A program made the translations under genes and the position numbers. Below, piece by piece: positions 1 through 57,415 of a stretch of DNA of 57,415 nucleotides (position 1 is the first letter of the stretch; each line of letters starts with the position of its first letter). A model generated the notes under the pieces. That model saw only the letters and a program-made list of their open reading frames with translations, ran no database searches and was not told the origin of the DNA. Source of the stretch: Candidatus Acidiferrales bacterium (GTDB lineage: Bacteria > Acidobacteriota > Terriglobia > Acidiferrales > UBA7541); assembly GCA_030037335.1 (NCBI GenBank), contig JASHRN010000237.1, forward strand, positions 1-57,415, read 5' to 3'.

Positions 1-75
1 GCGCTCCTTGCCTGCTACATTCCCGCCCGCCGCGCCATGCGCGTCGATCCCATGGTCGCTCTCCGCTATGAATAG
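1..75 (+). CDS. ABC transporter permease, C-terminal tail (partial)
   Basis: Only the last 24 codons are in the window, read in frame from base 1 to a TAG at 73-75. The peptide ends ..YIPARRAMRVDPMVALRYE, the typical ending of MacB/FtsX-like permeases, especially the ADOP permeases that are abundant in Acidobacteria. The 'PARRA..VDPM.ALR.E' ending follows the last transmembrane helix. From family knowledge the complete protein would be an inner-membrane permease. Its substrate cannot be inferred from this fragment. Confidence 0.75.
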   Translation, partial: ALLACYIPARRAMRVDPMVALRYE

Positions 76-119
76 CCGCAGACCGCGCACCTGTTACGTT
101 ACTGCCTCGAAAGCAATAC

Positions 120-168
120 TGTCATTCCGAGGAGGATGCGACGAGCATCCGACGAGGAATCTGCATTT
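120..168 (+). repeat. dispersed intergenic repeat (GAGGAATCTGCATTT family), copy 1
   Basis: Starts TGTCATTCCGAGGAG and ends GACGAGGAATCTGCATTT, with a short inner palindrome (GGATGCGACGAGCATCC) between. The same two ends occur in the opposite orientation at 7232-7289 around a different inner palindrome. A diverged relative lies near 32068-32128. Confidence 0.7.
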
Positions 169-174
169 GCAGTT

Positions 175-213
175 TGTAGCGCAGAGCTTCGCAGTATTCG
201 CGAAGTTCTGCGG
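175..213 (+). repeat. stem-loop repeat, copy 1
   Basis: TGTAGCGCAGAGCTTCG, a variable loop, then CGCGAAGTTCTGCGG. The arms GCAGAGCTTCGC and GCGAAGTTCTGC pair except for one G-T wobble position. The second copy is at 429-467. It looks like a REP-type palindromic element. Confidence 0.6.
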
Positions 214-428
214 CCCTCACCCTTCGTTATCATCCCGCCTGCCCTGATGAGTGTCGTCGCGAAGGGAACCCAGCCGCGGATTGTGCGGATGGCTGTGAGG
301 CCTGCCTGCCGCAGGAGGGTCGCCTGCACCATGAGTGATGCATGAAATTCCCATGGACTCCAAAACCGGAGAATCTGCTTTTCGTTTTCTCTGCCCAGCT
401 TCCAGCCTCTAGCTTCCAGCAACTAGAA

Positions 429-467
429 TGTAGCGCAGAGCTTCGTGCTTTCCGCGAAGTTCTGCGG
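429..467 (+). repeat. stem-loop repeat, copy 2
   Basis: Second copy of the element at 175-213. It has the same arms (TGTAGCGCAGAGCTTCG and CGCGAAGTTCTGCGG) and a different loop (TGCTTTC). The conserved arms with a changed loop point to selection for, or spread of, the hairpin. Confidence 0.6.
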
Positions 468-665
468 CTTCTGAATCGCAAATCTGAGTCGTTGCCTATG
501 CACCCGCGCTCTATTCCTGCAATCTATTCTTGCCCATGTGCGTTCGTCGTGCTAACGTCAATGCGAGCTTTCAACTAGCGCGAGTTTGGAGGCGGAAGTA
601 GCAAGCACGTACAGAACCGCCAGCGATAGGCCGTCCCGAAGTGCCCACAGCGACTTTCGCCTCAT

Positions 666-737
666 TTCTAACGCAACACGTCAATTATTAGAAACCGACG
701 TAAGTTACACAAAACAAAGGCTCGCCAAATTTCTAAT
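666..737 (+). repeat. TTCTAAT/ATTAGAA interspersed element, copy A
   Basis: TTCTAAC at 666-672, ATTAGAA at 687-693 and TTCTAAT at 731-737. The 37-nt interval between the last two contains ACAAAACAAAGG. The middle heptamer is the reverse complement of the outer ones, so it could pair with either flank. The copy lies 88 nt upstream of the start codon at 826. Other copies are at 34144-34218, 34333-34407 and 40653-40728. Confidence 0.75.
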
Positions 738-825
738 CGATAACTTTTGCGCACTTTTTGCGCTCCGGTCGTTTCGGCGAATCGGCTTCGCCGCAGGCAT
801 GCACCAACATCTCAGGGGGGTATTC

Positions 826-1638
826 ATGCACAGAAAGGCAGTTCTAACTCGCCTATTTGAGGTTTCGCTCGCGGTGCTCGTCGCCTTCGCCGCGCTTGCG
901 ATTGCGGCCACTTCCGTTTCGGCGGACACACTCGAACTGCGCAACGGCGCCGTCGTCCATGGCACTTATGTCGGCGGAAGCCAGTACAACATTCGTTTCG
1001 AAGTGAACGGTCAGGTGAAGTACTACTCCACAAAGGACATTCTGACGCTCACCTTCGACCCGCCTCCTCCCCCGCCGCCTGCACCTCCAGTGACTCCGCC
1101 TTCCGCCGCGGCCGCGCAAGGCTCAATGATTACCGTCCCCGCCGGCACAGTGATTGAAGTTCGCATGATCGACAGCGTGGACTCTTCAACGAATCAAGTC
1201 GGTGATCAATTTCACGCCAGCCTGGAAAAAGATTTGGTTGTCAACAATGTCGTGGTCGCGCCAAAAGGTACCGACGCTTACGGCAAGCTCGAACAGGTGC
1301 AGTCCGCGGGAAAAATCCAGGGGCAGTCGCAATTGCAGCTCGGGCTGACCGGTATTCGCATCAACGGGATGATTGTGCCCATCGCCACCGGCGATTATGA
1401 CGTGGCCGGCACCTCGCGCGGTCAGCAAAGCGCGGCGCGCATCGGAGGCGGAGCCGTGCTTGGCGCAGTCATTGGCGCGATTGCCGGCGGCGGCAAAGGC
1501 GCTGCAGCGGGAGCGGCCATCGGAGGCGGTGCGGGTACCGCTGTTCAGGTGCTCACCAAGGGCCAGCAAGTCCGCGTGCCGAGCGAAACAGTGCTCGACT
1601 TCACTTTGCAAACGACGTTTTCGGTTCCAGCGCAATGA
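826..1638 (+). CDS. exported glycine-zipper envelope protein
   Basis: A 270-residue protein of unknown exact function. The ATG at 826 is chosen because a G-rich ribosome-binding stretch (813-820) sits just upstream and the protein then opens with a classic signal peptide (basic MHRKAVLTR, hydrophobic core, cleavage near SVSA, about residue 33). A longer in-frame reading from 586 would run through the repeat at 666-737 and is unlikely. After the signal comes a short beta-rich segment (LELRNGAVVHG.. YYSTKDI), a Pro-rich linker (about residues 78-95) and a beta-rich domain starting ITVPAGTVIEVRM. Near residues 205-240 lies a Gly/Ala-rich zipper (GGGAVLGAVIGAIAGGGKG) that could insert in or pack against a membrane. 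A periplasmic or outer-membrane location is inferred. Confidence 0.8.
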   Translation: MHRKAVLTRLFEVSLAVLVAFAALAIAATSVSADTLELRNGAVVHGTYVGGSQYNIRFEVNGQVKYYSTKDILTLTFDPPPPPPPAPPVTPPSAAAAQGSMITVPAGTVIEVRMIDSVDSSTNQVGDQFHASLEKDLVVNNVVVAPKGTDAYGKLEQVQSAGKIQGQSQLQLGLTGIRINGMIVPIATGDYDVAGTSRGQQSAARIGGGAVLGAVIGAIAGGGKGAAAGAAIGGGAGTAVQVLTKGQQVRVPSETVLDFTLQTTFSVPAQ

Positions 1639-1769
1639 GCTGCGCCTTGAGGCAAATTCGTTCCCGCTGGGACATTGTTATCATTTTGGTTATTTTTTGA
1701 GAATCAGCCAATAAAGCTCTTGCGTGTGATTCCTGTTGCTGCGAAGATGTCGCGCGAAGGAGCCTCCAC

Positions 1770-2198
1770 GTGCCCAAGGAAAAGCCAAAGGTAAATATCG
1801 GCGAAGTGATTCGGTCGTATCGAAATGATCGCGGGCTTTCCCAGGGTGACATCGAGCGGCGCACCGGATTGCTGCGCTGCTATCTTTCGCGCGTGGAAAA
1901 CGGCCACACTGTGCCGTCGCTCGAAACGCTCGCAAAAATCGCGGAGGCGATGGAAATCAGCCTCGCGGATTTTTTCCCTGGCGCCGATACACCTCAGGAT
2001 CGCGAAACGAAGAAAATTCTGGGCGAGCTTTCCGAAGAGGAAATCCGTTTCCTTGCGGACATCAAAAAATACAGCACAACGCTGACGGACGACGACAAGA
2101 AGCTTGTGCTGGCGATGATTCGCAAAATGGCCACCGTGGTTCCACGAGCGGTTGCCGCCGCGCCGCGCGCCCGCTCCGCTTCCCGACCCGGCTACTAA
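1770..2198 (+). CDS. XRE-family helix-turn-helix transcriptional regulator
   Basis: A 142-residue cytoplasmic DNA-binding protein. It starts at a GTG (1770) with GAAGGAG about 9 nt upstream. Residues 8-68 form a Cro/C1-type HTH: IGEVIRSYRNDRGLSQGDIERRTGL, then a recognition helix region ending SRVENGHTVPSLETLAKIAEAM. The rest is a short helical tail (ILGELSEEEIRFLADIKKY) and a basic, Ala/Arg-rich C-terminus. No ligand-binding domain is visible. The target is unknown. It may act on its own promoter, since no regulon marker is adjacent. Confidence 0.85.
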   Translation: MPKEKPKVNIGEVIRSYRNDRGLSQGDIERRTGLLRCYLSRVENGHTVPSLETLAKIAEAMEISLADFFPGADTPQDRETKKILGELSEEEIRFLADIKKYSTTLTDDDKKLVLAMIRKMATVVPRAVAAAPRARSASRPGY

Positions 2199-2213
2199 TC
2201 CAAGAATAAAAAG

Positions 2214-2459
2214 ATGAGTGACAGCTTACGCGTCGCGATGTGCTTGATCGCAAGCGCCGCACTCGTGGCGTGTGGTGCGTACGTTGTTCGGCAGTACGAT
2301 CGCGAGAATCCCAAACGCACAGTTCCAGTTGGGAGGCCCCTCGAAGTAGGCCACAGTTCGATTCTCACTGCAGGATGGATACTGCTCTTTGTTGGTTTAA
2401 TCTCGTTTGTTGTTTTTATTCTAATTCTCATTCTTTTGATGGGATGGCTCCGGCCATAA
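2214..2459 (+). CDS. small two-helix membrane protein, hypothetical
   Basis: An 81-residue protein beginning 15 nt after the XRE regulator, with only a weak A-rich ribosome-binding region. There are two hydrophobic stretches: residues 7-24 (VAMCLIASAALVACGAYVV) and 51-77 (LTAGWILLFVGLISFVVF..). A polar, basic loop (RQYDRENPKRTVPVGR) lies between. No family is recognised. The spacing suggests co-transcription with the regulator. It could be a genuine small membrane protein, but coding support rests only on the hydropathy pattern and frame length. Confidence 0.55.
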   Translation: MSDSLRVAMCLIASAALVACGAYVVRQYDRENPKRTVPVGRPLEVGHSSILTAGWILLFVGLISFVVFILILILLMGWLRP

Positions 2460-2477
2460 GACCTGTTTTTAACGTAA

Positions 2478-2981
2478 CTATTTTCGGGTGATGGAGTCGG
2501 GAGTTTTCAGGGTGACGATGGCGCGGTAGACTTTGCCGCGGCCGATCAGCAAATCCTTCGCGTGCGCTTCCACTTCGAATTCGAGAAATCTGCCATCGTC
2601 GCCGACGAGCCTCGCATCGGCGCGCACTAACGTCCCCTGCGGCACAGCCTTGAGGTGATCGACTTCGATGCGCGTGCCCACGCTAATCGTCCCCGGCGGC
2701 AAATGTTCCTGGATGGCTTTTGCCGCGGCGACTTCCATTAGAGCAATCATCGAGGGAGTGGAAAAAATTGCGGGAAGATCGGGGTTGTACGCAGCAATCG
2801 TCCATTGAAATTCAACGATGCGTTCGATGCTGCCCGTGAGATTCCTAGGAAATCGCTGAAGATTGCTGGAAACCGCTGATTTATTCCCGTTGTGGATTTG
2901 CGAAGCGAATGCACGCTTGGATTTTGATTTCGCCTTCGCCCTTGATTTTGGCTTTACGCGGCGAGCTGATGAACGCTTCAT
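2478..2981 (-). CDS. FlK-like hotdog-fold thioesterase family protein
   Basis: A 167-residue protein. The first 45 residues are very basic (MKRSSARRVKPKSRAKAKSKSK..) and probably disordered. From about residue 50 it matches the hotdog thioesterases related to fluoroacetyl-CoA thioesterase: FSTPSMIALMEVAAAKAIQ, PPGTISVGTRIEVDHLK, GTLVRADARLVG and LEFEVEAHAKD..IGRGKVYRAIV. The expected reaction is acyl-CoA hydrolysis, with unknown acyl group. Its start codon shares one base with the stop of the upstream FAD-dependent reductase (TAATG), so the two are translationally linked. Some of the basic extension may not be translated if an internal start is used. Confidence 0.75.
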   Translation of the reverse strand: MKRSSARRVKPKSRAKAKSKSKRAFASQIHNGNKSAVSSNLQRFPRNLTGSIERIVEFQWTIAAYNPDLPAIFSTPSMIALMEVAAAKAIQEHLPPGTISVGTRIEVDHLKAVPQGTLVRADARLVGDDGRFLEFEVEAHAKDLLIGRGKVYRAIVTLKTPDSITRK

Positions 2982-4153
2982 TATTCCTCTTGTGGCGTAA
3001 TGGAGGAGTGCGGCGCACGGAAAAAGTCGCCGATAAATTCACCCAGCGTGACGCCGAACTGATTCCAGAGGCGCTTCCTCAGAGTTCGATAGTCCTGCGC
3101 GCCACTGAAGAGGTCGCGGAGAAGGTCGCGAAAAGTGGCGCTGCGCCGGGCGAACTGCACCATGCGCGTAGTTACTGCCCCGCCGAGAAAAGTGCCGCGA
3201 AAAACGCGCCGGACGAGGTGCGCCGCGATTTCGAGATCCACGACGAATTCAGCGCGCAGACGCGCGGGATAGCTTTCGGGCTGGCGATTTACGAGCGACT
3301 CTGCCAGCAAGTCGCCGGAACGAAGCGCGTAGAAGAGGCCTTCTCCGGTGATGGGATCGACATAGGCGGCGGCGTCTCCGGCGAGAGCCCAGTTGTGTCC
3401 GGCGATTTTTCTATGGCGCAGCGTTGTGAATTCCGGCGAAGGCAGAACGTGGCTGTAAAAACGCGCGCTGTCATTAGGAATACTTTCGTCGCGAATGAAG
3501 CCGTCGAGAAGATCGCGCAATGATTGCGTTGTGTACTCGGCCATTTTCGCGCAAATGCCCACGGAAAGATGATCGGTGCGCGGAAAAGACCAGATGTATC
3601 CCGACATGCGATTCAGAAATTTGATTTTGACGACCTCTTCCCTCGCGGGGATGAAATAGCCGAGCGTGACTTCGAGATCTTTGGGCTGAAGCGGAGTTGT
3701 GCCGGGGAGAAGCTGATTGCGTGCGCCTCCGGCGAGCACGACAAAATCGGCCGTATGGTCTTTTCCTGCGGCGGTGAGCTGCACTTTCTCCGATGAGGTA
3801 TCAACTCGCGTGACGCGGGCGTGGTGCATTTTGCAGCCCGCGCGCTCAGCGCGGTCGAGCAAAAGACCGTTCAAAACTGCGCGGGAATAAATCACCAATG
3901 GCCGCGACATTTCAAAGCGCGCGCGATGGCCGCGGCTGGAAATCAGTTCAGCGCTGCGAATTTCTTTCTTCGCCGCAGGGCTATCGAGAAGAAACGGATA
4001 TTTTTCGATGGCTTTATGCGTAAGCCCGCCACCGCAAGGCTTCTCCCACGCAAGATGCTCGTCAAAAAGTGTGACGCTGAATCCGGCGGAGCTTAGTTTT
4101 TCGCCGCAGAGAGCCCCTGCGGGCCCGCCGCCCACAATAGCGATTTCTTTCAT
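2981..4153 (-). CDS. FAD-dependent geranylgeranyl-reductase-family oxidoreductase
   Basis: A 390-residue flavoprotein. The start at 4153 is chosen because MKEIAIVGGGPAGAL places the dinucleotide-binding GxGxxG at the very N-terminus, as in the family; an in-frame extension to 4213 adds 20 unrelated residues. Other family marks are the CGGGLTHKAIE segment near residue 40, and GDAAAYVDPITGEGLFYAL near residue 275, which contacts FAD. These enzymes reduce prenyl double bonds in chlorophyll, archaeal-lipid or quinone side chains; the substrate here is unknown. It is coupled to the downstream thioesterase by a one-base overlap. Confidence 0.85.
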   Translation of the reverse strand: MKEIAIVGGGPAGALCGEKLSSAGFSVTLFDEHLAWEKPCGGGLTHKAIEKYPFLLDSPAAKKEIRSAELISSRGHRARFEMSRPLVIYSRAVLNGLLLDRAERAGCKMHHARVTRVDTSSEKVQLTAAGKDHTADFVVLAGGARNQLLPGTTPLQPKDLEVTLGYFIPAREEVVKIKFLNRMSGYIWSFPRTDHLSVGICAKMAEYTTQSLRDLLDGFIRDESIPNDSARFYSHVLPSPEFTTLRHRKIAGHNWALAGDAAAYVDPITGEGLFYALRSGDLLAESLVNRQPESYPARLRAEFVVDLEIAAHLVRRVFRGTFLGGAVTTRMVQFARRSATFRDLLRDLFSGAQDYRTLRKRLWNQFGVTLGEFIGDFFRAPHSSITPQEE

Positions 4154-4333
4154 TCGAGTGAGAACCAGTTCCAGATGAGATGGCCGCGCGCGTTCAAACG
4201 GAAAGTATAGCATTTTCTAGTAGGTCGTAAATTCATTGAAGCGCCTGTTTCGCGAATCGCACGCTCCGGCGAGTTCGAAGAAGTCCCTACTTTGTTCTTT
4301 AGAGAAACGGCTACAGGCTGAAAAGCCCCAGGC

Positions 4334-5278
4334 TCACAAATCGAGCGATGAGGCACCGCTAGGCCCCAGTCGGGCAGCCGGGCGTGCTCCGCAGATGGTG
4401 CTTGGTAGACTAAACCGATCCACAAAGTTCTTGTACCAGCAAACATTCACATCAAGCTCGGCGATGTCGACGACTGCTCTGAGTGCGATCTGCTGCCGAT
4501 GATCGTTCGAAATGAATTCATGACAATACGGCAGGTACACAGACATGAATAGATCGTTTCGGCCTGCAAACCTCGGTGGTTGATCTGGCGTGATGGCCCG
4601 ATCGAACTGCGCGACCATTAAGGCAGCAAGTAGTGCCCGGAACGGCGGACATTCACGAACAAATATCTCGATCCGCTCATCTGCTATCGGCCGGCCCGTC
4701 GCTCTCTCGAAAAGACCCTTAGCGAAATGCCAGTAAGCGCCATGCGGACGGCGGTGCTTCAGCATTTCCGTAAGCTCCGCTGCTGACATCGGCCATGAAT
4801 CGCGGTGTTTTTTGCGAAGCTCCTGGAAAACTGACCTGGGATTAAGAAAAACACTCTCGAACTGTTGCGCCGCGTCTTTCGCCTGTATCAACTGTTCGGC
4901 AGAAACTTCGTCGATATCCGGAATCTCATTTTCAAAAATAAAGCCCGTGTACTCGGATGATCGAATATCTACCTCGGTCCAGTTGAACGGCTGTTGGCTT
5001 TCGAAGGCGAGGGCCAGTTGGATCGTAATCTCGTGGGACGGAAGTATGACGTCACCCTCGCCGTTCATAAGTAATCTTCGACAGAGCATTCGTAGCTTTT
5101 CTCGCTCGTCCGCCACGGGGTGCGCAATGATCTCGTCCAGAGTCGTTGCATTCAGACGAACGGCATAGCCTGCGTCCAGTCCGCCGAGCAAACTTTCAGC
5201 GTCCGACGCACCACTCCTATAAAGCCTATAAAGGGCGTCGATCCCGCTCGTGTCGAAACCTAATATCTTCCTGTCCAT
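4334..5278 (-). CDS. PIN-like domain protein, hypothetical
   Basis: A 314-residue protein with no close family that I recognise. The start at 5278 (MDRKILGFDTSGIDALYRL) is preferred over 5359 because it puts an Asp in the first beta strand, as in PIN-like nucleases. Further PIN-like marks are TTLDEI (near residue 47) and, near the C-terminus, YLPYCHEFISNDHRQQIALR. That resembles the 'VFVTDD..Q' strand carrying the last acidic metal ligand. The middle is helical, charged and about twice the length of a typical VapC toxin. No antitoxin gene is next to it. Metal-dependent RNase activity is inferred and weakly supported. Confidence 0.55.
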   Translation of the reverse strand: MDRKILGFDTSGIDALYRLYRSGASDAESLLGGLDAGYAVRLNATTLDEIIAHPVADEREKLRMLCRRLLMNGEGDVILPSHEITIQLALAFESQQPFNWTEVDIRSSEYTGFIFENEIPDIDEVSAEQLIQAKDAAQQFESVFLNPRSVFQELRKKHRDSWPMSAAELTEMLKHRRPHGAYWHFAKGLFERATGRPIADERIEIFVRECPPFRALLAALMVAQFDRAITPDQPPRFAGRNDLFMSVYLPYCHEFISNDHRQQIALRAVVDIAELDVNVCWYKNFVDRFSLPSTICGARPAARLGPSGASSLDL

Positions 5279-5604
5279 TTTAGGCACCACGTAATCATAG
5301 CAGAGGTAAGTCGGTCCCTGCGGCCGACCTGTGCCACGAAATCGGCTGCTGAGGTTCAAAACAGGCGACCTGGCCGCAGAACGAAAACCCGCGGGCTTGT
5401 TGCGTTTTCGGACAGGAATCCCACAGACGAACAGAAGTAAATCGGCGCGCAGCGGCAGAAAAAAGCGCGAAATTTGTCCATTTTCCCTCGAACAGTGATT
5501 GCATTCGATGCGCGTTCAGTGTAGGTTCTCCGTCACCCGAAAATCGGAAAACGTTCGGAAAATTTGGTTCAGTTCCCTCTTAAAGGGAACGAATACGGAG
5601 ATGA
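5279..5604. other. intergenic region between divergent PIN-like and S10 genes
   Basis: About 325 bases with no plausible gene. The only clear structures are the small palindrome at 5572-5590 directly before the S10 gene and repeated CGGAAAA words near 5545-5562. Both divergent promoters should lie here, but no strong -35/-10 pair was seen. Confidence 0.5.
5572..5590 (+). promoter_or_regulatory. perfect 7-bp inverted repeat before the S10 peptidase gene
   Basis: GTTCCCT and AGGGAAC flank a 5-nt CTTAA loop. The repeat ends 14 nt before the ATG at 5605, just upstream of the GGAG ribosome-binding site (5597-5600). It could be an operator or a leader hairpin. No T-run follows, so a terminator is unlikely. 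Confidence 0.4.
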
Positions 5605-7179
5605 ATGATGCGCAGAATGGTTCTGTCGTTTGCGGCGCTGGCAATTTTTGCGGCGCTGCCGATCGTAGCAGCGCAGGCGCAATCGAAAGATGACGCAGCG
5701 AAGAGTGACGAATTCAAAGTGGAGCAGCAGCAGACGAAAGGCTCGGTGACGGTTGAAGGCAAGGTGATCAATTACGACGCGTACGCGGGAACGCTTGTGG
5801 TGCATCCGCAAGGCTGGGATGACGTGCCGCAAGATACGCCGAAGGACGACAAGAATCCACCAGTGGAAGCCAGCATGTTCTACGTTGCGTATATGAAATC
5901 CGGTGCGGATGCGTCATCGCGTCCGATCACTTTCCTTTACAACGGCGGGCCCGGTTCCTCGACGGTCTGGCTGCACATGGGCGCGTTTGGGCCGCGGCGC
6001 GTGGTGACGGCGGATGATACGCACACGGCGCCCGCGCCTTATTCGTTGGTGAATAATGACTACAGCCTACTGGATGCGAGCGATCTGGTCTTCGTGGACG
6101 CTCCCGGCACCGGCTTCAGCCGCATCGCCGGACCGAATAAGGAAAAGTCGTTTTACGGAGTGGATCAGGACGGGCACGCGTTTGCTGAATTCATCACACA
6201 GTTCCTTGCAAAGTACGGCCGCTGGAATTCGCCGAAGTATTTGTTTGGCGAAAGCTACGGCACTACCAGATCGGCGGTGCTAAGCGCGATTCTCGAAGGC
6301 GAATACGACGTGGATTTCAACGGCGTGATGCTGCTCTCGCAAATTTTGAATTTCGACAACAGCGTTGACGGACCGGAAGGCAATCCTGGCATGGATCTGC
6401 CGTACGAGCTGGCGTTGCCGACATATGCGGCGACGGCGTGGTATCACCACAAGCTGCCGAATCAGCCGAGTAACCTGGACTCGTTCCTGAAAGAAGTGGA
6501 ACACTTTTCCATGAACGATTACGCGCTGGCGCTGCTTCAAGGAAGCGCGCTGCCTACTGATCAGCGAAATGCAATTGCCGAAAAGCTGCACGAGTACACC
6601 GGCCTGACGGTCGATTACATTTTGAAGGCGGACCTGCGCATCAGCGGCGGCGAGTTCGAAAAGATGCTGCAAGACCAGAACGGCTTGACGACGGGACGGC
6701 TGGACACGCGGTTTTCCGGGCCTTCCATGGATCCCCTGAGCAAAGAAGCCGAATACGATCCGCAGTCTGCATCAATCAGTTCGGCGTATGTGTCCGCGTT
6801 CAACGATTATGTGCGAAAGGATTTGAAATTCGGCGAGGACCGAACCTACAAGCCGGAGATAAATACGGGAAACTGGGACATGACGCATCACGGAAATCCC
6901 GGCACGCCGAACGTGATGATCGATCTGGCCGATGCAATGAAGTACAACCCGAATTTGAAGGTGCTGTTGAACGCGGGCTACTTCGATCTGGCCACGCCGT
7001 TTTTCGAGGGCGTGTATGAAATGCACCATTTGCCGATTCCCGCTTCGCTCGACAAGAACATCGAGTTCCGGTTCTACCAGTCGGGACACATGGTGTATGC
7101 GCACGAGCCGTCGCTGAAGCAGCTCCACGACAACGCGGCAGAGTTCATTTCGTCGACAGAAAACACCAAAGGGAAATAG
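5605..7179 (+). CDS. secreted serine carboxypeptidase, peptidase family S10
   Basis: A 524-residue protein with a signal peptide (MMRRMVLSFAALAIFAALP.. cleaved near AAQAQS). S10 motifs are in order: NGGPGSSTVW (oxyanion region, about residue 112), GESYGT (nucleophile Ser, about 216), NAGYFDLATPFFEG (Asp of the triad, about 453) and YQSGHMVYAHEPS (His, about 495). It is expected to cut single residues from peptide C-termini in the periplasm or outside the cell. GGAG at 5597-5600 supports the start at 5605 or the adjacent ATG at 5608. The gene is monocistronic, followed by a dispersed repeat. Confidence 0.93.
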   Translation: MMRRMVLSFAALAIFAALPIVAAQAQSKDDAAKSDEFKVEQQQTKGSVTVEGKVINYDAYAGTLVVHPQGWDDVPQDTPKDDKNPPVEASMFYVAYMKSGADASSRPITFLYNGGPGSSTVWLHMGAFGPRRVVTADDTHTAPAPYSLVNNDYSLLDASDLVFVDAPGTGFSRIAGPNKEKSFYGVDQDGHAFAEFITQFLAKYGRWNSPKYLFGESYGTTRSAVLSAILEGEYDVDFNGVMLLSQILNFDNSVDGPEGNPGMDLPYELALPTYAATAWYHHKLPNQPSNLDSFLKEVEHFSMNDYALALLQGSALPTDQRNAIAEKLHEYTGLTVDYILKADLRISGGEFEKMLQDQNGLTTGRLDTRFSGPSMDPLSKEAEYDPQSASISSAYVSAFNDYVRKDLKFGEDRTYKPEINTGNWDMTHHGNPGTPNVMIDLADAMKYNPNLKVLLNAGYFDLATPFFEGVYEMHHLPIPASLDKNIEFRFYQSGHMVYAHEPSLKQLHDNAAEFISSTENTKGK

Positions 7180-7231
7180 TGAGCGAAACACTGGGCAACA
7201 ACGGAATCTGCGTGTCTGTTAGACGAAACAA

Positions 7232-7289
7232 AAATGCAGATTCCTCGTCGCTTCGCCTGCCTGCGGCAGGCAGGCTCCTCGGAATGACA
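7232..7289 (-). repeat. dispersed intergenic repeat (GAGGAATCTGCATTT family), copy 2
   Basis: Reverse-strand copy of the element at 120-168: AAATGCAGATTCCTCGTCG to CTCCTCGGAATGACA. The inner part is a different and longer palindrome (GCCTGCCTGCGGCAGGCAGGC is split about its centre). It lies between the convergent S10 and mlaD genes, so its hairpin could also help end transcription. Confidence 0.7.
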
Positions 7290-7312
7290 GTGAAGTGGCG
7301 TTTTCTCTCTTG

Positions 7313-8386
7313 CTAGAAAATATTCAAGTGAATCTGCAAGAATTTCTTCGGATTGCGACGAAAATCTCCCATCAGGAGACGCATGTCTCCCGTTAGGCCG
7401 GTTAGGTTGTCGTAGAGCTGCGGATCGGTGAAGAATTTGCCGAAGGTGCCCTGCCCGTTGTTCATTTTGCCGGTGAGATGATTGATGTTTGCCGAAGCGT
7501 CCCGAAGATTCGTGAAAAGCGAATCGTCGGTGACGAATTTACCGAGACTTCCCTGCCCGTTGCGAATGCCGGCGAGGAGGCCATTCGTGTTGTCGAGGAG
7601 CTTGTCGGCCTTATCGTAAAAAGCGCGGTCGTAGACGAGTTTACCGAGGCTTCCCTGCTGATTTTGGATGGCCGCGGTCATGGATTCGAGGTGCGTAGCG
7701 CTGGCGTCGAATTTGTTGTAGAGGTCATCGGAAGTCAAAATTTTCCCCACGGAGCCCTTCCCCGCTTTGATATCGGAGACAAGGGATTGCGCACTCGCAG
7801 CGACGGAATCGAAATGGTCATAAAGAGACCGATCATAGATGAATGCGCCGGCCGTGCCTTTGCCGCTGTGGATGGCACCGACGATATCGCTCACTTGTTT
7901 TAGCACTGCGTTGACATTGTTCTCTAACTGAACGCCGTTGGCGACCATTTGCGTGAGGTCATTTCCGGCGACGCCCTGGATCACGCCGCCGTCGGGAATT
8001 GGGTCGCCGCTATATCCACGCGAAATGGTGACGTAACGATTGCCGAGAAGACCAGAAGTGAGAAGGCTGGCGTTCGAACTGGTACGAATGAGACTTTGAT
8101 AATCCTTCCCGATGCTCATGACGACTTCAATGCTGTCCTGCCGATTGGATGTGCTGGTGTTGACCTTCATATCTTCGACGTTGCCGACGGGCACGCCGTC
8201 GAGAGTGACCGGCGCGCCTTTCTGGAGGTCAGCGACCTCGGGCAGATAAGTCTTCAGCGTGTATTTGGCGCCCCAGGAGCTCGGCCCCGTGACGTAGAAA
8301 ATCGCGACGGCAATAATAATCAGACCGACGAGGACAAAGACTCCTACGCGAAGCTCTTCCCAGGTGATTTGCTTTCGTAGCGCCAT
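7313..8386 (-). CDS. mlaD: MlaD/MCE-family lipid-transport periplasmic protein
   Basis: A 357-residue protein with one N-terminal membrane anchor (residues 13-33, RVGVFVLVGLIIIAVAIFYV) and an MCE domain following at about residues 38-115 (YTLKTYLPEVADLQKGAPVTL.G..VG.V). The C-terminal half is a long series of near-repeats built on 'GKGSVGKILTSDDLYNKFD..' and 'GQGSLGKFV.DDSLF', typical of long MCE proteins. It binds lipid in the periplasm and works with an MlaE permease and MlaF ATPase. GAGGAG lies 7 nt before the ATG. It is the last gene of the mlaE-mlaF-mlaD minus-strand operon. Confidence 0.92.
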   Translation of the reverse strand: MALRKQITWEELRVGVFVLVGLIIIAVAIFYVTGPSSWGAKYTLKTYLPEVADLQKGAPVTLDGVPVGNVEDMKVNTSTSNRQDSIEVVMSIGKDYQSLIRTSSNASLLTSGLLGNRYVTISRGYSGDPIPDGGVIQGVAGNDLTQMVANGVQLENNVNAVLKQVSDIVGAIHSGKGTAGAFIYDRSLYDHFDSVAASAQSLVSDIKAGKGSVGKILTSDDLYNKFDASATHLESMTAAIQNQQGSLGKLVYDRAFYDKADKLLDNTNGLLAGIRNGQGSLGKFVTDDSLFTNLRDASANINHLTGKMNNGQGTFGKFFTDPQLYDNLTGLTGDMRLLMGDFRRNPKKFLQIHLNIF

Positions 8387-8468
8387 GCTATTCTCCTCTC
8401 ATTTCTGCTGGAAAATTAAAGTGATTGCTGCCCTCATAGCCTTGAGATGTGAACTCGCGTCGAACGAT

Positions 8469-9299
8469 TCATGCCAGGAATTGTCGCAGATACGGGTCTT
8501 CGGATTTCAGAAGATCCGTGGTTTGTCCCTGAAAGTAAATCGTTGCGTCGCGGATGACCAGAACTTTCGTCGGGGCAAAATGCTTTCCGTCAGCATCCTC
8601 CCAGATGGGAACAACGCGGTTGATACCAGGCTCGAAGACAAAATTCGCCAGACCGAAAGCGTCCTGCAGGCGATGCGTGGCGAGGAGAGATGTGACTCCG
8701 TTCAGATCGCGCAGGCGAAGAATGAGGGTGATGATTGTCTGGCTGGTGACGGGGTCGAGGCCGGCAGTCGGAGAATCGTAATAGACGATCGGCGGCTGAT
8801 CGATGAGAGCGCGCGCAATGGAAACGCGGCGGCGCATTCCGCCGGAAAGTTCGGCGGGAAATTTATCGTAGGCGTGTTCCATTTCCACGAAACGCAAGGA
8901 CTGGCGGACGCGCGTTTCCACTTCGTCAGCGTTGACCGATTCCTCGTGAAGACGAAAGGAAACATTGTCGGCAACGCTGAGCGAATCAAAGAGCGCTCCT
9001 TCCTGAAAGACGAATCCGATGCGGCGGCGGAAATCGAGTAACTCAACTTCCTTCATATCGACGAGATCATGGCCCATGATGACCACGCGCCCGGAGTTTG
9101 GCCGCAAAAGGCCGGCGGCTAATTTCAAGAGAACTGTTTTGCCGGAGCCGCTTTCTCCCAAAATGGTTGTCGTTTCGCCGGCGCCGACTTCGAAGCTGAT
9201 GTCACGGAGAACGTCGACATCGTCGAACCCGATGCTGACGTTCTCGAACCGGATGAGTGGCTCGCCGGGCACGACTTCATTGGTCACGGGAACGGGCAT
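8469..9299 (-). CDS. mlaF: MlaF-type ABC transporter ATP-binding protein
   Basis: A 276-residue ATPase. Walker A is GESGSGKTVLLK (about residue 52), the ABC signature is ELSGGMRRRVSIARAL (about 154) and Walker B is PPIVYYDSPTAGLDP (about 177), followed by the switch His in ATHRLQD. The sequence FENVSIGFDDVDVLRDISFEV opens the domain. It energises phospholipid movement by the MlaE permease. It is placed between mlaE and mlaD with gaps of about 60 and 80 bases, so one transcript is likely. No strong ribosome-binding site precedes the ATG at 9299; an internal GTG is possible. Confidence 0.92.
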   Translation of the reverse strand: MPVPVTNEVVPGEPLIRFENVSIGFDDVDVLRDISFEVGAGETTTILGESGSGKTVLLKLAAGLLRPNSGRVVIMGHDLVDMKEVELLDFRRRIGFVFQEGALFDSLSVADNVSFRLHEESVNADEVETRVRQSLRFVEMEHAYDKFPAELSGGMRRRVSIARALIDQPPIVYYDSPTAGLDPVTSQTIITLILRLRDLNGVTSLLATHRLQDAFGLANFVFEPGINRVVPIWEDADGKHFAPTKVLVIRDATIYFQGQTTDLLKSEDPYLRQFLA

Positions 9300-9362
9300 C
9301 GTAACGTCAGGAACGATTATAGATGCAATCTGAAATTCGCTGCAGAAAAAGCAGGCATGCCA

Positions 9363-10217
9363 TCAAGAAACGAGGTAATAGAGGAGCAGCTTGCCGATAA
9401 AGAAATCGGCAACAATGATGGAGATCGAGCCGGCGACAACGGCGGACGTGGTGGCACGGCCAACACCTTGAGTTCCGCCCCGCGTGCGCAGGCCGTAGAA
9501 ACAGCCGATCGTCGAGATAATGATAGCGAAGACGAGCGGCTTCACCAAACCCTGAACGATATCGCCGACTGCGAGCGACTGCATTGATTCATTCCAGAAT
9601 TCAACCGGGCCAATCGCCAACTGAAAATACGAAACGATGGACGCCCCAATGAGTCCAACTAAATCGGCTACGCCGGTGAGCAGTGGTAAAACAATGACGG
9701 TTGCGAGGACGCGCGGCACCACGAGCTTGCGAACCGGGTCTGTGCCGAGCGCGCGCATGGCGTCGACCTGTTCCGTGACGACCATGGAACCGAGCTCCGA
9801 AGCGATGCCGGAGCCGTTTCTTCCGGTGATCAAAAGAGACGCTATTACAGGCCCGAGCTCGCGTACCAGCGCCAGAGCCACCACTTCGCCGGTGAGGCTC
9901 GCGGAGCCGAATCGCTGGAATTGCGCGGCGGTATTTTGCACCATGACGCCGCCGATAAAGAAACCGGTAAGCAAGATGATGGGCAGCGAGCCCACCCCGA
10001 TCACGTCCATTTGCTCGAGAATATCCCGGAAGTAGAGGGGCGGCGAGCAAACCTTCACGAAAGTATCGCCCACAAGATAGGAATATTCCTGGAGTGACTG
10101 GATAGGACGCTTCAGCAGCCTGTTGACGACGGCCAGCAGAGAAGGCCCGGAAGACGGCATTTTGGAGGTGAGTGTAGCCATCGTGCGCGCGAGCGCTTCG
10201 ACAGCGTAACGTTGCAT
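9363..10217 (-). CDS. mlaE: MlaE-family ABC lipid permease
   Basis: A 284-residue integral membrane protein. The MlaE signature region is present: GFFIGGVMVQNTAAQFQRFG, then LALVRELGPVIASLLITGRNGSGIASELG and VTEQVDAMRALGTDP. About five to six hydrophobic segments follow, ending IIVADFFIGKLLLYYLVS. The ATG at 10217 is used; an upstream TTG at 10232 is also in frame. It is the first gene of the operon with mlaF and mlaD, divergent from aroC. No mlaB or mlaC homologue is adjacent, so the system resembles the minimal MCE transporters of other phyla. Confidence 0.92.
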   Translation of the reverse strand: MQRYAVEALARTMATLTSKMPSSGPSLLAVVNRLLKRPIQSLQEYSYLVGDTFVKVCSPPLYFRDILEQMDVIGVGSLPIILLTGFFIGGVMVQNTAAQFQRFGSASLTGEVVALALVRELGPVIASLLITGRNGSGIASELGSMVVTEQVDAMRALGTDPVRKLVVPRVLATVIVLPLLTGVADLVGLIGASIVSYFQLAIGPVEFWNESMQSLAVGDIVQGLVKPLVFAIIISTIGCFYGLRTRGGTQGVGRATTSAVVAGSISIIVADFFIGKLLLYYLVS

Positions 10218-10324
10218 AGGAGGGAACGTCAAGGAGGGACAACGGGTATTTTGCCTGGTGGCTGGCTTTCAGGCGGCGGCTTCGGTAAAATTTTGCGCTC
10301 GCGCAAGGAGAACAAACGACAGAG

Positions 10325-11497
10325 ATGCTGCGATTTCTCACGGCGGGCGAATCCCACGGCCAGGCGCTGGTGAGCTGGATTTCCGGCATACCGGCGGGTG
10401 TGCCTGTAGATATTGAATTTGTAAATCGTGAACTCCATCGCCGTCAACTTGGCTACGGTCGCGGCGGCCGGCAAAAAATAGAAAAGGACCAGGCGGACTT
10501 TCTGGCCGGAGTACGGCACGGGAAAACCATCGGGGCTCCGATTGCGATTCGCATCGAGAATCGCGACTGGAAGACGTGGGAGAAAGCCCTGCCAGTCGAA
10601 GACTCCGACGGAGCCGAAGATGCGCAGAGGCATCTGACATCGCCGCGACCTGGACACGCGGATCTTGCTGGTGCGCTCAAATTCAATTTTCATGATGCGC
10701 GATACGTATTGGAACGAGCGTCCGCGCGCGAAACGGCGGCTCGAACCGCCGCATGCACGCTGGCCAAGCTGCTCCTTCGCGAATTTGGCGTCGATGTGCT
10801 TAGTCACGTGATCGCCGTGGGACATGCGCAATTGGAGCGGGAAGCTACATGGGAAGAGATTGAGCGCGTGTGCGGGAATCTGGAATCGCCGCTGCGTTGC
10901 GTTGATGAAGCTGTGGAATTGCGAATGAAGGCGGAAGTGGATCAGGCGCTGAGGGCGGGAGATTCCGTCGGCGGAATTTTTGAGGTCGTGGCACGCGGCG
11001 TTCCGGCGGGACTCGGAAGCCACGCGCAATGGGATGAAAAACTCGATGGACGACTAGCGCAAGCGGTGATGTCAATCCAGGCCGTGAAAGCCGTTGAGAT
11101 TGGAACGGGCGTTCGAAATGCGACTTCATACGGATCGGAAGTGCAGGACGAAATCCGCTATGATAGTGAGCGCAAGCGATTTCAGCGCAGTTCGAATCGC
11201 GCGGGTGGCGTCGAAGGCGGTATCACAAACGGCCAGTATGTGGTTGTGCGAGGCTATCTGAAGCCGATTTCGACTTTGCGGCGCGCGCTGGGATCGGCAG
11301 ATCTGAAAACAAAGGAACAAATCAAGGCCGCGTATGAACGTTCGGACATCTGCGTAGTGCCGGCCGCGGGAGTTGTGAGCGAAGCAATGGTGGCATTTGT
11401 GGTGGCGCAGGCATTCCTCGAAAAATTTGGCGGTGACTCACTGGAAGAAACTCGGCGGAACTTCGAGAACTATCAAAAACAACTCGACGAGTTCTAG
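10325..11497 (+). CDS. aroC: chorismate synthase
   Basis: A 390-residue enzyme converting 5-enolpyruvylshikimate-3-phosphate to chorismate, the last step of the shikimate pathway, using reduced FMN. Family marks are TAGESHGQAL at the N-terminus, GRGGRQKIEKDQADFLAGVR, HLTSPRPGHADLAGA (about residue 107), ERASARETAARTA (about 132) and the C-terminal RALGSADLKTKE region. The length is typical. It begins a plus-strand run with def, fmt and rsmB; def follows after 11 bases. Confidence 0.97.
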   Translation: MLRFLTAGESHGQALVSWISGIPAGVPVDIEFVNRELHRRQLGYGRGGRQKIEKDQADFLAGVRHGKTIGAPIAIRIENRDWKTWEKALPVEDSDGAEDAQRHLTSPRPGHADLAGALKFNFHDARYVLERASARETAARTAACTLAKLLLREFGVDVLSHVIAVGHAQLEREATWEEIERVCGNLESPLRCVDEAVELRMKAEVDQALRAGDSVGGIFEVVARGVPAGLGSHAQWDEKLDGRLAQAVMSIQAVKAVEIGTGVRNATSYGSEVQDEIRYDSERKRFQRSSNRAGGVEGGITNGQYVVVRGYLKPISTLRRALGSADLKTKEQIKAAYERSDICVVPAAGVVSEAMVAFVVAQAFLEKFGGDSLEETRRNFENYQKQLDEF

Positions 11498-11508
11498 AAT
11501 AGGAACTG

Positions 11509-12018
11509 ATGATAAAACCCATTGTGAAATTCGGCGCGGCCGTGCTGGAACAGCCCACGCGGTTTGTTGAAAAATTCGACGCGGAGCTGGCGAAGCTTAC
11601 CGAAGATATGTTCGAATCGATGTATGCAGCCCGTGGCGTGGGACTCGCGGCACCGCAGATTGGACTGAACCTCAATCTGGCGGTAATTGATGTGACCACC
11701 GGGAAAAATCCGGAGGCCAAGCTCGTGCTGGCGAATCCGACGATTACACACTCGGAGGGCGAGCAGCGGGAAGAAGAGGGCTGTCTTTCCATCCCTGGTT
11801 TTCGGGGAAACGTGCTTCGGCCCGCGTTCGTGACCGTGCGCGCGCAAGACGTTACTGGAAAAGAATTCGAAATGAAAGGCGAAGGGCTGCTAGCACGTGC
11901 TTTTTGCCACGAAATCGATCATTTGCATGGCATTTTGTTTCTGACGCATCTGAGCATGCTGAAGCGCGACCTCATCAGAAGAAAGATCCGCAAATTGAGC
12001 AAGGCCGGCGAGTGGTAG
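11509..12018 (+). CDS. def: peptide deformylase
   Basis: A 169-residue metallo-enzyme that removes the formyl group from the N-terminal Met of new proteins. All three motifs are visible: GVGLAAPQIG (residues 43-52), EEGCLSIPG (metal-ligand Cys, near residue 89) and HEIDHLHG (two His ligands and the catalytic Glu, near 131). The gene lies between aroC and fmt. The def-fmt pairing is a common operon that couples formylation of initiator tRNA with later deformylation. Confidence 0.97.
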   Translation: MIKPIVKFGAAVLEQPTRFVEKFDAELAKLTEDMFESMYAARGVGLAAPQIGLNLNLAVIDVTTGKNPEAKLVLANPTITHSEGEQREEEGCLSIPGFRGNVLRPAFVTVRAQDVTGKEFEMKGEGLLARAFCHEIDHLHGILFLTHLSMLKRDLIRRKIRKLSKAGEW

Positions 12019-12024
12019 AAAATC

Positions 12025-12972
12025 GTGCCGCTGAAAGTCCTTTTCTGCGGCACTCCCGCATTTGGATTGCCGACGTTGGAGCTTCTGCTTGAGAAGCCGG
12101 ATTTCTCCGTAACCGCAGTATTGACGCAGCCGGACCGTCCCAAAGGTCGCGGCCAAGGCGCCGTGCAATCGCCGATAAAACAGGCGGCACTGAAGGCAGG
12201 CGTGCCGGTTCACCAGCCGGAAACGTTGCGCTCTGCGGAAGCGATGGAACTTGTTGCTGCAATTCAGCCGGATGTGAGCGTCGTGATTGCGTATGGACAA
12301 ATTATTCCCCGCAACATGCTGGAGATTCCACGATTTGGTTGGATCAATCTTCATGGATCGCTGCTGCCGAAATATCGCGGAGCCGCACCTGTGCAGCGCG
12401 CGATTCTCGCCGGCGAGCGGCGGACTGGCCTGAGCATCATGCGCATCGATGCTGGGCTCGATACAGGACCGATTCTGGCGCAATCGGAGGTCGAAATCGG
12501 CGGTGACGAAACTGCCGCGCAATTGCTCACGCGGGTGAGCGCGCTTGGCGCTCCGCTGATGGTGGATGCACTGCGCAAGCTGGAGCGCGGCGAAATCACG
12601 CCCAAAGCGCAGAATAATGCCGAAGCCACGCCGGCTCCGCCGCTGAAAAAAGAGGAAGGCTTGATTAATTGGCAAGAGCCAGCCGACGCGATCTACAACC
12701 GCATTCGCGCATTTGATCCGTGGCCCGGCGCGTATACGCGCTTTCGCGGAAGCGTTTGCCACGTGTGGGGCAGACCAGGCAAGCATCCTACGAAGCCGCA
12801 TAGCGCAGAATGTGGAGCAATCGTGCAAGATGAAAAGAAGCTGCTCGTCGCTTGCAGCGAGCGGACCTGGCTGGAGATTGACTTCTTGCGTCTTGAAGGG
12901 CGCAAACGCGTCGCAGCCGCGGAATTTGCAAATGGCGCGCGCCTTACCAGCAATGACCGCTTCGCCTCATAA
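12025..12972 (+). CDS. fmt: methionyl-tRNA formyltransferase
   Basis: A 315-residue enzyme formylating initiator Met-tRNA with 10-formyl-tetrahydrofolate. It starts at a GTG (12025), six bases after def. Motifs are FCGTPAFGLPTLE at the N-terminus and NLHGSLLPKYRGAAPVQRAI (about residues 108-127), which holds the catalytic Asn and His, plus GLDTGPIL. The C-terminal OB-like domain (INWQEPADAIYNRIRAFDPWPGA) is present, so it is full length. It overlaps the downstream rsmB reading frame. Confidence 0.96.
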   Translation: MPLKVLFCGTPAFGLPTLELLLEKPDFSVTAVLTQPDRPKGRGQGAVQSPIKQAALKAGVPVHQPETLRSAEAMELVAAIQPDVSVVIAYGQIIPRNMLEIPRFGWINLHGSLLPKYRGAAPVQRAILAGERRTGLSIMRIDAGLDTGPILAQSEVEIGGDETAAQLLTRVSALGAPLMVDALRKLERGEITPKAQNNAEATPAPPLKKEEGLINWQEPADAIYNRIRAFDPWPGAYTRFRGSVCHVWGRPGKHPTKPHSAECGAIVQDEKKLLVACSERTWLEIDFLRLEGRKRVAAAEFANGARLTSNDRFAS

Positions 12973-14347
12973 CCCGTTGCGAGACTCTCCAAAGAAAACC
13001 TCAGCGCGAGGACTTGCGTATTCCATTCTGCTACGCGTGGAAACAGAGAGCGCGTACGCGTCAGAGCTATTGCACAACCGGCTGGACGCGACGACCAACG
13101 AACGCGATGCAGCGCTGGCGACAGAACTCGTGATGGGAACGCTGCGCTGGCAGCGTCTGATTGATTTTTTCATCGAGCGCTATACAAAGCGAAAAGTATC
13201 GGCACTGGATCGCGAAGTGCTGATCATTTTGCGGCTCGGAATCTACCAATTAAGGCATCTGACCCGAATTCCTTCGCGCGCAGCAGTGAATGAAACGGTG
13301 GAGTTGGCGCGACGGGCGCGGAAAAAGTCGGCCGCGGCGCTCGTCAACGCGGCACTCAGAAAAGCAGCCGCAGAACGAGAATCGCTGATCGCCAAATTTT
13401 TGCCGACCGAGCTGAAGACTGCGGATGCGTTGGCATTGCGTTATTCGCATCCCACGTGGCTTGCGGAAGGCTGGATTCGGAGTTTTGGCGAGCAGCAAAC
13501 TGTCGCACTCATGGAAAGCAATAATCGCCCACCGGAACAGGTATGCGTTCTGCTCAACGCAGCGCATCGCGAGGAGGCAATCGAGTCGTTGCGAAACGAT
13601 GGCGTCACGTTGGAGCCAGGGCATTTGCTTTACAAGGCGATGATTGTCCGGTGCGGAAACCTGCGGAAGGCGAGCGCGTTTCGGAATGGCTGGGTTGGGA
13701 TTCAAGATGAAGCTTCCCAGCTTGTGCCGCTGCTGCTTGATGCGCGACCCAGGGAATCCGTGCTCGATCTTTGCGCCGCGCCGGGCGGAAAAGCGATGAT
13801 TCTCGCAAATCGGGTTGGTCCTAAAGGCCGAGTCGTGGCGGCAGACTTGCGCGAGACGCGCCTGCAAAGCATGCGCACGCGCATTGCGGGAATGGATGCG
13901 CGGAATATTTCATTGGTAGCGCTGGACGGCACGCGCGAGCTGCCGTTCGGCTGCCAATTCGATCGCATCCTTGTCGATGCGCCTTGTTCCGGAACCGGAA
14001 CACTGGCGCGCAACCCGGAGATTCGCTGGCGGCTGAAGCCCGAAGACCTGACGGACTTGCATCAGCGTCAAGCGAAGCTGGTGCGTTCCGCGCTTGCTCA
14101 TCTGGAACCCGACGGCGCGCTTCTCTATTCGACGTGTTCGCTCGAGCCGGAAGAAAACGAACTTGTAGTGCGCGAAGTGCTCGATTCAGAGCCGCGGTTT
14201 CGCGGCGAAACTGTGGAGATACCGCAAGAAATCCTGGCTGCCGGAGTAAACTCGGCAACGCTCGTTGGCGAAGATGGCACGTTCCGCACGTTTCCGCCGC
14301 GGCATAGCACGGACGGGTTCTTTGCGGCGCTCATTCGGCGAAAGTAA
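12932..14347 (+). CDS. rsmB: 16S rRNA (cytosine-967) C5 methyltransferase RsmB
   Basis: About 471 residues. An N-terminal NusB-like RNA-binding domain (ARGLAYSILLRVETESAYASE .. REVLIILRLGIYQL) is followed by an SAM-dependent methyltransferase domain. That domain has LDLCAAPGGKAM (SAM site), DAPCSGTGTLARNPEIRWRL (motif IV Cys) and YSTCSLEPEENE (catalytic motif VI Cys). The start is uncertain: ATG 12932 has GGAA 8 nt upstream and overlaps fmt by 41 nt; ATG 12953 overlaps by 20 nt. It is translationally coupled to fmt, giving the classic def-fmt-rsmB order. Confidence 0.93.
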   Translation: MARALPAMTASPHNPLRDSPKKTSARGLAYSILLRVETESAYASELLHNRLDATTNERDAALATELVMGTLRWQRLIDFFIERYTKRKVSALDREVLIILRLGIYQLRHLTRIPSRAAVNETVELARRARKKSAAALVNAALRKAAAERESLIAKFLPTELKTADALALRYSHPTWLAEGWIRSFGEQQTVALMESNNRPPEQVCVLLNAAHREEAIESLRNDGVTLEPGHLLYKAMIVRCGNLRKASAFRNGWVGIQDEASQLVPLLLDARPRESVLDLCAAPGGKAMILANRVGPKGRVVAADLRETRLQSMRTRIAGMDARNISLVALDGTRELPFGCQFDRILVDAPCSGTGTLARNPEIRWRLKPEDLTDLHQRQAKLVRSALAHLEPDGALLYSTCSLEPEENELVVREVLDSEPRFRGETVEIPQEILAAGVNSATLVGEDGTFRTFPPRHSTDGFFAALIRRK

Positions 14348-14426
14348 CATACACGTAAACAATCAGTGACGACTCGCATTGAAGCGGAGCAAGCGTGATG
14401 CTAGGCTCGACCACCGAGGGCCGTCT

Positions 14427-15152
14427 GTGAACTTTCGCGAGCGAATTGAATGGGCCGGGCGCATGACGGTGCTGGTGTTTTTTCTGGCGTCGATTGCGTT
14501 TTTGAGCGCGCTCATCACGATGCGATTTGCTATTGAGGGGCGCGAAGTAAGCACGCCTGACCTCGTAGGGCTTTCCACGACGCAAGCGGAGCGGGACGCA
14601 GGAAGCCACGGACTTCATATGAGAATCGAAGACCACATTTACAGCAGCCTGCCGAAAGATGCCGTGGTGCGCCAGAGTCCCGCGAGCGGCAGCGAGCTGA
14701 AGAAGGGTGAATTGGTGCACGTAGTTGTCAGTCTGGGTGTGCAGACGACCACCATTCCGCGGCTCAATGACCGAAGCCTTCGCGCCGCGCAAATCGAGCT
14801 GCTCAGTGAGGGCTTGCAGACGGGCGAAATTTCCAGCGTGCATCTGGCGGGATTCGCTCCGGATTTTGTGCTGCAGCAGAGTCCGCCTGCCGGGTCGACA
14901 AATGCGACAAGCCCGCACATTGACATGCTGCTCTCGATGGGCGCGCCGGAAGTTGCGTACGTCATGCCGGCGCTGGAAGGCTTGCCGGCTGCGGAAGCTG
15001 AGCAGCGGCTGGAAGCGGCGGGATTGAAATTGGACAAAATTACGCCGATGCCGCTGACAGGCAAACCGCCGGGGACCGTTACTTCGCAACTGCCTTTGCG
15101 AGGAGCGCGCGTCCAAACGGGAGAAAGTGTCGAACTGCAGGTAGCGCAATAG
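14427..15152 (+). CDS. membrane-anchored PASTA-domain protein
   Basis: A 241-residue protein. The GTG at 14427 is preferred because GAGGG lies about 7 nt upstream; a TTG at 14379 is possible in frame. One transmembrane helix (VLVFFLASIAFLSALITMRF, about residues 12-31) is followed by three PASTA repeats. They start near VSTPDLVGLSTTQAERDA, TTIPRLNDRSLRAAQIEL and AYVMPALEGLPAAEAEQRL, each ending in the 'V..QSP..G' or 'V..Q.P..G' pattern. PASTA domains usually sense cell-wall fragments. No kinase domain is attached, so it may be a partner or a wall-binding protein. It sits just before rpe. Confidence 0.85.
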   Translation: MNFRERIEWAGRMTVLVFFLASIAFLSALITMRFAIEGREVSTPDLVGLSTTQAERDAGSHGLHMRIEDHIYSSLPKDAVVRQSPASGSELKKGELVHVVVSLGVQTTTIPRLNDRSLRAAQIELLSEGLQTGEISSVHLAGFAPDFVLQQSPPAGSTNATSPHIDMLLSMGAPEVAYVMPALEGLPAAEAEQRLEAAGLKLDKITPMPLTGKPPGTVTSQLPLRGARVQTGESVELQVAQ

Positions 15153-15181
15153 CGGCCCTTGGGCTACAATCGCGAATATCC

Positions 15182-15874
15182 ATGAACCGCTTCCCTTTCC
15201 CTATCGAGATTACTCCGTCAATTTTGGCCGCTGATTTCACGATCCTTGGAGAGGAAATCAAGGCTGTCGAAGAAGCAGGGGCATCGGGGATCCATGTTGA
15301 CGTGATGGATGGGCACTTCGTGCCAAATATCTCCATTGGCGTGCCGGTTGTCGAGTCCCTCAGCAAGGCAACCCGCCTGCCGCTGCACGTGCATCTGATG
15401 ATTGAACGCCCGGGGGAGTTTGTGCAGGCGTTTGCGAGGGCCGGGGCTCATCGAATTTTCGTGCACCAGGAAGCCACGCCGCACCTTGACCGCGTCGTGG
15501 CGTCGATTCACGAAGAGAATTGCGAGGCGGCCGTCGTTTTGAATCCAGCTACGCCGGTTTCAACCCTGAAAGAGATTATGGACCGTGTGGAGGCAGTGCT
15601 GGTGATGACCGTGAATCCGGGATTCGGGGGACAGAAGTTCATTCCCCAGATGTATGGGAAAATTCGTGAGCTGCATGAGCTGCGCTCGCGCTATAATTAC
15701 GGCTTCCGAATTGCGGTCGATGGGGGTGTTACGCTGGAAAATGCCGGCGAACTTGCTGCTGCGGGTTGCGACAGCCTGATCGCTGGAACTTCGATTTTTC
15801 ACACGACGAGCCCCGGAGCGGCTGTGCGCCAGATGCGCCAGTTTGCAATCGAGGCGACATCGCAAAGGGTTTAA
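15182..15874 (+). CDS. rpe: ribulose-phosphate 3-epimerase
   Basis: A 230-residue TIM-barrel enzyme interconverting ribulose-5-phosphate and xylulose-5-phosphate in the pentose phosphate pathway. Motifs are ITPSILAADF (N-terminus), HVDVMDGHFVPN (metal His and Asp, about residue 38), LHVHLMIERP, MTVNPGFGGQKF (about 142) and VDGGVTLENA (about 179, second catalytic Asp). Full length. The last base of its stop codon is the first base of the next gene's ATG, so the two are coupled. Confidence 0.97.
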   Translation: MNRFPFPIEITPSILAADFTILGEEIKAVEEAGASGIHVDVMDGHFVPNISIGVPVVESLSKATRLPLHVHLMIERPGEFVQAFARAGAHRIFVHQEATPHLDRVVASIHEENCEAAVVLNPATPVSTLKEIMDRVEAVLVMTVNPGFGGQKFIPQMYGKIRELHELRSRYNYGFRIAVDGGVTLENAGELAAAGCDSLIAGTSIFHTTSPGAAVRQMRQFAIEATSQRV

Positions 15875-17316
15875 TGAACCGACTGACGCGACAAATTCCC
15901 ACTTTGCTTGCTGCTGCGGTGTTCCTGTCTTTTCTCCCGACTGGTTGCGGAAGCAAGAATGTCGTGCCCAAAGGGCCGGACGCCGGCAATGTGGAGCCGG
16001 ATAAAGTTCTCTACGACCGCGCGCTGAATGATTATGAGCATGGCCGATACACCGAATCGCGCCTCAGCTTGCAAGCCCTTATCAACAGCTATCCCGACAG
16101 CGAATATCTGGCCAAGGCAAAGCTCGCGGTGGCGGACTCCTACTATAAACAAGGGGGAATTGAAGGGCTAACTCAGGCAGTTGCCGAATACAAAGATTAC
16201 ATCACCTTCTTTCCATTCCTCGATGATGCGGCGTATGCGCAGATGCAAGTTGGGATGGCGCACTACCGCATGATGGAGAAGGCGGATCGCGATTCCACGC
16301 AGGCGGGGCTGGCGGAGCAGGAATTCCAGACATTTCTGTTGAAGTATCCGAAGAGCAATTTGGCGCCGGAGGCGGCGCAGCGGCTGCGCGAAGTGCAGGA
16401 AATTCTGGCAGCAGGCGATTTTGATGTGGCGCGGTTCTATTATTTGAAGGGAGATTATCGCGCATCGGGCGCGCGCTTGACGGAAGTAATCGGCCGCTAT
16501 CCGCTCTTCAGCGAGGCGGACCGCGCAACGTGGATGCTTGGCGATATTTACAGGCGCGCCGCTCGCGGCTCGAAAAACGAACAGGAGCGCGCTCGGTGGC
16601 GCGCGGCGTCTGACCTTGTCTACGCGAGCCTCGTGAAGAATTATCCTCTTTCCCCGTTCGCCGCGGACGCGAAGCGCCAACTGACGGAAGATGGCGTGAA
16701 AATTCCCCCTCCTGACCCTCAGGCGTTGGCGCGCGCTCAATACGAAGAGAAATTTGCTAATGACCACCCGAGCATGCTCCATCGGGCTCTTGGAATCGTG
16801 AAAAGCTCGCCGGACGTTTCGGCGGCAGCGCGAACTGGCGAGCCGGATTTGAATCCGCCGGGAGAAATGAACGGGTCACAACAAGATGTACTACAGGCAA
16901 ACGGCAGCTCCAGCGTGGCCGTCGGATCTGCGGCGAATGCGTCCTCTTCAGGCGAAACCGCTACGGCCACAGCCGAAACAGTCCCGGCCACAGAATCCTC
17001 CAGCAACTCGGGCGGGGCGACGATTTCAGAGGTTGACCCTCCCACTGCCACCACAGTAGGAGCAGCGGCATCTGGGAACACCGCAGTTTCTATACCCGAC
17101 CCGGGCGCGAAACATCCTCAAACCGAAACAGACATCAACGCGGCCGAGGAGTTGAAGATGAACCCGCCAGCCACCTCGAAGAAAGCGGTTTCCCAGCCGA
17201 AGCCCGCCAGCACATCCAAGTCCAAGTCGAAAAAGCAGAAAACTCCCAAGGCTGACAAAAAAACCGAGTCCACCAGCAAGAAAAAGAAGGGTCTTCACAA
17301 AATCCTGCCCTTCTAG
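15874..17316 (+). CDS. BamD-like outer-membrane assembly lipoprotein
   Basis: About 480 residues. The ATG at 15874 overlaps the rpe stop and gives a lipoprotein signal (MNRLTRQIPTLLAAAVFLSF..PTGCGS; lipid-bearing Cys near residue 25). Residues 40-250 are BamD/YfiO-type TPR helices: YDRALNDYEHGRYTESRLSL, INSYPDSEYLAKAKLAVADSYYKQGG, then FLLKYPKSNLAPEAAQRL. BamD helps fold outer-membrane beta-barrels. Unlike a typical BamD of about 250 residues, this one has a further 200-residue Ser/Thr/Ala-rich, low-complexity tail ending in a Lys-rich stretch (SKSKSKKQKTPKADKK). Confidence 0.82.
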   Translation: MNRLTRQIPTLLAAAVFLSFLPTGCGSKNVVPKGPDAGNVEPDKVLYDRALNDYEHGRYTESRLSLQALINSYPDSEYLAKAKLAVADSYYKQGGIEGLTQAVAEYKDYITFFPFLDDAAYAQMQVGMAHYRMMEKADRDSTQAGLAEQEFQTFLLKYPKSNLAPEAAQRLREVQEILAAGDFDVARFYYLKGDYRASGARLTEVIGRYPLFSEADRATWMLGDIYRRAARGSKNEQERARWRAASDLVYASLVKNYPLSPFAADAKRQLTEDGVKIPPPDPQALARAQYEEKFANDHPSMLHRALGIVKSSPDVSAAARTGEPDLNPPGEMNGSQQDVLQANGSSSVAVGSAANASSSGETATATAETVPATESSSNSGGATISEVDPPTATTVGAAASGNTAVSIPDPGAKHPQTETDINAAEELKMNPPATSKKAVSQPKPASTSKSKSKKQKTPKADKKTESTSKKKKGLHKILPF

Positions 17317-17449
17317 GCCCCAAACCCCTGCTTACATCTGAGGCACGCGCCTCCGCCGATTTCATTGACTCGCCTCTGTGGCGATGCTCCAATAGTTTCG
17401 CGGCTGTCCCCGCTTCGGTAGCGGGCCGCAACGTCCCTGAGGGTTAACT

Positions 17450-18919
17450 GTGCCGACAATCCTAGTTGCCGACGACAACAGCAATATCCAGAAGATGGTG
17501 TCCCTTGTCTTCAAGGAAAAGGGCATCGATGTCGTGGCCGTCGGAAATGGCGAAGCTGCCTGCCGCAAAGTTCCGGAGGTGCATCCCGACGTTGTTCTGG
17601 CGGATGTTTTCATGCCGGTGCGGAACGGATATGAAGTCTGCGAGTTTGTGAAGCAGGACCCGCAGTTTGCTGAAACGCCAGTGATTCTCCTAGTAGGCGC
17701 TTTCGATCCGCTGGATGAAAAAGAGGCTCATCGCGTCGGCGCGAATGGCGTGCTGAAGAAGCCATTTGTCCCCCCAGAACCTCTGATCACCATGGTGAGC
17801 TCCCTCCTGAAAATGGAGCCGCCCGTTGAAGAAGCTCCCCCCACGCCGGTCGAGGCCGCACCGCCCGTTGTGCCTGTAATTCCCCCTCCGCCTGCCCGTG
17901 AAATGCCCATCGCTCCTCCTGCGGAGGATTACCCAGAAGCCGATGAGCTGGCTACGGGTTTCGGCGACCCGGTCGCAACTCCAGCGAAAAAAGAGCAGGA
18001 AGCTGAAGAGGAAGAGGATTCCGAACCAGCGAGCGAATGGGCGCGACGCCGCGCAACAGTGGACTATGAAATCGATGCTGCCGATTCCGCCGATATGGTG
18101 GAAAAGCTGGCGGCACAAGGCGCTGCGGAGGAACCCGAAATTAAAGCAAAGAACAAGCGGCTTCCATTTGGCGGCGCGAATATTCCAGGAATGGCAGGAG
18201 ACAATTCACCGGAGTTATCGCCATCCCCTGCCGTTTGGCCTGAGCCGGAAGCCGAACTTTCCGCTGAACCGTCGTCTTCCGTCTCACCGAGCGCCGAAAT
18301 AACAGAGGAATTCTCGCCACCCACCATAGTGGAAGAACCAAAGACCTCGACGCACGCAGACCAGGGAAACGTGCCAAAACTCGAAGATGCCGAAGTCGAG
18401 CCGCCTGCAACGCTCATGCGCGTGCCGCCTCCTAAGGACTTCGATGTCGTTCCAGAACCAGCCATAACGGATTCGCCGAATGCTTCTGGTGCGACGCATG
18501 AGACACCCTTTGATGCTTTGCCGGAGATTCACATTGCCGAGCCCGCGGCCGAGGTTGAGGCTTCGTTTGCCAGCGATCCGTTCGAACCGTTTAGCGAACT
18601 GGAGAAAATGCCATCTCGGTCGGAAGATGAGTCTCCGGCGCCCTCGTTTGCTCCGGAAGCGTTCGAGCTGGCTTCACCGGCTTACTCAGAAGCAGATGCA
18701 AGTACGGCAAACGCCGAACACGCTCAGCCGATCCTGGCCGACATTGAAGCTGGCACCAAAGAAGGCTCCTCGAAAGCTGTGGTGGACCAGGCAACGGTAG
18801 ACGATGTCGTGGCAAAGGTAATCTCGAAACTCGAGCCGCAGCTTCATCAGGCGCTCGCAAATGGCGTTCTGCGCCCCCTCGTAGAAGAACTCCTCAACCA
18901 GCAACGCGAAAAGAAGTAA
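17450..18919 (+). CDS. response regulator with long acidic Pro-rich linker
   Basis: A 489-residue protein starting at GTG 17450 with GAGGG 7 nt upstream. Residues 1-120 are a CheY-like receiver: LVADDNS (acidic pair D8, D9), phospho-acceptor D52 in VVLADVFMP, and the Lys in LKKPF. The usual Thr/Ser after beta-4 appears as Val (VILLVGAF). Residues 130-430 are Pro/Glu/Ala-rich and probably disordered. A conserved-looking helical tail (TVDDVVAKVISKLEPQLHQA..LVEELLNQQ) ends the protein. No DNA-binding domain is present, so it is likely a protein-interaction output. No sensor kinase lies nearby. Confidence 0.8.
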   Translation: MPTILVADDNSNIQKMVSLVFKEKGIDVVAVGNGEAACRKVPEVHPDVVLADVFMPVRNGYEVCEFVKQDPQFAETPVILLVGAFDPLDEKEAHRVGANGVLKKPFVPPEPLITMVSSLLKMEPPVEEAPPTPVEAAPPVVPVIPPPPAREMPIAPPAEDYPEADELATGFGDPVATPAKKEQEAEEEEDSEPASEWARRRATVDYEIDAADSADMVEKLAAQGAAEEPEIKAKNKRLPFGGANIPGMAGDNSPELSPSPAVWPEPEAELSAEPSSSVSPSAEITEEFSPPTIVEEPKTSTHADQGNVPKLEDAEVEPPATLMRVPPPKDFDVVPEPAITDSPNASGATHETPFDALPEIHIAEPAAEVEASFASDPFEPFSELEKMPSRSEDESPAPSFAPEAFELASPAYSEADASTANAEHAQPILADIEAGTKEGSSKAVVDQATVDDVVAKVISKLEPQLHQALANGVLRPLVEELLNQQREKK

Positions 18920-18961
18920 TCCCACTCCGCCAGAATCCCATTTCGCTGTCAGTTATGCGAA

Positions 18962-18990
18962 TTGACAGCGCTGTGGCACGCCCGTAAAAT
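18962..18990 (+). promoter_or_regulatory. sigma-70 promoter of tRNA-Phe
   Basis: A perfect -35 TTGACA (18962-18967), a 17-nt spacer and -10 TAAAAT (18985-18990; 5 of 6 to consensus). The predicted start near 18997 is about 11 nt before the tRNA. It is one of the two best promoter matches in the window. Confidence 0.75.
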
Positions 18991-19007
18991 CGCAAGGTTG
19001 TCCGCGT

Positions 19008-19082
19008 GCCGAGGTAGCTCACCGGTAGAGCGCGGCCCTGAAAAGGCCGGCGTAGGCAGTTCAACTCTGCCCCTCGGCACCA
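19008..19082 (+). tRNA. tRNA-Phe (anticodon GAA)
   Basis: A 75-nt cloverleaf with encoded CCA. The acceptor arms GCCGAGG and CCTCGGC pair, followed by A and CCA (80-82). The D arm is GCTC/GAGC with a short loop. The anticodon stem CGGCC/GGCCG holds the loop CTGAAAA, so the anticodon is GAA (Phe). The T stem GGCAG/CTGCC holds the loop TTCAACT. A strong promoter lies at 18962-18990. A truncated hldD sequence starts just after its 3' end. Confidence 0.95.
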
Positions 19083-19104
19083 CTCCATTGCCTACCGTGA
19101 GCAT

Positions 19105-19347
19105 AGCTGGAATGAACTGGCATCGGCTGTGTTTGCGCCACTGGAGCGAGAGCCGCGGATCGAGTACATCGAAATGCCGGAAACCATCCGCACGAGATAT
19201 CAATTTTTCACACAAGCGGAAATCGGGAAATTGCGCTCGGCGGGCTATCGTTGCCAAGTGACTCCTTTGGCTGAATCTATTCGTGACTATGTTCTCAACT
19301 ACCTTGTGCCTGACCGTCCGTTAGGCGAGACTTCATCGGAGAACTAG
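19105..19347 (+). pseudogene. hldD: 3' remnant of ADP-L-glycero-D-manno-heptose 6-epimerase gene
   Basis: About 80 codons that match only the C-terminal quarter of HldD/RfaD (normally about 310-330 residues): SWNELASAVFA, EPRIEYIEMPETIR, YQFFTQAEIGKLRSAGY and PLAESIRDYVLNYL. The frame stays open upstream through the tRNA, but similarity begins within about 25 bases of the tRNA's 3' end. The N-terminal NAD-binding part is missing. A short product could start at GTG 19129, with no activity expected. HldD makes the heptose of lipopolysaccharide core. The break next to a tRNA suggests recombination or integration-excision at that site. Confidence 0.72.
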
Positions 19348-19361
19348 AGGAGGCTGCAAAA

Positions 19362-19892
19362 ATGCGTATCCGATGCCTATTTTCGACGGTCGTCGCTTTG
19401 TTTCTCTTGAGTGCCGGCAGCCTGGCGCAGATGAAGGGTCCTGCCAGCAGCTTGGCTTCTGCGAATCCACTCGAACAGGTTGCCTATATTCACGGCATGC
19501 CCGGTCCGTTCGCCGTGGCCGGTTATCGCATCGGGGAACGCGCCCTGAAGGAGCTAGGGGTCCCGCGAGGAACCTTCGCGTTGGAAGTGGTACACAAAAC
19601 GCCATTCAAAGTACAGTGGAGCTGTGTCGCCGATGGCGTCCAAGCGGCCACGGGCGTGAGCGTGGGAAAGTTGAACCTGAAGCTCGTCGAAGTTCCGCAG
19701 GACCGCATGGAGACAATTGTGTCTGTTCGATCTTCAGGGAAAGCTATCGTTTTCCGCCTCACGCCGGGATTCGTCCAACGATTCCTCAACCTTCCGCACG
19801 AAGAGCTTGCGGACGCCGGACGGCAGGTTTTGACGATGCCCGATGAGCAGATATTTTCGTTCGTTGTGACACGGACAGCTCAGACCAATTAA
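19362..19892 (+). CDS. exported FmdE-like domain protein
   Basis: A 176-residue protein with AGGAGG 8 nt before the ATG and a signal peptide (MRIRCLFSTVVALFLLSAGSLAQ). The body resembles the FmdE domain: GYRIGERALKELG, then FALEVVHKTPFKVQWSCVADGVQAATG and VGKLNLKLVE. In typical FmdE proteins the N-terminal metal motif is HGHxCPG. Here it reads IHGMPGPFAVAG, so the first Cys is lost, while the WSC..DGVQ Cys remains. An export signal and altered ligand set suggest a non-metal or changed role. The exact function is unknown. Confidence 0.65.
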   Translation: MRIRCLFSTVVALFLLSAGSLAQMKGPASSLASANPLEQVAYIHGMPGPFAVAGYRIGERALKELGVPRGTFALEVVHKTPFKVQWSCVADGVQAATGVSVGKLNLKLVEVPQDRMETIVSVRSSGKAIVFRLTPGFVQRFLNLPHEELADAGRQVLTMPDEQIFSFVVTRTAQTN

Positions 19893-19990
19893 ATTATAGA
19901 TGTCTCTTCTTCACGGCCATCCAAAGAATAAGCCCTCTTTTGCAGAATTCTCCGCGCAAGAGTGTGTGTATACTTCGCGAGGAGAAAAGC

Positions 19991-21292
19991 ATGAACAAAG
20001 CATGTTTCCTCAGAATGGGTTTCCGCGTCGCGATTCTTGTGTGTTGGTGCGCTCTTGTGTCCGGAACCATAAAGGCACAGCAGCAACGGGCAGAAGGCCA
20101 CGAACATTGGGTAGGCACCTGGGCTGCATCGCCGCAAATGCCTCCTGAAGGCGCGGCGAACGCAAATTCCGAGGATGCGGGCTTCGATAATCAAACGGTG
20201 CGAATGATTGTGCGCGTCAGCATCGGCGGCGATGAACTGCGCGTGCGACTCTCGAACGCCTTCGGTAGCGCGCCGCTGCGAATCGGCGATGCGCACGTGG
20301 CGCTTGCGGGTTCCGGCGCTGCGATTGTGCCGGGAACAGATCGTGCGCTGACGTTCAGCGGGCGCGAGGCATTCACGATTCCGCCGGGCGCGCTGGTGCT
20401 GAGCGATCCGGTGCGGCTGAACGTACCGGCGCTGGCAAGCATCACTGTGAGCGTCTTCGTTCCTGAAGCAACGGGGCCGGCAACGTGGCACGCTCTCGGG
20501 CGCGAGACCACGTACATTTCGAGGCCGGGCGACATGTGCGCAAACGCGGACTTGCCCGACGCAAAGACGACGACTTCATGGTACTGGCTTGCTGGCGTGG
20601 ACGTGCTCGCCAACGACCGCGCCGCAGCAATTGTCACGCTCGGCGATTCGATCACCGATGGCGCGTACGCCACACTGAATGCGAATCGCCGCTGGCCCGA
20701 TGTGCTGGCCGAGCAGCTTGCCGCAAGAAGCGACGCTGCCGCAGATCCGCTGGCCGTGCTGAACGAGGGCATTTCAGGCAACCGGCTGCTGCATGATGTG
20801 GATGGACAGAATGCACTCGCGCGCCTTGACCGTGATGTTCTCTCGCAGGATGGCGTGCGCTATCTGATCGTACTCGAAGGAATCAACGACATTGGCTGGC
20901 CGCACATGAAAGGAGGCCAATACGCGGCTGACGCGGTAAGCGCAGACGAAATGATTGCTGCATTGCAGCAAATCGCGGAACGCGCGCACGCACATGGCAT
21001 TCGCGTTTTCGGCGGCACGCTCACGCCATTTGGCGGCGCATTTTACCAGACGCCTGACGGAGAAGCTGAACGCGAGAAAGTGAACCAATGGATACGCACG
21101 AGCGCCGCATTCGATGGAGTTATCGACTTCGATAAAGTAACGCGCGACCCGAAGCAGCCCGAAAGCTTTCTGCCGGCATATGATTCGGGCGACCATCTGC
21201 ACCCGGGCGCTGCAGGATACGATGCGATGGGGCGTGCGGCAGCGAAAATATTCGAAGCAAGAAGTTCTGCGAAGGCACCGCGACGACGTTAG
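19991..21292 (+). CDS. secreted SGNH/GDSL-family hydrolase
   Basis: A 433-residue protein. The ATG at 19991 has GAGGAG 7 nt upstream and gives a signal peptide (FLRMGFRVAILVCWCALVSG..). An N-terminal beta domain (EHWVGTWAASPQMP to about residue 180) precedes the SGNH domain: block I VTLGDSITDGA (Ser, about residue 219), block II GISGNRLL, block III EGINDIGW, and block V DHLHPGAAGYDAMG with catalytic Asp/His. It probably de-esterifies a polysaccharide or lipid outside the cytoplasm. The layout matches acidobacterial GDSL lipases annotated near plant-polymer genes, but the substrate is not evident. Confidence 0.9.
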   Translation: MNKACFLRMGFRVAILVCWCALVSGTIKAQQQRAEGHEHWVGTWAASPQMPPEGAANANSEDAGFDNQTVRMIVRVSIGGDELRVRLSNAFGSAPLRIGDAHVALAGSGAAIVPGTDRALTFSGREAFTIPPGALVLSDPVRLNVPALASITVSVFVPEATGPATWHALGRETTYISRPGDMCANADLPDAKTTTSWYWLAGVDVLANDRAAAIVTLGDSITDGAYATLNANRRWPDVLAEQLAARSDAAADPLAVLNEGISGNRLLHDVDGQNALARLDRDVLSQDGVRYLIVLEGINDIGWPHMKGGQYAADAVSADEMIAALQQIAERAHAHGIRVFGGTLTPFGGAFYQTPDGEAEREKVNQWIRTSAAFDGVIDFDKVTRDPKQPESFLPAYDSGDHLHPGAAGYDAMGRAAAKIFEARSSAKAPRRR

Positions 21293-21393
21293 CTCCCCTT
21301 CCGCGCGGTGAAAATTCGCCGTGTGCGAAGGCGCAAAAGACGAGACTCGCGTACCGCGAGCCGCTGGCGTAGAATCCGCAAGAGGTTCCTGCC

Positions 21394-21654
21394 ATGGCAA
21401 ATGGATGCGCGCACGTCAGCGAAATCCGCAAAGTGACGCCCAGCGGAAAAGGCTGCAAAGAATGTCTGGAAATGGGCGACACGTGGGTGCATCTGCGGCT
21501 GTGCCTCATTTGCGGGCATGTCGGCTGCTGCGATTCCTCGAAAAACAAGCATGCGACCAAGCATTTTCACGCGACGAAGCACCCAATCATCCGTTCGTTT
21601 GAGCCCGGCGAGGATTGGCGCTGGTGCTATGTTGACGAAATGATGCTTGAATAG
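21394..21654 (+). CDS. UBP-type zinc finger protein
   Basis: An 86-residue protein that is essentially one ZnF-UBP domain. Metal ligands are visible: C5 and H7 (GCAHV), the pair in GCKECLEMGD, CLICGHVGCCDSS, and the His series in KHATKHFHATKHP, ending WRWCYVD. In eukaryotes this fold binds ubiquitin's C-terminus; bacterial stand-alone versions have unknown partners. It is first of a tight three-gene set: DUF5996 begins 6 bases later and overlaps the halogenase-like gene by 4. Confidence 0.88.
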   Translation: MANGCAHVSEIRKVTPSGKGCKECLEMGDTWVHLRLCLICGHVGCCDSSKNKHATKHFHATKHPIIRSFEPGEDWRWCYVDEMMLE

Positions 21655-21660
21655 ACCGCG

Positions 21661-22608
21661 ATGAACGCAAGCAAAAAAGTCACTGCCCCGAATGCGTGGC
21701 CGGCGCTTTCGCTGAAAGAATGGGAACCGACGCGCGCAACTCTGCACATGTGGACGCAAATGGCCGGCAAAGTAAAGCTCGCCCTTTGCCCAAACGAAAA
21801 CCATTGGTGGAACATCACGCTGCATGTAAACAGCCGGGGCCTAACAACACAAGCGATTCCATATGGCGACCGCGCCTTCGAGATGCAATTCGATTTTCAG
21901 AAGCACGTCCTTGAAATCCACTGCAACAATGGACAGCAGCGTGAAATCGAGCTGGCCCCGCGTTCGGTAGCCGATTTCTACCGTGAATTCATGGACGCGC
22001 TGGCATCGTTGGGTATTCACGTAAACATTTGGCCTATGCCCGTGGAAATTCCGAACCCGATCCGTTTCGACGAAGACCGCATACACGCTTCGTATGTCCC
22101 CGAATATGCGAGGCGGTTCTGGAGAGTCCTGCTTTCCGCGGAATCGGTGCTGGAGGAATTTCGGGCGCGATTCCTGGGCAAATGCAGTCCGGTGCATTTT
22201 TTCTGGGGCAGCTTCGACCTGGCCGTAACGCGATTTTCCGGCCGCCGCGCACCGGAGCGTCCGGGCGCGGACAAAATAACGCGCGAGGCTTATTCACATG
22301 AGGTGATCAGCGTGGGATTTTGGCCGGGAAATGAAGGCGCGAGCGACGCAGCGTTCTACGCATATGCCGCGCCGGAGCCTCAGGGATTCGCGCAAACTCC
22401 TGTACGTCCCGCAGCAGCATTCTACGAAAAGGGCCTCGGAGAATTCTTGCTGCGTTACGAAGACGTGCGCCGCAGCGATTCGCCTGCGCAATCCATGATG
22501 GATTTCGCGCAGAGTACGTACGAAGCGGGCGCGACACTCGGAAATTGGGACCGCGCGGCGCTAGAGCGCGCAGGCAACGAAACCGCCAGCAACGAAGCGA
22601 GCGCATGA
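21661..22608 (+). CDS. DUF5996 family protein
   Basis: A 315-residue cytoplasmic protein with no signal or membrane helix. It matches DUF5996 by its opening WPALSLKEWEPTRATLHMWTQM, NHWWNITLHV, FDFQKHVLEI, and the HFFWGSFDLAVTRFSGR and SVGFWPGN segments. The family's biochemical role is unknown to me. The gene sits between the UBP zinc finger and the flavoprotein, with an ATGA stop-start overlap to the latter, so the three are probably co-expressed and act in one process. Confidence 0.85.
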   Translation: MNASKKVTAPNAWPALSLKEWEPTRATLHMWTQMAGKVKLALCPNENHWWNITLHVNSRGLTTQAIPYGDRAFEMQFDFQKHVLEIHCNNGQQREIELAPRSVADFYREFMDALASLGIHVNIWPMPVEIPNPIRFDEDRIHASYVPEYARRFWRVLLSAESVLEEFRARFLGKCSPVHFFWGSFDLAVTRFSGRRAPERPGADKITREAYSHEVISVGFWPGNEGASDAAFYAYAAPEPQGFAQTPVRPAAAFYEKGLGEFLLRYEDVRRSDSPAQSMMDFAQSTYEAGATLGNWDRAALERAGNETASNEASA

Positions 22609-24392
22609 GCGGGGAAATCACAGACGTTTTGGTGATGGGCGGAGGCGCAACGGGCCAGCTTGCTGCGGCGTATCTGCGGATGCGCTTTCCCCAACTGAAA
22701 ATTGCGATTGTGGAAGGCCCTCACAAAAACCGGCCCATCGTCGGCGAATCCTTCGTTGAAATTACCATTGATTTTCTGCTGGAACTCGGGCTCGGCTCAT
22801 ATTTGATCGAGCATCATTTTCCAAAATACGGTCTCACTTACTATTTCAAGACGGAAATCGACCGTCCAGAAGACCGCACCTACGTGGTGGATGAAACGCC
22901 CACCGTTCCGCCGCTGCTTTCGTTTCAGATTAACCGTTTCACCTTTGACCGCGAAGTGCGGCGGCGAAATGTCGAGAGCGGTGTCGAGATGATTGACGGC
23001 AGCATCGATCAGATTGATTTAGGCAGCAACCGCGCGCTGCATTCGCTGACCGTTCGCGACGCAGAGGGCCGCGAAGTCACGATGCAAGCACGATGGCTGG
23101 TTGACGCCACGGGACGCAACCGCCTGCTCGCCAAGAAGCTGCAGCTCAATGACAAAGTGACGCTACAGAAAGACGTCTTCTGGTTCCGGCTGGCGAATTT
23201 CAATCCTGAGATTCTCGGGCGCATCAGCGCTGTAAAGAAAGAGAATCGCGCCTTCGTTCCCTATTTCGCGACGCATCATTTTTTCGGAAAAGGAAATTGG
23301 ATCTGGTGCATTCCCATGCGCGCGCCGGATAATTCGCCGTTTATCAGCATTGGCATCACCTATCGCAAGGACGTTTACCCGCACGGCCAAGTGCGCACCA
23401 TCGAGCAGTTCCTCGAATGCGTGGGGCGCGAGCACGAAATGATTGTGGAGCTGGTGCGCAGCGGTACAGTTTGCGACACGAATTATTACGGCTCGTATAT
23501 GTGGGAATGTCGCCAGCATTATTCAGCGGATCGCTGGTACATCATTGGCGACGCGGGCAACACAGTGGACCCGCTCTACAGCGTGGGCATGGCGCTGTCA
23601 TCCGTGCAGATCCGGCAAATCGCGGCGATGATTCAGCATGAACTCAATGGACATGATTGCCGTGAGTTCACAAAAGATTTGGATACGGCAATCAATTCCT
23701 TCCATCACAGTTTGACGCGCGACACAACGCGTCTGTATGAGTGCATGGGCGACGCATATCAATGCCATTTGCGCGTACATTTGATCGTCACCAAGCTTTT
23801 TCATTTGGGATTGCCCGCGCTGATGAACGATTATCTGTGGGATCCGCTCGGCACGAAATTGATCAATCGATTCGCTGACCTTGCAACACTCGAGCGCGAA
23901 TCGAAGGAATTTCACGATCTGATCCGCCGGGTCGCAGCGAATCCGAAAAATCACGCCATCGAGAATTTCATCAAAGTCCAGTCGAGCGATTCGATGAATT
24001 ACGAATTCTACGAATATCACCGAGAGGAAGAACTGCCGGCATCGTTGCGGCGGATGCTGTTTGGGCTCGCTCGATTGCGCCTTGACCTCCTCGCGGCGCT
24101 CGGCTGGCGCGGATGGACAGAGTTTCGACAGCATCGTGCAGTCGTACGAGACCTCTTGCGCGGCCTGGCGTTATTGCCATTTCACAGCAGAAAATTGCGT
24201 CAAAACTGGCTCGCTCGCCGCATGTTTCCCCTGCACCAGAACATGCCCGCCCATGAAGAAGCGATGCCGAATGCCGCAAACAGCGCGCCTCATTCCACGA
24301 ACGACTGGATGCCGGCAAAGCCAATGATGCGGACTCAGGCTGCGGGAAGCGGTTCTACAGCCGCGCGCGAGCCTCTTCCGGATGATAATTAA
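22605..24392 (+). CDS. flavin-dependent halogenase-like oxidoreductase
   Basis: A 595-residue FAD enzyme. The ATG at 22605 overlaps the DUF5996 stop (ATGA) and gives the dinucleotide motif GGGATGQLAAAYL at residues 11-23. The halogenase signature WxWxIP is present as NWIWCIPMRAP (about residue 230). A Lys in HHFPKYGLTYYF lies where tryptophan halogenases have their active-site Lys. The FAD segment GDAGNTVDPLYSVGMAL (about 317) has Tyr where tryptophan halogenases have Glu, as in phenolic-type enzymes. Halogenation or hydroxylation of an aromatic substrate is inferred. The C-terminal 200 residues are helical and unassigned. Confidence 0.8.
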   Translation: MSGEITDVLVMGGGATGQLAAAYLRMRFPQLKIAIVEGPHKNRPIVGESFVEITIDFLLELGLGSYLIEHHFPKYGLTYYFKTEIDRPEDRTYVVDETPTVPPLLSFQINRFTFDREVRRRNVESGVEMIDGSIDQIDLGSNRALHSLTVRDAEGREVTMQARWLVDATGRNRLLAKKLQLNDKVTLQKDVFWFRLANFNPEILGRISAVKKENRAFVPYFATHHFFGKGNWIWCIPMRAPDNSPFISIGITYRKDVYPHGQVRTIEQFLECVGREHEMIVELVRSGTVCDTNYYGSYMWECRQHYSADRWYIIGDAGNTVDPLYSVGMALSSVQIRQIAAMIQHELNGHDCREFTKDLDTAINSFHHSLTRDTTRLYECMGDAYQCHLRVHLIVTKLFHLGLPALMNDYLWDPLGTKLINRFADLATLERESKEFHDLIRRVAANPKNHAIENFIKVQSSDSMNYEFYEYHREEELPASLRRMLFGLARLRLDLLAALGWRGWTEFRQHRAVVRDLLRGLALLPFHSRKLRQNWLARRMFPLHQNMPAHEEAMPNAANSAPHSTNDWMPAKPMMRTQAAGSGSTAAREPLPDDN

Positions 24393-24421
24393 ACGGGCCT
24401 AATTCCGGGATCGGCCTAGTT

Positions 24422-25759
24422 TCAGTACCGATTCGCCGGCGGCAGCAACTGGCCTTTGACAATGACCCCACGCACCCGCTCGAGCGCATGGATGTCTTCA
24501 AGTGGATTGCCTTCCACAGCCACCACGTCACCTTCTTTGCCGATGGCGATCGTCCCCACGTTATCGAGTCCGAGGAGCTCCGCGGACGCCTTTGTGCCAA
24601 AGTGAAGCGCCTGCTGTGGCGTCGCTCCGAAGCGCACGTCGGTCATGATTTCATCGCGTACAGTTCCCTTCCCCGGCTCGTAGGTCTGGTCAGAACCCGC
24701 GACGATGTTCAGTCCAGTGGCAAGCGCGATTTTGAATCCTTGCAATTCGCCCTGCCAGATCAAATTGGCTTTGCGAATCGCGTAATCCGGCATGTGCATC
24801 TTGGCGCCGTTCTCAACGATGTTGTTGGCGATGTAGAGCGTCGGCGTGAGGTAAGTTCCGCGCGCCTTCATGTAATTTGCGGCACCCTGATCGAGTCCCG
24901 CGCCGTGCTCCACTGAATCGATTCCCGCATGCAGACACGCCCAGATGGTCGGCAGATTTTCGAGGTGCGCCGCCACTTTCACGTGAGCGTTGCGAGCCTG
25001 CTCGACGATGACTTTCAGCTCCTCTTCCGAAACCTGCTCGGAGAGCGGCGAGTCAAGCGGAGAAAGCACTCCGCCCGAAGCAAGGATTTTGATCACGCGA
25101 GCGCCGTATTTCAGTTGCCAGTGAACAGCCGCCTCGGCATCTGCTGGAGAATTGATAAAGCCGTTTTCGGGAGTGTAAAAATTCTCGGGCGTCAGTTGGG
25201 GCGGAAAATCGTAGAAATCGCCGTGGCCGCCGGGAATGGAAATCGCGTGCGCGGCGGGAACAAGATGCGGCCCGGGGATGGTGCCCTCTTCAATGGCATC
25301 CTTAAGCGCGACATCGATAAATCCTTCGCCCCCAAGCACGCGTGCAGCGACAATGCCGGAATCAACCGCATACGCCATGGCTTTGGTCGCACGAATCGTA
25401 GCGAGCGGGAGAGACGGATATTTTCCGCGCGGTCCCGTCCACAGATGAATGTGCGCGTCGACTAAACCGGGAATACAAGTGTACTTCGTGAAATCCTCAC
25501 GATTCGCTCCGGCAGGCGCATTGAGGTTCCGGCCAACCGCGGTGACTTTGCCGTCGACGATCAGCACTTCGCCGCCGTCAATGGCCGGCTCGTCCGCATC
25601 GGCAATCAATTTCCCGCAGCGGACAATCGTAGTGTTGGATGTCGCGCTTGGCGCGACGGGCATTTGGTCAGTATCTTGCGCCAGCGAAACTGGAGCCGAA
25701 AACGAAACCGCAAAGGCGCACAAAATGAGCAACGCGGCAAAGGCGATTCCACGTTTCAT
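24422..25759 (-). CDS. exported amidohydrolase
   Basis: A 445-residue metal-dependent hydrolase with a signal peptide (MKRGIAFAALLILCAFAVSFSAPVSLA) and GGAGG just before the ATG. Metal motifs are in order: VDAHIHLWTG (about residue 100), then KVAAHLENLP (His), SVEHGAGL (His) and GSDQTYEPGKG (Asp). It is most like imidazolonepropionase/prolidase-type amidohydrolases that cut cyclic amides or dipeptides in the periplasm. The gene converges on the halogenase-like gene and diverges from the hydrolase at 25885. Confidence 0.92.
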   Translation of the reverse strand: MKRGIAFAALLILCAFAVSFSAPVSLAQDTDQMPVAPSATSNTTIVRCGKLIADADEPAIDGGEVLIVDGKVTAVGRNLNAPAGANREDFTKYTCIPGLVDAHIHLWTGPRGKYPSLPLATIRATKAMAYAVDSGIVAARVLGGEGFIDVALKDAIEEGTIPGPHLVPAAHAISIPGGHGDFYDFPPQLTPENFYTPENGFINSPADAEAAVHWQLKYGARVIKILASGGVLSPLDSPLSEQVSEEELKVIVEQARNAHVKVAAHLENLPTIWACLHAGIDSVEHGAGLDQGAANYMKARGTYLTPTLYIANNIVENGAKMHMPDYAIRKANLIWQGELQGFKIALATGLNIVAGSDQTYEPGKGTVRDEIMTDVRFGATPQQALHFGTKASAELLGLDNVGTIAIGKEGDVVAVEGNPLEDIHALERVRGVIVKGQLLPPANRY

Positions 25760-25884
25760 ACTTCCTCCATGGACGATAGGGATAGGGCAACAAGTTTGAG
25801 CCGCCGAAGATTATTCCCGCCGCGAATAGCTGTCAACGATGACTTCTGTCGGACGCGATCTGTCACAACAAAAGGAGCCGTTGA

Positions 25885-27078
25885 ATGATGCGCCTGCGCG
25901 TGATATGCAGTTCGCGGAGGCGAGCAATGATTCGAGTAATTGGCATGTTATCTTCCGCAATCCTTACGGGGGCGCTTTTCGTAAGCATAGCAACAGCACA
26001 AACCGCGAGCAGAACGCCCAATGCGAGCGCACCGGAGCACTGGCAAACGCAGGAGGGCGATTTCGTGGTTCACGACTTTCATTTTCATGACGGCGAAACC
26101 ATGCAGGATCTCCGCCTGCATTACACCACTCTCGGAAAACCGCAACGCGACCCGCAAGGACGCGTGACCAACGCGGTGCTGATTATGCATGGCACGGGAG
26201 GCACAGGGCATCAATTTCTGCGGCCCGTCTTTGCCGGCGTGCTCTTTGGCCCAGGACAATTACTCGACAGCTCAAAACATTTCATCATCTTGCCGGACGA
26301 CATTGGCCACGGAGGCTCGAGCAAGCCGAGCGACGGCCTCAGAATGAAATTCCCCAAATACGATTATGCCGACATGGTTCAAGGAGAATACGATCTGGTG
26401 ACCGAAGGCCTTCATCTGAATCACTTGCGGCTCGTGATGGGCACGTCCATGGGCTGCATGCACACATGGATGTGGGGCGAGGCGCATCCGAACTTCATGG
26501 ACGCGCTAATGCCGCTCGCATGTCTGCCCATAGAAATTGCCGGACGCAATCGCATGACGCGCAAAATGATCATGGATGCAATCGAAGATGATCCGGCGTG
26601 GGACCACGGCAATTACACAACCGAACCGGTAAACGGCCTGCGCGCGGCCCTCGACGTCGAACTGCTGATGGTCAGCTCGCCTCTTTATTGGCAAACGGAA
26701 TGCCCGACGCGCGAAGCTGCCGACGCTTTTTTGGCGCGTTCGCTTGAAGAATGGCTGAAAGGGCTCGACGCGAATGACATGATTTATGCCTTCAATGCCT
26801 CACGCAACTATAATCCAGAGCCGGAGTTGGGAAAGATCACCGCGCCACTGATTGCCATCAATTCCGCGGATGATTTTGTGAATCCTCCCGAACTGCACAT
26901 CGACGAAAGGCTGATCCACAAAGTCCCGCACGGCCGTTTTGTTCTGCTGCCGATTACCAGCCAGACGCGCGGTCACGGTACGCATACGCTTGCGGCTGTA
27001 TGGAAGGCCTATCTGGCGCAACTTTTGGAGGAAAGCAGCCATAAGACGCATTCCGCCTCCGCTGCATCCATCCATTGA
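25885..27078 (+). CDS. exported alpha/beta-fold hydrolase, MetX-like
   Basis: A 397-residue protein. Starts at 25885 and 25927 both have good ribosome-binding sites; either leaves a signal peptide ending near VSIATAQ. The core resembles homoserine acetyltransferase (MetX)-type alpha/beta hydrolases: MQDLRLHYTTLG, LIMHGTGGTGHQF, ILPDDIGHGGSSKPSDG and nucleophile elbow MGTSMGCMH (Ser about residue 193). Later come INSADDFVNPPE (Asp) and the His in TRGHGTHTLAA. MetX enzymes are cytoplasmic, so an exported relative is probably an esterase or acyltransferase of other substrates. Confidence 0.87.
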   Translation: MMRLRVICSSRRRAMIRVIGMLSSAILTGALFVSIATAQTASRTPNASAPEHWQTQEGDFVVHDFHFHDGETMQDLRLHYTTLGKPQRDPQGRVTNAVLIMHGTGGTGHQFLRPVFAGVLFGPGQLLDSSKHFIILPDDIGHGGSSKPSDGLRMKFPKYDYADMVQGEYDLVTEGLHLNHLRLVMGTSMGCMHTWMWGEAHPNFMDALMPLACLPIEIAGRNRMTRKMIMDAIEDDPAWDHGNYTTEPVNGLRAALDVELLMVSSPLYWQTECPTREAADAFLARSLEEWLKGLDANDMIYAFNASRNYNPEPELGKITAPLIAINSADDFVNPPELHIDERLIHKVPHGRFVLLPITSQTRGHGTHTLAAVWKAYLAQLLEESSHKTHSASAASIH

Positions 27079-27183
27079 GGCGATTGCAGCGGGATAATTG
27101 GGTGTCTATAATTGATTGGAGGTGCTTGCCCTGCCCTTTTTCCCGCGCGCGTTTGTGTTGATACCGGTGTTACGGAGCAAACG

Positions 27184-28743
27184 ATGACTCCTGAGCGACG
27201 CATTCATGGGCGGCGGATTTTGTATTCGCCGGAGTATCTGGATATAGGCGCCGATAACGGCGGAGTCGTGGTGAATCTCAGCGAAGGGGGCCTTGGATTT
27301 CAGACCGTCAACCCGGTTACTCCAGATTCGCACCTGCCTATCTCTTTCTCGCTCGCCGTTGGCTACCGTATTGACGTCAAAGCGCGCGTCGTTTGGGTCA
27401 ACAACGACGGAAAAATTGGAGGCGCCGCTTTTAACAAGTTATCGAAGGATTCTCAAAGCCTGATTCGCGAATGGATGGCGAAACAGCAGTCAGAAGAAGG
27501 GATTGATCATGAGGATCTAGGGCCGGACGCGGCCGCTCAAATCGAAACCGGCATGACCGCAGACGCGCCGCAGATAAAAGTCGCGCAACCTGTGCCAGAG
27601 GGCGTAACTCAGGCGAGCAAATCCTTCGCAAACGAACCCGCGGCTTCAGGAATTGAGGAAACAGAGGTCCGCGACGGAGTTGTGCCGCCCACATACGCTC
27701 CAAAGCCCGCGGAAGCAAGGCCTACCAACCCAGTCGCAGCGGATTTTCAACGGCCAGCCGCGCCAGCTCCGCACTCGACTGAAAAAAAGCGTGAAGGGGA
27801 GAATGGCTCTTCCTTTTCGGTCATCCCATCCATTTCCGTATGGAGCAGAAAAGACCCATCACTTCCGACATCTCCCGCATCGCTTGGGCTGCAAAGGAAT
27901 GGCGCTCCATTATTTCCGCCGGGGCGAGACGAAAATATCTTTGCCCGCCCCTCCAGCGGGCTTGAGCCAGAAAGCGAACGAAAGGCTCCCGGAGCGCTGA
28001 TCGTGGTTGCGATAGTAATCGCAGTGGCGGCTCTCGGCGCATTTTACGTGCGAACGCATCGCCAGCCGATTGGGAACGCCATCGCGCGCATCGGGGACAG
28101 CATCGCCGGCAGTTCCGCCGCTAATCCCAGCGCTCCCGCCGCCGCAGCTCCCGTCAACAGTGCAAGCTCGCAGACGACGGCGCCTCTGAAGCCGAATTTG
28201 CCGCCCGTACAAAACTCTCCGGCAAAGACGCAAGGGCTTAATGCCGCACAATCAGCTTCAATCCCGGCTGCACCGAAGCAGGGCGCGAGTTCCTCGGCGA
28301 CCCCTGTGCCGCCCATTTCGGCAGGAGCCAACCACGCCTCCGCTACCGGACAATCCAGTGCGGCGAGCCCGAACAAAACCTTGGCCCAGACATCTGGCAA
28401 ACCTTCCTCAGTCCAGATTGCGCACAACGCTTCGAAAAACCAGAATGCGCCTGCAGCTCCCGCTTCGTCATTGCTCGCAGCACAATCGGAATATCAACGC
28501 GCCGAACAATACCTGAATGGCACGGGAGTGACACAGGACTACGCGCAAGCAGCGGAGTTGTTCTGGCGCTCGCTCGAAGCCGGATACACCGACGCAGCTC
28601 TTCCGCTGGCCAACCTCTACCTCGAAGGCAATGGCGTTTCCCACAGTTGCGCGCAAGCTCGTATTCTTCTGGATGCCGCCGCGCAAAAGAACAACGCGCA
28701 GGCTATACACCAGCTTGCGCAACTCCCCGACGACTGCCAATAA
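27184..28743 (+). CDS. PilZ-domain membrane protein with C-terminal Sel1 repeats
   Basis: A 519-residue protein. The ATG at 27184 has GGAG 6 nt upstream; a TTG at 27112 is the only alternative. A PilZ domain at residues 1-100 has both c-di-GMP motifs intact: RxxxR in RRIHGRR and NLSEGG for [DN]xSxxG. A long disordered region follows, then a single transmembrane helix (APGALIVVAIVIAVAALGAFYV, about 285-305) and an Ala/Pro/Ser-rich stretch. Two Sel1-like repeats (YQRAEQYLNGTGV.QDYAQA and ALPLANLYLEGNGVSHSCAQA) end the protein. It plausibly relays cytoplasmic c-di-GMP to periplasmic partners. The PilB-like ATPase follows 140 bases on. Confidence 0.85.
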   Translation: MTPERRIHGRRILYSPEYLDIGADNGGVVVNLSEGGLGFQTVNPVTPDSHLPISFSLAVGYRIDVKARVVWVNNDGKIGGAAFNKLSKDSQSLIREWMAKQQSEEGIDHEDLGPDAAAQIETGMTADAPQIKVAQPVPEGVTQASKSFANEPAASGIEETEVRDGVVPPTYAPKPAEARPTNPVAADFQRPAAPAPHSTEKKREGENGSSFSVIPSISVWSRKDPSLPTSPASLGLQRNGAPLFPPGRDENIFARPSSGLEPESERKAPGALIVVAIVIAVAALGAFYVRTHRQPIGNAIARIGDSIAGSSAANPSAPAAAAPVNSASSQTTAPLKPNLPPVQNSPAKTQGLNAAQSASIPAAPKQGASSSATPVPPISAGANHASATGQSSAASPNKTLAQTSGKPSSVQIAHNASKNQNAPAAPASSLLAAQSEYQRAEQYLNGTGVTQDYAQAAELFWRSLEAGYTDAALPLANLYLEGNGVSHSCAQARILLDAAAQKNNAQAIHQLAQLPDDCQ

Positions 28744-28884
28744 AGGGCTCATTAGGAACTTCCTCGATGTAATTTTGGACAAACCCGAGTCATTTTCCGA
28801 TGCCGCCGCGCGCAGCGACATGAGAGTATTTTTCGGACAAGTCTCTCGCAACATTCCAGCACAACTTAGGCGGCGGGACCTGCA

Positions 28885-30756
28885 ATGAAACGTAAGAAAC
28901 TGGGCGAGGTGCTCCGGGAACGTGGAAAAATATCTCCTGAGGATTTGCTCCGCGCCATAGAAGAGCAGCAAGGCAAGGTCATTCACCTGGGCGAGCTGAT
29001 GCTCGAACGCGGTCTGGTGGCAAAAAATGATCTCGTGGATGCGCTTGCCGAAGTCAGCCGCATTCCTTACATCGATGCGATTGCCGCGCAAATCGCCCCC
29101 GAAGCGCTGAAGCTCATTCCCGCAAGTGTGGCCCTGCGATTCTGCGTTATGCCCGTGAATTTCGAAGGCAACCGCCTCGTGGTCTCGATGGCCGAACCGC
29201 AGAACCTTCACGCCATCGATGAACTTCGTTTTCTCTCCGGCACGGACATTGTTCCGCGCATTGGATTCCGCTCCGAAATTAAAGAGGCTATACGGAAGTG
29301 GTATCACCTGGAATCCGCTGAAAACGGAGAAGAGAAGCTGCCGTCGATCGAGGACGCCTCTCTGGAAGCGATGGAATTTGTTTCCACCAGCTCCCTGCAA
29401 AGAAATATCGACGCGATGAAGGAAATGCAGGCCGAGCTGATGCACAAGAGCACTCCGGCAATGCGCGTCGTGTCGCAGACGATCTCCGCAGCTGTTTCAA
29501 AGCAGGCCAGCGATATTCACATCGAGCCGCAATCGGGCGACACAGCCGTCCGCATTCGAGTGGACGGGATGCTCCGCGATTTGATTCGCGTGCCGCGTTC
29601 CCTGCAAAGCTCTGTCGTCTCTCGCATCAAGATTCTGGCGGATATGGACATTTCCGAGCGCCGCGCCCCGCAGGATGGCCGCTTCATGGTGAAGTTCGGC
29701 GGCGGCAAAATCGACTTGCGCGTTTCCACTCTGCCTACGCAGCACGGCGAAAAAGTCGTTATGCGCTTGCTGCAAACCGACGCGCCCATGCAGCAGTTCG
29801 AGAGCCTCGGACTTACGCCGGAAGTGGCCGCGGATATGCGCCGCATCATCGCCTTGCCTCAGGGAATGCTGCTGGTGACAGGCCCGACGGGCTCGGGCAA
29901 GAGCACGACTCTCTACTCGGCGCTAAGCGCATTGCGCAAACCCACTGTGAACATCATCACCGTGGAGGACCCCGTCGAGTACGCCTTGCAGGGCATCAGT
30001 CAGGTTCAGGTGAACAACAAGGCCGGTCTGACCTTCGCGAATTGTCTGCGCTCAATCCTGCGGCAAGACCCCAACGTCATCATGGTCGGCGAAATTCGCG
30101 ACAAGGAAACCGCGGAGATTGCTCTCAAGGCCACGCAGACTGGCCATTTTGTGCTTTCCACTCTGCATACCAATGACAGCATCGCCGCTGTCAGCCGCTT
30201 GCTCGATCTCGGCGTGCCGGCGTTCATGATCGCCGCTTCCGTTTCCGGAATTATCGCGCAGAGGCTGGTGCGCAGGCTCTGCGCCTGCAAGGGACAAATG
30301 GCAGCCAGTCCCGCCTATCGTGCACGGCTGCTTGAGGCGGGCATGAGCGAATTGCCGGAGTCGCAGCTTGTGCCGGTTGGCTGCGACGCATGCGACGGAA
30401 CCGGCTACAAAGGCCGCGTCGGCGTCTACGAGATGTTGCTTTTCAACGATGCCGTTCGCGCGGCGGTGCGCGATGGCGCCCGAAATGACGAAATGCGCGC
30501 CATGGCGCGCGCCGCCGGAATGAAGTTAATGCAAGAATACGCATTGGAGAGAGTGAAGGAAGGGCTCACGACAATTGAGGAAGTGTCTCGCGTGATTCCG
30601 TTCGAGCACATCCCATCCGTGCTCTGCGGGCAATGCCATCGCGAACTGCAACCCTCCTTTGTCTACTGCCCCTATTGCGGCTTTGCTCGCGATGCGCTTG
30701 AGATAGTCGGTGCAAAGAAATCGGACTCCAGAAGAGAAGGGACGGCCCGTCAATGA
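28885..30756 (+). CDS. PilB/GspE-type secretion ATPase with C-terminal zinc ribbon
   Basis: A 623-residue ATPase of type IV pilus/type II secretion systems. Residues 1-140 are an MshEN/GspE-N domain (KLGEVLRERGKISPEDLLRAI..). The motor has Walker A GPTGSGKSTTLYSA (about residue 333), Walker B MVGEIRDKETAEIAL (about 397) and the His box LSTLHTNDSI. The usual zinc site appears as LCACKG and CDACDGTGYKGRVGVYEML. An unusual extra ribbon, LCGQCHREL..FVYCPYCGFA (CxxC..CxxC), ends the protein. No other pilus genes are adjacent; its partners are PilZ proteins on both sides. A PilZ gene starts in its stop codon. Confidence 0.9.
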   Translation: MKRKKLGEVLRERGKISPEDLLRAIEEQQGKVIHLGELMLERGLVAKNDLVDALAEVSRIPYIDAIAAQIAPEALKLIPASVALRFCVMPVNFEGNRLVVSMAEPQNLHAIDELRFLSGTDIVPRIGFRSEIKEAIRKWYHLESAENGEEKLPSIEDASLEAMEFVSTSSLQRNIDAMKEMQAELMHKSTPAMRVVSQTISAAVSKQASDIHIEPQSGDTAVRIRVDGMLRDLIRVPRSLQSSVVSRIKILADMDISERRAPQDGRFMVKFGGGKIDLRVSTLPTQHGEKVVMRLLQTDAPMQQFESLGLTPEVAADMRRIIALPQGMLLVTGPTGSGKSTTLYSALSALRKPTVNIITVEDPVEYALQGISQVQVNNKAGLTFANCLRSILRQDPNVIMVGEIRDKETAEIALKATQTGHFVLSTLHTNDSIAAVSRLLDLGVPAFMIAASVSGIIAQRLVRRLCACKGQMAASPAYRARLLEAGMSELPESQLVPVGCDACDGTGYKGRVGVYEMLLFNDAVRAAVRDGARNDEMRAMARAAGMKLMQEYALERVKEGLTTIEEVSRVIPFEHIPSVLCGQCHRELQPSFVYCPYCGFARDALEIVGAKKSDSRREGTARQ

Positions 30757-31208
30757 AGCAGCGCAAGACGAAATCTCTGAAAACGCAGCGGGAGTGGGCT
30801 GCAAACCGAAGCACCGAACGCTATTCGAGCCTTCGCGATCTTCACGTGAGCTATGAAGGCCACGGCGACACGATCATAACGCGCCTGCCGGATATTTCCA
30901 CGAAGGGCATGTTCATCAATACTGCCAGGACTTTTCCAGAGGGCGCCGTCCTTAACGTCCGTTTTCGACTGGCCCGCACGGGCGCCGACGTACAATCGCG
31001 CTGCGAAGTCCGTTACTGCTTGGAGGGCGTCGGCATTGGAGTCGAATTCATCGAGATTCCTCCCGAAGCGGCTGCTGCGATTGAGAGAGAGCTGCGCCCA
31101 GGCACGCATCGAGCTACCAACAATAGCCAACGGCACGCTTCGAGCCGCCAACGCGCCAAGAGAGCTGGGAAATCGCGGAAGACGACCCGCAAACGGCACA
31201 GACCGTAG
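30753..31208 (+). CDS. PilZ-domain protein
   Basis: A 151-residue cytoplasmic protein whose ATG overlaps the ATPase stop (ATGA), so the two are translationally coupled. The PilZ motifs are complete: RSTER (RxxxR) near residue 21 and DISTKG (DxSxxG) near 47, followed by MFINTARTFPEGAVLNVRFRL. The C-terminal 40 residues are strongly basic (RATNNSQRHASSRQRAKRAG..). It is predicted to bind c-di-GMP and to control the neighbouring ATPase, as PilZ proteins do with pilus motors. Confidence 0.85.
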   Translation: MKQRKTKSLKTQREWAANRSTERYSSLRDLHVSYEGHGDTIITRLPDISTKGMFINTARTFPEGAVLNVRFRLARTGADVQSRCEVRYCLEGVGIGVEFIEIPPEAAAAIERELRPGTHRATNNSQRHASSRQRAKRAGKSRKTTRKRHRP

Positions 31209-31371
31209 CCCGCACTAATCGTGGCTGTCCATCCGGACAGGTCATCCTTGCGAAACGGAAAAAGAGTGCATTATTGCACCCGCCCGCGCCACGACCCACA
31301 ATCGGTTTGTAGACGTTCGTCGTACGCGCCGACCTGTGCTCCGGCGCTCACTCAAAAAACGAGGGTAGTTT

Positions 31372-31890
31372 ATGGCCCCAACGTCCAAAACTATTTTGCC
31401 TATTGAAGCAAACGCATCCAATGCCGAGCGCCGTAGTGCTGTCCGCTATCAATTGACCGTATCCGCGGAGGTCGTTGAACTCAAGTCAGGAACTCGCTTT
31501 TCGACTCGCACGACGGACTTGGGCCCCGGCGGCTGCTTCGTCGACACGCTCATGCCGCTGCCCGTCGGTTCCGACGTTAACATCCGGCTCCACAAAGACA
31601 ACATCAGCATCGAGGCCACTGGCACAGTCACTTTTTCCCAGGCCGGCCTTGGAATGGGAATCGCCTTTGGCGAAATGCCTCCTGAGCGGCAGACAGCCTT
31701 CGAGGCATGGCTGGCGGAATTGACCATGGTCCGCCCCGCGAGCTTTGAAACTCACGGTGCTGCTCCACGCGTCGCCCGTAGCAAAGAGAGAGGATCTGGT
31801 CTCACCCAGCGCCTCATCCGCCTGCTGGTGAAGCGCAATTTGATCACCGAAGCGGAAGCAGTCGCCCTCCTCGAAGATCCGCTGCTCTAG
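31372..31890 (+). CDS. PilZ-domain protein with altered second motif
   Basis: A 172-residue protein. Motif one is RRSAVRYQL (RxxxR present, near residue 27). Motif two reads DLGPGGCFVDT, so the usual Ser of [DN]xSxxG is Gly. The barrel continues LPVGSDVNIRLHKDN and VTFSQAGLGMGIAFGEM. The C-terminus forms a short helical hairpin (LTQRLIRLLVKRNLITEAEAVALL). c-di-GMP binding may be weaker or lost, leaving a protein-interaction role. A 160-base gap separates it from the preceding PilZ gene, so it may have its own promoter. Confidence 0.83.
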   Translation: MAPTSKTILPIEANASNAERRSAVRYQLTVSAEVVELKSGTRFSTRTTDLGPGGCFVDTLMPLPVGSDVNIRLHKDNISIEATGTVTFSQAGLGMGIAFGEMPPERQTAFEAWLAELTMVRPASFETHGAAPRVARSKERGSGLTQRLIRLLVKRNLITEAEAVALLEDPLL

Positions 31891-32029
31891 CCGCACACCT
31901 CGACAGAACTTTCATCCGGCCGCACATTCGCGCGCTGAGCGCAGTGCCTTTTGCCAGCGCGCTCCTGTTGCGCGATGATCGTGAGTGACCTGCTGTTTCT
32001 TTTTCAGCCGTTGCGGGTGCGCCATCCTT

Positions 32030-32056
32030 TGCGCCCGCGCTACTCCACGAGTCGCG
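32030..32056 (+). repeat. 27-bp direct repeat flanking the R-M gene, left copy
   Basis: Begins TGCGCCCGCGC and ends CGAGTCGCG. It matches the copy at 33948-33974 at 24 of 27 positions, in the same orientation. The right copy contains a perfect 9-bp hairpin (GCGCGACTC/GAGTCGCGC); the left copy forms only part of it. Confidence 0.65.
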
Positions 32057-32067
32057 TTTCCGCCCGC

Positions 32068-32128
32068 TGTCATCCTGAGCGCAGCGAAGGATCTCGCCTC
32101 GACGCCTCTGTCTTGTCATTCCGAGCGA
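32068..32128 (+). repeat. diverged dispersed repeat (TGTCATTCCGAG family), copy 3
   Basis: TGTCATCCTGAGCGCAGCG at the left and TGTCATTCCGAGCGA at the right, about 46 bases apart. It is related to the ends of the elements at 120-168 and 7232-7289 but lacks the GAGGAATCTGCATTT end. Confidence 0.5.
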
Positions 32129-32280
32129 GTCCCGATGTCCCTTCCTCTTCCGCGGCCCCCCCGCGCACGCAGTGCGCGCGCAAGGTACCCGTTTCTAACT
32201 CGTCACTCGGCACTAGCCACTCGCCACTGCTTTTTGTATGATTCCGCGCGGTATCCACTTGTGGTGCGCGACGTCGAACC

Positions 32281-33934
32281 ATGAACCAACTTTATTACGG
32301 CGACAATCTCGACGTTCTCCGCCGCTACATCAAGGACGAATCCGTCGACCTCGTCTATCTCGACCCTCCTTTCAAAAGCAATCAGGACTACAACGTCCTC
32401 TTCGCCGAAAAAGACGGCACCGGAGCCGCCGCACAATTCAAAGCCTTCGAAGACACCTGGGAATGGAACCAGCTTTCCGCCGCCATGTACGAGGAAATCG
32501 TCGAGCGCGGCGGCCGCGTCTCCGACGTAATGCAAGCCTTCCGCCGCTTCCTCGGCACCAACGACATGCTCGCCTACCTCACAATGATGGCTCCCCGCCT
32601 CGTCGAACTTCATCGCGCCCTCAAATCCACCGGCAGCATTTATCTCCATTGCGATCCCACCGCCAGCCATTACTTGAAGCTCCTTATGGACGCGGTGTTC
32701 GGTCCCGTAAATTATCGAAACGAGATATCGTGGCTGCGCTCGCAACCAAAGAGCCATACCACCGTTAATTTTCCCAACTGCCGCGACATTCTGCTTCGAT
32801 ACTCGAAGGGTGACAGACCCAAATTCTTCAAGGTCTACAGCGAGTACGACGAAGCATATTTGAAGAAATTCTATAGATTCGTCGACGAAAAAGGTCGCCG
32901 CTACAGGCTCGGAGACTTGACGAACCCTAATAAAAACAGGCCGAACCTCACATATGAGTTCCTGGGCGTTCTCCGAGTGTGGCGTTGGACGAGGGACAGG
33001 GATGGAGAAAGCTTGGCGCGACGGACTAGTCTATCAGTCGAAAATGGGGGCTGTTCCCCAACTGAAGCGGTATCTTGACAAGATGAAGGGTCAGCCACTG
33101 AGCGACAATTGGGACGACATAGAGCATTTACATGGGTCCAACTTGGAAGGCCTCGGCTATCCGACACAAAAGCCGGAAGCATTGCTGGAGCGAATTCTCA
33201 AGTCGAGCAGCGAGGAAGGAGAGACGGTCCTCGACCCGTTCTGCGGCTGTGGCACATCCATCGCTGTCGCTCAGCGCCTAAATCGCAAATGGATTGGCAT
33301 CGACATAACCCATCTTGCCATCGGCCTCATCAAGAGCCGCCTTCGCGACGCATTCGGCGAAGCCGTCAAGGAAACCTACAAAGTCATCGGCGAGCCGACC
33401 GCGCTTCCCGACGCCGAAGAACTCGCCAAAGAGGACCCCTATCAATTTCAGTGGTGGGCGCTCGGCCTTGTCGGCGCGCGCCGTGCCGAGCAGCGCAAGG
33501 GCAGCGACCAGGGGATCGACGGGCGCCTCTATTTCCACGACGAAGGCGAAGGCGGCTCAACCAAGCAAATCATCTTGTCCGTGAAATCTGGACACGTTAA
33601 CGTGGCGCAAGTCCGCGACCTGCGCGGCTTCATCGAACGCGAAAAGGCCGAAATCGGCGTCCTCATTACTCTCGAAGACGCAACGAAACCTATGCGCACC
33701 GAAGCTGCCGCCGCGGGATTCTACAAGTCCCTTTATGGGCAGGATAAATATCCAAAGCTGCAAATCCTCACCGTCGCCGAACTCCTCGGCGGCAAGAGCA
33801 TCGCCTATCCTCAGCACAGCCATAACGTCACCTTCAAACGCGCCCCTCGCGCCGAAACTCCTCAAGCCGAACAACTCACCCTCGCCCCGAGTGACGAGAC
33901 CGCCAAGCCGCGAAAACCCCGCAAGCATTCGTAG
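32281..33934 (+). pseudogene. DNA methyltransferase fused to Mrr-like nuclease domain, frameshifted
   Basis: Two overlapping frames make one gene of about 550 codons. Frame one (32281 to about 33000) carries YGDNLDVLRR and motif IV LDPPF (residues 27-31). It then keeps family-like sequence to TYEFLGV.RVWRWTRD before running into unrelated residues and a stop at 33076-33078. Frame two picks up MEKAWRDGLVYQSKMG at 33002 and carries the SAM motif LDPFCGCGTSI. A C-terminal PD-(D/E)xK region follows (SDQGIDGRLYF, IILSVKSG, RDLRGFIEREKAEIGV). Deleting one G at 32999-33001 restores a single frame. The motif order (IV before I) fits beta-type N4/N6 methyltransferases. Likely a one-protein restriction-modification enzyme. 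The shift may be a real mutation or a sequence error. Confidence 0.8.
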
Positions 33935-33947
33935 GGGCGCTGCTTGC

Positions 33948-33974
33948 TGCGCCCGCGCGACTCTCCGAGTCGCG
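33948..33974 (+). repeat. 27-bp direct repeat flanking the R-M gene, right copy
   Basis: The right partner of 32030-32056, only 14 bases after the R-M stop codon. It contains the perfect hairpin GCGCGACTC-TCC-GAGTCGCGC. It may act as a terminator-like structure or mark an insertion boundary. Confidence 0.65.
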
Positions 33975-34097
33975 CCGCCACAAGACCGCGTAAGCCTAAG
34001 AAACATCGCCAGATCGCGCCGGACCAGAAATTCCTTGACAATGTATTTATAAAATGGTACACATATCAGTGCGCGCCTGAAAACTTCAGGCTGCGAC

Positions 34098-34130
34098 AAG
34101 CCGCCGCTTCGGCGGCTTTCGTATTTTATG
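34098..34130 (+). terminator. candidate Rho-independent terminator after the R-M gene
   Basis: The stem AAGCCGCCG / CGGCGGCTT (9 bp) with a CTT loop spans 34098-34118. It is followed by a T-rich stretch (TCGTATTTTAT). It lies about 165 bases after the R-M stop. Confidence 0.55.
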
Positions 34131-34143
34131 GGCGCGGGGGAGA

Positions 34144-34218
34144 TCCTAATCGCGGAAATATGGAAAATTAGAAATCGATGCAACTTACACAAAACAAACA
34201 CTCGAACTCATTTCTGAT
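34144..34218 (+). repeat. TTCTAAT/ATTAGAA interspersed element, copy B1
   Basis: TCCTAAT at 34144-34150, ATTAGAA at 34167-34173 and TTCTGAT at 34212-34218. The 38-nt interval carries ACAAAACAAA. The two outer boxes continue with the same copy-specific word, TCGCGGAAAT. Confidence 0.72.
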
Positions 34219-34332
34219 CGCGGAAATTTCCGCTTTTAGAAAAATTAGCCGCCCACTTTCGGACGCCGACCGCAGCCTCACCGCCGCGCGGGTCTTTGCT
34301 CCTCACTCCGCACTGGCCACTCGTCACCGCAT

Positions 34333-34407
34333 TTCTAATCGACAGAGCTATGAAAAATTAGAACCTTACATAAGCCTAATGAAATCAGTAAAGCTCACCC
34401 TTCTAAT
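34333..34407 (+). repeat. TTCTAAT/ATTAGAA interspersed element, copy B2
   Basis: TTCTAAT at 34333-34339, ATTAGAA 17 nt later at 34357-34363, and TTCTAAT 37 nt later at 34401-34407. Both outer boxes continue CGACA. The ACAAAACAAA core of the other copies is not recognisable here. It ends 153 nt before the DUF4097 start codon. Confidence 0.7.
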
Positions 34408-34560
34408 CGACACGAAAATGCACTTCATCCAAGGTGTTCTGTCCTCTTTCGGCACCGTTGAGCGCGCACCTGCTCACAAATGCCTGTCGCCTGCGTCTGA
34501 ACAATACGAAACGCTTTTGCGTATCATCATCGGCCCACTTTTCGAGAGAGGTGACACCGC

Positions 34561-35556
34561 ATGATAAAGAATCTGCAGTTCGCAGGGGCACTCCTCGCTC
34601 TGGCGCTGCTCGGCGCATTTGCAGTCGCGCCCGCGCAAGCCGCCATCGAAGGACATTTTGATCGTACCCTCACTGTAAACGGCCCCGTCGATTTGGACGT
34701 AACTACCGGCTCAGGAAACATTACGATTCATCCAGGCGATGCCGGCAAAGTGGAAATCCACGCAACAATTCGCGCGAACGACAACTGGCGCGAGAATGAT
34801 AAGGACGTCCAGTCTCGCGTGAATTATCTTGAACAGCATCCTCCTGTCGAGCAGGACGGCAACACCATCACCATTGGCCACGTCGAGGATCGCGATTTGC
34901 TGCGCGATATCTCCATCAGCTACGACATTGTTACGCCTGCGCAGACTCATCTCCATTCTGCCACCGGCTCCGGCAATCAAACTGTCGACGGACTCGCCGG
35001 CCCTGCCGAAACCTCCTCGGGTTCTGGCGACGTAAGGCTCAATCAGATTGGCTCGGACGTCCGCGCGACCACCGGCTCTGGCGAGATTACGATTTCCGGC
35101 GTGAAAGGCACTCTCAGGGCGAGTAGCGGCAGCGGCGATATTCGCGGCGACCAGATTTCCGGCGCAATTACCGCTTCCACCGGCTCGGGAGACGTCAGGC
35201 TCACGCAATCCGGCTCAGGCGATGTGGAAGTTTCCACCGGCTCGGGAAGCGTCGAGGCCAATGGTGTGAACGGCGCTGTGCGCATCGGAACCGGCAGCGG
35301 AAACATCAGCGCCCAGGGCACGCCTACTGGCGATTGGCGAATTCACACCGGTTCGGGAGACCTCACCGTCGAACTGCCGCAGCAAACCTCGTTTGAGCTG
35401 TACGCGCATACAAGCTCCGGCAGCATCGATTCGAAGTTCCCGATTACTGTGCAAGGAACCATCTCGCCTCGCGATCTTCACGGCCAAGTCGGAAATGGCG
35501 GGCCGCTCGTGGACCTTCGCACCAGTTCGGGCACGATTCACATCGAGTCTCGTTAG
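34561..35556 (+). CDS. exported DUF4097-type beta-repeat protein
   Basis: A 331-residue protein with a signal peptide (MIKNLQFAGALLALALLGAFAVAPAQA). The rest is a chain of short beta-strand repeats carrying TGSGDV/SSGSGDI-like turns (at least ten, from about residue 47 to the end). This is the pattern of DUF4097 beta-helix or adhesin-like proteins. It probably lies in the periplasm or at the surface. Function is unknown; relatives sit beside envelope-stress or anti-sigma genes. It is the nearest gene downstream of repeat copies B1 and B2, and is followed by a clear terminator. Confidence 0.88.
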   Translation: MIKNLQFAGALLALALLGAFAVAPAQAAIEGHFDRTLTVNGPVDLDVTTGSGNITIHPGDAGKVEIHATIRANDNWRENDKDVQSRVNYLEQHPPVEQDGNTITIGHVEDRDLLRDISISYDIVTPAQTHLHSATGSGNQTVDGLAGPAETSSGSGDVRLNQIGSDVRATTGSGEITISGVKGTLRASSGSGDIRGDQISGAITASTGSGDVRLTQSGSGDVEVSTGSGSVEANGVNGAVRIGTGSGNISAQGTPTGDWRIHTGSGDLTVELPQQTSFELYAHTSSGSIDSKFPITVQGTISPRDLHGQVGNGGPLVDLRTSSGTIHIESR

Positions 35557-35583
35557 CATCATCCCTCAAGGAAATTCCGCTCC

Positions 35584-35613
35584 AGGGCCCGGCCATCGTG
35601 CCGGCCCTTTTTT
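35584..35613 (+). terminator. Rho-independent terminator after the DUF4097 gene
   Basis: AGGGCC(C)GGC, a short loop, then GCCGGCCC followed by TTTTTT. One bulged C interrupts the 5' arm. It begins 28 bases after the stop codon. Confidence 0.82.
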
Positions 35614-35724
35614 CCGCCGAGCGCGTTTATCAGTTAAATACACGCTCCTTCCGTGCCCTTCCCTCCGCGATATAGTTGCACTGGTTCGCCCGGTCCCCTC
35701 GCCGGGCGGGAAAGGAATCCCACG

Positions 35725-36042
35725 ATGGCCCGCCCATGCCATGTGGCAGGATGTAACGAAGAAGTTTTGCCCTTTTTGGTGCGTGACGGTGTTTGCTTGA
35801 ATCACTTCGTCGAAATGGTGACTGAAAGAGCCGAGCTGATTCGCGGCTCTTGCATCCAGTCGCAGCCGATTGATCAAGAGACAATCGATTGGCTGCTCGG
35901 AGAGGCGCGTCACGTCGCGCAGGTGCTCTCCGCATCCGATCCAGGATGCCACGATGAGCAGGTCCTCGAACTGCTTTTGTGCCTTGCCAATTTGCAGGAC
36001 TACATCAAACATCACTCGGTAGCCGTCAAAGTCCCGAACTAA
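35725..36042 (+). CDS. small Cys/His-containing hypothetical protein
   Basis: A 105-residue protein. The ATG at 35725 has AAGGAA about 8 nt upstream and opens with a possible zinc-binding module: CHVAGCNEEVLPFLVRDGVC, then LNHF (Cys4, Cys9, Cys24 and a His). The rest is helical (IDQETIDWLLGEARHVAQVL, VLELLLCLANLQDYI). No signal peptide is seen. No family is recognised. It resembles short conserved proteins of unknown function, perhaps regulatory. It stands alone after the DUF4097 terminator. Confidence 0.65.
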   Translation: MARPCHVAGCNEEVLPFLVRDGVCLNHFVEMVTERAELIRGSCIQSQPIDQETIDWLLGEARHVAQVLSASDPGCHDEQVLELLLCLANLQDYIKHHSVAVKVPN

Positions 36043-36162
36043 AACGCGCGTGCCTTGAAGCGCGCTCGGCGTTCCAATCAAGCGTTAACTCTCTCGACGC
36101 TCCGTCTTGCTTTTCGAGATTTGGCGCTGCAATCTGAGCTTTCACGGATTTGACCGCCTCCC

Positions 36163-36873
36163 ATGACCGACGATCAAAAGACCAACGACCAAAACACTGA
36201 CGCCGCAAAGAAGCCACAGTTCCGGGCAGCCCAGCCTCAAATCCCTGGTGTGCCCACGCGACAACCACAGGGTACCGTCGCAACCAACGCAACTGCAAAG
36301 AGGCCCGTTCAGCCGTTTTACCTCTGGGCCGTAGGGGGCGGTGCAATCCTGGTGCTGATCATAGCGATTTTCTGGTGGGCTTACGGCGTGAACAAGACGC
36401 CACAGAGCGCGCCTGTGGCGGCTGCACCCGTCGCCGCTGCAAGACCTGCGCCGCGCAAGCCAACGGAAACGCTTCCCGTTGCGCCCGGCCCAATCGCCAC
36501 CGTTTCTCAAATGGAACAACCCTGGAGCACTCGCAAGTTTCTTTACCGCCACCCGGACGGTACAACGACTCTGGCAATGCTGGTTCATCTCCACGGCGGC
36601 ACCTACTGGGCCTTTTCTCTTCACGAACCCTTTGGAAACTGCGAATTGGAGCTGGCCAGCGTCGAAAAATTGCGGAACTATTACGAACTATATGCAAAAT
36701 ACCCCATGGTGGGCGATCCCTGCTCACGAACGGTCTACGATTTAACGCGCTACGGCAACGGCCCGAATGGGCTTGTCCGCGGAGCAATCGTTGCCGGCAC
36801 CGGTTCGCGTCCGCCCCTGGCAATTGAAGTCGACGTCGAGGGCGAAAAAATAGTCGCTTCCCGCAGCGAATAG
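36163..36873 (+). CDS. single-pass membrane protein, hypothetical
   Basis: A 236-residue protein. A polar N-terminus (about residues 1-50, rich in Gln, Asn and Pro) precedes one transmembrane helix (YLWAVGGGAILVLIIAIFWWAYGV). An Ala/Pro-rich linker and an outer domain follow: STRKFLYRHPDGTTTLAMLVH, FGNCELELASVEKLRNYYELY and GDPCSRTVYDLTRYG. The two Cys in the outer domain could form a disulfide. No family is recognised. It is probably an inner-membrane protein with a periplasmic C-terminal domain. Confidence 0.65.
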   Translation: MTDDQKTNDQNTDAAKKPQFRAAQPQIPGVPTRQPQGTVATNATAKRPVQPFYLWAVGGGAILVLIIAIFWWAYGVNKTPQSAPVAAAPVAAARPAPRKPTETLPVAPGPIATVSQMEQPWSTRKFLYRHPDGTTTLAMLVHLHGGTYWAFSLHEPFGNCELELASVEKLRNYYELYAKYPMVGDPCSRTVYDLTRYGNGPNGLVRGAIVAGTGSRPPLAIEVDVEGEKIVASRSE

Positions 36874-36971
36874 CTCGCTTAAGTCTTCCACAGCTTGAGA
36901 CCTGCTAATGGCGCATCGCCGCCAGGCCGTAACACTGGCTGCACGCAGGCTCGCTGCCAAATACAATAGAG

Positions 36972-37475
36972 TCAGAGCCAGCGGCGTACCCGAGCGCGGT
37001 ATCGCGCGTAGGATTCGCCAAACGTCTCGCCCAGCCGCGACTCTTCCAACGGAATCACGACTTTTTGCAAGTACACTATGCAGAGCACGAGGGTGACCAG
37101 CGCCGCGATTTGGGCCTGCAAACACATCGTGCCCACATACGCAAGCACGATGCCGACATACATCGGATTGCGGCTCAGGCGATAAGGGCCTTCATCCACG
37201 AACGCCCGGGAAATCTCACCCGGGGTTGTAGTGGTGTGCCGCCGACGGAAAAGCAGTTGCGCCCATCCTGCGACCACCACGGCCACAAGCCACAGTACGA
37301 TGCCTGCGACGTAGAGCACGTGCCGGACGCCAGCGGAAACCGTCGGCCGTGGAAACAAAGCGCCGATGCCCATTCCCGCCAGGTACGCAAGTACAAACAC
37401 CCAGGGTGCCGGGATGCGTAGCAGCAGCCGGAGAGGCAGCAGTGGTCTTTCGGGAACGGCCATGCGGCCGAACAT
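36972..37475 (-). CDS. isoprenylcysteine carboxyl methyltransferase (ICMT)-like membrane protein
   Basis: A 167-residue membrane protein with about four hydrophobic segments and the ICMT/PEMT signature: GPYRLSRNPMYVGIVLAYVG near residue 100, then EESRLGETFGESYARYRARVRRW at the end, which binds SAM and the substrate. Bacterial members methylate small lipids, thiols or unknown substrates. The start at 37475 is chosen because the in-frame TTG at 37493 reaches the terminator hairpin of the upstream gene; ATG 37463 is also possible. Confidence 0.85.
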   Translation of the reverse strand: MFGRMAVPERPLLPLRLLLRIPAPWVFVLAYLAGMGIGALFPRPTVSAGVRHVLYVAGIVLWLVAVVVAGWAQLLFRRRHTTTTPGEISRAFVDEGPYRLSRNPMYVGIVLAYVGTMCLQAQIAALVTLVLCIVYLQKVVIPLEESRLGETFGESYARYRARVRRWL

Positions 37476-37486
37476 TATAACGAATG

Positions 37487-37527
37487 AAAGCAAAACGGCC
37501 CTCTGATATGTGCAGAGGGCCGTTCGC
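37487..37527 (-). terminator. Rho-independent terminator of the lipoprotein gene
   Basis: A perfect 12-bp stem: AACGGCCCTCTG (37494-37505) and CAGAGGGCCGTT (37513-37524), with a 7-nt loop. On the minus strand it is followed by TTTTGCTTTC. It lies 20 bases after the stop of the gene ending at 37547. Confidence 0.85.
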
Positions 37528-37546
37528 TTTTCAGCCGGGAGTCAGG

Positions 37547-38953
37547 TTACGGAGTTGTCAGCAACTCCACGCTGCGCGCCACCATTTCCTGCTGCCCGGT
37601 TTGTTGGTCCACCAATATGAAGCCGACGACTCTCAAATCGAACGGACCTGCGCCGGAGAGAGCGGACAGGCCGCTCAAATTGATGTAATTGGTGAACTGC
37701 GTTGAAATCACCGTCAGCGGCTGAGGCAAAAGAATGCCCGCCAGATAATTGTCGTTGATCTGGAAGCTGCCCGTATTTCCGCTGTCGATTTGCGTGCTTC
37801 CCACAACCCATGAGCCTTCCTGACCCTGCCGCTCAAGCGTCACGCGATGCACTGTCAGAGTTTCCGAACTCCCTGAGCCGTTAATCTTTCCGCCGATTGC
37901 CAGCCGCTGCCCCGGCGCAAGAGTTGTGTTGTTGAAGAGAAGTGCCGTCAGCGGATTGTGGAAATCGCCGATGAGATACTTCTCCGAGCCGTTCAAAACG
38001 AAGCTGTCGATCGCACCAATGGGCGCCACAGGCTGAACATCAGGCAGTTCGCTGCGAACGTACACCTGCACTTGAGTCGCCGGATTGGGCGTCGGCGGAT
38101 TCACGTAAGTGGACAAGCCTCCCGCGAAGAAATGATCCTGCGAGAGAATGCCCACTTCCGTAGCGTCGATCTGATGCGTCACGCGATCCAGTTCCCCTGA
38201 CACGTCCACAATGGAATTTGTGGTCAGCGCGTCGAATGAGGCATCTCCGTCCCATCCCGTTTGCGCGTTTGTGGCCACTGTCCACGTCCGCCCGTGAGGT
38301 CCCTCCATCGCAAACGTCGTGTCGGTGTTATCGATGTTCGTCACGCCGCCGCGAAAGCAATCGATCTGAGCGTCGGGACCATCCGCCGCAAGCGCGCGAA
38401 CATTAAACGTCGGATTCACCGTTCCTGTCACTTGCCCGTTTTGTGTTTGAATCGTCTGTGCCAGATCAAGGTCAACCAGCAATCCAACCAGATCGTTCTG
38501 ACTCACCACAAGAGGATTCGCCAGTTGGACCGTAACATTGAACGTGCCCGGCGTGCCGTTGATGGTATTCAGCGCCGGCGGCGTCTGTGTGGTATCCAGA
38601 AAACCGATGACCGGCGTATTGCCAGTGATCGTCACGCTCGTATACGTCCCCGGCTGCACCGGCTCGAGATCGATCAGACCATGCAATCCGCTCAGCCGTG
38701 CAAAATCAATATTGACCGTGTTCGCGAGAACCGGCAACGATCCTCCCGAATTGTTTACCGTAATTCCCGTAATCATCACATCAAATGAAACCACGCTCGG
38801 AAACGTCGGCTGCGCGTCAGTTCCCAGCGTAAAAACGTTGCCTGCCTGCGGCTGAATATTGCTGGTGGTTTGCTGTGAGCCGCCACCACAACCGCTCATT
38901 ACTGCCAGTAAAACGACACCACAAAACACACCAATACTCTTCCGGATTTGCAT
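37547..38953 (-). CDS. outer-surface lipoprotein with DUF4382/DUF5666-like domains
   Basis: A 468-residue protein. The ATG at 38953 has AGGAG upstream (a GTG six codons earlier is possible). It begins with a lipoprotein signal (IRKSIGVFCGVVLLAVMSGCGGG, lipid Cys near residue 22). The N-terminal half fits DUF4382: SVVSFDVMITGITVNNSGGS, then FARLSGLHGLIDLEPVQPGTY. The C-terminal half repeats beta segments typical of DUF5666 (VDVSGELD..THQIDATEV, LAIGGKINGSGSSETLTVHRV). It is presumably on the outer membrane. Function is unknown. A strong terminator follows. Confidence 0.8.
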   Translation of the reverse strand: MQIRKSIGVFCGVVLLAVMSGCGGGSQQTTSNIQPQAGNVFTLGTDAQPTFPSVVSFDVMITGITVNNSGGSLPVLANTVNIDFARLSGLHGLIDLEPVQPGTYTSVTITGNTPVIGFLDTTQTPPALNTINGTPGTFNVTVQLANPLVVSQNDLVGLLVDLDLAQTIQTQNGQVTGTVNPTFNVRALAADGPDAQIDCFRGGVTNIDNTDTTFAMEGPHGRTWTVATNAQTGWDGDASFDALTTNSIVDVSGELDRVTHQIDATEVGILSQDHFFAGGLSTYVNPPTPNPATQVQVYVRSELPDVQPVAPIGAIDSFVLNGSEKYLIGDFHNPLTALLFNNTTLAPGQRLAIGGKINGSGSSETLTVHRVTLERQGQEGSWVVGSTQIDSGNTGSFQINDNYLAGILLPQPLTVISTQFTNYINLSGLSALSGAGPFDLRVVGFILVDQQTGQQEMVARSVELLTTP

Positions 38954-39189
38954 CCTCTTCTCCTGTTCCACCCCAGAACGGACAAGAAAAATGGCCGACA
39001 GCGAGGGTCAATTTTGGTCTTGCCTGAGGACCACCACCCTCTTCTTGTTGAACACTGGCCCCGCGGAGAAGTTGCGGCAGCCCGCGCCATTCGTCACGGA
39101 GCACGGGCTGTCAGTTGCCGAGGAAACATGCAGGTGAACGCGAGGTTTAGCGATTTCCTGCGGGCACGCGCTTGAAGGACAACAACCGA

Positions 39190-39435
39190 TCACTTTTCCG
39201 GCCGTTTGTTGCTGTGCGCACGGAATGCTTCGAGCGTCCATCGATCGTTCGCTTGGTCGTGTCGCAATACGTAAACATTGCCATCACTCGCCGTAACCCG
39301 AAAAAACGTCGCATCAGGCGAATACCATTTATCGTCTACGCTGTCGACGCCGTACGTATTTCCGCCCGCAAAAAAACGCACTGGCCGCTCATCCGCTTTA
39401 TAGCCTGCATAGCATTCGACGCGAATCTCGTGCAT
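39190..39435 (-). CDS. conserved small protein, hypothetical
   Basis: An 81-residue protein, probably beta-rich: IRVECYAGYKADERPVRFFAG, then VDSVDDKWYSPDATFFRVTAS and GNVYVLRHDQANDRWTLEAF. The pattern 'VECYAGY..ERP..F' is seen in short conserved bacterial proteins of unknown function. No signal or membrane helix. It lies 16 bases downstream of the BrkB-family gene on the same strand, so the two likely share a transcript. No clear ribosome-binding site is seen. Confidence 0.7.
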   Translation of the reverse strand: MHEIRVECYAGYKADERPVRFFAGGNTYGVDSVDDKWYSPDATFFRVTASDGNVYVLRHDQANDRWTLEAFRAHSNKRPEK

Positions 39436-39451
39436 TGGCCGTTACACCGCA

Positions 39452-40309
39452 TCATGCCGCGCGCACACGCACGCGTCCTTCCGCTTTTCGTTGAATACGC
39501 TCCGCGTTGTACGCTTCGCCTAACAAAACAACAATCGTTGTCAGATACATCCAAATCAACAAGCCTATCGCTGCCGCCACTCCGCCGTAGACTACGTCAT
39601 ACGGCATATGCCGCACATATGTGCCAAAAATCAGGTCCACTGCCCACCAAAGAATTGTGGACAACACTGCTCCCGGCAAGACTTCTTTCCAAGTCTGATG
39701 CTTTGGCCTTCCAATTCTGTAAACCGCCATCAGCACCGCCACGCCCAGAACAAAAACAATCGTGAGGTAGACCGCTACCAGCAAAAAATGCAGCCCAGTC
39801 GAGGAACGTCCGCCGTTATCCATCCACTTTTCTGTCTCGGCTCCGAGGATGGTCAGAATGACCAGCGTCATCCACGGAAATATCGTCAGACACAGCAGCA
39901 CGAGCGACCTCCATTGTCGGCTCCCAAATGTTGGCATGGTCGTATCGTGGCAGACCCGATGAAAACCCTCCATCAATGCATTCATCAGCCGCATTCCCAC
40001 CAGCATCGTTCCAAAAAGGCCTACGGCGATCCAATGCCACGCGCTAGCTTCGTGCCGCCCTAAATAAGCGCCCACCAGCCTCGCGCTCTCCGGCGGCAGA
40101 ATGATTTGCAGCCGGAACCACATCTGCAACACTGCTGCCGAACCCGATTTCGTTCCGTGCAGGATTCCCAGCCCCAACAGCAGAATCGGGAAAAATGCCA
40201 GGAACATATTAAAAGCGACCGCTTCTGTAACGGTTTGGCTCTGGGGATACACGCGCCGCCCCGCTCGCCACAAATCGATTGCCGCGCCGGTAAAACTCCG
40301 CCTCCGCAT
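39452..40309 (-). CDS. YihY/BrkB-family inner-membrane protein
   Basis: A 285-residue membrane protein with about six hydrophobic helices. The YihY family pattern is clear: RRVYPQSQTVTEAVAFNMFLAFFPILLLGLG at the start, and later MPYDVVYGGVAAAIGLLIWMYLTTIVVLLGEAYNAE. The ATG at 40309 is preferred; a longer frame to 40474 would run through the inverted-repeat element at 40385-40483 and has no family similarity. Despite older names (RNase BN, BrkB), the function is not settled; a transport role is possible. Confidence 0.9.
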   Translation of the reverse strand: MRRRSFTGAAIDLWRAGRRVYPQSQTVTEAVAFNMFLAFFPILLLGLGILHGTKSGSAAVLQMWFRLQIILPPESARLVGAYLGRHEASAWHWIAVGLFGTMLVGMRLMNALMEGFHRVCHDTTMPTFGSRQWRSLVLLCLTIFPWMTLVILTILGAETEKWMDNGGRSSTGLHFLLVAVYLTIVFVLGVAVLMAVYRIGRPKHQTWKEVLPGAVLSTILWWAVDLIFGTYVRHMPYDVVYGGVAAAIGLLIWMYLTTIVVLLGEAYNAERIQRKAEGRVRVRAA

Positions 40310-40384
40310 AGCTTCTCTTTGACTGCTAGACCATCCTCGAAGTGACGCGGCATGCCTTCCACGCCGCGTTCCCGCACCGCCGAG

Positions 40385-40483
40385 TGGGTCAGTTTGAATT
40401 TTCTTGCAAACGGGGCCCCCAGGCCCCCGGATAGGGTAGCTTGGGGGATCGTCACACAAGGAGTCAAAATTCAAACTGACCCA
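40385..40483. mobile_element. 99-bp hairpin element with perfect 18-bp inverted ends (MITE-like)
   Basis: TGGGTCAGTTTGAATTTT (40385-40402) is exactly inverted at 40466-40483. The 63-nt centre is GC-rich (GGGGCCCCC.. CTTGGGGG) and encodes nothing. A related half-site, GGGTCAGTTCAAATTGG, is at 50144-50160. Such ends resemble non-autonomous elements moved in trans; no transposase gene is in the window. Confidence 0.65.
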
Positions 40484-40652
40484 TCACCGGCCCCGCGAAC
40501 CCTACCATCCGTTCGCAAAATGTGCTAAGCTCGCACTGATCGGTATGTAACTCGTACGAGGACATTCGGGTGGCCAGCCCGGCAAACGAAAAGGCCAGTC
40601 GTAAGGGCCAAAATCAAGTCTCCCCACAAAAATCTAGCCTCCTCATTCAAAC

Positions 40653-40728
40653 TTCTAATCGCCAGACCCTACAAAAATTAGAAGTTGCGCTAAGTCGCAC
40701 AAAACAAAGGATCGGACGCATTTCTAAT
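40653..40728 (+). repeat. TTCTAAT/ATTAGAA interspersed element, copy C
   Basis: TTCTAAT at 40653-40659, ATTAGAA 17 nt later at 40677-40683, and TTCTAAT 38 nt later at 40722-40728. The long interval has CACAAAACAAAGG. Both outer boxes continue CGCCAGA. It ends 74 nt before the aminotransferase start codon. Copy A is the nearest match in the core. Confidence 0.75.
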
Positions 40729-40802
40729 CGCCAGAGAAAACGCATTTTTCACTTCGCGAATGGATCCGTTTTCGATGCTAAATTCACCTCCGGGAACTGC
40801 CC

Positions 40803-42149
40803 ATGACCAGCGCAACGACTAGCGCGACGACCAGTCCTGCCAATACCCTTTCCGGAGCCGCGCGCGCCGACGAAATCGTCCGCAAGCACCGCGAATATCT
40901 CTGGCCGTCGGTCACAAACTATTACCAGCGGCCGCTCGTCGCCGACCACGCCTCCATGCAATATCTGTGGGACATCGAAGGGCGCAAGTACCTCGATTTT
41001 TTTGGCGGCATCGTCACCATCGGCGTCGGCCACTGCAATCCGAAAGTCACCTCAAAACTCATCGCGCAGACAGAAAAACTTCAGCACACCTCCACGCTTT
41101 TCCCCAACGAAGCCATCGTCAATCTCGCGGAAAAACTCGCGCAAATCACGCCGGGCAAACTGCAAAAATCTTTTTTCACCAATTCCGGCACGGAAGCCAA
41201 CGAAGCTGCCATTCTTCTCGCGCGCATGGCCAGCGACAGCTTCGACGTCGTTGCGCTTCGCCATGCCTATTCCGGCGGGTCAACTCTCGCCAAGGGTGTC
41301 ACCGCGCAGGCCGCATGGCGCAAAGCCGGAGTCATCAGTGTTGGAATCGCGCACGCCGTCAACGCGTACTGCTACCGCTGCCCGCTGCATCTCACCTATC
41401 CGGATTGCGGCGTCGCCTGCGCCAATGACGTCGAGAACGTGATTCAAACCGCTACCAGCGGCCGCATCGCAGCATTCATCGCCGAGCCAATTCAGGGCGT
41501 CGGCGGCTTCATCACTCCCCCTCCCGAATACTTCAAAATCGTCTATCGCATCGTCAAAAATTACGGCGGCGTGTTTATTTCCGACGAAGTGCAAACTGGC
41601 TTCGGCCGCACCGGCAAAAAATGGTTCGGCATCGAGCAATGGGAAGTCACGCCCGACATGATTACCTGCGCGAAAAGCATGGGAAACGGCGTGCCCATTG
41701 GCGCGACTATCACCACGGCTGAACTCGCCGGCAAATTCCAGGGCCTGAACATTTCCACTTTCGGCGGCAATCCGGTCACTTCCGTCGCCGCTCGCGCCGT
41801 GATCGAAGTGATCGAAGAAGAAAATCTTCGCGAAAACACGCATGTCGTCGGCGGCTACTTCCGCCAGCATCTTGAAGAGCTGAAAGAGAAGCACGCGCTC
41901 ATCGGCGACGTTCGCGGCATGGGCATGATGCAGGCGCTCGAACTCGTGAAAGATCGCAAGACTAAAGAGCCTGCGCCCGAAGCAACCGGCCAGCTTCTCG
42001 AACGCGCACGCGACAATGGTCTGCTCATCGGCAAAGGCGGCCTCTACGGCAACGTCATTCGCATGGCCCCGCCCATGAACATCTCCAAATCCGACGTCGA
42101 CGAAGCCATCCGCCTCCTCGACAAATCTTTCACCGAGGTCCGTTCTTAA
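40803..42149 (+). CDS. class-III pyridoxal-phosphate aminotransferase (AGXT2-like)
   Basis: A 448-residue enzyme. Visible marks are YLDFFGGIVTIGVGHCNPKV, FFTNSGTEANEAAILLAR (PLP phosphate site, about residue 125), FIAEPIQGVGGF, FISDEVQTGFGRTGKKWFG (PLP-contacting Asp) and CAKSMGNGVPIGA (PLP Lys, about 288). It moves an amino group from an omega-amino acid or alanine to a keto acid. The aldehyde dehydrogenase gene starts 7 bases later. The pair would convert an amino compound to a semialdehyde and then to an acid, as in GABA, beta-alanine or lysine breakdown. The true substrate is not evident. Confidence 0.93.
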   Translation: MTSATTSATTSPANTLSGAARADEIVRKHREYLWPSVTNYYQRPLVADHASMQYLWDIEGRKYLDFFGGIVTIGVGHCNPKVTSKLIAQTEKLQHTSTLFPNEAIVNLAEKLAQITPGKLQKSFFTNSGTEANEAAILLARMASDSFDVVALRHAYSGGSTLAKGVTAQAAWRKAGVISVGIAHAVNAYCYRCPLHLTYPDCGVACANDVENVIQTATSGRIAAFIAEPIQGVGGFITPPPEYFKIVYRIVKNYGGVFISDEVQTGFGRTGKKWFGIEQWEVTPDMITCAKSMGNGVPIGATITTAELAGKFQGLNISTFGGNPVTSVAARAVIEVIEEENLRENTHVVGGYFRQHLEELKEKHALIGDVRGMGMMQALELVKDRKTKEPAPEATGQLLERARDNGLLIGKGGLYGNVIRMAPPMNISKSDVDEAIRLLDKSFTEVRS

Positions 42150-42155
42150 AACATC

Positions 42156-43652
42156 ATGGCGACAGCGGCGACAACAACGGCGGCGTGCAGGAATTTCATC
42201 GGCGGGAAATGGGTCGAATCCAAAGCGACGCAATTCTTCGAGCGCCGCAATCCAGCCAGCACCGACGAAATCGTTGCGCGCATTCCGCTCTCGACGCGCG
42301 AGGAAATGCGCGCGGCCATCGCCGCCGCCAAAGCCGCGTTTCCCGCGTGGCACGATACGCCTGCGCCTGACCGCGGCAAACTTCTCTTCCGCACAGCGCA
42401 AATCATGGAGGGCGAAATTGACTCGCTCGCGCGATTGCTGACGCGCGAAGAAGGCAAAGCGCTTGCCGATTCGATTGTCGAGGCGCAGCGCAGCGTCAAC
42501 ATTTTACAATTCGTCGCCGGCGAGGCGCGACGCCTGAACGGCGAAAGTTTTCCCAGCGAAGCGCGGAAGAACTTCTCCTATACGATAAAAATGCCGCTCG
42601 GAGTTGTGGGCGCAATTACTCCGTGGAATTTTCCGCTGGCCATTCCGGTATGGAAAATTGCTCCCGCGCTGATCGCCGGAAACACGTGCGTGCTCAAGCC
42701 CGCGGAATTCACTCCTCTATGCGCGATTCGCGTGGCGGAAATCCTTGCGGAAGCCGGCCTTCCCGCTGGCGTCCTCAATGTCGTGTTCGGAGCAGGAGAA
42801 GAAGTGGGCGACGAACTCGTGCAGCATCCCGACGTTCGTGCCATTTCTTTTACCGGCTCAACCGAAATTGGCAGCCAGATTTATGCCGCCGGCGCGCGAG
42901 GCATGAAAAAAGTGCAGTGCGAGATGGGCGGGAAAAATCCCGTGGTCATTCTCGCCGACGCCGATCTCCCTGTTGCCTCCGCATCCGTCGCCACGGGCGC
43001 TTTCGGTTCCACGGGACAGCGCTGCACGGCAACAAGCCGCGTCATCATCGAAGAAAAGATCGCCGATGAATTCGTCAAAATGCTTGCGGAGCGTGCCGGG
43101 AATTTCAGAATCGGAAACGGCCTCGATGCGAACATCGAAATGGGCCCTTCTGTCGATGAGGGCCAGATGAATACGGTCTTGAAGTACATCGAAATCGGAA
43201 AACAGGATGGCAAGCTCATCTGCGGCGGTCATCGTCTCACGGGCGGCGCATTCGATAAAGGCTATTTCATTGCACCCGCGATTTTCGACCACGTGCCGAT
43301 TCAAAGCCGCATCGCACAGGAAGAAATCTTTGGCCCAGTAGTCAGCGTCATCCGCGTGAAACACTTCGAAGAAGCGCTCGAAGCCGCGAATTTCTGTCGT
43401 TACGGGCTTTCCAGCTCAATTTATACGAACGATCCGGCGCGCATGTTTGAATTTATCGACCGCATTGAGACAGGAATTACGCACGTCAATGCTTCAACGA
43501 TCCGCAGCGAAGCGCATCTGCCTTTTGGCGGTATCAAAGATACGGGAGTAGGAGCGCGCGAAATCGGCCATGCTGGGCTGGATTTTTATACGGAACTAAA
43601 AGCCGTGTACATCGACTATACTGGCCGCAAGAGAGAATCGAGCGTCCAATGA
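42156..43652 (+). CDS. NAD(P)-dependent aldehyde dehydrogenase
   Basis: A 498-residue enzyme, probably of the semialdehyde dehydrogenase group. Motifs are TPWNFPLAIPVWKIAPAL (about residue 150), LKPAEFTP, ISFTGSTEIGS (cofactor site), CEMGGKNPVVILADAD (general-base Glu, about 255) and FGSTGQRCTATSR (nucleophile Cys, about 291). IFGPVVSVIRV follows. It should oxidise the semialdehyde made by the upstream aminotransferase. Its last bases overlap the ATG of the next small gene (ATGA), giving a three-gene operon. Confidence 0.93.
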   Translation: MATAATTTAACRNFIGGKWVESKATQFFERRNPASTDEIVARIPLSTREEMRAAIAAAKAAFPAWHDTPAPDRGKLLFRTAQIMEGEIDSLARLLTREEGKALADSIVEAQRSVNILQFVAGEARRLNGESFPSEARKNFSYTIKMPLGVVGAITPWNFPLAIPVWKIAPALIAGNTCVLKPAEFTPLCAIRVAEILAEAGLPAGVLNVVFGAGEEVGDELVQHPDVRAISFTGSTEIGSQIYAAGARGMKKVQCEMGGKNPVVILADADLPVASASVATGAFGSTGQRCTATSRVIIEEKIADEFVKMLAERAGNFRIGNGLDANIEMGPSVDEGQMNTVLKYIEIGKQDGKLICGGHRLTGGAFDKGYFIAPAIFDHVPIQSRIAQEEIFGPVVSVIRVKHFEEALEAANFCRYGLSSSIYTNDPARMFEFIDRIETGITHVNASTIRSEAHLPFGGIKDTGVGAREIGHAGLDFYTELKAVYIDYTGRKRESSVQ

Positions 43653-44113
43653 CACTGCGACTCAAAGCACCGATCTGCATGGCTTCCGTCATTTTCGTGC
43701 TGGCCTCTCTCTCAATGGGGCTATCGGTGCGCGCTGCGAGCAAAGACATTATCTGGAAGCCGATCGAACGCGCAATTCTCCAAGTGACTGGACGCAAACC
43801 GCCGAAAACGTGGAGCGTTTTGCAGGACGAGAAAAAAAAGGCACGCGTGCTCGTGCAGCTCGACGATCGCTATCTGGTGCTGGACGCGAAGACCAAACAA
43901 GTGTTTGAGATTTCCGCTTCGCAATTGCAGTCGCATGGAAAGGATTTCCAGAGCGCCGATCCTTCGACGAGCGAACGGGCGCTGCCCAGCGCGGACTGGG
44001 ACATGCGTGATTTAGGCCCGGCGGAACGAATTGAAGTTCGCCTGCTCACCGATAACGTTATGCTGGATGTGCAGCTTCCGCATCCGCTCGACCTGCGCGT
44101 TCCGCTCCACTAG
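43649..44113 (+). CDS. exported hypothetical protein
   Basis: A 154-residue protein with a signal peptide (KAPICMASVIFVLASLSMGLSVRAA). The mature part is mixed alpha/beta (KTWSVLQDEKKKARVLVQLDDRYLVLDAKTKQVFEIS and ERIEVRLLTDNVMLDVQLPHPLD). No family is recognised. Its ATG overlaps the aldehyde dehydrogenase stop by four bases, so it is co-translated with it. A link to the pathway is inferred only from this coupling. It ends one base before the convergent DMT transporter gene. Confidence 0.7.
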   Translation: MTLRLKAPICMASVIFVLASLSMGLSVRAASKDIIWKPIERAILQVTGRKPPKTWSVLQDEKKKARVLVQLDDRYLVLDAKTKQVFEISASQLQSHGKDFQSADPSTSERALPSADWDMRDLGPAERIEVRLLTDNVMLDVQLPHPLDLRVPLH

Positions 44114-45037
44114 TCAGTTCGAAATATTTTCCGAAACCGGCCCCGGCGAATCCGCGCTCGCTTGAGCCGGCCCTTTCAGTTCCGCCAGCAAAATTCCGAT
44201 GAAAATCAAAATTGCTCCGGAGAGGACGCGCGCGCCCAGGCGCTCGTGGGCCACAATCAGCGAAGTCAGCGCAGCGAAAACCGGTTCCAGGCTGAAAAGA
44301 ATTGCCGCGTGCGTTGGTGAAGTGTATTGCTGACCCCAAACCTGAAGCGAGAAGCATAAAGCTGTTGCGCCAACAGCAGTAATGAGAATTGCGCCGATGA
44401 GTTCAGGAGACCAGCGCACAAATGGCGGCTCCCAGCGCGTCGCCGCGAGCACGGGCAAACAGAGCGCTGTAAGAACGGCCGTCATCGCGACTTGAAGGAA
44501 ACTGAGAGCCGCAACGGAATGATGCGGGCTGTACCGCGCCACGAAAATAATCTGAAATGCGAACATCACTGCGCATCCAAGAACGAGGAGATCGCCCGTG
44601 TTCAATGCCGAAAATCCGGAGTGCGGCACGGTGAGAAAATACAAACCAAAAAGCGCTACGACCGCTCCCATCCACACCCATCGGTTCACTTTCCGCCGCC
44701 ACAGTATGGCCAGCAGCACAGGAACCATGACGACGCCGGCGCCGGTGATGAACGCAGCCTTGGATGGAGTTGTGTATTTCAGCCCCAGCGTTTGAAACGC
44801 GTAACCTCCAAACGTGAAAACGCCAATGAGCGCGCCGGCAAAAAGAGTTGCGGAATCCAGTTTGCGCAGAGCGCGCGCGTAGACAATTCCCATCACAATC
44901 GCGGCAAGCAAAAAGCGAATTGCGTTGAAGGAAAAAACAGAAGCAAAGGCCAGCGCGTCCTTGACGACGACAAACGTCGCGCCCCAGATGAGCGCACATA
45001 CGGCCAGCGCGATGTCAGCCTGGAGGCGGCGGGACAT
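44114..45037 (-). CDS. DMT-superfamily (EamA) transporter
   Basis: A 307-residue inner-membrane protein with about ten transmembrane helices and two EamA halves. Half one has ALAVCALIWGATFVVVKDAL and half two opens near LVLGCAVMFAFQIIFVARY, closing with HAAILFSLEPVFAALTSLIVAHERLG. It probably exports a metabolite or amino acid. The ATG at 45037 is used; a GTG six codons upstream is possible. It converges with the operon ending at 44113 and is downstream of the M20 peptidase. Confidence 0.9.
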   Translation of the reverse strand: MSRRLQADIALAVCALIWGATFVVVKDALAFASVFSFNAIRFLLAAIVMGIVYARALRKLDSATLFAGALIGVFTFGGYAFQTLGLKYTTPSKAAFITGAGVVMVPVLLAILWRRKVNRWVWMGAVVALFGLYFLTVPHSGFSALNTGDLLVLGCAVMFAFQIIFVARYSPHHSVAALSFLQVAMTAVLTALCLPVLAATRWEPPFVRWSPELIGAILITAVGATALCFSLQVWGQQYTSPTHAAILFSLEPVFAALTSLIVAHERLGARVLSGAILIFIGILLAELKGPAQASADSPGPVSENISN

Positions 45038-45106
45038 TTTCAACCGGCGGAACACGAGTGATATGCAGAACGGCGATCACGACGGAGGCAATCAGAGTTG
45101 GTTTCT

Positions 45107-46354
45107 TCAGGATGAGACTCCCGCGATTGCGAGGATTGTCAGCAAAGCACGCTTCAAACCCAGTTCCCTGCCCGCGGGATCATACCATTCGTGGAGAGAA
45201 TGTGCGCCGCCGCCGTTCCCGCCACCGCCGATTGCGATGGCCGGAATGCCCAGCGAGAGAGGAAGATTTGCGTCAGTGGAGGAACGCTCGAGACGCGAAC
45301 GATTGCCGAGGTAGCGGTCGGCATTTTCGATGGCGGCGAGCAATGGAGAATCGTCGGGAAGCTTCCCTGCCGGGCGAACTCCGATGACATTGATTTTCAG
45401 CTTCAGAGGTGTTCCAGTGGAGGCAGAGGCCATCTCTTCGCCGACAGCAGTCGCGAATGCCTTGCGAAGCTCGCTTTCCAAGCGCGAAAGCTCGGTTTCG
45501 TCCTCCGAGCGCAAATCAACTTTCACTTCCGCTGCCATGGGAATGGAATTAACGGAGTTGCCGCCGGAAATCATGCCGAAATTAAATGTGGTTCGAGGAT
45601 CCTCTGGAATCCGAATGCGCGAGAATTCCACAATGCCGCGCGCCAGCGCAGTGATGGGATTGGGCGCGCCGAAATCAGACCAACTGTGGCCGCCCGGCCC
45701 CTCCACGCTGATTTCCAGACGGCGCGAGCCGAGGCCGAGCGTAGTCACATAATCGGTGGCCGCTCCATCGATGGCGATAACAGCGCGCAGGCGATCCTTG
45801 TACGTATTCACCAACTCGCGAATCCCGCGCAAATTCCCCTCGCCTTCCTCGCCCACGTCCGCGCAGAAAATCACCGTCGTTTTCGTCTTCAATTTTGCTT
45901 CGTTCATTGCGCGCGCGAGGCCAATGATCGTTGCGAGGCCGGTGCCATCATCGGAAATTCCGGGCGCCTCAAGGCGGCCCTGTACGTGTTTCACGCTGAC
46001 TGGAGTTCCCGCAGGAAAAACGGTATCGAGATGCGCGACAATGAGAACTACGTCTTTGCCCAAACTGCCCGCGCGCTCGCCAATCACATTGCCGACCGAA
46101 TCGGTGCGCACACTCAGGCCAGTTGCCGAAAGTATCTTCGCCATGTACGCGCCGCGCGCCTGCTCCGAAAATTCCGGCGCAGGAATTTCCGTGATGGCGA
46201 TCTGCTGATCGGTGATCCAGGCGGTGTTGTTATCAAGCCAGGAGAGAGCCTTCGCGACTCTTTTGTCCTGCGCGACCGAATCGACCGGATTCGCAGCGCG
46301 AGCGGTGAACGTGGCCATCAATATGAGCATACCGAACCACAAAAAAACTTTCAT
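45107..46354 (-). CDS. exported M20-family metallopeptidase
   Basis: A 415-residue enzyme. The ATG at 46354 gives a signal peptide (MKVFLWFGMLILMATFTARA). Zinc motifs are in order: IVAHLDTVFPAG (His and Asp), APGISDDGTGLATI (bridging Asp), FCADVGEEGEGNLRGI (catalytic Glu pair) and GGGAHSLHEWYDP (final His). The dimerisation domain lies between (SVEGPGGHSWSDFGAPNPI). It cleaves peptides or N-acyl amino acids; the export signal suggests peptide scavenging outside the cytoplasm. Confidence 0.92.
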   Translation of the reverse strand: MKVFLWFGMLILMATFTARAANPVDSVAQDKRVAKALSWLDNNTAWITDQQIAITEIPAPEFSEQARGAYMAKILSATGLSVRTDSVGNVIGERAGSLGKDVVLIVAHLDTVFPAGTPVSVKHVQGRLEAPGISDDGTGLATIIGLARAMNEAKLKTKTTVIFCADVGEEGEGNLRGIRELVNTYKDRLRAVIAIDGAATDYVTTLGLGSRRLEISVEGPGGHSWSDFGAPNPITALARGIVEFSRIRIPEDPRTTFNFGMISGGNSVNSIPMAAEVKVDLRSEDETELSRLESELRKAFATAVGEEMASASTGTPLKLKINVIGVRPAGKLPDDSPLLAAIENADRYLGNRSRLERSSTDANLPLSLGIPAIAIGGGGNGGGAHSLHEWYDPAGRELGLKRALLTILAIAGVSS

Positions 46355-46453
46355 CGATTTTGTGAAGGTGCGTTCGCGTGAAGATGCGGCGACGGAGTGG
46401 GCATAAAGCAACGTCGATAAGAAATGGCGGAGCCGGATGGGCGTCACGTTACG

Positions 46454-47704
46454 TCAGCGTTTCGCGGGCGTGCTCGGCGCGTTTTCGCGACACAGTTGCA
46501 GAATTTCCTCGTCGCTCATCACGTGCTCGGCGCGCTTCGCCGCATCGAAGATACGGGTTACCAATTCTTCGGCCGGTGCGATGTTGTGCTTTTCGAGCCA
46601 ATAAATCACGTTGGAGCGTCCGCTCAGCGGGCCGACTTCGATGATCTGCTCGAGACCAAAAAGATTTGAAGGTACACCGCTGTAGACGGAATTTGCGAGA
46701 GAAGCATCGCCTTTGCGATAGGCCTTGATGATGGCCGCAGCGTGAACGCCGGTTGCGGTTCGAAACGCGTCGCGGCCAACGACGGGATAATTTGGCGGGA
46801 CGGTGGTGTGCGTGGCGCGCGCGACCGCATCGGAATATTCTTTCAATTTCGACAAATCGCGATCAATCAGCCCCATCAGACGCAAATTGACGAGCATCAG
46901 TTCCATTGGCGTGTTGCCCACGCGCTCGCCGAGCGAATTCGCGGCTCCGTGCACCTGGTCAGCACCTGCTGCAAATGCTGCCAGTGAATTGGCGACTGAA
47001 AGGCCGCGATCGTTGTGGCCGTGCCAATCCACGCGAATTTTTTCTCCTGAAGGTTTCACGATTTCTTCGATGGCGAAATGTACCAGGTTGTACGCGCCGC
47101 GCGGCTCGGCATGGCCAACTGTATCGCACAGCACGATGGCGCGCGCGCCGCAGCGAATGGCAGTCAAATAGAGAGTTTTTACGGTTTGAGGATCGGCGCG
47201 CGTAGTGTCCTCGGTCACATACATCACGGGCAGGCCTTCCGAAGCCGCGAACTGCACTGCTTCTTCCGTGGTGCGTTGCAGATGCTCGACCGTCCAGTCC
47301 TCTACTAAACGGCGAATCGGGCTCGAGCCAAGAAAAGTAGCGGCTTCGATAGCGATGCCCGCCTTTTGAGAAATTTCAGCGATAGGCCGAATATCGTTTT
47401 TGTGAGTTCGGGCCGCGCAATTCGGACGAATCTTCATGCGGCATTGAACGATTTCCCGCGCCAGCGCTTCCACATCAGCGCACGCACGCGGCCCAGCACC
47501 CGGCAAGCCGATGTTGACCGTGTCGATGCCGAGATCTTCCATCAGGTGAAGGATCTGGATTTTTTCTTCAATGCTGGGATCGCGCACCGAAGGATTTTGC
47601 AGGCCGTCGCGCAGCGTCTCATCATTCAACATGAGCTTGCGCCCGGGCGCGATTTCGCGGCCCTTTGCAGTGTTCCAGTCGTAAATCAAATCGTCGTGAG
47701 TCAC
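46454..47704 (-). CDS. 2-isopropylmalate/homocitrate synthase-like enzyme
   Basis: A 416-residue TIM-barrel enzyme of the DRE-TIM/LeuA family. Marks are LNDETLRDGLQNPSV (the D-R-E strand, near residue 28), RTHKNDIRPIAEIS, VTEDTTRADPQTV and VDWHGHNDRGLSVANSLAA (metal His pair, about 213). VHGAANSLGERVGN and PVVGRDAFRTATGVHAAAI follow. It condenses acetyl-CoA with a 2-keto acid. It lacks the LeuA regulatory C-terminal domain, so isopropylmalate, citramalate or homocitrate synthesis are all possible. No leu genes are adjacent. It lies 10 bases downstream of mnmA on the same strand. Confidence 0.85.
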   Translation of the reverse strand: MTHDDLIYDWNTAKGREIAPGRKLMLNDETLRDGLQNPSVRDPSIEEKIQILHLMEDLGIDTVNIGLPGAGPRACADVEALAREIVQCRMKIRPNCAARTHKNDIRPIAEISQKAGIAIEAATFLGSSPIRRLVEDWTVEHLQRTTEEAVQFAASEGLPVMYVTEDTTRADPQTVKTLYLTAIRCGARAIVLCDTVGHAEPRGAYNLVHFAIEEIVKPSGEKIRVDWHGHNDRGLSVANSLAAFAAGADQVHGAANSLGERVGNTPMELMLVNLRLMGLIDRDLSKLKEYSDAVARATHTTVPPNYPVVGRDAFRTATGVHAAAIIKAYRKGDASLANSVYSGVPSNLFGLEQIIEVGPLSGRSNVIYWLEKHNIAPAEELVTRIFDAAKRAEHVMSDEEILQLCRENAPSTPAKR

Positions 47705-47714
47705 TGGATTGTGG

Positions 47715-48836
47715 TCACTTCAGCCACCCGCCGCCGAGGACCAAGTCGCCGGAATAAAAAACCGCTGCCTGGCCCGGAGTGATGGCGCGCTGCGGTTCGT
47801 CGAAATGAATTCGCGCGGTGGTCGCATCGAGCGGCTCGATGCGAGCAGCCGCGGCTTCATGACGATGCCGCACTTTGACTTGCGCGCGCAATGGCTCCGC
47901 TGGTTGAGCAATGGAAATCCAGTTCACGTCGCGCACTTCGCACACCTGAGTGAACAATTCATTGTCTTCGCCGACGACCACGCGATTCGCGGCGCGATCG
48001 AGCGCCACAACGTACATCGGGCGGCCGACAGCGAGGCCGAGCCCGCGACGCTGCCCTACCGTGTATTGATGCAGGCCTTCGTGACGGCCAATGACTGTGC
48101 CGTCGGCGGTGATGATCTCGCCCGGAGTGGCTGGCAATTCCTCGCCTTTTTCGCGCAAATAGCTGCCGATGAAGCGAACGTAGTTGCCGGTCGGCACGAA
48201 GCAGATTTCCTGGCTTTCCGGCTTCTCGGCAACAGGAAGCTGACTGCGCCGCGCAATCTCGCGCACTTCCGCCTTGCTCAGCTCGCCGAGGGGGAAGCGT
48301 GAGCGCGAAAGCTGCTCTTGCGTCAGACCAAAAAGGAAATACGACTGATCCTTTGTTTCATCGGCCGCGCGCAGAAGGTCGTATCTGCCGGAATCCGCAT
48401 TCCAACGCACGCGCGCGTAATGGCCTGTGGCGACGCGGCTCGCGCCGATTTGGCGCGCGGTGACGAGCAATTGCTCGAACTTGACATGATTGTTGCAAAG
48501 CGTGCACGGAATCGGCGTGCGTCCGCCGAGGTAATCCGCGACGAAAGGCTGAATCACGCGTTCTTCGAAGACCTGTTCGAAGTTCACAACATAAAAAGGA
48601 AATCCCAGATGCTGCGCCACGCGGCGCGCATCGTAAACGTCATCGAGCGAACAGCAGCGATGCGGAGCCGGACCATCTGTCGCGGCAAGTTCCGGCAAAC
48701 GGCGCTGATTCCAGAGCTGCATCGTCAAACCGACGATTGGCTCGCCCGACTGGTGGAGAAGCGCCGCGACGGTAGAACTATCTACGCCGCCGCTCATAGC
48801 GACAGCCGTCAATTCGTTTTGTACCGACGCAGACAT
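47715..48836 (-). CDS. mnmA: tRNA-specific 2-thiouridylase MnmA
   Basis: A 373-residue ATP-dependent enzyme making 2-thiouridine at the wobble position of tRNA-Lys/Glu/Gln. The PP-loop [15 protein letters not shown] is at residues 13-27. The first catalytic Cys is in [12 protein letters not shown] (about 100) and the second in [16 protein letters not shown] (about 200). [12 protein letters not shown] is present. The tRNA-binding C-terminal beta domain ([13 protein letters not shown]) is complete. The cysteine desulfurase gene just upstream would supply persulfide sulfur. Confidence 0.96.
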
Positions 48837-48898
48837 GGGTTAGTTCACTTAGAATAGCAAGGAAGGAGAATCTTCGCAGCAATCACTGCGCCCGACTT

Positions 48899-50074
48899 TT
48901 ACTGTGCTGGAACGGCGCGGGAATAGGAAGGGGAAATCGAGCGCAAGCGCCCCACCGCCCGAGGAATCACTTGGAGGGCATAATCAACATCCTCGCGCGT
49001 CGTCAAGCGGCCCAAGCTGAAGCGCAGCGTCGCTTTCGCTTCGTCTTTTGGCAATCCAATCGCGCGCAGCACATGTGAAGGTAAGATCGCGCCGGAGGAG
49101 CAAGCCGCGCCGGTGGAGCACTGGACTCCCTGCAAATCGAGCGCGATGACGAGGGATTCGCCCTCCGCGTGAGCGAAGGTGACATTCGTGGTATTGGAGA
49201 TGCGCCGCGCGCGGTCGCCATTCACGCGTGCGCCGGCAACTGTGCTCAGGATTCCCTCTTCCAGCCGGTCTCGCAGGCCGCCGAGCCGCGCTGAATCTTC
49301 CGCAAGGCGCGCGCGCGCCAGTTCCGCCGCCTTGCCAATTCCAACAATTCCGGCGACGTTTTCGGTGCCCGGGCGGCGGTCGCGTTCGTGCGTGCCGCCA
49401 AAAAATATGGGCTCGAGCGGCGTATTTTCGCGAACGTAAAGCGCGCCGACCCCCTTCGGGCCATAAATTTTGTGCGCCGAGAGCGCGAGAAAATCGACTT
49501 TCATTTGGTTCACATCAATCGGAATTTTGCCTGCCGACTGCACCGCGTCGCAGTGAAAATACACATCTGCCTCAGCAGCGATGCTGCCAATCTCCACAAT
49601 CGGCTGAATCGTGCCGAGCTCGTTATTCGCATGCATCACGCAAATCAAAATCGTCTCAGGACGCAAGGCGCGGCGAACATCATCCGGGTCGATAACTCCA
49701 TCGCTCGAAATGGGCAGCCAGGTTACATCGATGCCCTGCTTTTCGAGCGCCTCGACGGCATTCAACACGGCGTGATGCTCAATGGGCGATGCAATGATAT
49801 GTTTCCGCTCGCGACGATACGCCGCGATAAATCCAAAAACGGCCAGATTGTCAGCCTCTGTCCCGCCGCTGGTGAAAACAATCTCTGCAGGTTTGGCGCC
49901 AATGAGAGATGCGACGGAAGCACGGCCCAATTCCACCGCCGCGCGCGCCTCCTGTCCCGCAGAATGAATTGAGCTGGCGTTGCCATAGCTCTTCGCAAAA
50001 AACGGCATCATCGCGGAGAGCACTTCCGGATCAACGGGAGTTGTGGCGTTGTAATCGAGATAGACGCGCTTCAT
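48899..50074 (-). CDS. iscS: cysteine desulfurase (IscS/NifS family)
   Basis: A 391-residue pyridoxal-phosphate enzyme that takes sulfur from cysteine to form a protein persulfide and alanine. Key parts are VYLDYNATTPVDPEV, FTSGGTEADNLAVFG, HANNELGTIQPI, LSALSAHKIYGPKGVG (PLP Lys, about 203) and the active-site loop CSTGAACSSGAILPSHVL (persulfide Cys, about 328). It is 60 bases upstream of mnmA on the same strand, so tRNA thiolation is its most likely local role. No iscU or other iron-sulfur assembly genes are here. Confidence 0.93.
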   Translation of the reverse strand: MKRVYLDYNATTPVDPEVLSAMMPFFAKSYGNASSIHSAGQEARAAVELGRASVASLIGAKPAEIVFTSGGTEADNLAVFGFIAAYRRERKHIIASPIEHHAVLNAVEALEKQGIDVTWLPISSDGVIDPDDVRRALRPETILICVMHANNELGTIQPIVEIGSIAAEADVYFHCDAVQSAGKIPIDVNQMKVDFLALSAHKIYGPKGVGALYVRENTPLEPIFFGGTHERDRRPGTENVAGIVGIGKAAELARARLAEDSARLGGLRDRLEEGILSTVAGARVNGDRARRISNTTNVTFAHAEGESLVIALDLQGVQCSTGAACSSGAILPSHVLRAIGLPKDEAKATLRFSLGRLTTREDVDYALQVIPRAVGRLRSISPSYSRAVPAQ

Positions 50075-50143
50075 TTATGTTCTGGTAATTCAGAATAGCG
50101 CCGCGTATCACTACCGGTCAACTGTGGCACGCTTTTGGGATCA

Positions 50144-50160
50144 GGGTCAGTTCAAATTGG
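50144..50160 (+). repeat. half-site related to the 99-bp hairpin element
   Basis: GGGTCAGTTCAAATTGG matches the end of the 40385-40483 element (GGGTCAGTTTGAATT) at 13 of 15 positions. No inverted partner was found within the next few hundred bases, so it looks like a solo or decayed end. Confidence 0.45.
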
Positions 50161-50241
50161 CCGCGAGCCCGCGGCGACTCCTCCCGTGCCTGCCGAAATT
50201 ATCAGGAGCGCGTAAATCGCGCGCGGCCCCTCGCGTATCGC

Positions 50242-52080
50242 TCATCGATTCAAGTTCATCCCCGTCCACGCGTTGGCTTCTTGAATCACTTGCGCCATCA
50301 CGTCGCGGTATTTGTCGAAGGTACCATCGACCACGGTGATGGTCGGGATCACGGGCTGGTCCTTTCGCACGTTTGGCCGGAAATGGCCGAAGCCGGATTC
50401 GTGCACACCGGAACTTCCGCGGCCCGGCGCGGGAAAGCTCAAATGTTCAAATGAGCGCGCGTATTTTTGGAATGCGGCCGGATATCCGCGCGAAGGGAAA
50501 ATCTGATAGACAGGCAAGATCGACATCAGCGCGTCGTAGGAAAATTCGCCAACGGCCAGCACGTGCGGAAACTTCCGCCGCAAATCTTCGACGAGGCGGC
50601 GCGTTCCCTCGTGCATGTCGGCCTTGGTGTTGTTCACCCAGCCGCCGGAAATGTCGAGAAAGTAGCCGTCCGCGTGGAAGCGCTCGACGATATCGGCGAT
50701 GCGGGCGAAGAGCCAATCGTGCCAGGATTGAACGCCCAGGTTCATGTATTTGCCGGTCCCTTCATTGTGGCGATCGTTGTCCCAATCAACCCAGTTCAAA
50801 TCAAAATCATCGCCATCGATTTGCTGCGTGGTTGCATCGGCGAATTTGGAAAAAACCTCAAGGTGAGTGTCAGCCGCATTCATGCCAAACATGGGAAGGA
50901 AATGAAAGCCTTGCCGGTGACTTCGCTCGATAAGCGCGCGAAATCCGGCTTCGCCTCCCAATCGCGGCTCGGGCTGGTAAACGGGATAATCCCAGTAATA
51001 ACGGCCATCCCAGGCAGGCAGAAACACCATCACTTTTCGCGGCGAAATCTGCGTCGCAACCCAATCGAGAATCCGCGAGGCTTTCGCAAAATCGTTGAAA
51101 ACATACCCCGTCCAGTGCATTCCGTGAATGGAAACGACGAGCGAAATATCTCGAAACCATGAGGGCACGTCCTGCCGATGCTCCCACGAGGGAATGGAAA
51201 ATGCTTGCGCTACATGATCGAAATGAGGTCGATAAGCGGCCTCGGCGCTTGTCGTGTGCCCTGCGCGCCAAGTTGGACTTTGCACGCGATTGCTTTTTTG
51301 CCAGCCTTCCTGCTCGTAAACAAGCTCTGTCCGGTAACCGTTTTCACCTGGCTGCATATAAATGCGGCAAGCGCGCACACGGTCGAGCAGCGTGGAAAGA
51401 AAAAAGAAATCATTCTCTCCTGACTGAATTACGGCCAAGGGCGAATCGATGCCGCGCGCCACGTGATGGTCGCCGGCACCGAACGGATACCCGAACAGCA
51501 GCTCGTTATCCTGAGGATCAAAAAATCCTCCGCTTCCGCCAGCGACTTTGCCTCGCGGCACGCTACGCACAATTGCGGCGATGGATTTTATCGGACGATT
51601 CATTTCGGCAGATGCACTCCATTCCACGAAATCGCCGCTCTTGCGAAACCGTGCAACCAAGCTGCCCGGCGATTTCTGCTGACCACCGGCCCAGACGAGC
51701 TGCGAGCATTGCATCTCGATGCCATCGGAAGTCTCGGTCACGATCATGCTCTCGCGATCAAGCCCATAGGCATTTTCGAAGGTGTACAGGCGAAACGAAA
51801 ATTGCATTTCCTGAAAGGCGACCGAAGGATCGGGAAAGTCGTAGCTGAATTTGAAGAAGCTGTCGCCGCGCGGCGGAATATAAACGCCGCTCGTGCAGTT
51901 TAGATCGAGGATGCCACTGGCAGTTGCGGACGAATCGCCTTCTTTGGCGGGCGGCGAAGCAACGCTGCCGTCGCCATTCAGTGTGTGTGGCTCCTGCGCT
52001 GCACCGAGCGGAACCAGCGACGATACTCCAGCTGCCAACCCGCTCTTTAGCAGGTCTCTGCGTGAAATCCGTTTACTCAC
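50242..52080 (-). CDS. Tat-exported TIM-barrel glycosidase-like protein
   Basis: About 612 residues. GTG 52080 has GGGAG upstream; ATG 52098 is in frame but poorly led. The N-terminus carries a twin-arginine signal (KRISRRDLLKSGLAAGVSSLV). After a beta-rich domain (to about residue 290) comes a barrel resembling alpha-galactosidase-like or DUF6259 proteins: PRKVMVFLPAWDGRYYWDYPV, FHFLPMFGMNAADTH, then DLNWVDWDNDRH and HADGYFLDISGGWVNN. The Asp-bearing strands suggest a glycoside hydrolase, but no family is certain. No other sugar genes are adjacent except galT 4 kb away. Confidence 0.72.
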   Translation of the reverse strand: MSKRISRRDLLKSGLAAGVSSLVPLGAAQEPHTLNGDGSVASPPAKEGDSSATASGILDLNCTSGVYIPPRGDSFFKFSYDFPDPSVAFQEMQFSFRLYTFENAYGLDRESMIVTETSDGIEMQCSQLVWAGGQQKSPGSLVARFRKSGDFVEWSASAEMNRPIKSIAAIVRSVPRGKVAGGSGGFFDPQDNELLFGYPFGAGDHHVARGIDSPLAVIQSGENDFFFLSTLLDRVRACRIYMQPGENGYRTELVYEQEGWQKSNRVQSPTWRAGHTTSAEAAYRPHFDHVAQAFSIPSWEHRQDVPSWFRDISLVVSIHGMHWTGYVFNDFAKASRILDWVATQISPRKVMVFLPAWDGRYYWDYPVYQPEPRLGGEAGFRALIERSHRQGFHFLPMFGMNAADTHLEVFSKFADATTQQIDGDDFDLNWVDWDNDRHNEGTGKYMNLGVQSWHDWLFARIADIVERFHADGYFLDISGGWVNNTKADMHEGTRRLVEDLRRKFPHVLAVGEFSYDALMSILPVYQIFPSRGYPAAFQKYARSFEHLSFPAPGRGSSGVHESGFGHFRPNVRKDQPVIPTITVVDGTFDKYRDVMAQVIQEANAWTGMNLNR

Positions 52081-52211
52081 GGTTAGACTCCCTCGCATTC
52101 CGCGAATGTTGTGCGATCCTGCACCTTAGCGAATCGATTGACGATACGCGCACATCTTCGCCCTTCGCATTATTTCGCGTTTTGATTGGGTGTCAATCGG
52201 CAGCGGCAGGC

Positions 52212-52260
52212 CAGAGAAAAAGGAAGACCCCGGGCCTGTTGGGGTGGACAAGCCCGGGGT
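52212..52260 (-). terminator. Rho-independent terminator after the two small genes
   Basis: The perfect 9-bp arms ACCCCGGGC (52227-52235) and GCCCGGGGT (52252-52260) enclose a 16-nt loop. On the minus strand the stem is followed by CTTCCTTTTTCTC. It ends transcription of the genes at 52309-52709. Confidence 0.7.
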
Positions 52261-52308
52261 GGGGGATACACTGAGGACTGGGCCGAAGCTCTTCGTAACA
52301 GGCGCGAA

Positions 52309-52491
52309 CTACCAGTTCATCGAACGCGCCCAGAACATAAGCCGAAAAAATTCTCGATAAATGAACGGAATCATCACTGCATAAAATCCAGCGATCCACG
52401 GAAGCGCATTTTCCGCAAAACCGAGAGCCGACTCCTCATAAGAAGCGCTGGCACGCGCTGGCTGCAATCCGGGTTTTGCTGAGTGGTTCAT
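52309..52491 (-). CDS. tiny membrane protein, hypothetical
   Basis: 60 residues starting at ATG 52491. A polar N-terminus (NHSAKPGLQPARASASYEES) leads to one hydrophobic helix (ENALPWIAGFYAVMIPFIYREF), ending in an aromatic tail. It lies 11 bases downstream of the gene at 52503-52709 and is followed by a terminator, which supports a real two-gene transcript. No family or clear ribosome-binding site is visible. Confidence 0.55.
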   Translation of the reverse strand: MNHSAKPGLQPARASASYEESALGFAENALPWIAGFYAVMIPFIYREFFRLMFWARSMNW

Positions 52492-52502
52492 CAATTCATC
52501 TT

Positions 52503-52709
52503 TTACTGCACCATCACGGTCGGGGTATCTTGCTCAATGGCTACAACCATGGATTTGAAGATATCGACGTCCCAGTTGTCTGCGATCCGCAAACGGAGGA
52601 CGCTGCCTGTTTCACTAACCAAACGGCCCCGCACCGGCACGCGCAGGTTGCCTGCTACGACTCGCAGAATCACCGGCTGGCCCATCCATACGGTGTAGCT
52701 GCCTTCCAT
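52503..52709 (-). CDS. small conserved beta-type protein, hypothetical
   Basis: 68 residues with an excellent ribosome-binding site (GGAGG 6 nt before ATG 52709). The sequence alternates beta strands: YTVWMGQPVILRVVAGNLRVPV, then GRLVSETGSVLRLRIADNWDVD. It ends IFKSMVVAIEQDTPTVMVQ. The size and strand pattern resemble small SH3-like or Hfq-like beta barrels, though no family match is claimed. It is followed closely by the tiny membrane protein gene on the same strand. Confidence 0.65.
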   Translation of the reverse strand: MEGSYTVWMGQPVILRVVAGNLRVPVRGRLVSETGSVLRLRIADNWDVDIFKSMVVAIEQDTPTVMVQ

Positions 52710-52940
52710 GGCCTTCCTCCCGAACCCGAGGTTTGTGTGACATGCCTAGTCTCGCTGGGGCGGCTGCGCACGGAAATGGTACGGGGGACTAATTTCGCTA
52801 GGAGCAAAGTACTAAGAAGGCTCCAACCGCGCCTGGCGGCGTTGCAAGTCCTGTTTTTCTGGTATGTTAGTCAGGCAAGGTGACTCCAAATCTCGCACCC
52901 CGAAGGGCAAGCGTGCTAAATCCCGAGCCTGCGGTCATCA

Positions 52941-53591
52941 ATGTTGGTTAGTCTGGCGGCGATTCCGTGGCATGATCTGATTCACAGGATCTACGACGTC
53001 CAGGGCATCGTAAAGACAGGCGGACCGCTTCTGGTTTGCACGATCGTTTTCATTGAAACGGGGCTTTTTGTGGGATTTTTCCTGCCAGGGGATTCGCTGC
53101 TGGTTACGGCCGGGGTTCTAGCTGGCGCAGGGCAAATCAATATCGGCTGGCTGCTCGCACCGGCCATCCTGTGCGCCATCGCCGGCGACCAGTTGGGATA
53201 TCTGATTGGACGCAAAGCTGGCGCGAGCCTCTATCGCCGCGACGACTCGCGATTTTTCAAGAAAAAACATTTGCAGCGGGCGCACGAGTTTTACGAGAAG
53301 CACGGCCCTAAAGCGATTGTCATCGCCCGGTTCGTTCCGATTATCCGAACGTTCTGTCCGCCAGTGGCCGGGGCCGCACAAATGCGCTATTCGCGGTATT
53401 TCACATTCGACATCTTCGGTGGCTGCCTCTGGGTATGCAGCATGGTTATAGGCGGGTACACACTGGGCAGGAAAATCCCAAATATCCAACAGCAACTTCA
53501 CTGGGTCATTGCAGTCGTAATTGTGCTGTCGTTGATTCCAGCGGGAATCGAAGCGCTGAGAGAATTCAGGAAAAGAAGTGAGTCCGCATAG
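52941..53591 (+). CDS. DedA-family membrane protein
   Basis: A 216-residue inner-membrane protein. The DedA/SNARE-associated fold is shown by CTIVFIETGLFVGFFLPGDSLLVTAGVLAG (about residues 31-60), LGYLIGRKAG, and HGPKAIVIARFVPIIRTFCPPVAGAAQMRY with the functional Glu and Arg positions. FGGCLWVCSMVIGGYTLG follows. These proteins flip or scramble lipids such as undecaprenyl phosphate or phosphatidylethanolamine. It has a weak ribosome-binding site. A hairpin lies at 53643-53668 after it. Confidence 0.93.
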   Translation: MLVSLAAIPWHDLIHRIYDVQGIVKTGGPLLVCTIVFIETGLFVGFFLPGDSLLVTAGVLAGAGQINIGWLLAPAILCAIAGDQLGYLIGRKAGASLYRRDDSRFFKKKHLQRAHEFYEKHGPKAIVIARFVPIIRTFCPPVAGAAQMRYSRYFTFDIFGGCLWVCSMVIGGYTLGRKIPNIQQQLHWVIAVVIVLSLIPAGIEALREFRKRSESA

Positions 53592-53922
53592 GCAAGCGAG
53601 TGCTTTCAGTGTGAACCGGAAATAGAAGATTCGCAAAATGCAAACGGGGAACCTTGCGGCTCCCCGTTGTGCTATTTCCTGAGGCCCGGCAGGTGACATG
53701 AGCGCCTGAGGGGCGCGCACCGCAAGAGCGGTGTGAATTTCTCGTTCAGGATTCTTGGTCCGGCGGATTCATATCACAGCTTCCTCCGTTTCCAAGACTT
53801 CCCTCTTCATACGCCCGAGCGCTGCTGCATGCAAGAGGGTCTTTTCCCTGCAACGGTTACCTTCAGTGGACACTGTGGAAAACTAGTGAAGTAAGAGATA
53901 GATTGGAAGCCGGTACGTAACA
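53592..53922. other. intergenic region after dedA
   Basis: About 330 bases without a plausible gene. The only strong structure is the AACGGGGA/TCCCCGTT hairpin (53643-53668). The remainder shows no repeat or clear promoter. Confidence 0.5.
53643..53668 (+). terminator. candidate transcription terminator after dedA
   Basis: Perfect 8-bp arms AACGGGGA and TCCCCGTT with a 10-nt loop, 51 bases after the stop codon. The following GTGCTATTTCC is only weakly T-rich, so activity is uncertain. Confidence 0.5.
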
Positions 53923-54501
53923 ATGAGAGGCGTGGATTTTGGAACGTATCATCACACGACGCCAGCAGAGTCAAGGCAGATTCGGGAGTGGGCCGAAAGA
54001 GCGTTCTGCAGGTTGTTGCGGCCTCTCTACCCTTCCCGTGCTCCGCTCAAGATTCTGGATGCCGGATGTGGATTGGGCTTTCTGATTTATGTAACTGCGA
54101 AGCGTTTCCCGGAAGCCAGCATCACGGGCGTTGACGTGTTCCGGCGCGGCAGCATGCGCGAGCTATCGATCAGGCAGGCTGTAAAAAACATGAAGTCTTT
54201 GGGGATAGACACCAGAACTTCCTTCCTCAAACGCGACCTGACAAAACCAATAAAAGCCGACGCACAGTTTGATCTCGCGGTCTCAAATCTTGTCTTCCAC
54301 AATCTGGGAAAAAAGAGATTCAAGGCATACGGGAATATTTTCGACGCGCTCAAACCAAAAGGGCATTTCGTCATTGGGAACCTCTTCCAACAGGATAAGG
54401 CCGACATGAACTACTTCCGCAAAAGGTCAACGCTGATAGATGAGTTGCGGGAGAGCGAGTTAGGCTCGAATTACAAAATCAGGGTCTTCAGAAAAAGGTG
54501 A
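53923..54501 (+). CDS. class-I SAM-dependent methyltransferase
   Basis: A 192-residue enzyme with the Rossmann methyltransferase core: KILDAGCGLGFLIYVTAKRFP (motif I, about residues 43-63), SITGVDVFRRGSM (motif II), FLKRDLTKPI (motif III), then FDLAVSNLVFHNL (motif IV) and ALKPKGHFVIGNLF. No substrate domain beyond the core is seen, and the substrate is unknown. It converges with the methyltransferase gene ending at 54525; the gap is only 23 bases. Confidence 0.87.
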   Translation: MRGVDFGTYHHTTPAESRQIREWAERAFCRLLRPLYPSRAPLKILDAGCGLGFLIYVTAKRFPEASITGVDVFRRGSMRELSIRQAVKNMKSLGIDTRTSFLKRDLTKPIKADAQFDLAVSNLVFHNLGKKRFKAYGNIFDALKPKGHFVIGNLFQQDKADMNYFRKRSTLIDELRESELGSNYKIRVFRKR

Positions 54502-54524
54502 GGTGAGCCGCGCCAGGAAATGTC

Positions 54525-55232
54525 CTATCGGACGAAAAGCCCTTCGCGGAGCTGATCTCGCCCCACGAATGTTTTCGCGGAACGAAAGCGGCTGAAGAGA
54601 TTCAGGATTTCGCGATTCTGAAAAGGGTGATCCTTTGGAGTCGCGGGGCCCACTGGAATCGTCTCAATCGTTTGATTGTCGACGATACGATAGCGGTATA
54701 ACCTCTCCGGCTTGCTGTGAAAGATCGCCAGGACCGCGCCGCCGGGCTTCATAATGTCATAGAGGCGGTCGGCAATCTTCGGAAGCAGCTCCGGGCTGAG
54801 ATGGTCAAAAATGTCCCACAGCAGGACCGCATTGAATTCTTCCTCTGCATATTGCAGTGATTGGTCCAGAAAACGCTGTGCGACTTGCTCCGGCGAGGGC
54901 GGCTCGTAGAAATCGCTCTGCTCTTCTATGCGCTGGCGCTCCAGTTCCTCGACGCGAAACTGTTTCCACGAGCGAACGAAATCGTCGGTGGTTACGCGGA
55001 AGCCGCGCTCAATGAAGAAATTCAGCGTGGCTTGGGAAACAGCGCCCAAATCGAGCAGGCGTCCGTCTTCGATGTCACTGAGAAGCCACAGGAAATCTTT
55101 TAATCCATTGGAAACGCGGAAATTCGGTGAACTGTGGCTTGCTGCCGCGGCAACCGCAGGTGCGTCGTGGGGCTTTCGCGACGGCATCGTTGCCGTCAAA
55201 TTCCCGAGACGCGTTTTCCCCATGAAATTCAT
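54525..55232 (-). CDS. class-I SAM-dependent methyltransferase, second type
   Basis: A 235-residue protein. The SAM-binding strand is altered: DGRLLDLGAVSQATLNFFIERG, lacking the usual GxGxG but keeping the acidic end. VLLWDIFDHLSPELLPKIADRL and MKPGGAVLAIFHSKPE match methyltransferase motifs IV-VI. A 35-residue Ala/Pro-rich N-terminus may be disordered. SAM binding is likely but not certain. Its start is 4 bases after the bactofilin stop on the same strand, so they share a transcript and perhaps a cell-shape or envelope role. Confidence 0.75.
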   Translation of the reverse strand: MNFMGKTRLGNLTATMPSRKPHDAPAVAAAASHSSPNFRVSNGLKDFLWLLSDIEDGRLLDLGAVSQATLNFFIERGFRVTTDDFVRSWKQFRVEELERQRIEEQSDFYEPPSPEQVAQRFLDQSLQYAEEEFNAVLLWDIFDHLSPELLPKIADRLYDIMKPGGAVLAIFHSKPERLYRYRIVDNQTIETIPVGPATPKDHPFQNREILNLFSRFRSAKTFVGRDQLREGLFVR

Positions 55233-55236
55233 TGGT

Positions 55237-55836
55237 CTAGTGCGGAGTGCGCTCCACTCCTACCGCGACCGGCGATTCCGCATCCGAATTCGAAGCGTAG
55301 CTTTGCCGCGAAGGCGCAGGCTGGTCACTTCGTTTGTTCTGGCGCTCACGCGCGTCAGCGGCAGGCCCCATTTCGACACGCCCCTTGAATTTTGCTCCGT
55401 CTTCAATGGCTACGCGAGGCGCTTCCAAATCGCCCAGCACGTTGCACGAGCTACCGAGCACAACGCGCTCGCGTCCGCGAAGATTGCCTTGCACTTGCCC
55501 GCGCACGACAATCTCGGAAGCCTCGATATTGGCGCGAATGTTGCCTAATTGCCCCACCGTCAGCCGTGAATCGCCAAGTCGGATGCTGCCCTGTACATCC
55601 CCGTCAATCACAAGATCGGCCTTGCCCGTCAGTTCGCCTTTGATACAGATTCCGCGTGTCAGAATGGCCGCATCTGATCGGGGAGCTTGCGTGAACGCAG
55701 GCGCTGCGGGCGAGGCGGGAGAGCTTGCGACGCTGGGCTGCGGCGCGGGTCGTTGGGCCGCCGGCGCGTAGCCGCTGTCGCGGACACCCGGACTTGCCGG
55801 AGAAGATGGCTTCGCTTCAGGCTGTTTCCGCCACAT
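55237..55836 (-). CDS. bactofilin
   Basis: A 199-residue cytoskeletal protein. ATG 55836 has GGAGG just upstream; an in-frame extension to 55896 is unlikely. A Pro/Ala-rich N-terminal arm (about residues 1-60) and a disordered tail flank the bactofilin beta-helix: ILTRGICIKGELTGKADLVIDGDVQGSI, then RLTVGQLGNIRANIEASEIVVRGQVQGNL and VVLGSSCNVLGDLEAPRVAI. Bactofilins form filaments that organise cell shape or envelope enzymes. A near-consensus promoter lies at 55908-55936. Confidence 0.92.
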   Translation of the reverse strand: MWRKQPEAKPSSPASPGVRDSGYAPAAQRPAPQPSVASSPASPAAPAFTQAPRSDAAILTRGICIKGELTGKADLVIDGDVQGSIRLGDSRLTVGQLGNIRANIEASEIVVRGQVQGNLRGRERVVLGSSCNVLGDLEAPRVAIEDGAKFKGRVEMGPAADARERQNKRSDQPAPSRQSYASNSDAESPVAVGVERTPH

Positions 55837-55907
55837 GGAGACCTCCAACGCGGTGAGATGGTCGTATTTCGAACCAATGCCCCACTGACGATGCAAGCGG
55901 TTCGAGA

Positions 55908-55936
55908 ACTATAGTACAGAGCCGTGGCCTTGTAAA
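55908..55936 (-). promoter_or_regulatory. sigma-70 promoter of the bactofilin operon
   Basis: On the minus strand, -35 TTTACA (55931-55936) and -10 TATAGT (55908-55913) with a 17-nt spacer; each box is 5 of 6 to consensus. The transcript would start about 65 nt before the bactofilin ATG. Confidence 0.7.
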
Positions 55937-55954
55937 CCAAGCAGAAATCCTTGT

Positions 55955-55976
55955 AGTGGTGTCATATTACACCACT
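55955..55976. promoter_or_regulatory. perfect 8-bp inverted repeat upstream of the bactofilin promoter
   Basis: AGTGGTGT and ACACCACT around CATATT. It lies 18 bases upstream of the -35 box, a place suited to an activator or repressor. It also sits 34 bases after the ydcF-like stop, so a weak terminator hairpin is possible. Confidence 0.45.
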
Positions 55977-56010
55977 GTCCAAGTTGACGGGGATTACGAG
56001 AAAGGAACGT

Positions 56011-56709
56011 TTAGCCCGGGCGAAACGCCAGGGATAGCATGACCTCCGAATTACTCTGGTGATGCACTTCCCAAATCGCAACGAACATACCGACAAATTC
56101 GTGAAAATATATTTTCAACCCCTTGCGAGTCTTCCACCACGAATCGGGATCGTAATCATGGTCGGGCGCCGCGACGACCAGCACATGCACGTCCGCAGGA
56201 AAAACGTGTTCGCATAAATAGCGCGTGCGCCGGGTGTGATAATTTGAAGTGACAATCATTATGCGTTTCCAGCCATGCTGCTGTACGAATGCGCGAATGC
56301 CTCTCAATTCCTCCAGTGTGTTTGTCGCGTCATGCGCGAAGGGAATCACCGCTTGCTTCGGGACACCCCTCGACTCCAAATCGTGCTGCATCAAGTCCGC
56401 GATGCTTATGTAAGGGCGCAGGCGACGGCCGCTGCCCACGACGCGCGGCGCCCATCCATCATGGTAAAGATCCGCGGCGCGCGTGGCGCGATCGGCGTTG
56501 AAATTGTCGTCGCTCAAAATCACAATGGCGTCTGCGTTCGCGGGCGCATCGGACTTTATCCAATAGTTCCCGGCTACACGGAGAAGCGGCGCGCGCGCCA
56601 GGTAAACCAGTCCGATCAGAATGACGATGATAATGAGCGCGATGAGCTTGGCGATGATCCCGCCGCGCTCGGCGCTTTGCAGAAAATCGCCAGCCGCCGA
56701 CCTCTTCAT
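56011..56709 (-). CDS. YdcF-family (DUF218) membrane-anchored protein
   Basis: A 232-residue protein. One N-terminal membrane helix (AKLIALIIIVILIGLVYLARAPLL, about residues 20-43) precedes the DUF218 fold: ADAIVILSDDNFNADRATRAADLYHDGWAPRVVGSG (about 59-95) and KRIMIVTSNYHTRRTRYL. Relatives include SanA and ElyC, which act in cell-wall or envelope integrity. The active site is unclear. Its ATG overlaps the upstream galT stop (ATGA), so the two are translated together. Confidence 0.87.
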   Translation of the reverse strand: MKRSAAGDFLQSAERGGIIAKLIALIIIVILIGLVYLARAPLLRVAGNYWIKSDAPANADAIVILSDDNFNADRATRAADLYHDGWAPRVVGSGRRLRPYISIADLMQHDLESRGVPKQAVIPFAHDATNTLEELRGIRAFVQQHGWKRIMIVTSNYHTRRTRYLCEHVFPADVHVLVVAAPDHDYDPDSWWKTRKGLKIYFHEFVGMFVAIWEVHHQSNSEVMLSLAFRPG

Positions 56710-57415
56710 GAACCGGCGTTTACCTGGCGCAATTGCTCCGCCGCCTGCTCAGGCCGAAGCCCATTGAAATAGACTTCCTTGATGACATAGGACTTTTCGC
56801 TGGTGGGGACCATTGGAAGAATTTCGATATGCCAGTGATAATCGTCCGCTATCGTCCGCCAAAATTCGCTCAGTTCACCCGTGGTCTGCAATGAATTCGG
56901 CGAGGTATGCACGACCATGTGATACCCATCGGAAATGGAGGGGAGCTTGCGCAGGAATCGCGCCAGGAGCGCGCCGAGGGAGCGAAAATCTTCCGCGCCG
57001 GCCACCTCGAATTCGTGGCTGTGATGCCGGGGCATAATCCAAGTCTCGAATGGCACACGCGAAGCGTAAGGACAGAAGGCCACATATTGCCCCTGCGAAT
57101 CCACCACTCGTTTCTCCTGTTTCTCTTCCTGCCGCAGAATGTCGCAGAAAACACAGCGCTCGCGTTCGTGAAACCATTCGCGGGCCGCACGCAATTCATA
57201 GAGCACGCGCCGGGGCACAAATGTCGTCGCGGTAATTTCAGAATGCGAATGCGGCCATTCCTGGCCGGAATTTGAGCCGGAATTTTTGAAAACGGTGATG
57301 TATTTGAACCGCGGGTCGCGCTTCAGATCGGTTATCCGTCGCGCGCATGCTTCAAGGAACAGGGCGACGTTCTCCGGCGATTCACAAGCAATGCCACGCT
57401 CATGATTCGGCGTAT
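56706..57415 (-). CDS. galT: galactose-1-phosphate uridylyltransferase, partial
   Basis: About 236 residues, cut by the right edge of the window, so the N-terminal part is missing. Reading back from the stop shows GalT features: TPNHERGIACESPENVALF at the edge, YITVFKNSGSNSGQEWPHSHSEITATTFVPRR with the catalytic His region, and ERERCVFCDIL. YVAFCPYASRVPFETWIMPRHH follows. It swaps UMP between UDP-glucose and galactose-1-phosphate (Leloir pathway). The His-x-His motif reads HSHSE, with Glu where GalT has Gln. It overlaps the ydcF-like gene by four bases. Confidence 0.87.
   Translation of the reverse strand, partial: TPNHERGIACESPENVALFLEACARRITDLKRDPRFKYITVFKNSGSNSGQEWPHSHSEITATTFVPRRVLYELRAAREWFHERERCVFCDILRQEEKQEKRVVDSQGQYVAFCPYASRVPFETWIMPRHHSHEFEVAGAEDFRSLGALLARFLRKLPSISDGYHMVVHTSPNSLQTTGELSEFWRTIADDYHWHIEILPMVPTSEKSYVIKEVYFNGLRPEQAAEQLRQVNAGS

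Follow-up and report, generated by a model that had tools for sequence, protein, structure and literature searches.

The UBP-type zinc finger gene and the DUF5996 gene at this locus form an old two-gene unit, and the halogenase-like flavoprotein encoded immediately downstream is, judged from the genomes compared, a later arrival that joined this pair in the ancestor of the window's acidobacterial genus. A puzzling three-gene set is thereby replaced by a firm two-gene unit; the "odd set" seen in the initial annotation is really an old pair plus a genus-level newcomer. In our preferred explanation, to which we give a probability of about one half, the old unit and the flavoenzyme came together in the genus ancestor, the finger serves as an adaptor or sensor for DUF5996, and the flavoenzyme carries out chemistry like that of a two-component halogenase.

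Organization of the locus

The window (the whole stretch of DNA that was analysed, 57,415 nucleotides) belongs to a genome of the Acidobacteriota resembling Candidatus Acidiferrales and carries the three genes in a row:

21394..21654, + strand: UBP-type zinc finger protein, 86 aa, of the bacterial GCCD type (C45, C46, D47); PF02148, 54 bits
21661..22608, + strand: DUF5996 protein, 315 aa; PF19459, 451 bits
22605..24392, + strand: halogenase-like FAD enzyme, 595 aa; PF04820 (Trp_halogenase), 56 bits, with a match to PltA and placement in a tree

The finger and DUF5996 genes are spaced by 6 nt (21655-21660), and DUF5996 and the flavoprotein overlap by 4 nt, ATGA, at 22605-22608, in agreement with the tight operon originally described. 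Around the trio lie genes for a response regulator, FmdE, a GDSL lipase, an amidohydrolase, an alpha/beta hydrolase, a PilZ protein and a PilB-type ATPase. No PKS, NRPS or other biosynthetic genes turned up among the principal ORFs that we checked between 0.6 and 52 kb of the window, which upholds the earlier remark that no biosynthetic cluster surrounds the trio, and no flavin reductase or biosynthetic partner was seen near the flavoprotein. Just 5' of the finger gene, an element GCGTA(A/G)AATCC occurs in three genomes (window 21369-21379; L034 ~8124-8134; L043, from genome G030, ~11234-11246); spotted by eye only, it is possibly the -10 box of the operon promoter.

The finger and DUF5996 form a conserved pair

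Among 121 genomes of the class, the finger is found in 59 and DUF5996 in 39. They occur together in 38 genomes where 19 are expected, a comparison whose significance is overstated because it treats genomes as independent despite kinship within families. Since such statistics are too strong, our argument for pairing rests on changes in gene order and on spread over families. Of the 39 class genomes with DUF5996, 19 have the finger gene immediately beside it; both gene orders occur, and in 18 of these 19 the two share a strand. In a phylum sample of 247 genomes, the finger is present in 37 of the 44 that have DUF5996, and outside the class adjacent pairs (<=90 bp) occur in ten genomes of six families, again in both orders. 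Most of the genomes compared are MAGs. An Arthrobacter plasmid also carries DUF5996 followed by a UBP finger; neighbour reading at six further plasmid DUF5996 loci showed no finger beside the gene. As to whether all three families co-occur elsewhere, the UBP-DUF5996 part stands, being widely conserved, and the flavoprotein part does not, because it adjoins the pair only in the window's genus.

The DUF5996 protein matches its profile (PF19459) over the full length, covering positions 1-295 of 296. An alignment of 13 diverse homologues shows invariant residues H29, H48, H179, D186, R191, E209 and E214, and the protein is probably an enzyme. Searching the PDB with the DUF5996 profile gave no solved structure, only a single match at E 0.3, and an AlphaFold2 model built from two sequences was unusable (pLDDT 37). 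Our literature search gave nothing on DUF5996, and viral contigs held no DUF5996. For a family without known function or structure, a conserved partner provides a direct experimental handle.

A bacterial finger with a reversed charge

The finger scores well above the PF02148 gathering score (54 versus 22.7 bits), and its zinc-binding Cys/His set is conserved. It matches a solved bacterial structure, 2IDA, over its whole length (135 bits), with an identical Cys/His set and an identical GCCD signature, whereas it matches eukaryotic ubiquitin-binding fingers only weakly. HDAC6 grips the terminal glycine of the ubiquitin-type tail with R1155 and Y1184; the equivalent residues of USP16 are R84 and Y117, sites at which mutants are binding-deficient (PMC10424181). 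The window finger shares with these eukaryotic domains the Cys/His pattern of the zinc sites and the conserved pocket Trp and Tyr; aligned to USP16, it retains the Tyr (Y79), but Asp47 replaces the tail-binding Arg. It further differs from USP16 in having Asp at the last Cys of the first site and an extra invariant cysteine, which the finger residue table identifies as Cys46.

All 21 finger copies compared across four phyla have Asp47, as do all 40 from the class. The description of this domain as a "ubiquitin-tail-binding-type" finger is therefore not supported, each bacterial copy examined having Asp instead of the tail-binding Arg, and from these residues the window finger is unlikely to bind ubiquitin. 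Automatic labels that hint at ubiquitin binding for bacterial fingers are probably misleading. Our literature search returned nothing on bacterial UBP fingers.

Besides the reversed charge at the key position, these fingers have redox and ion-transport proteins as company. For a bacterial UBP finger to adjoin a flavoprotein is not unusual: the arrangement recurs with thioredoxin-reductase-like flavoproteins in several bacterial phyla. In Rhizobium, Agrobacterium, Rhodococcus and Streptomyces, the finger adjoins a cNMP-binding protein of this kind, which on Rhizobium, Rhodococcus and Streptomyces plasmids is the partner in place of the DUF5996 found here; thioredoxin and ClpB are also encoded at the Rhodococcus and Streptomyces loci, and a Burkholderia finger adjoins an FAD monooxygenase. 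Within the class, 11 of 40 finger loci have a cNMP-binding HATPase kinase or a thioredoxin-reductase-like protein as neighbour. In other Acidobacteriota, the finger is fused to cation/proton antiporters (Na/H-exchanger plus TrkA) and to an LtrA protein. Because of these neighbours and fusions, we infer that the finger works without ubiquitin, as an adaptor or sensor that leans toward redox functions. A broader version of this idea, in which GCCD fingers serve redox or electrophile responses as a regulatory module that is portable and independent of ubiquitin, DUF5996 is the unrecognised enzyme that it controls, and a new halogenase-like oxygenase was added in the genus, is rather doubtful.

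Two arrangements deserve mention in their own right. At five acidobacterial loci (L081, L082, L083, L093 and L098), a thioredoxin-reductase-like gene, a cNMP-binding HATPase kinase gene and the UBP finger stand in a row on one strand. The fused fingers (L120:485-2875, L121:2726-4792 and L123:1185-2612) sit at the C-terminus of larger proteins and keep the GCCD signature.

A halogenase-like flavoprotein with one altered signature

The residues discussed below map to the flavoprotein gene as follows:

22638..22655, + strand: GxGxxG, FAD-binding (G12-G-G-A-T-G17), from alignments
22824..22826, + strand: Lys74, candidate catalytic lysine, invariant in 13/13 aligned sequences
23298..23315, + strand: WxWxIP (W232-I-W234-C-I236-P237), from the alignment
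23562..23588, + strand: TVDPLYSVG (T320-G328), altered Fx.Px.Sx.G, from the alignment

The initial annotation called the flavoprotein halogenase-like, with WxWxIP and a candidate active-site lysine kept, and all three points are borne out. The WxWxIP motif, W232-P237, is invariant in our alignment, and Lys74, which directly precedes an aromatic residue and a Gly, as in PltA, is kept in all 13 sequences, the halogenase of the C-1027 enediyne region included. PF04820 matches at 56 bits, and a profile of nine members finds PltA as the best solved match (1e-24); 20 of its 21 matches to solved structures at 1e-5 or better are called halogenases. The one exception, 3NIX, is an uncharacterised flavoprotein with a WxWxIP-type motif of its own; therefore, these motifs do not prove halogenation. 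In profile searches and the tree the enzyme falls with flavin-dependent halogenases and halogenase-like proteins, but within the tree its clade stands apart on a long branch; the grouping with non-halogenating reductases that had been raised as a counter-case was not seen. In NCBIfam, CmlS (62.2 bits) and LodB (61.7 bits) score about equally, far below the cut-offs, with QhpG next. Identity as a geranylgeranyl reductase was rejected, as TIGR02032 gives 38 bits where its cut-off is 158.8. An AlphaFold2 model from four sequences was unusable (pLDDT 34).

Tryptophan halogenases carry a Glu (the E346 position) where the window enzyme has Tyr325. The substitution, noted earlier, is real but not diagnostic: the residue is Phe in PltA, CmlS, RadH and the C-1027 region halogenase and Tyr in many wider relatives, and we reject Tyr325 as a mark of lost halogenase function. 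In RadH, residues K74, D325 and F328 were reported essential (PMC10377541). The Fx.Px.Sx.G tunnel motif of flavin-dependent halogenases (PMC12871659) keeps its P, S and G in the window enzyme, with the first Phe changed to Thr320, a replacement common to its close clade. By the alignment, Thr320, and not Tyr325, is the real departure from the halogenase signature, and because of this altered motif we term the enzyme halogenase-like rather than a halogenase.

Compared with the non-tryptophan halogenases (PltA, CmlS, RadH and the C-1027 region enzyme), it thus shares GxGxxG, a catalytic-type Lys, WxWxIP and D-P-x-aromatic-S-x-G, but differs in the Thr just described, in Tyr for Phe at the E346 position, in its lack of a biosynthetic cluster and in its own clade, which the tree separates by long branches from every characterised halogenase. 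This clade is an uncharacterised branch of the halogenase superfamily with one signature residue changed, useful for asking what that residue does.

Some relatives do lie in gene clusters. In genome G021 and on a Methylorubrum plasmid, the homologue is part of a small cluster that also contains genes for methyltransferase, GNAT and FAD_binding_4-type oxidoreductase proteins. Wider relatives encoded on plasmids of Gloeothece and Janthinobacterium have polyketide synthases as neighbours. On the Gloeothece verrucosa plasmid (L058:10165-15840), three tandem halogenase-like genes stand beside type I polyketide synthase genes, with a DAFYS in place of a DPLYS signature. A second acidobacterial halogenase-like clade (L039-L042) reads DPLYSPG, some of its loci lying beside tandem ~800-aa proteins. 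On three unrelated plasmids (L057, L059 and L067), a cation:proton antiporter gene is near the halogenase-like genes.

Proposed chemistry

Because of the kept motifs, the halogenase matches and the gene clusters of relatives, a two-component halogenase appears the likeliest assignment, with a non-halogenating oxygenase nearly as likely. The enzyme would then work as two-component flavin-dependent halogenases do. A separate reductase would supply reduced FAD, which would react with O2, and the resulting peroxyflavin would oxidise halide to HOX. Passing through the tunnel, HOX would reach Lys74, and this residue would steer it onto a small, electron-rich substrate held apart from the flavin by WxWxIP. 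The finger, for its part, would act on DUF5996 as a small zinc-stabilised adaptor or sensor and would not read ubiquitin.

LodB, GoxB and QhpG look like halogenases, yet their role is to help proteins with quinone cofactors mature. That the window enzyme is likewise a non-halogenating FAD monooxygenase or oxidase of the halogenase fold is a serious contender, though we put it short of even odds. The altered Fx.Px.Sx.G, the level LodB and CmlS scores with QhpG next, and the missing biosynthetic cluster would all fit such an enzyme. It would nevertheless have to be reconciled with the invariance of Lys74 and WxWxIP, with solved-structure matches that are halogenases, and with the lack of a quinone-cofactor protein partner beside the flavoprotein. 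WxWxIP is moreover thought to prevent oxygenation (PMC10696468), and its retention weighs against a non-halogenating oxygenase.

History of the flavoprotein within the genus

Of the 121 class genomes, only 11 have a match to the flavoprotein at E 1e-20 or better, seven of these being close, and the protein's named relatives come from Candidatus Acidiferrales and other Acidobacteria MAGs. A single-protein scan of genome contigs gave only four flavoprotein loci, all close relatives; the phylum scan at a strict cut-off gave none beyond the window genome, and viral contigs held one weak relative. All five genomes of the window's genus have the flavoprotein, and in three of them (G000, the window's own, G081 and G122) it adjoins the pair with the identical ATGA overlap. 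In G121, DUF5996 and the flavoprotein are 3 kb apart, separated by an M48 peptidase gene on the opposite strand, and in G030 the flavoprotein is encoded on a separate contig, flanked by genes for a protein kinase and a SnoaL-like protein. A contig-break artefact was rejected for G030, where the two loci are well within their contigs (42 and 50 kb). The flavoprotein tree divides the genus into two sublineages, G081/G121 and G000/G122/G030. Because the genomes with adjacency fall in both, it would most simply be ancestral to the genus, with a later loss in G030 and a disruption in G121. The carriers outside the genus (G021, G039, G059 and G065) gave no match to DUF5996 or UBP.

Gene turnover beside DUF5996

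A remnant of another gene lies at the end of the flavoprotein gene:

24326..24399, - strand: fossil 3' end of a deiodinase-like gene (PF00837), a 74-bp match to the gene convergent to DUF5996 in G030 and to G122

Read on the reverse strand, the window fossil gives ELGPFNYHPEEARARL. It underlies the last ~22 residues of the flavoprotein, whose frame now runs through the remnant; this accounts for the enzyme's C-terminal tail, which is not conserved in the alignment. The convergent gene in G030 (L043:9231-9953) is deiodinase-like, scoring 138 bits to PF00837 with TGA read as Cys, and has its in-frame TGA at the active-site position, FGSYT-TGA-PPF. The window's genome keeps an intact TGA-containing copy elsewhere (G000:C163:25918-26424), between amidase and aminotransferase genes. 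By its sequence, the deiodinase-like gene apparently encodes a selenoprotein, with a selenocysteine-coding TGA.

Between DUF5996 and the amidohydrolase gene, the slot thus holds the deiodinase-like gene in G030, the flavoprotein and the 3' end of a deiodinase-like gene in G122, the flavoprotein and the fossil in the window, the flavoprotein and an S41 peptidase in G121, and the flavoprotein and a reverse-strand ORF of like position in G081. Such varied contents could mean that the flavoprotein came to lie here by chance, at a place where genes turn over, and that only the UBP-DUF5996 pair carries meaning. We consider this somewhat unlikely, as the flavoprotein is kept in 5/5 genus genomes, with the exact overlap in three. 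The opposite extreme, that the three genes are one functional unit in the genus, with the flavoenzyme's product or its redox state as the target of the finger and DUF5996, would suit the ATGA overlap kept in both sublineages and the pairing of UBP fingers with flavoproteins elsewhere. Those flavoproteins, however, are mostly thioredoxin-reductase-like, not halogenase-like; G030 has all three genes with the flavoprotein at another place, the G121 peptidase gene intervenes, and carriers outside the genus are without DUF5996 and UBP, so that we regard a single unit as improbable. An old pair joined by the flavoenzyme in the genus ancestor remains our preferred reading.

The G122 MAG has two distinct flavoprotein copies (G122:C211 and G122:C30), reflecting either duplication or strain mixture; one ends toward the deiodinase-like gene and the other adjoins the amidohydrolase.
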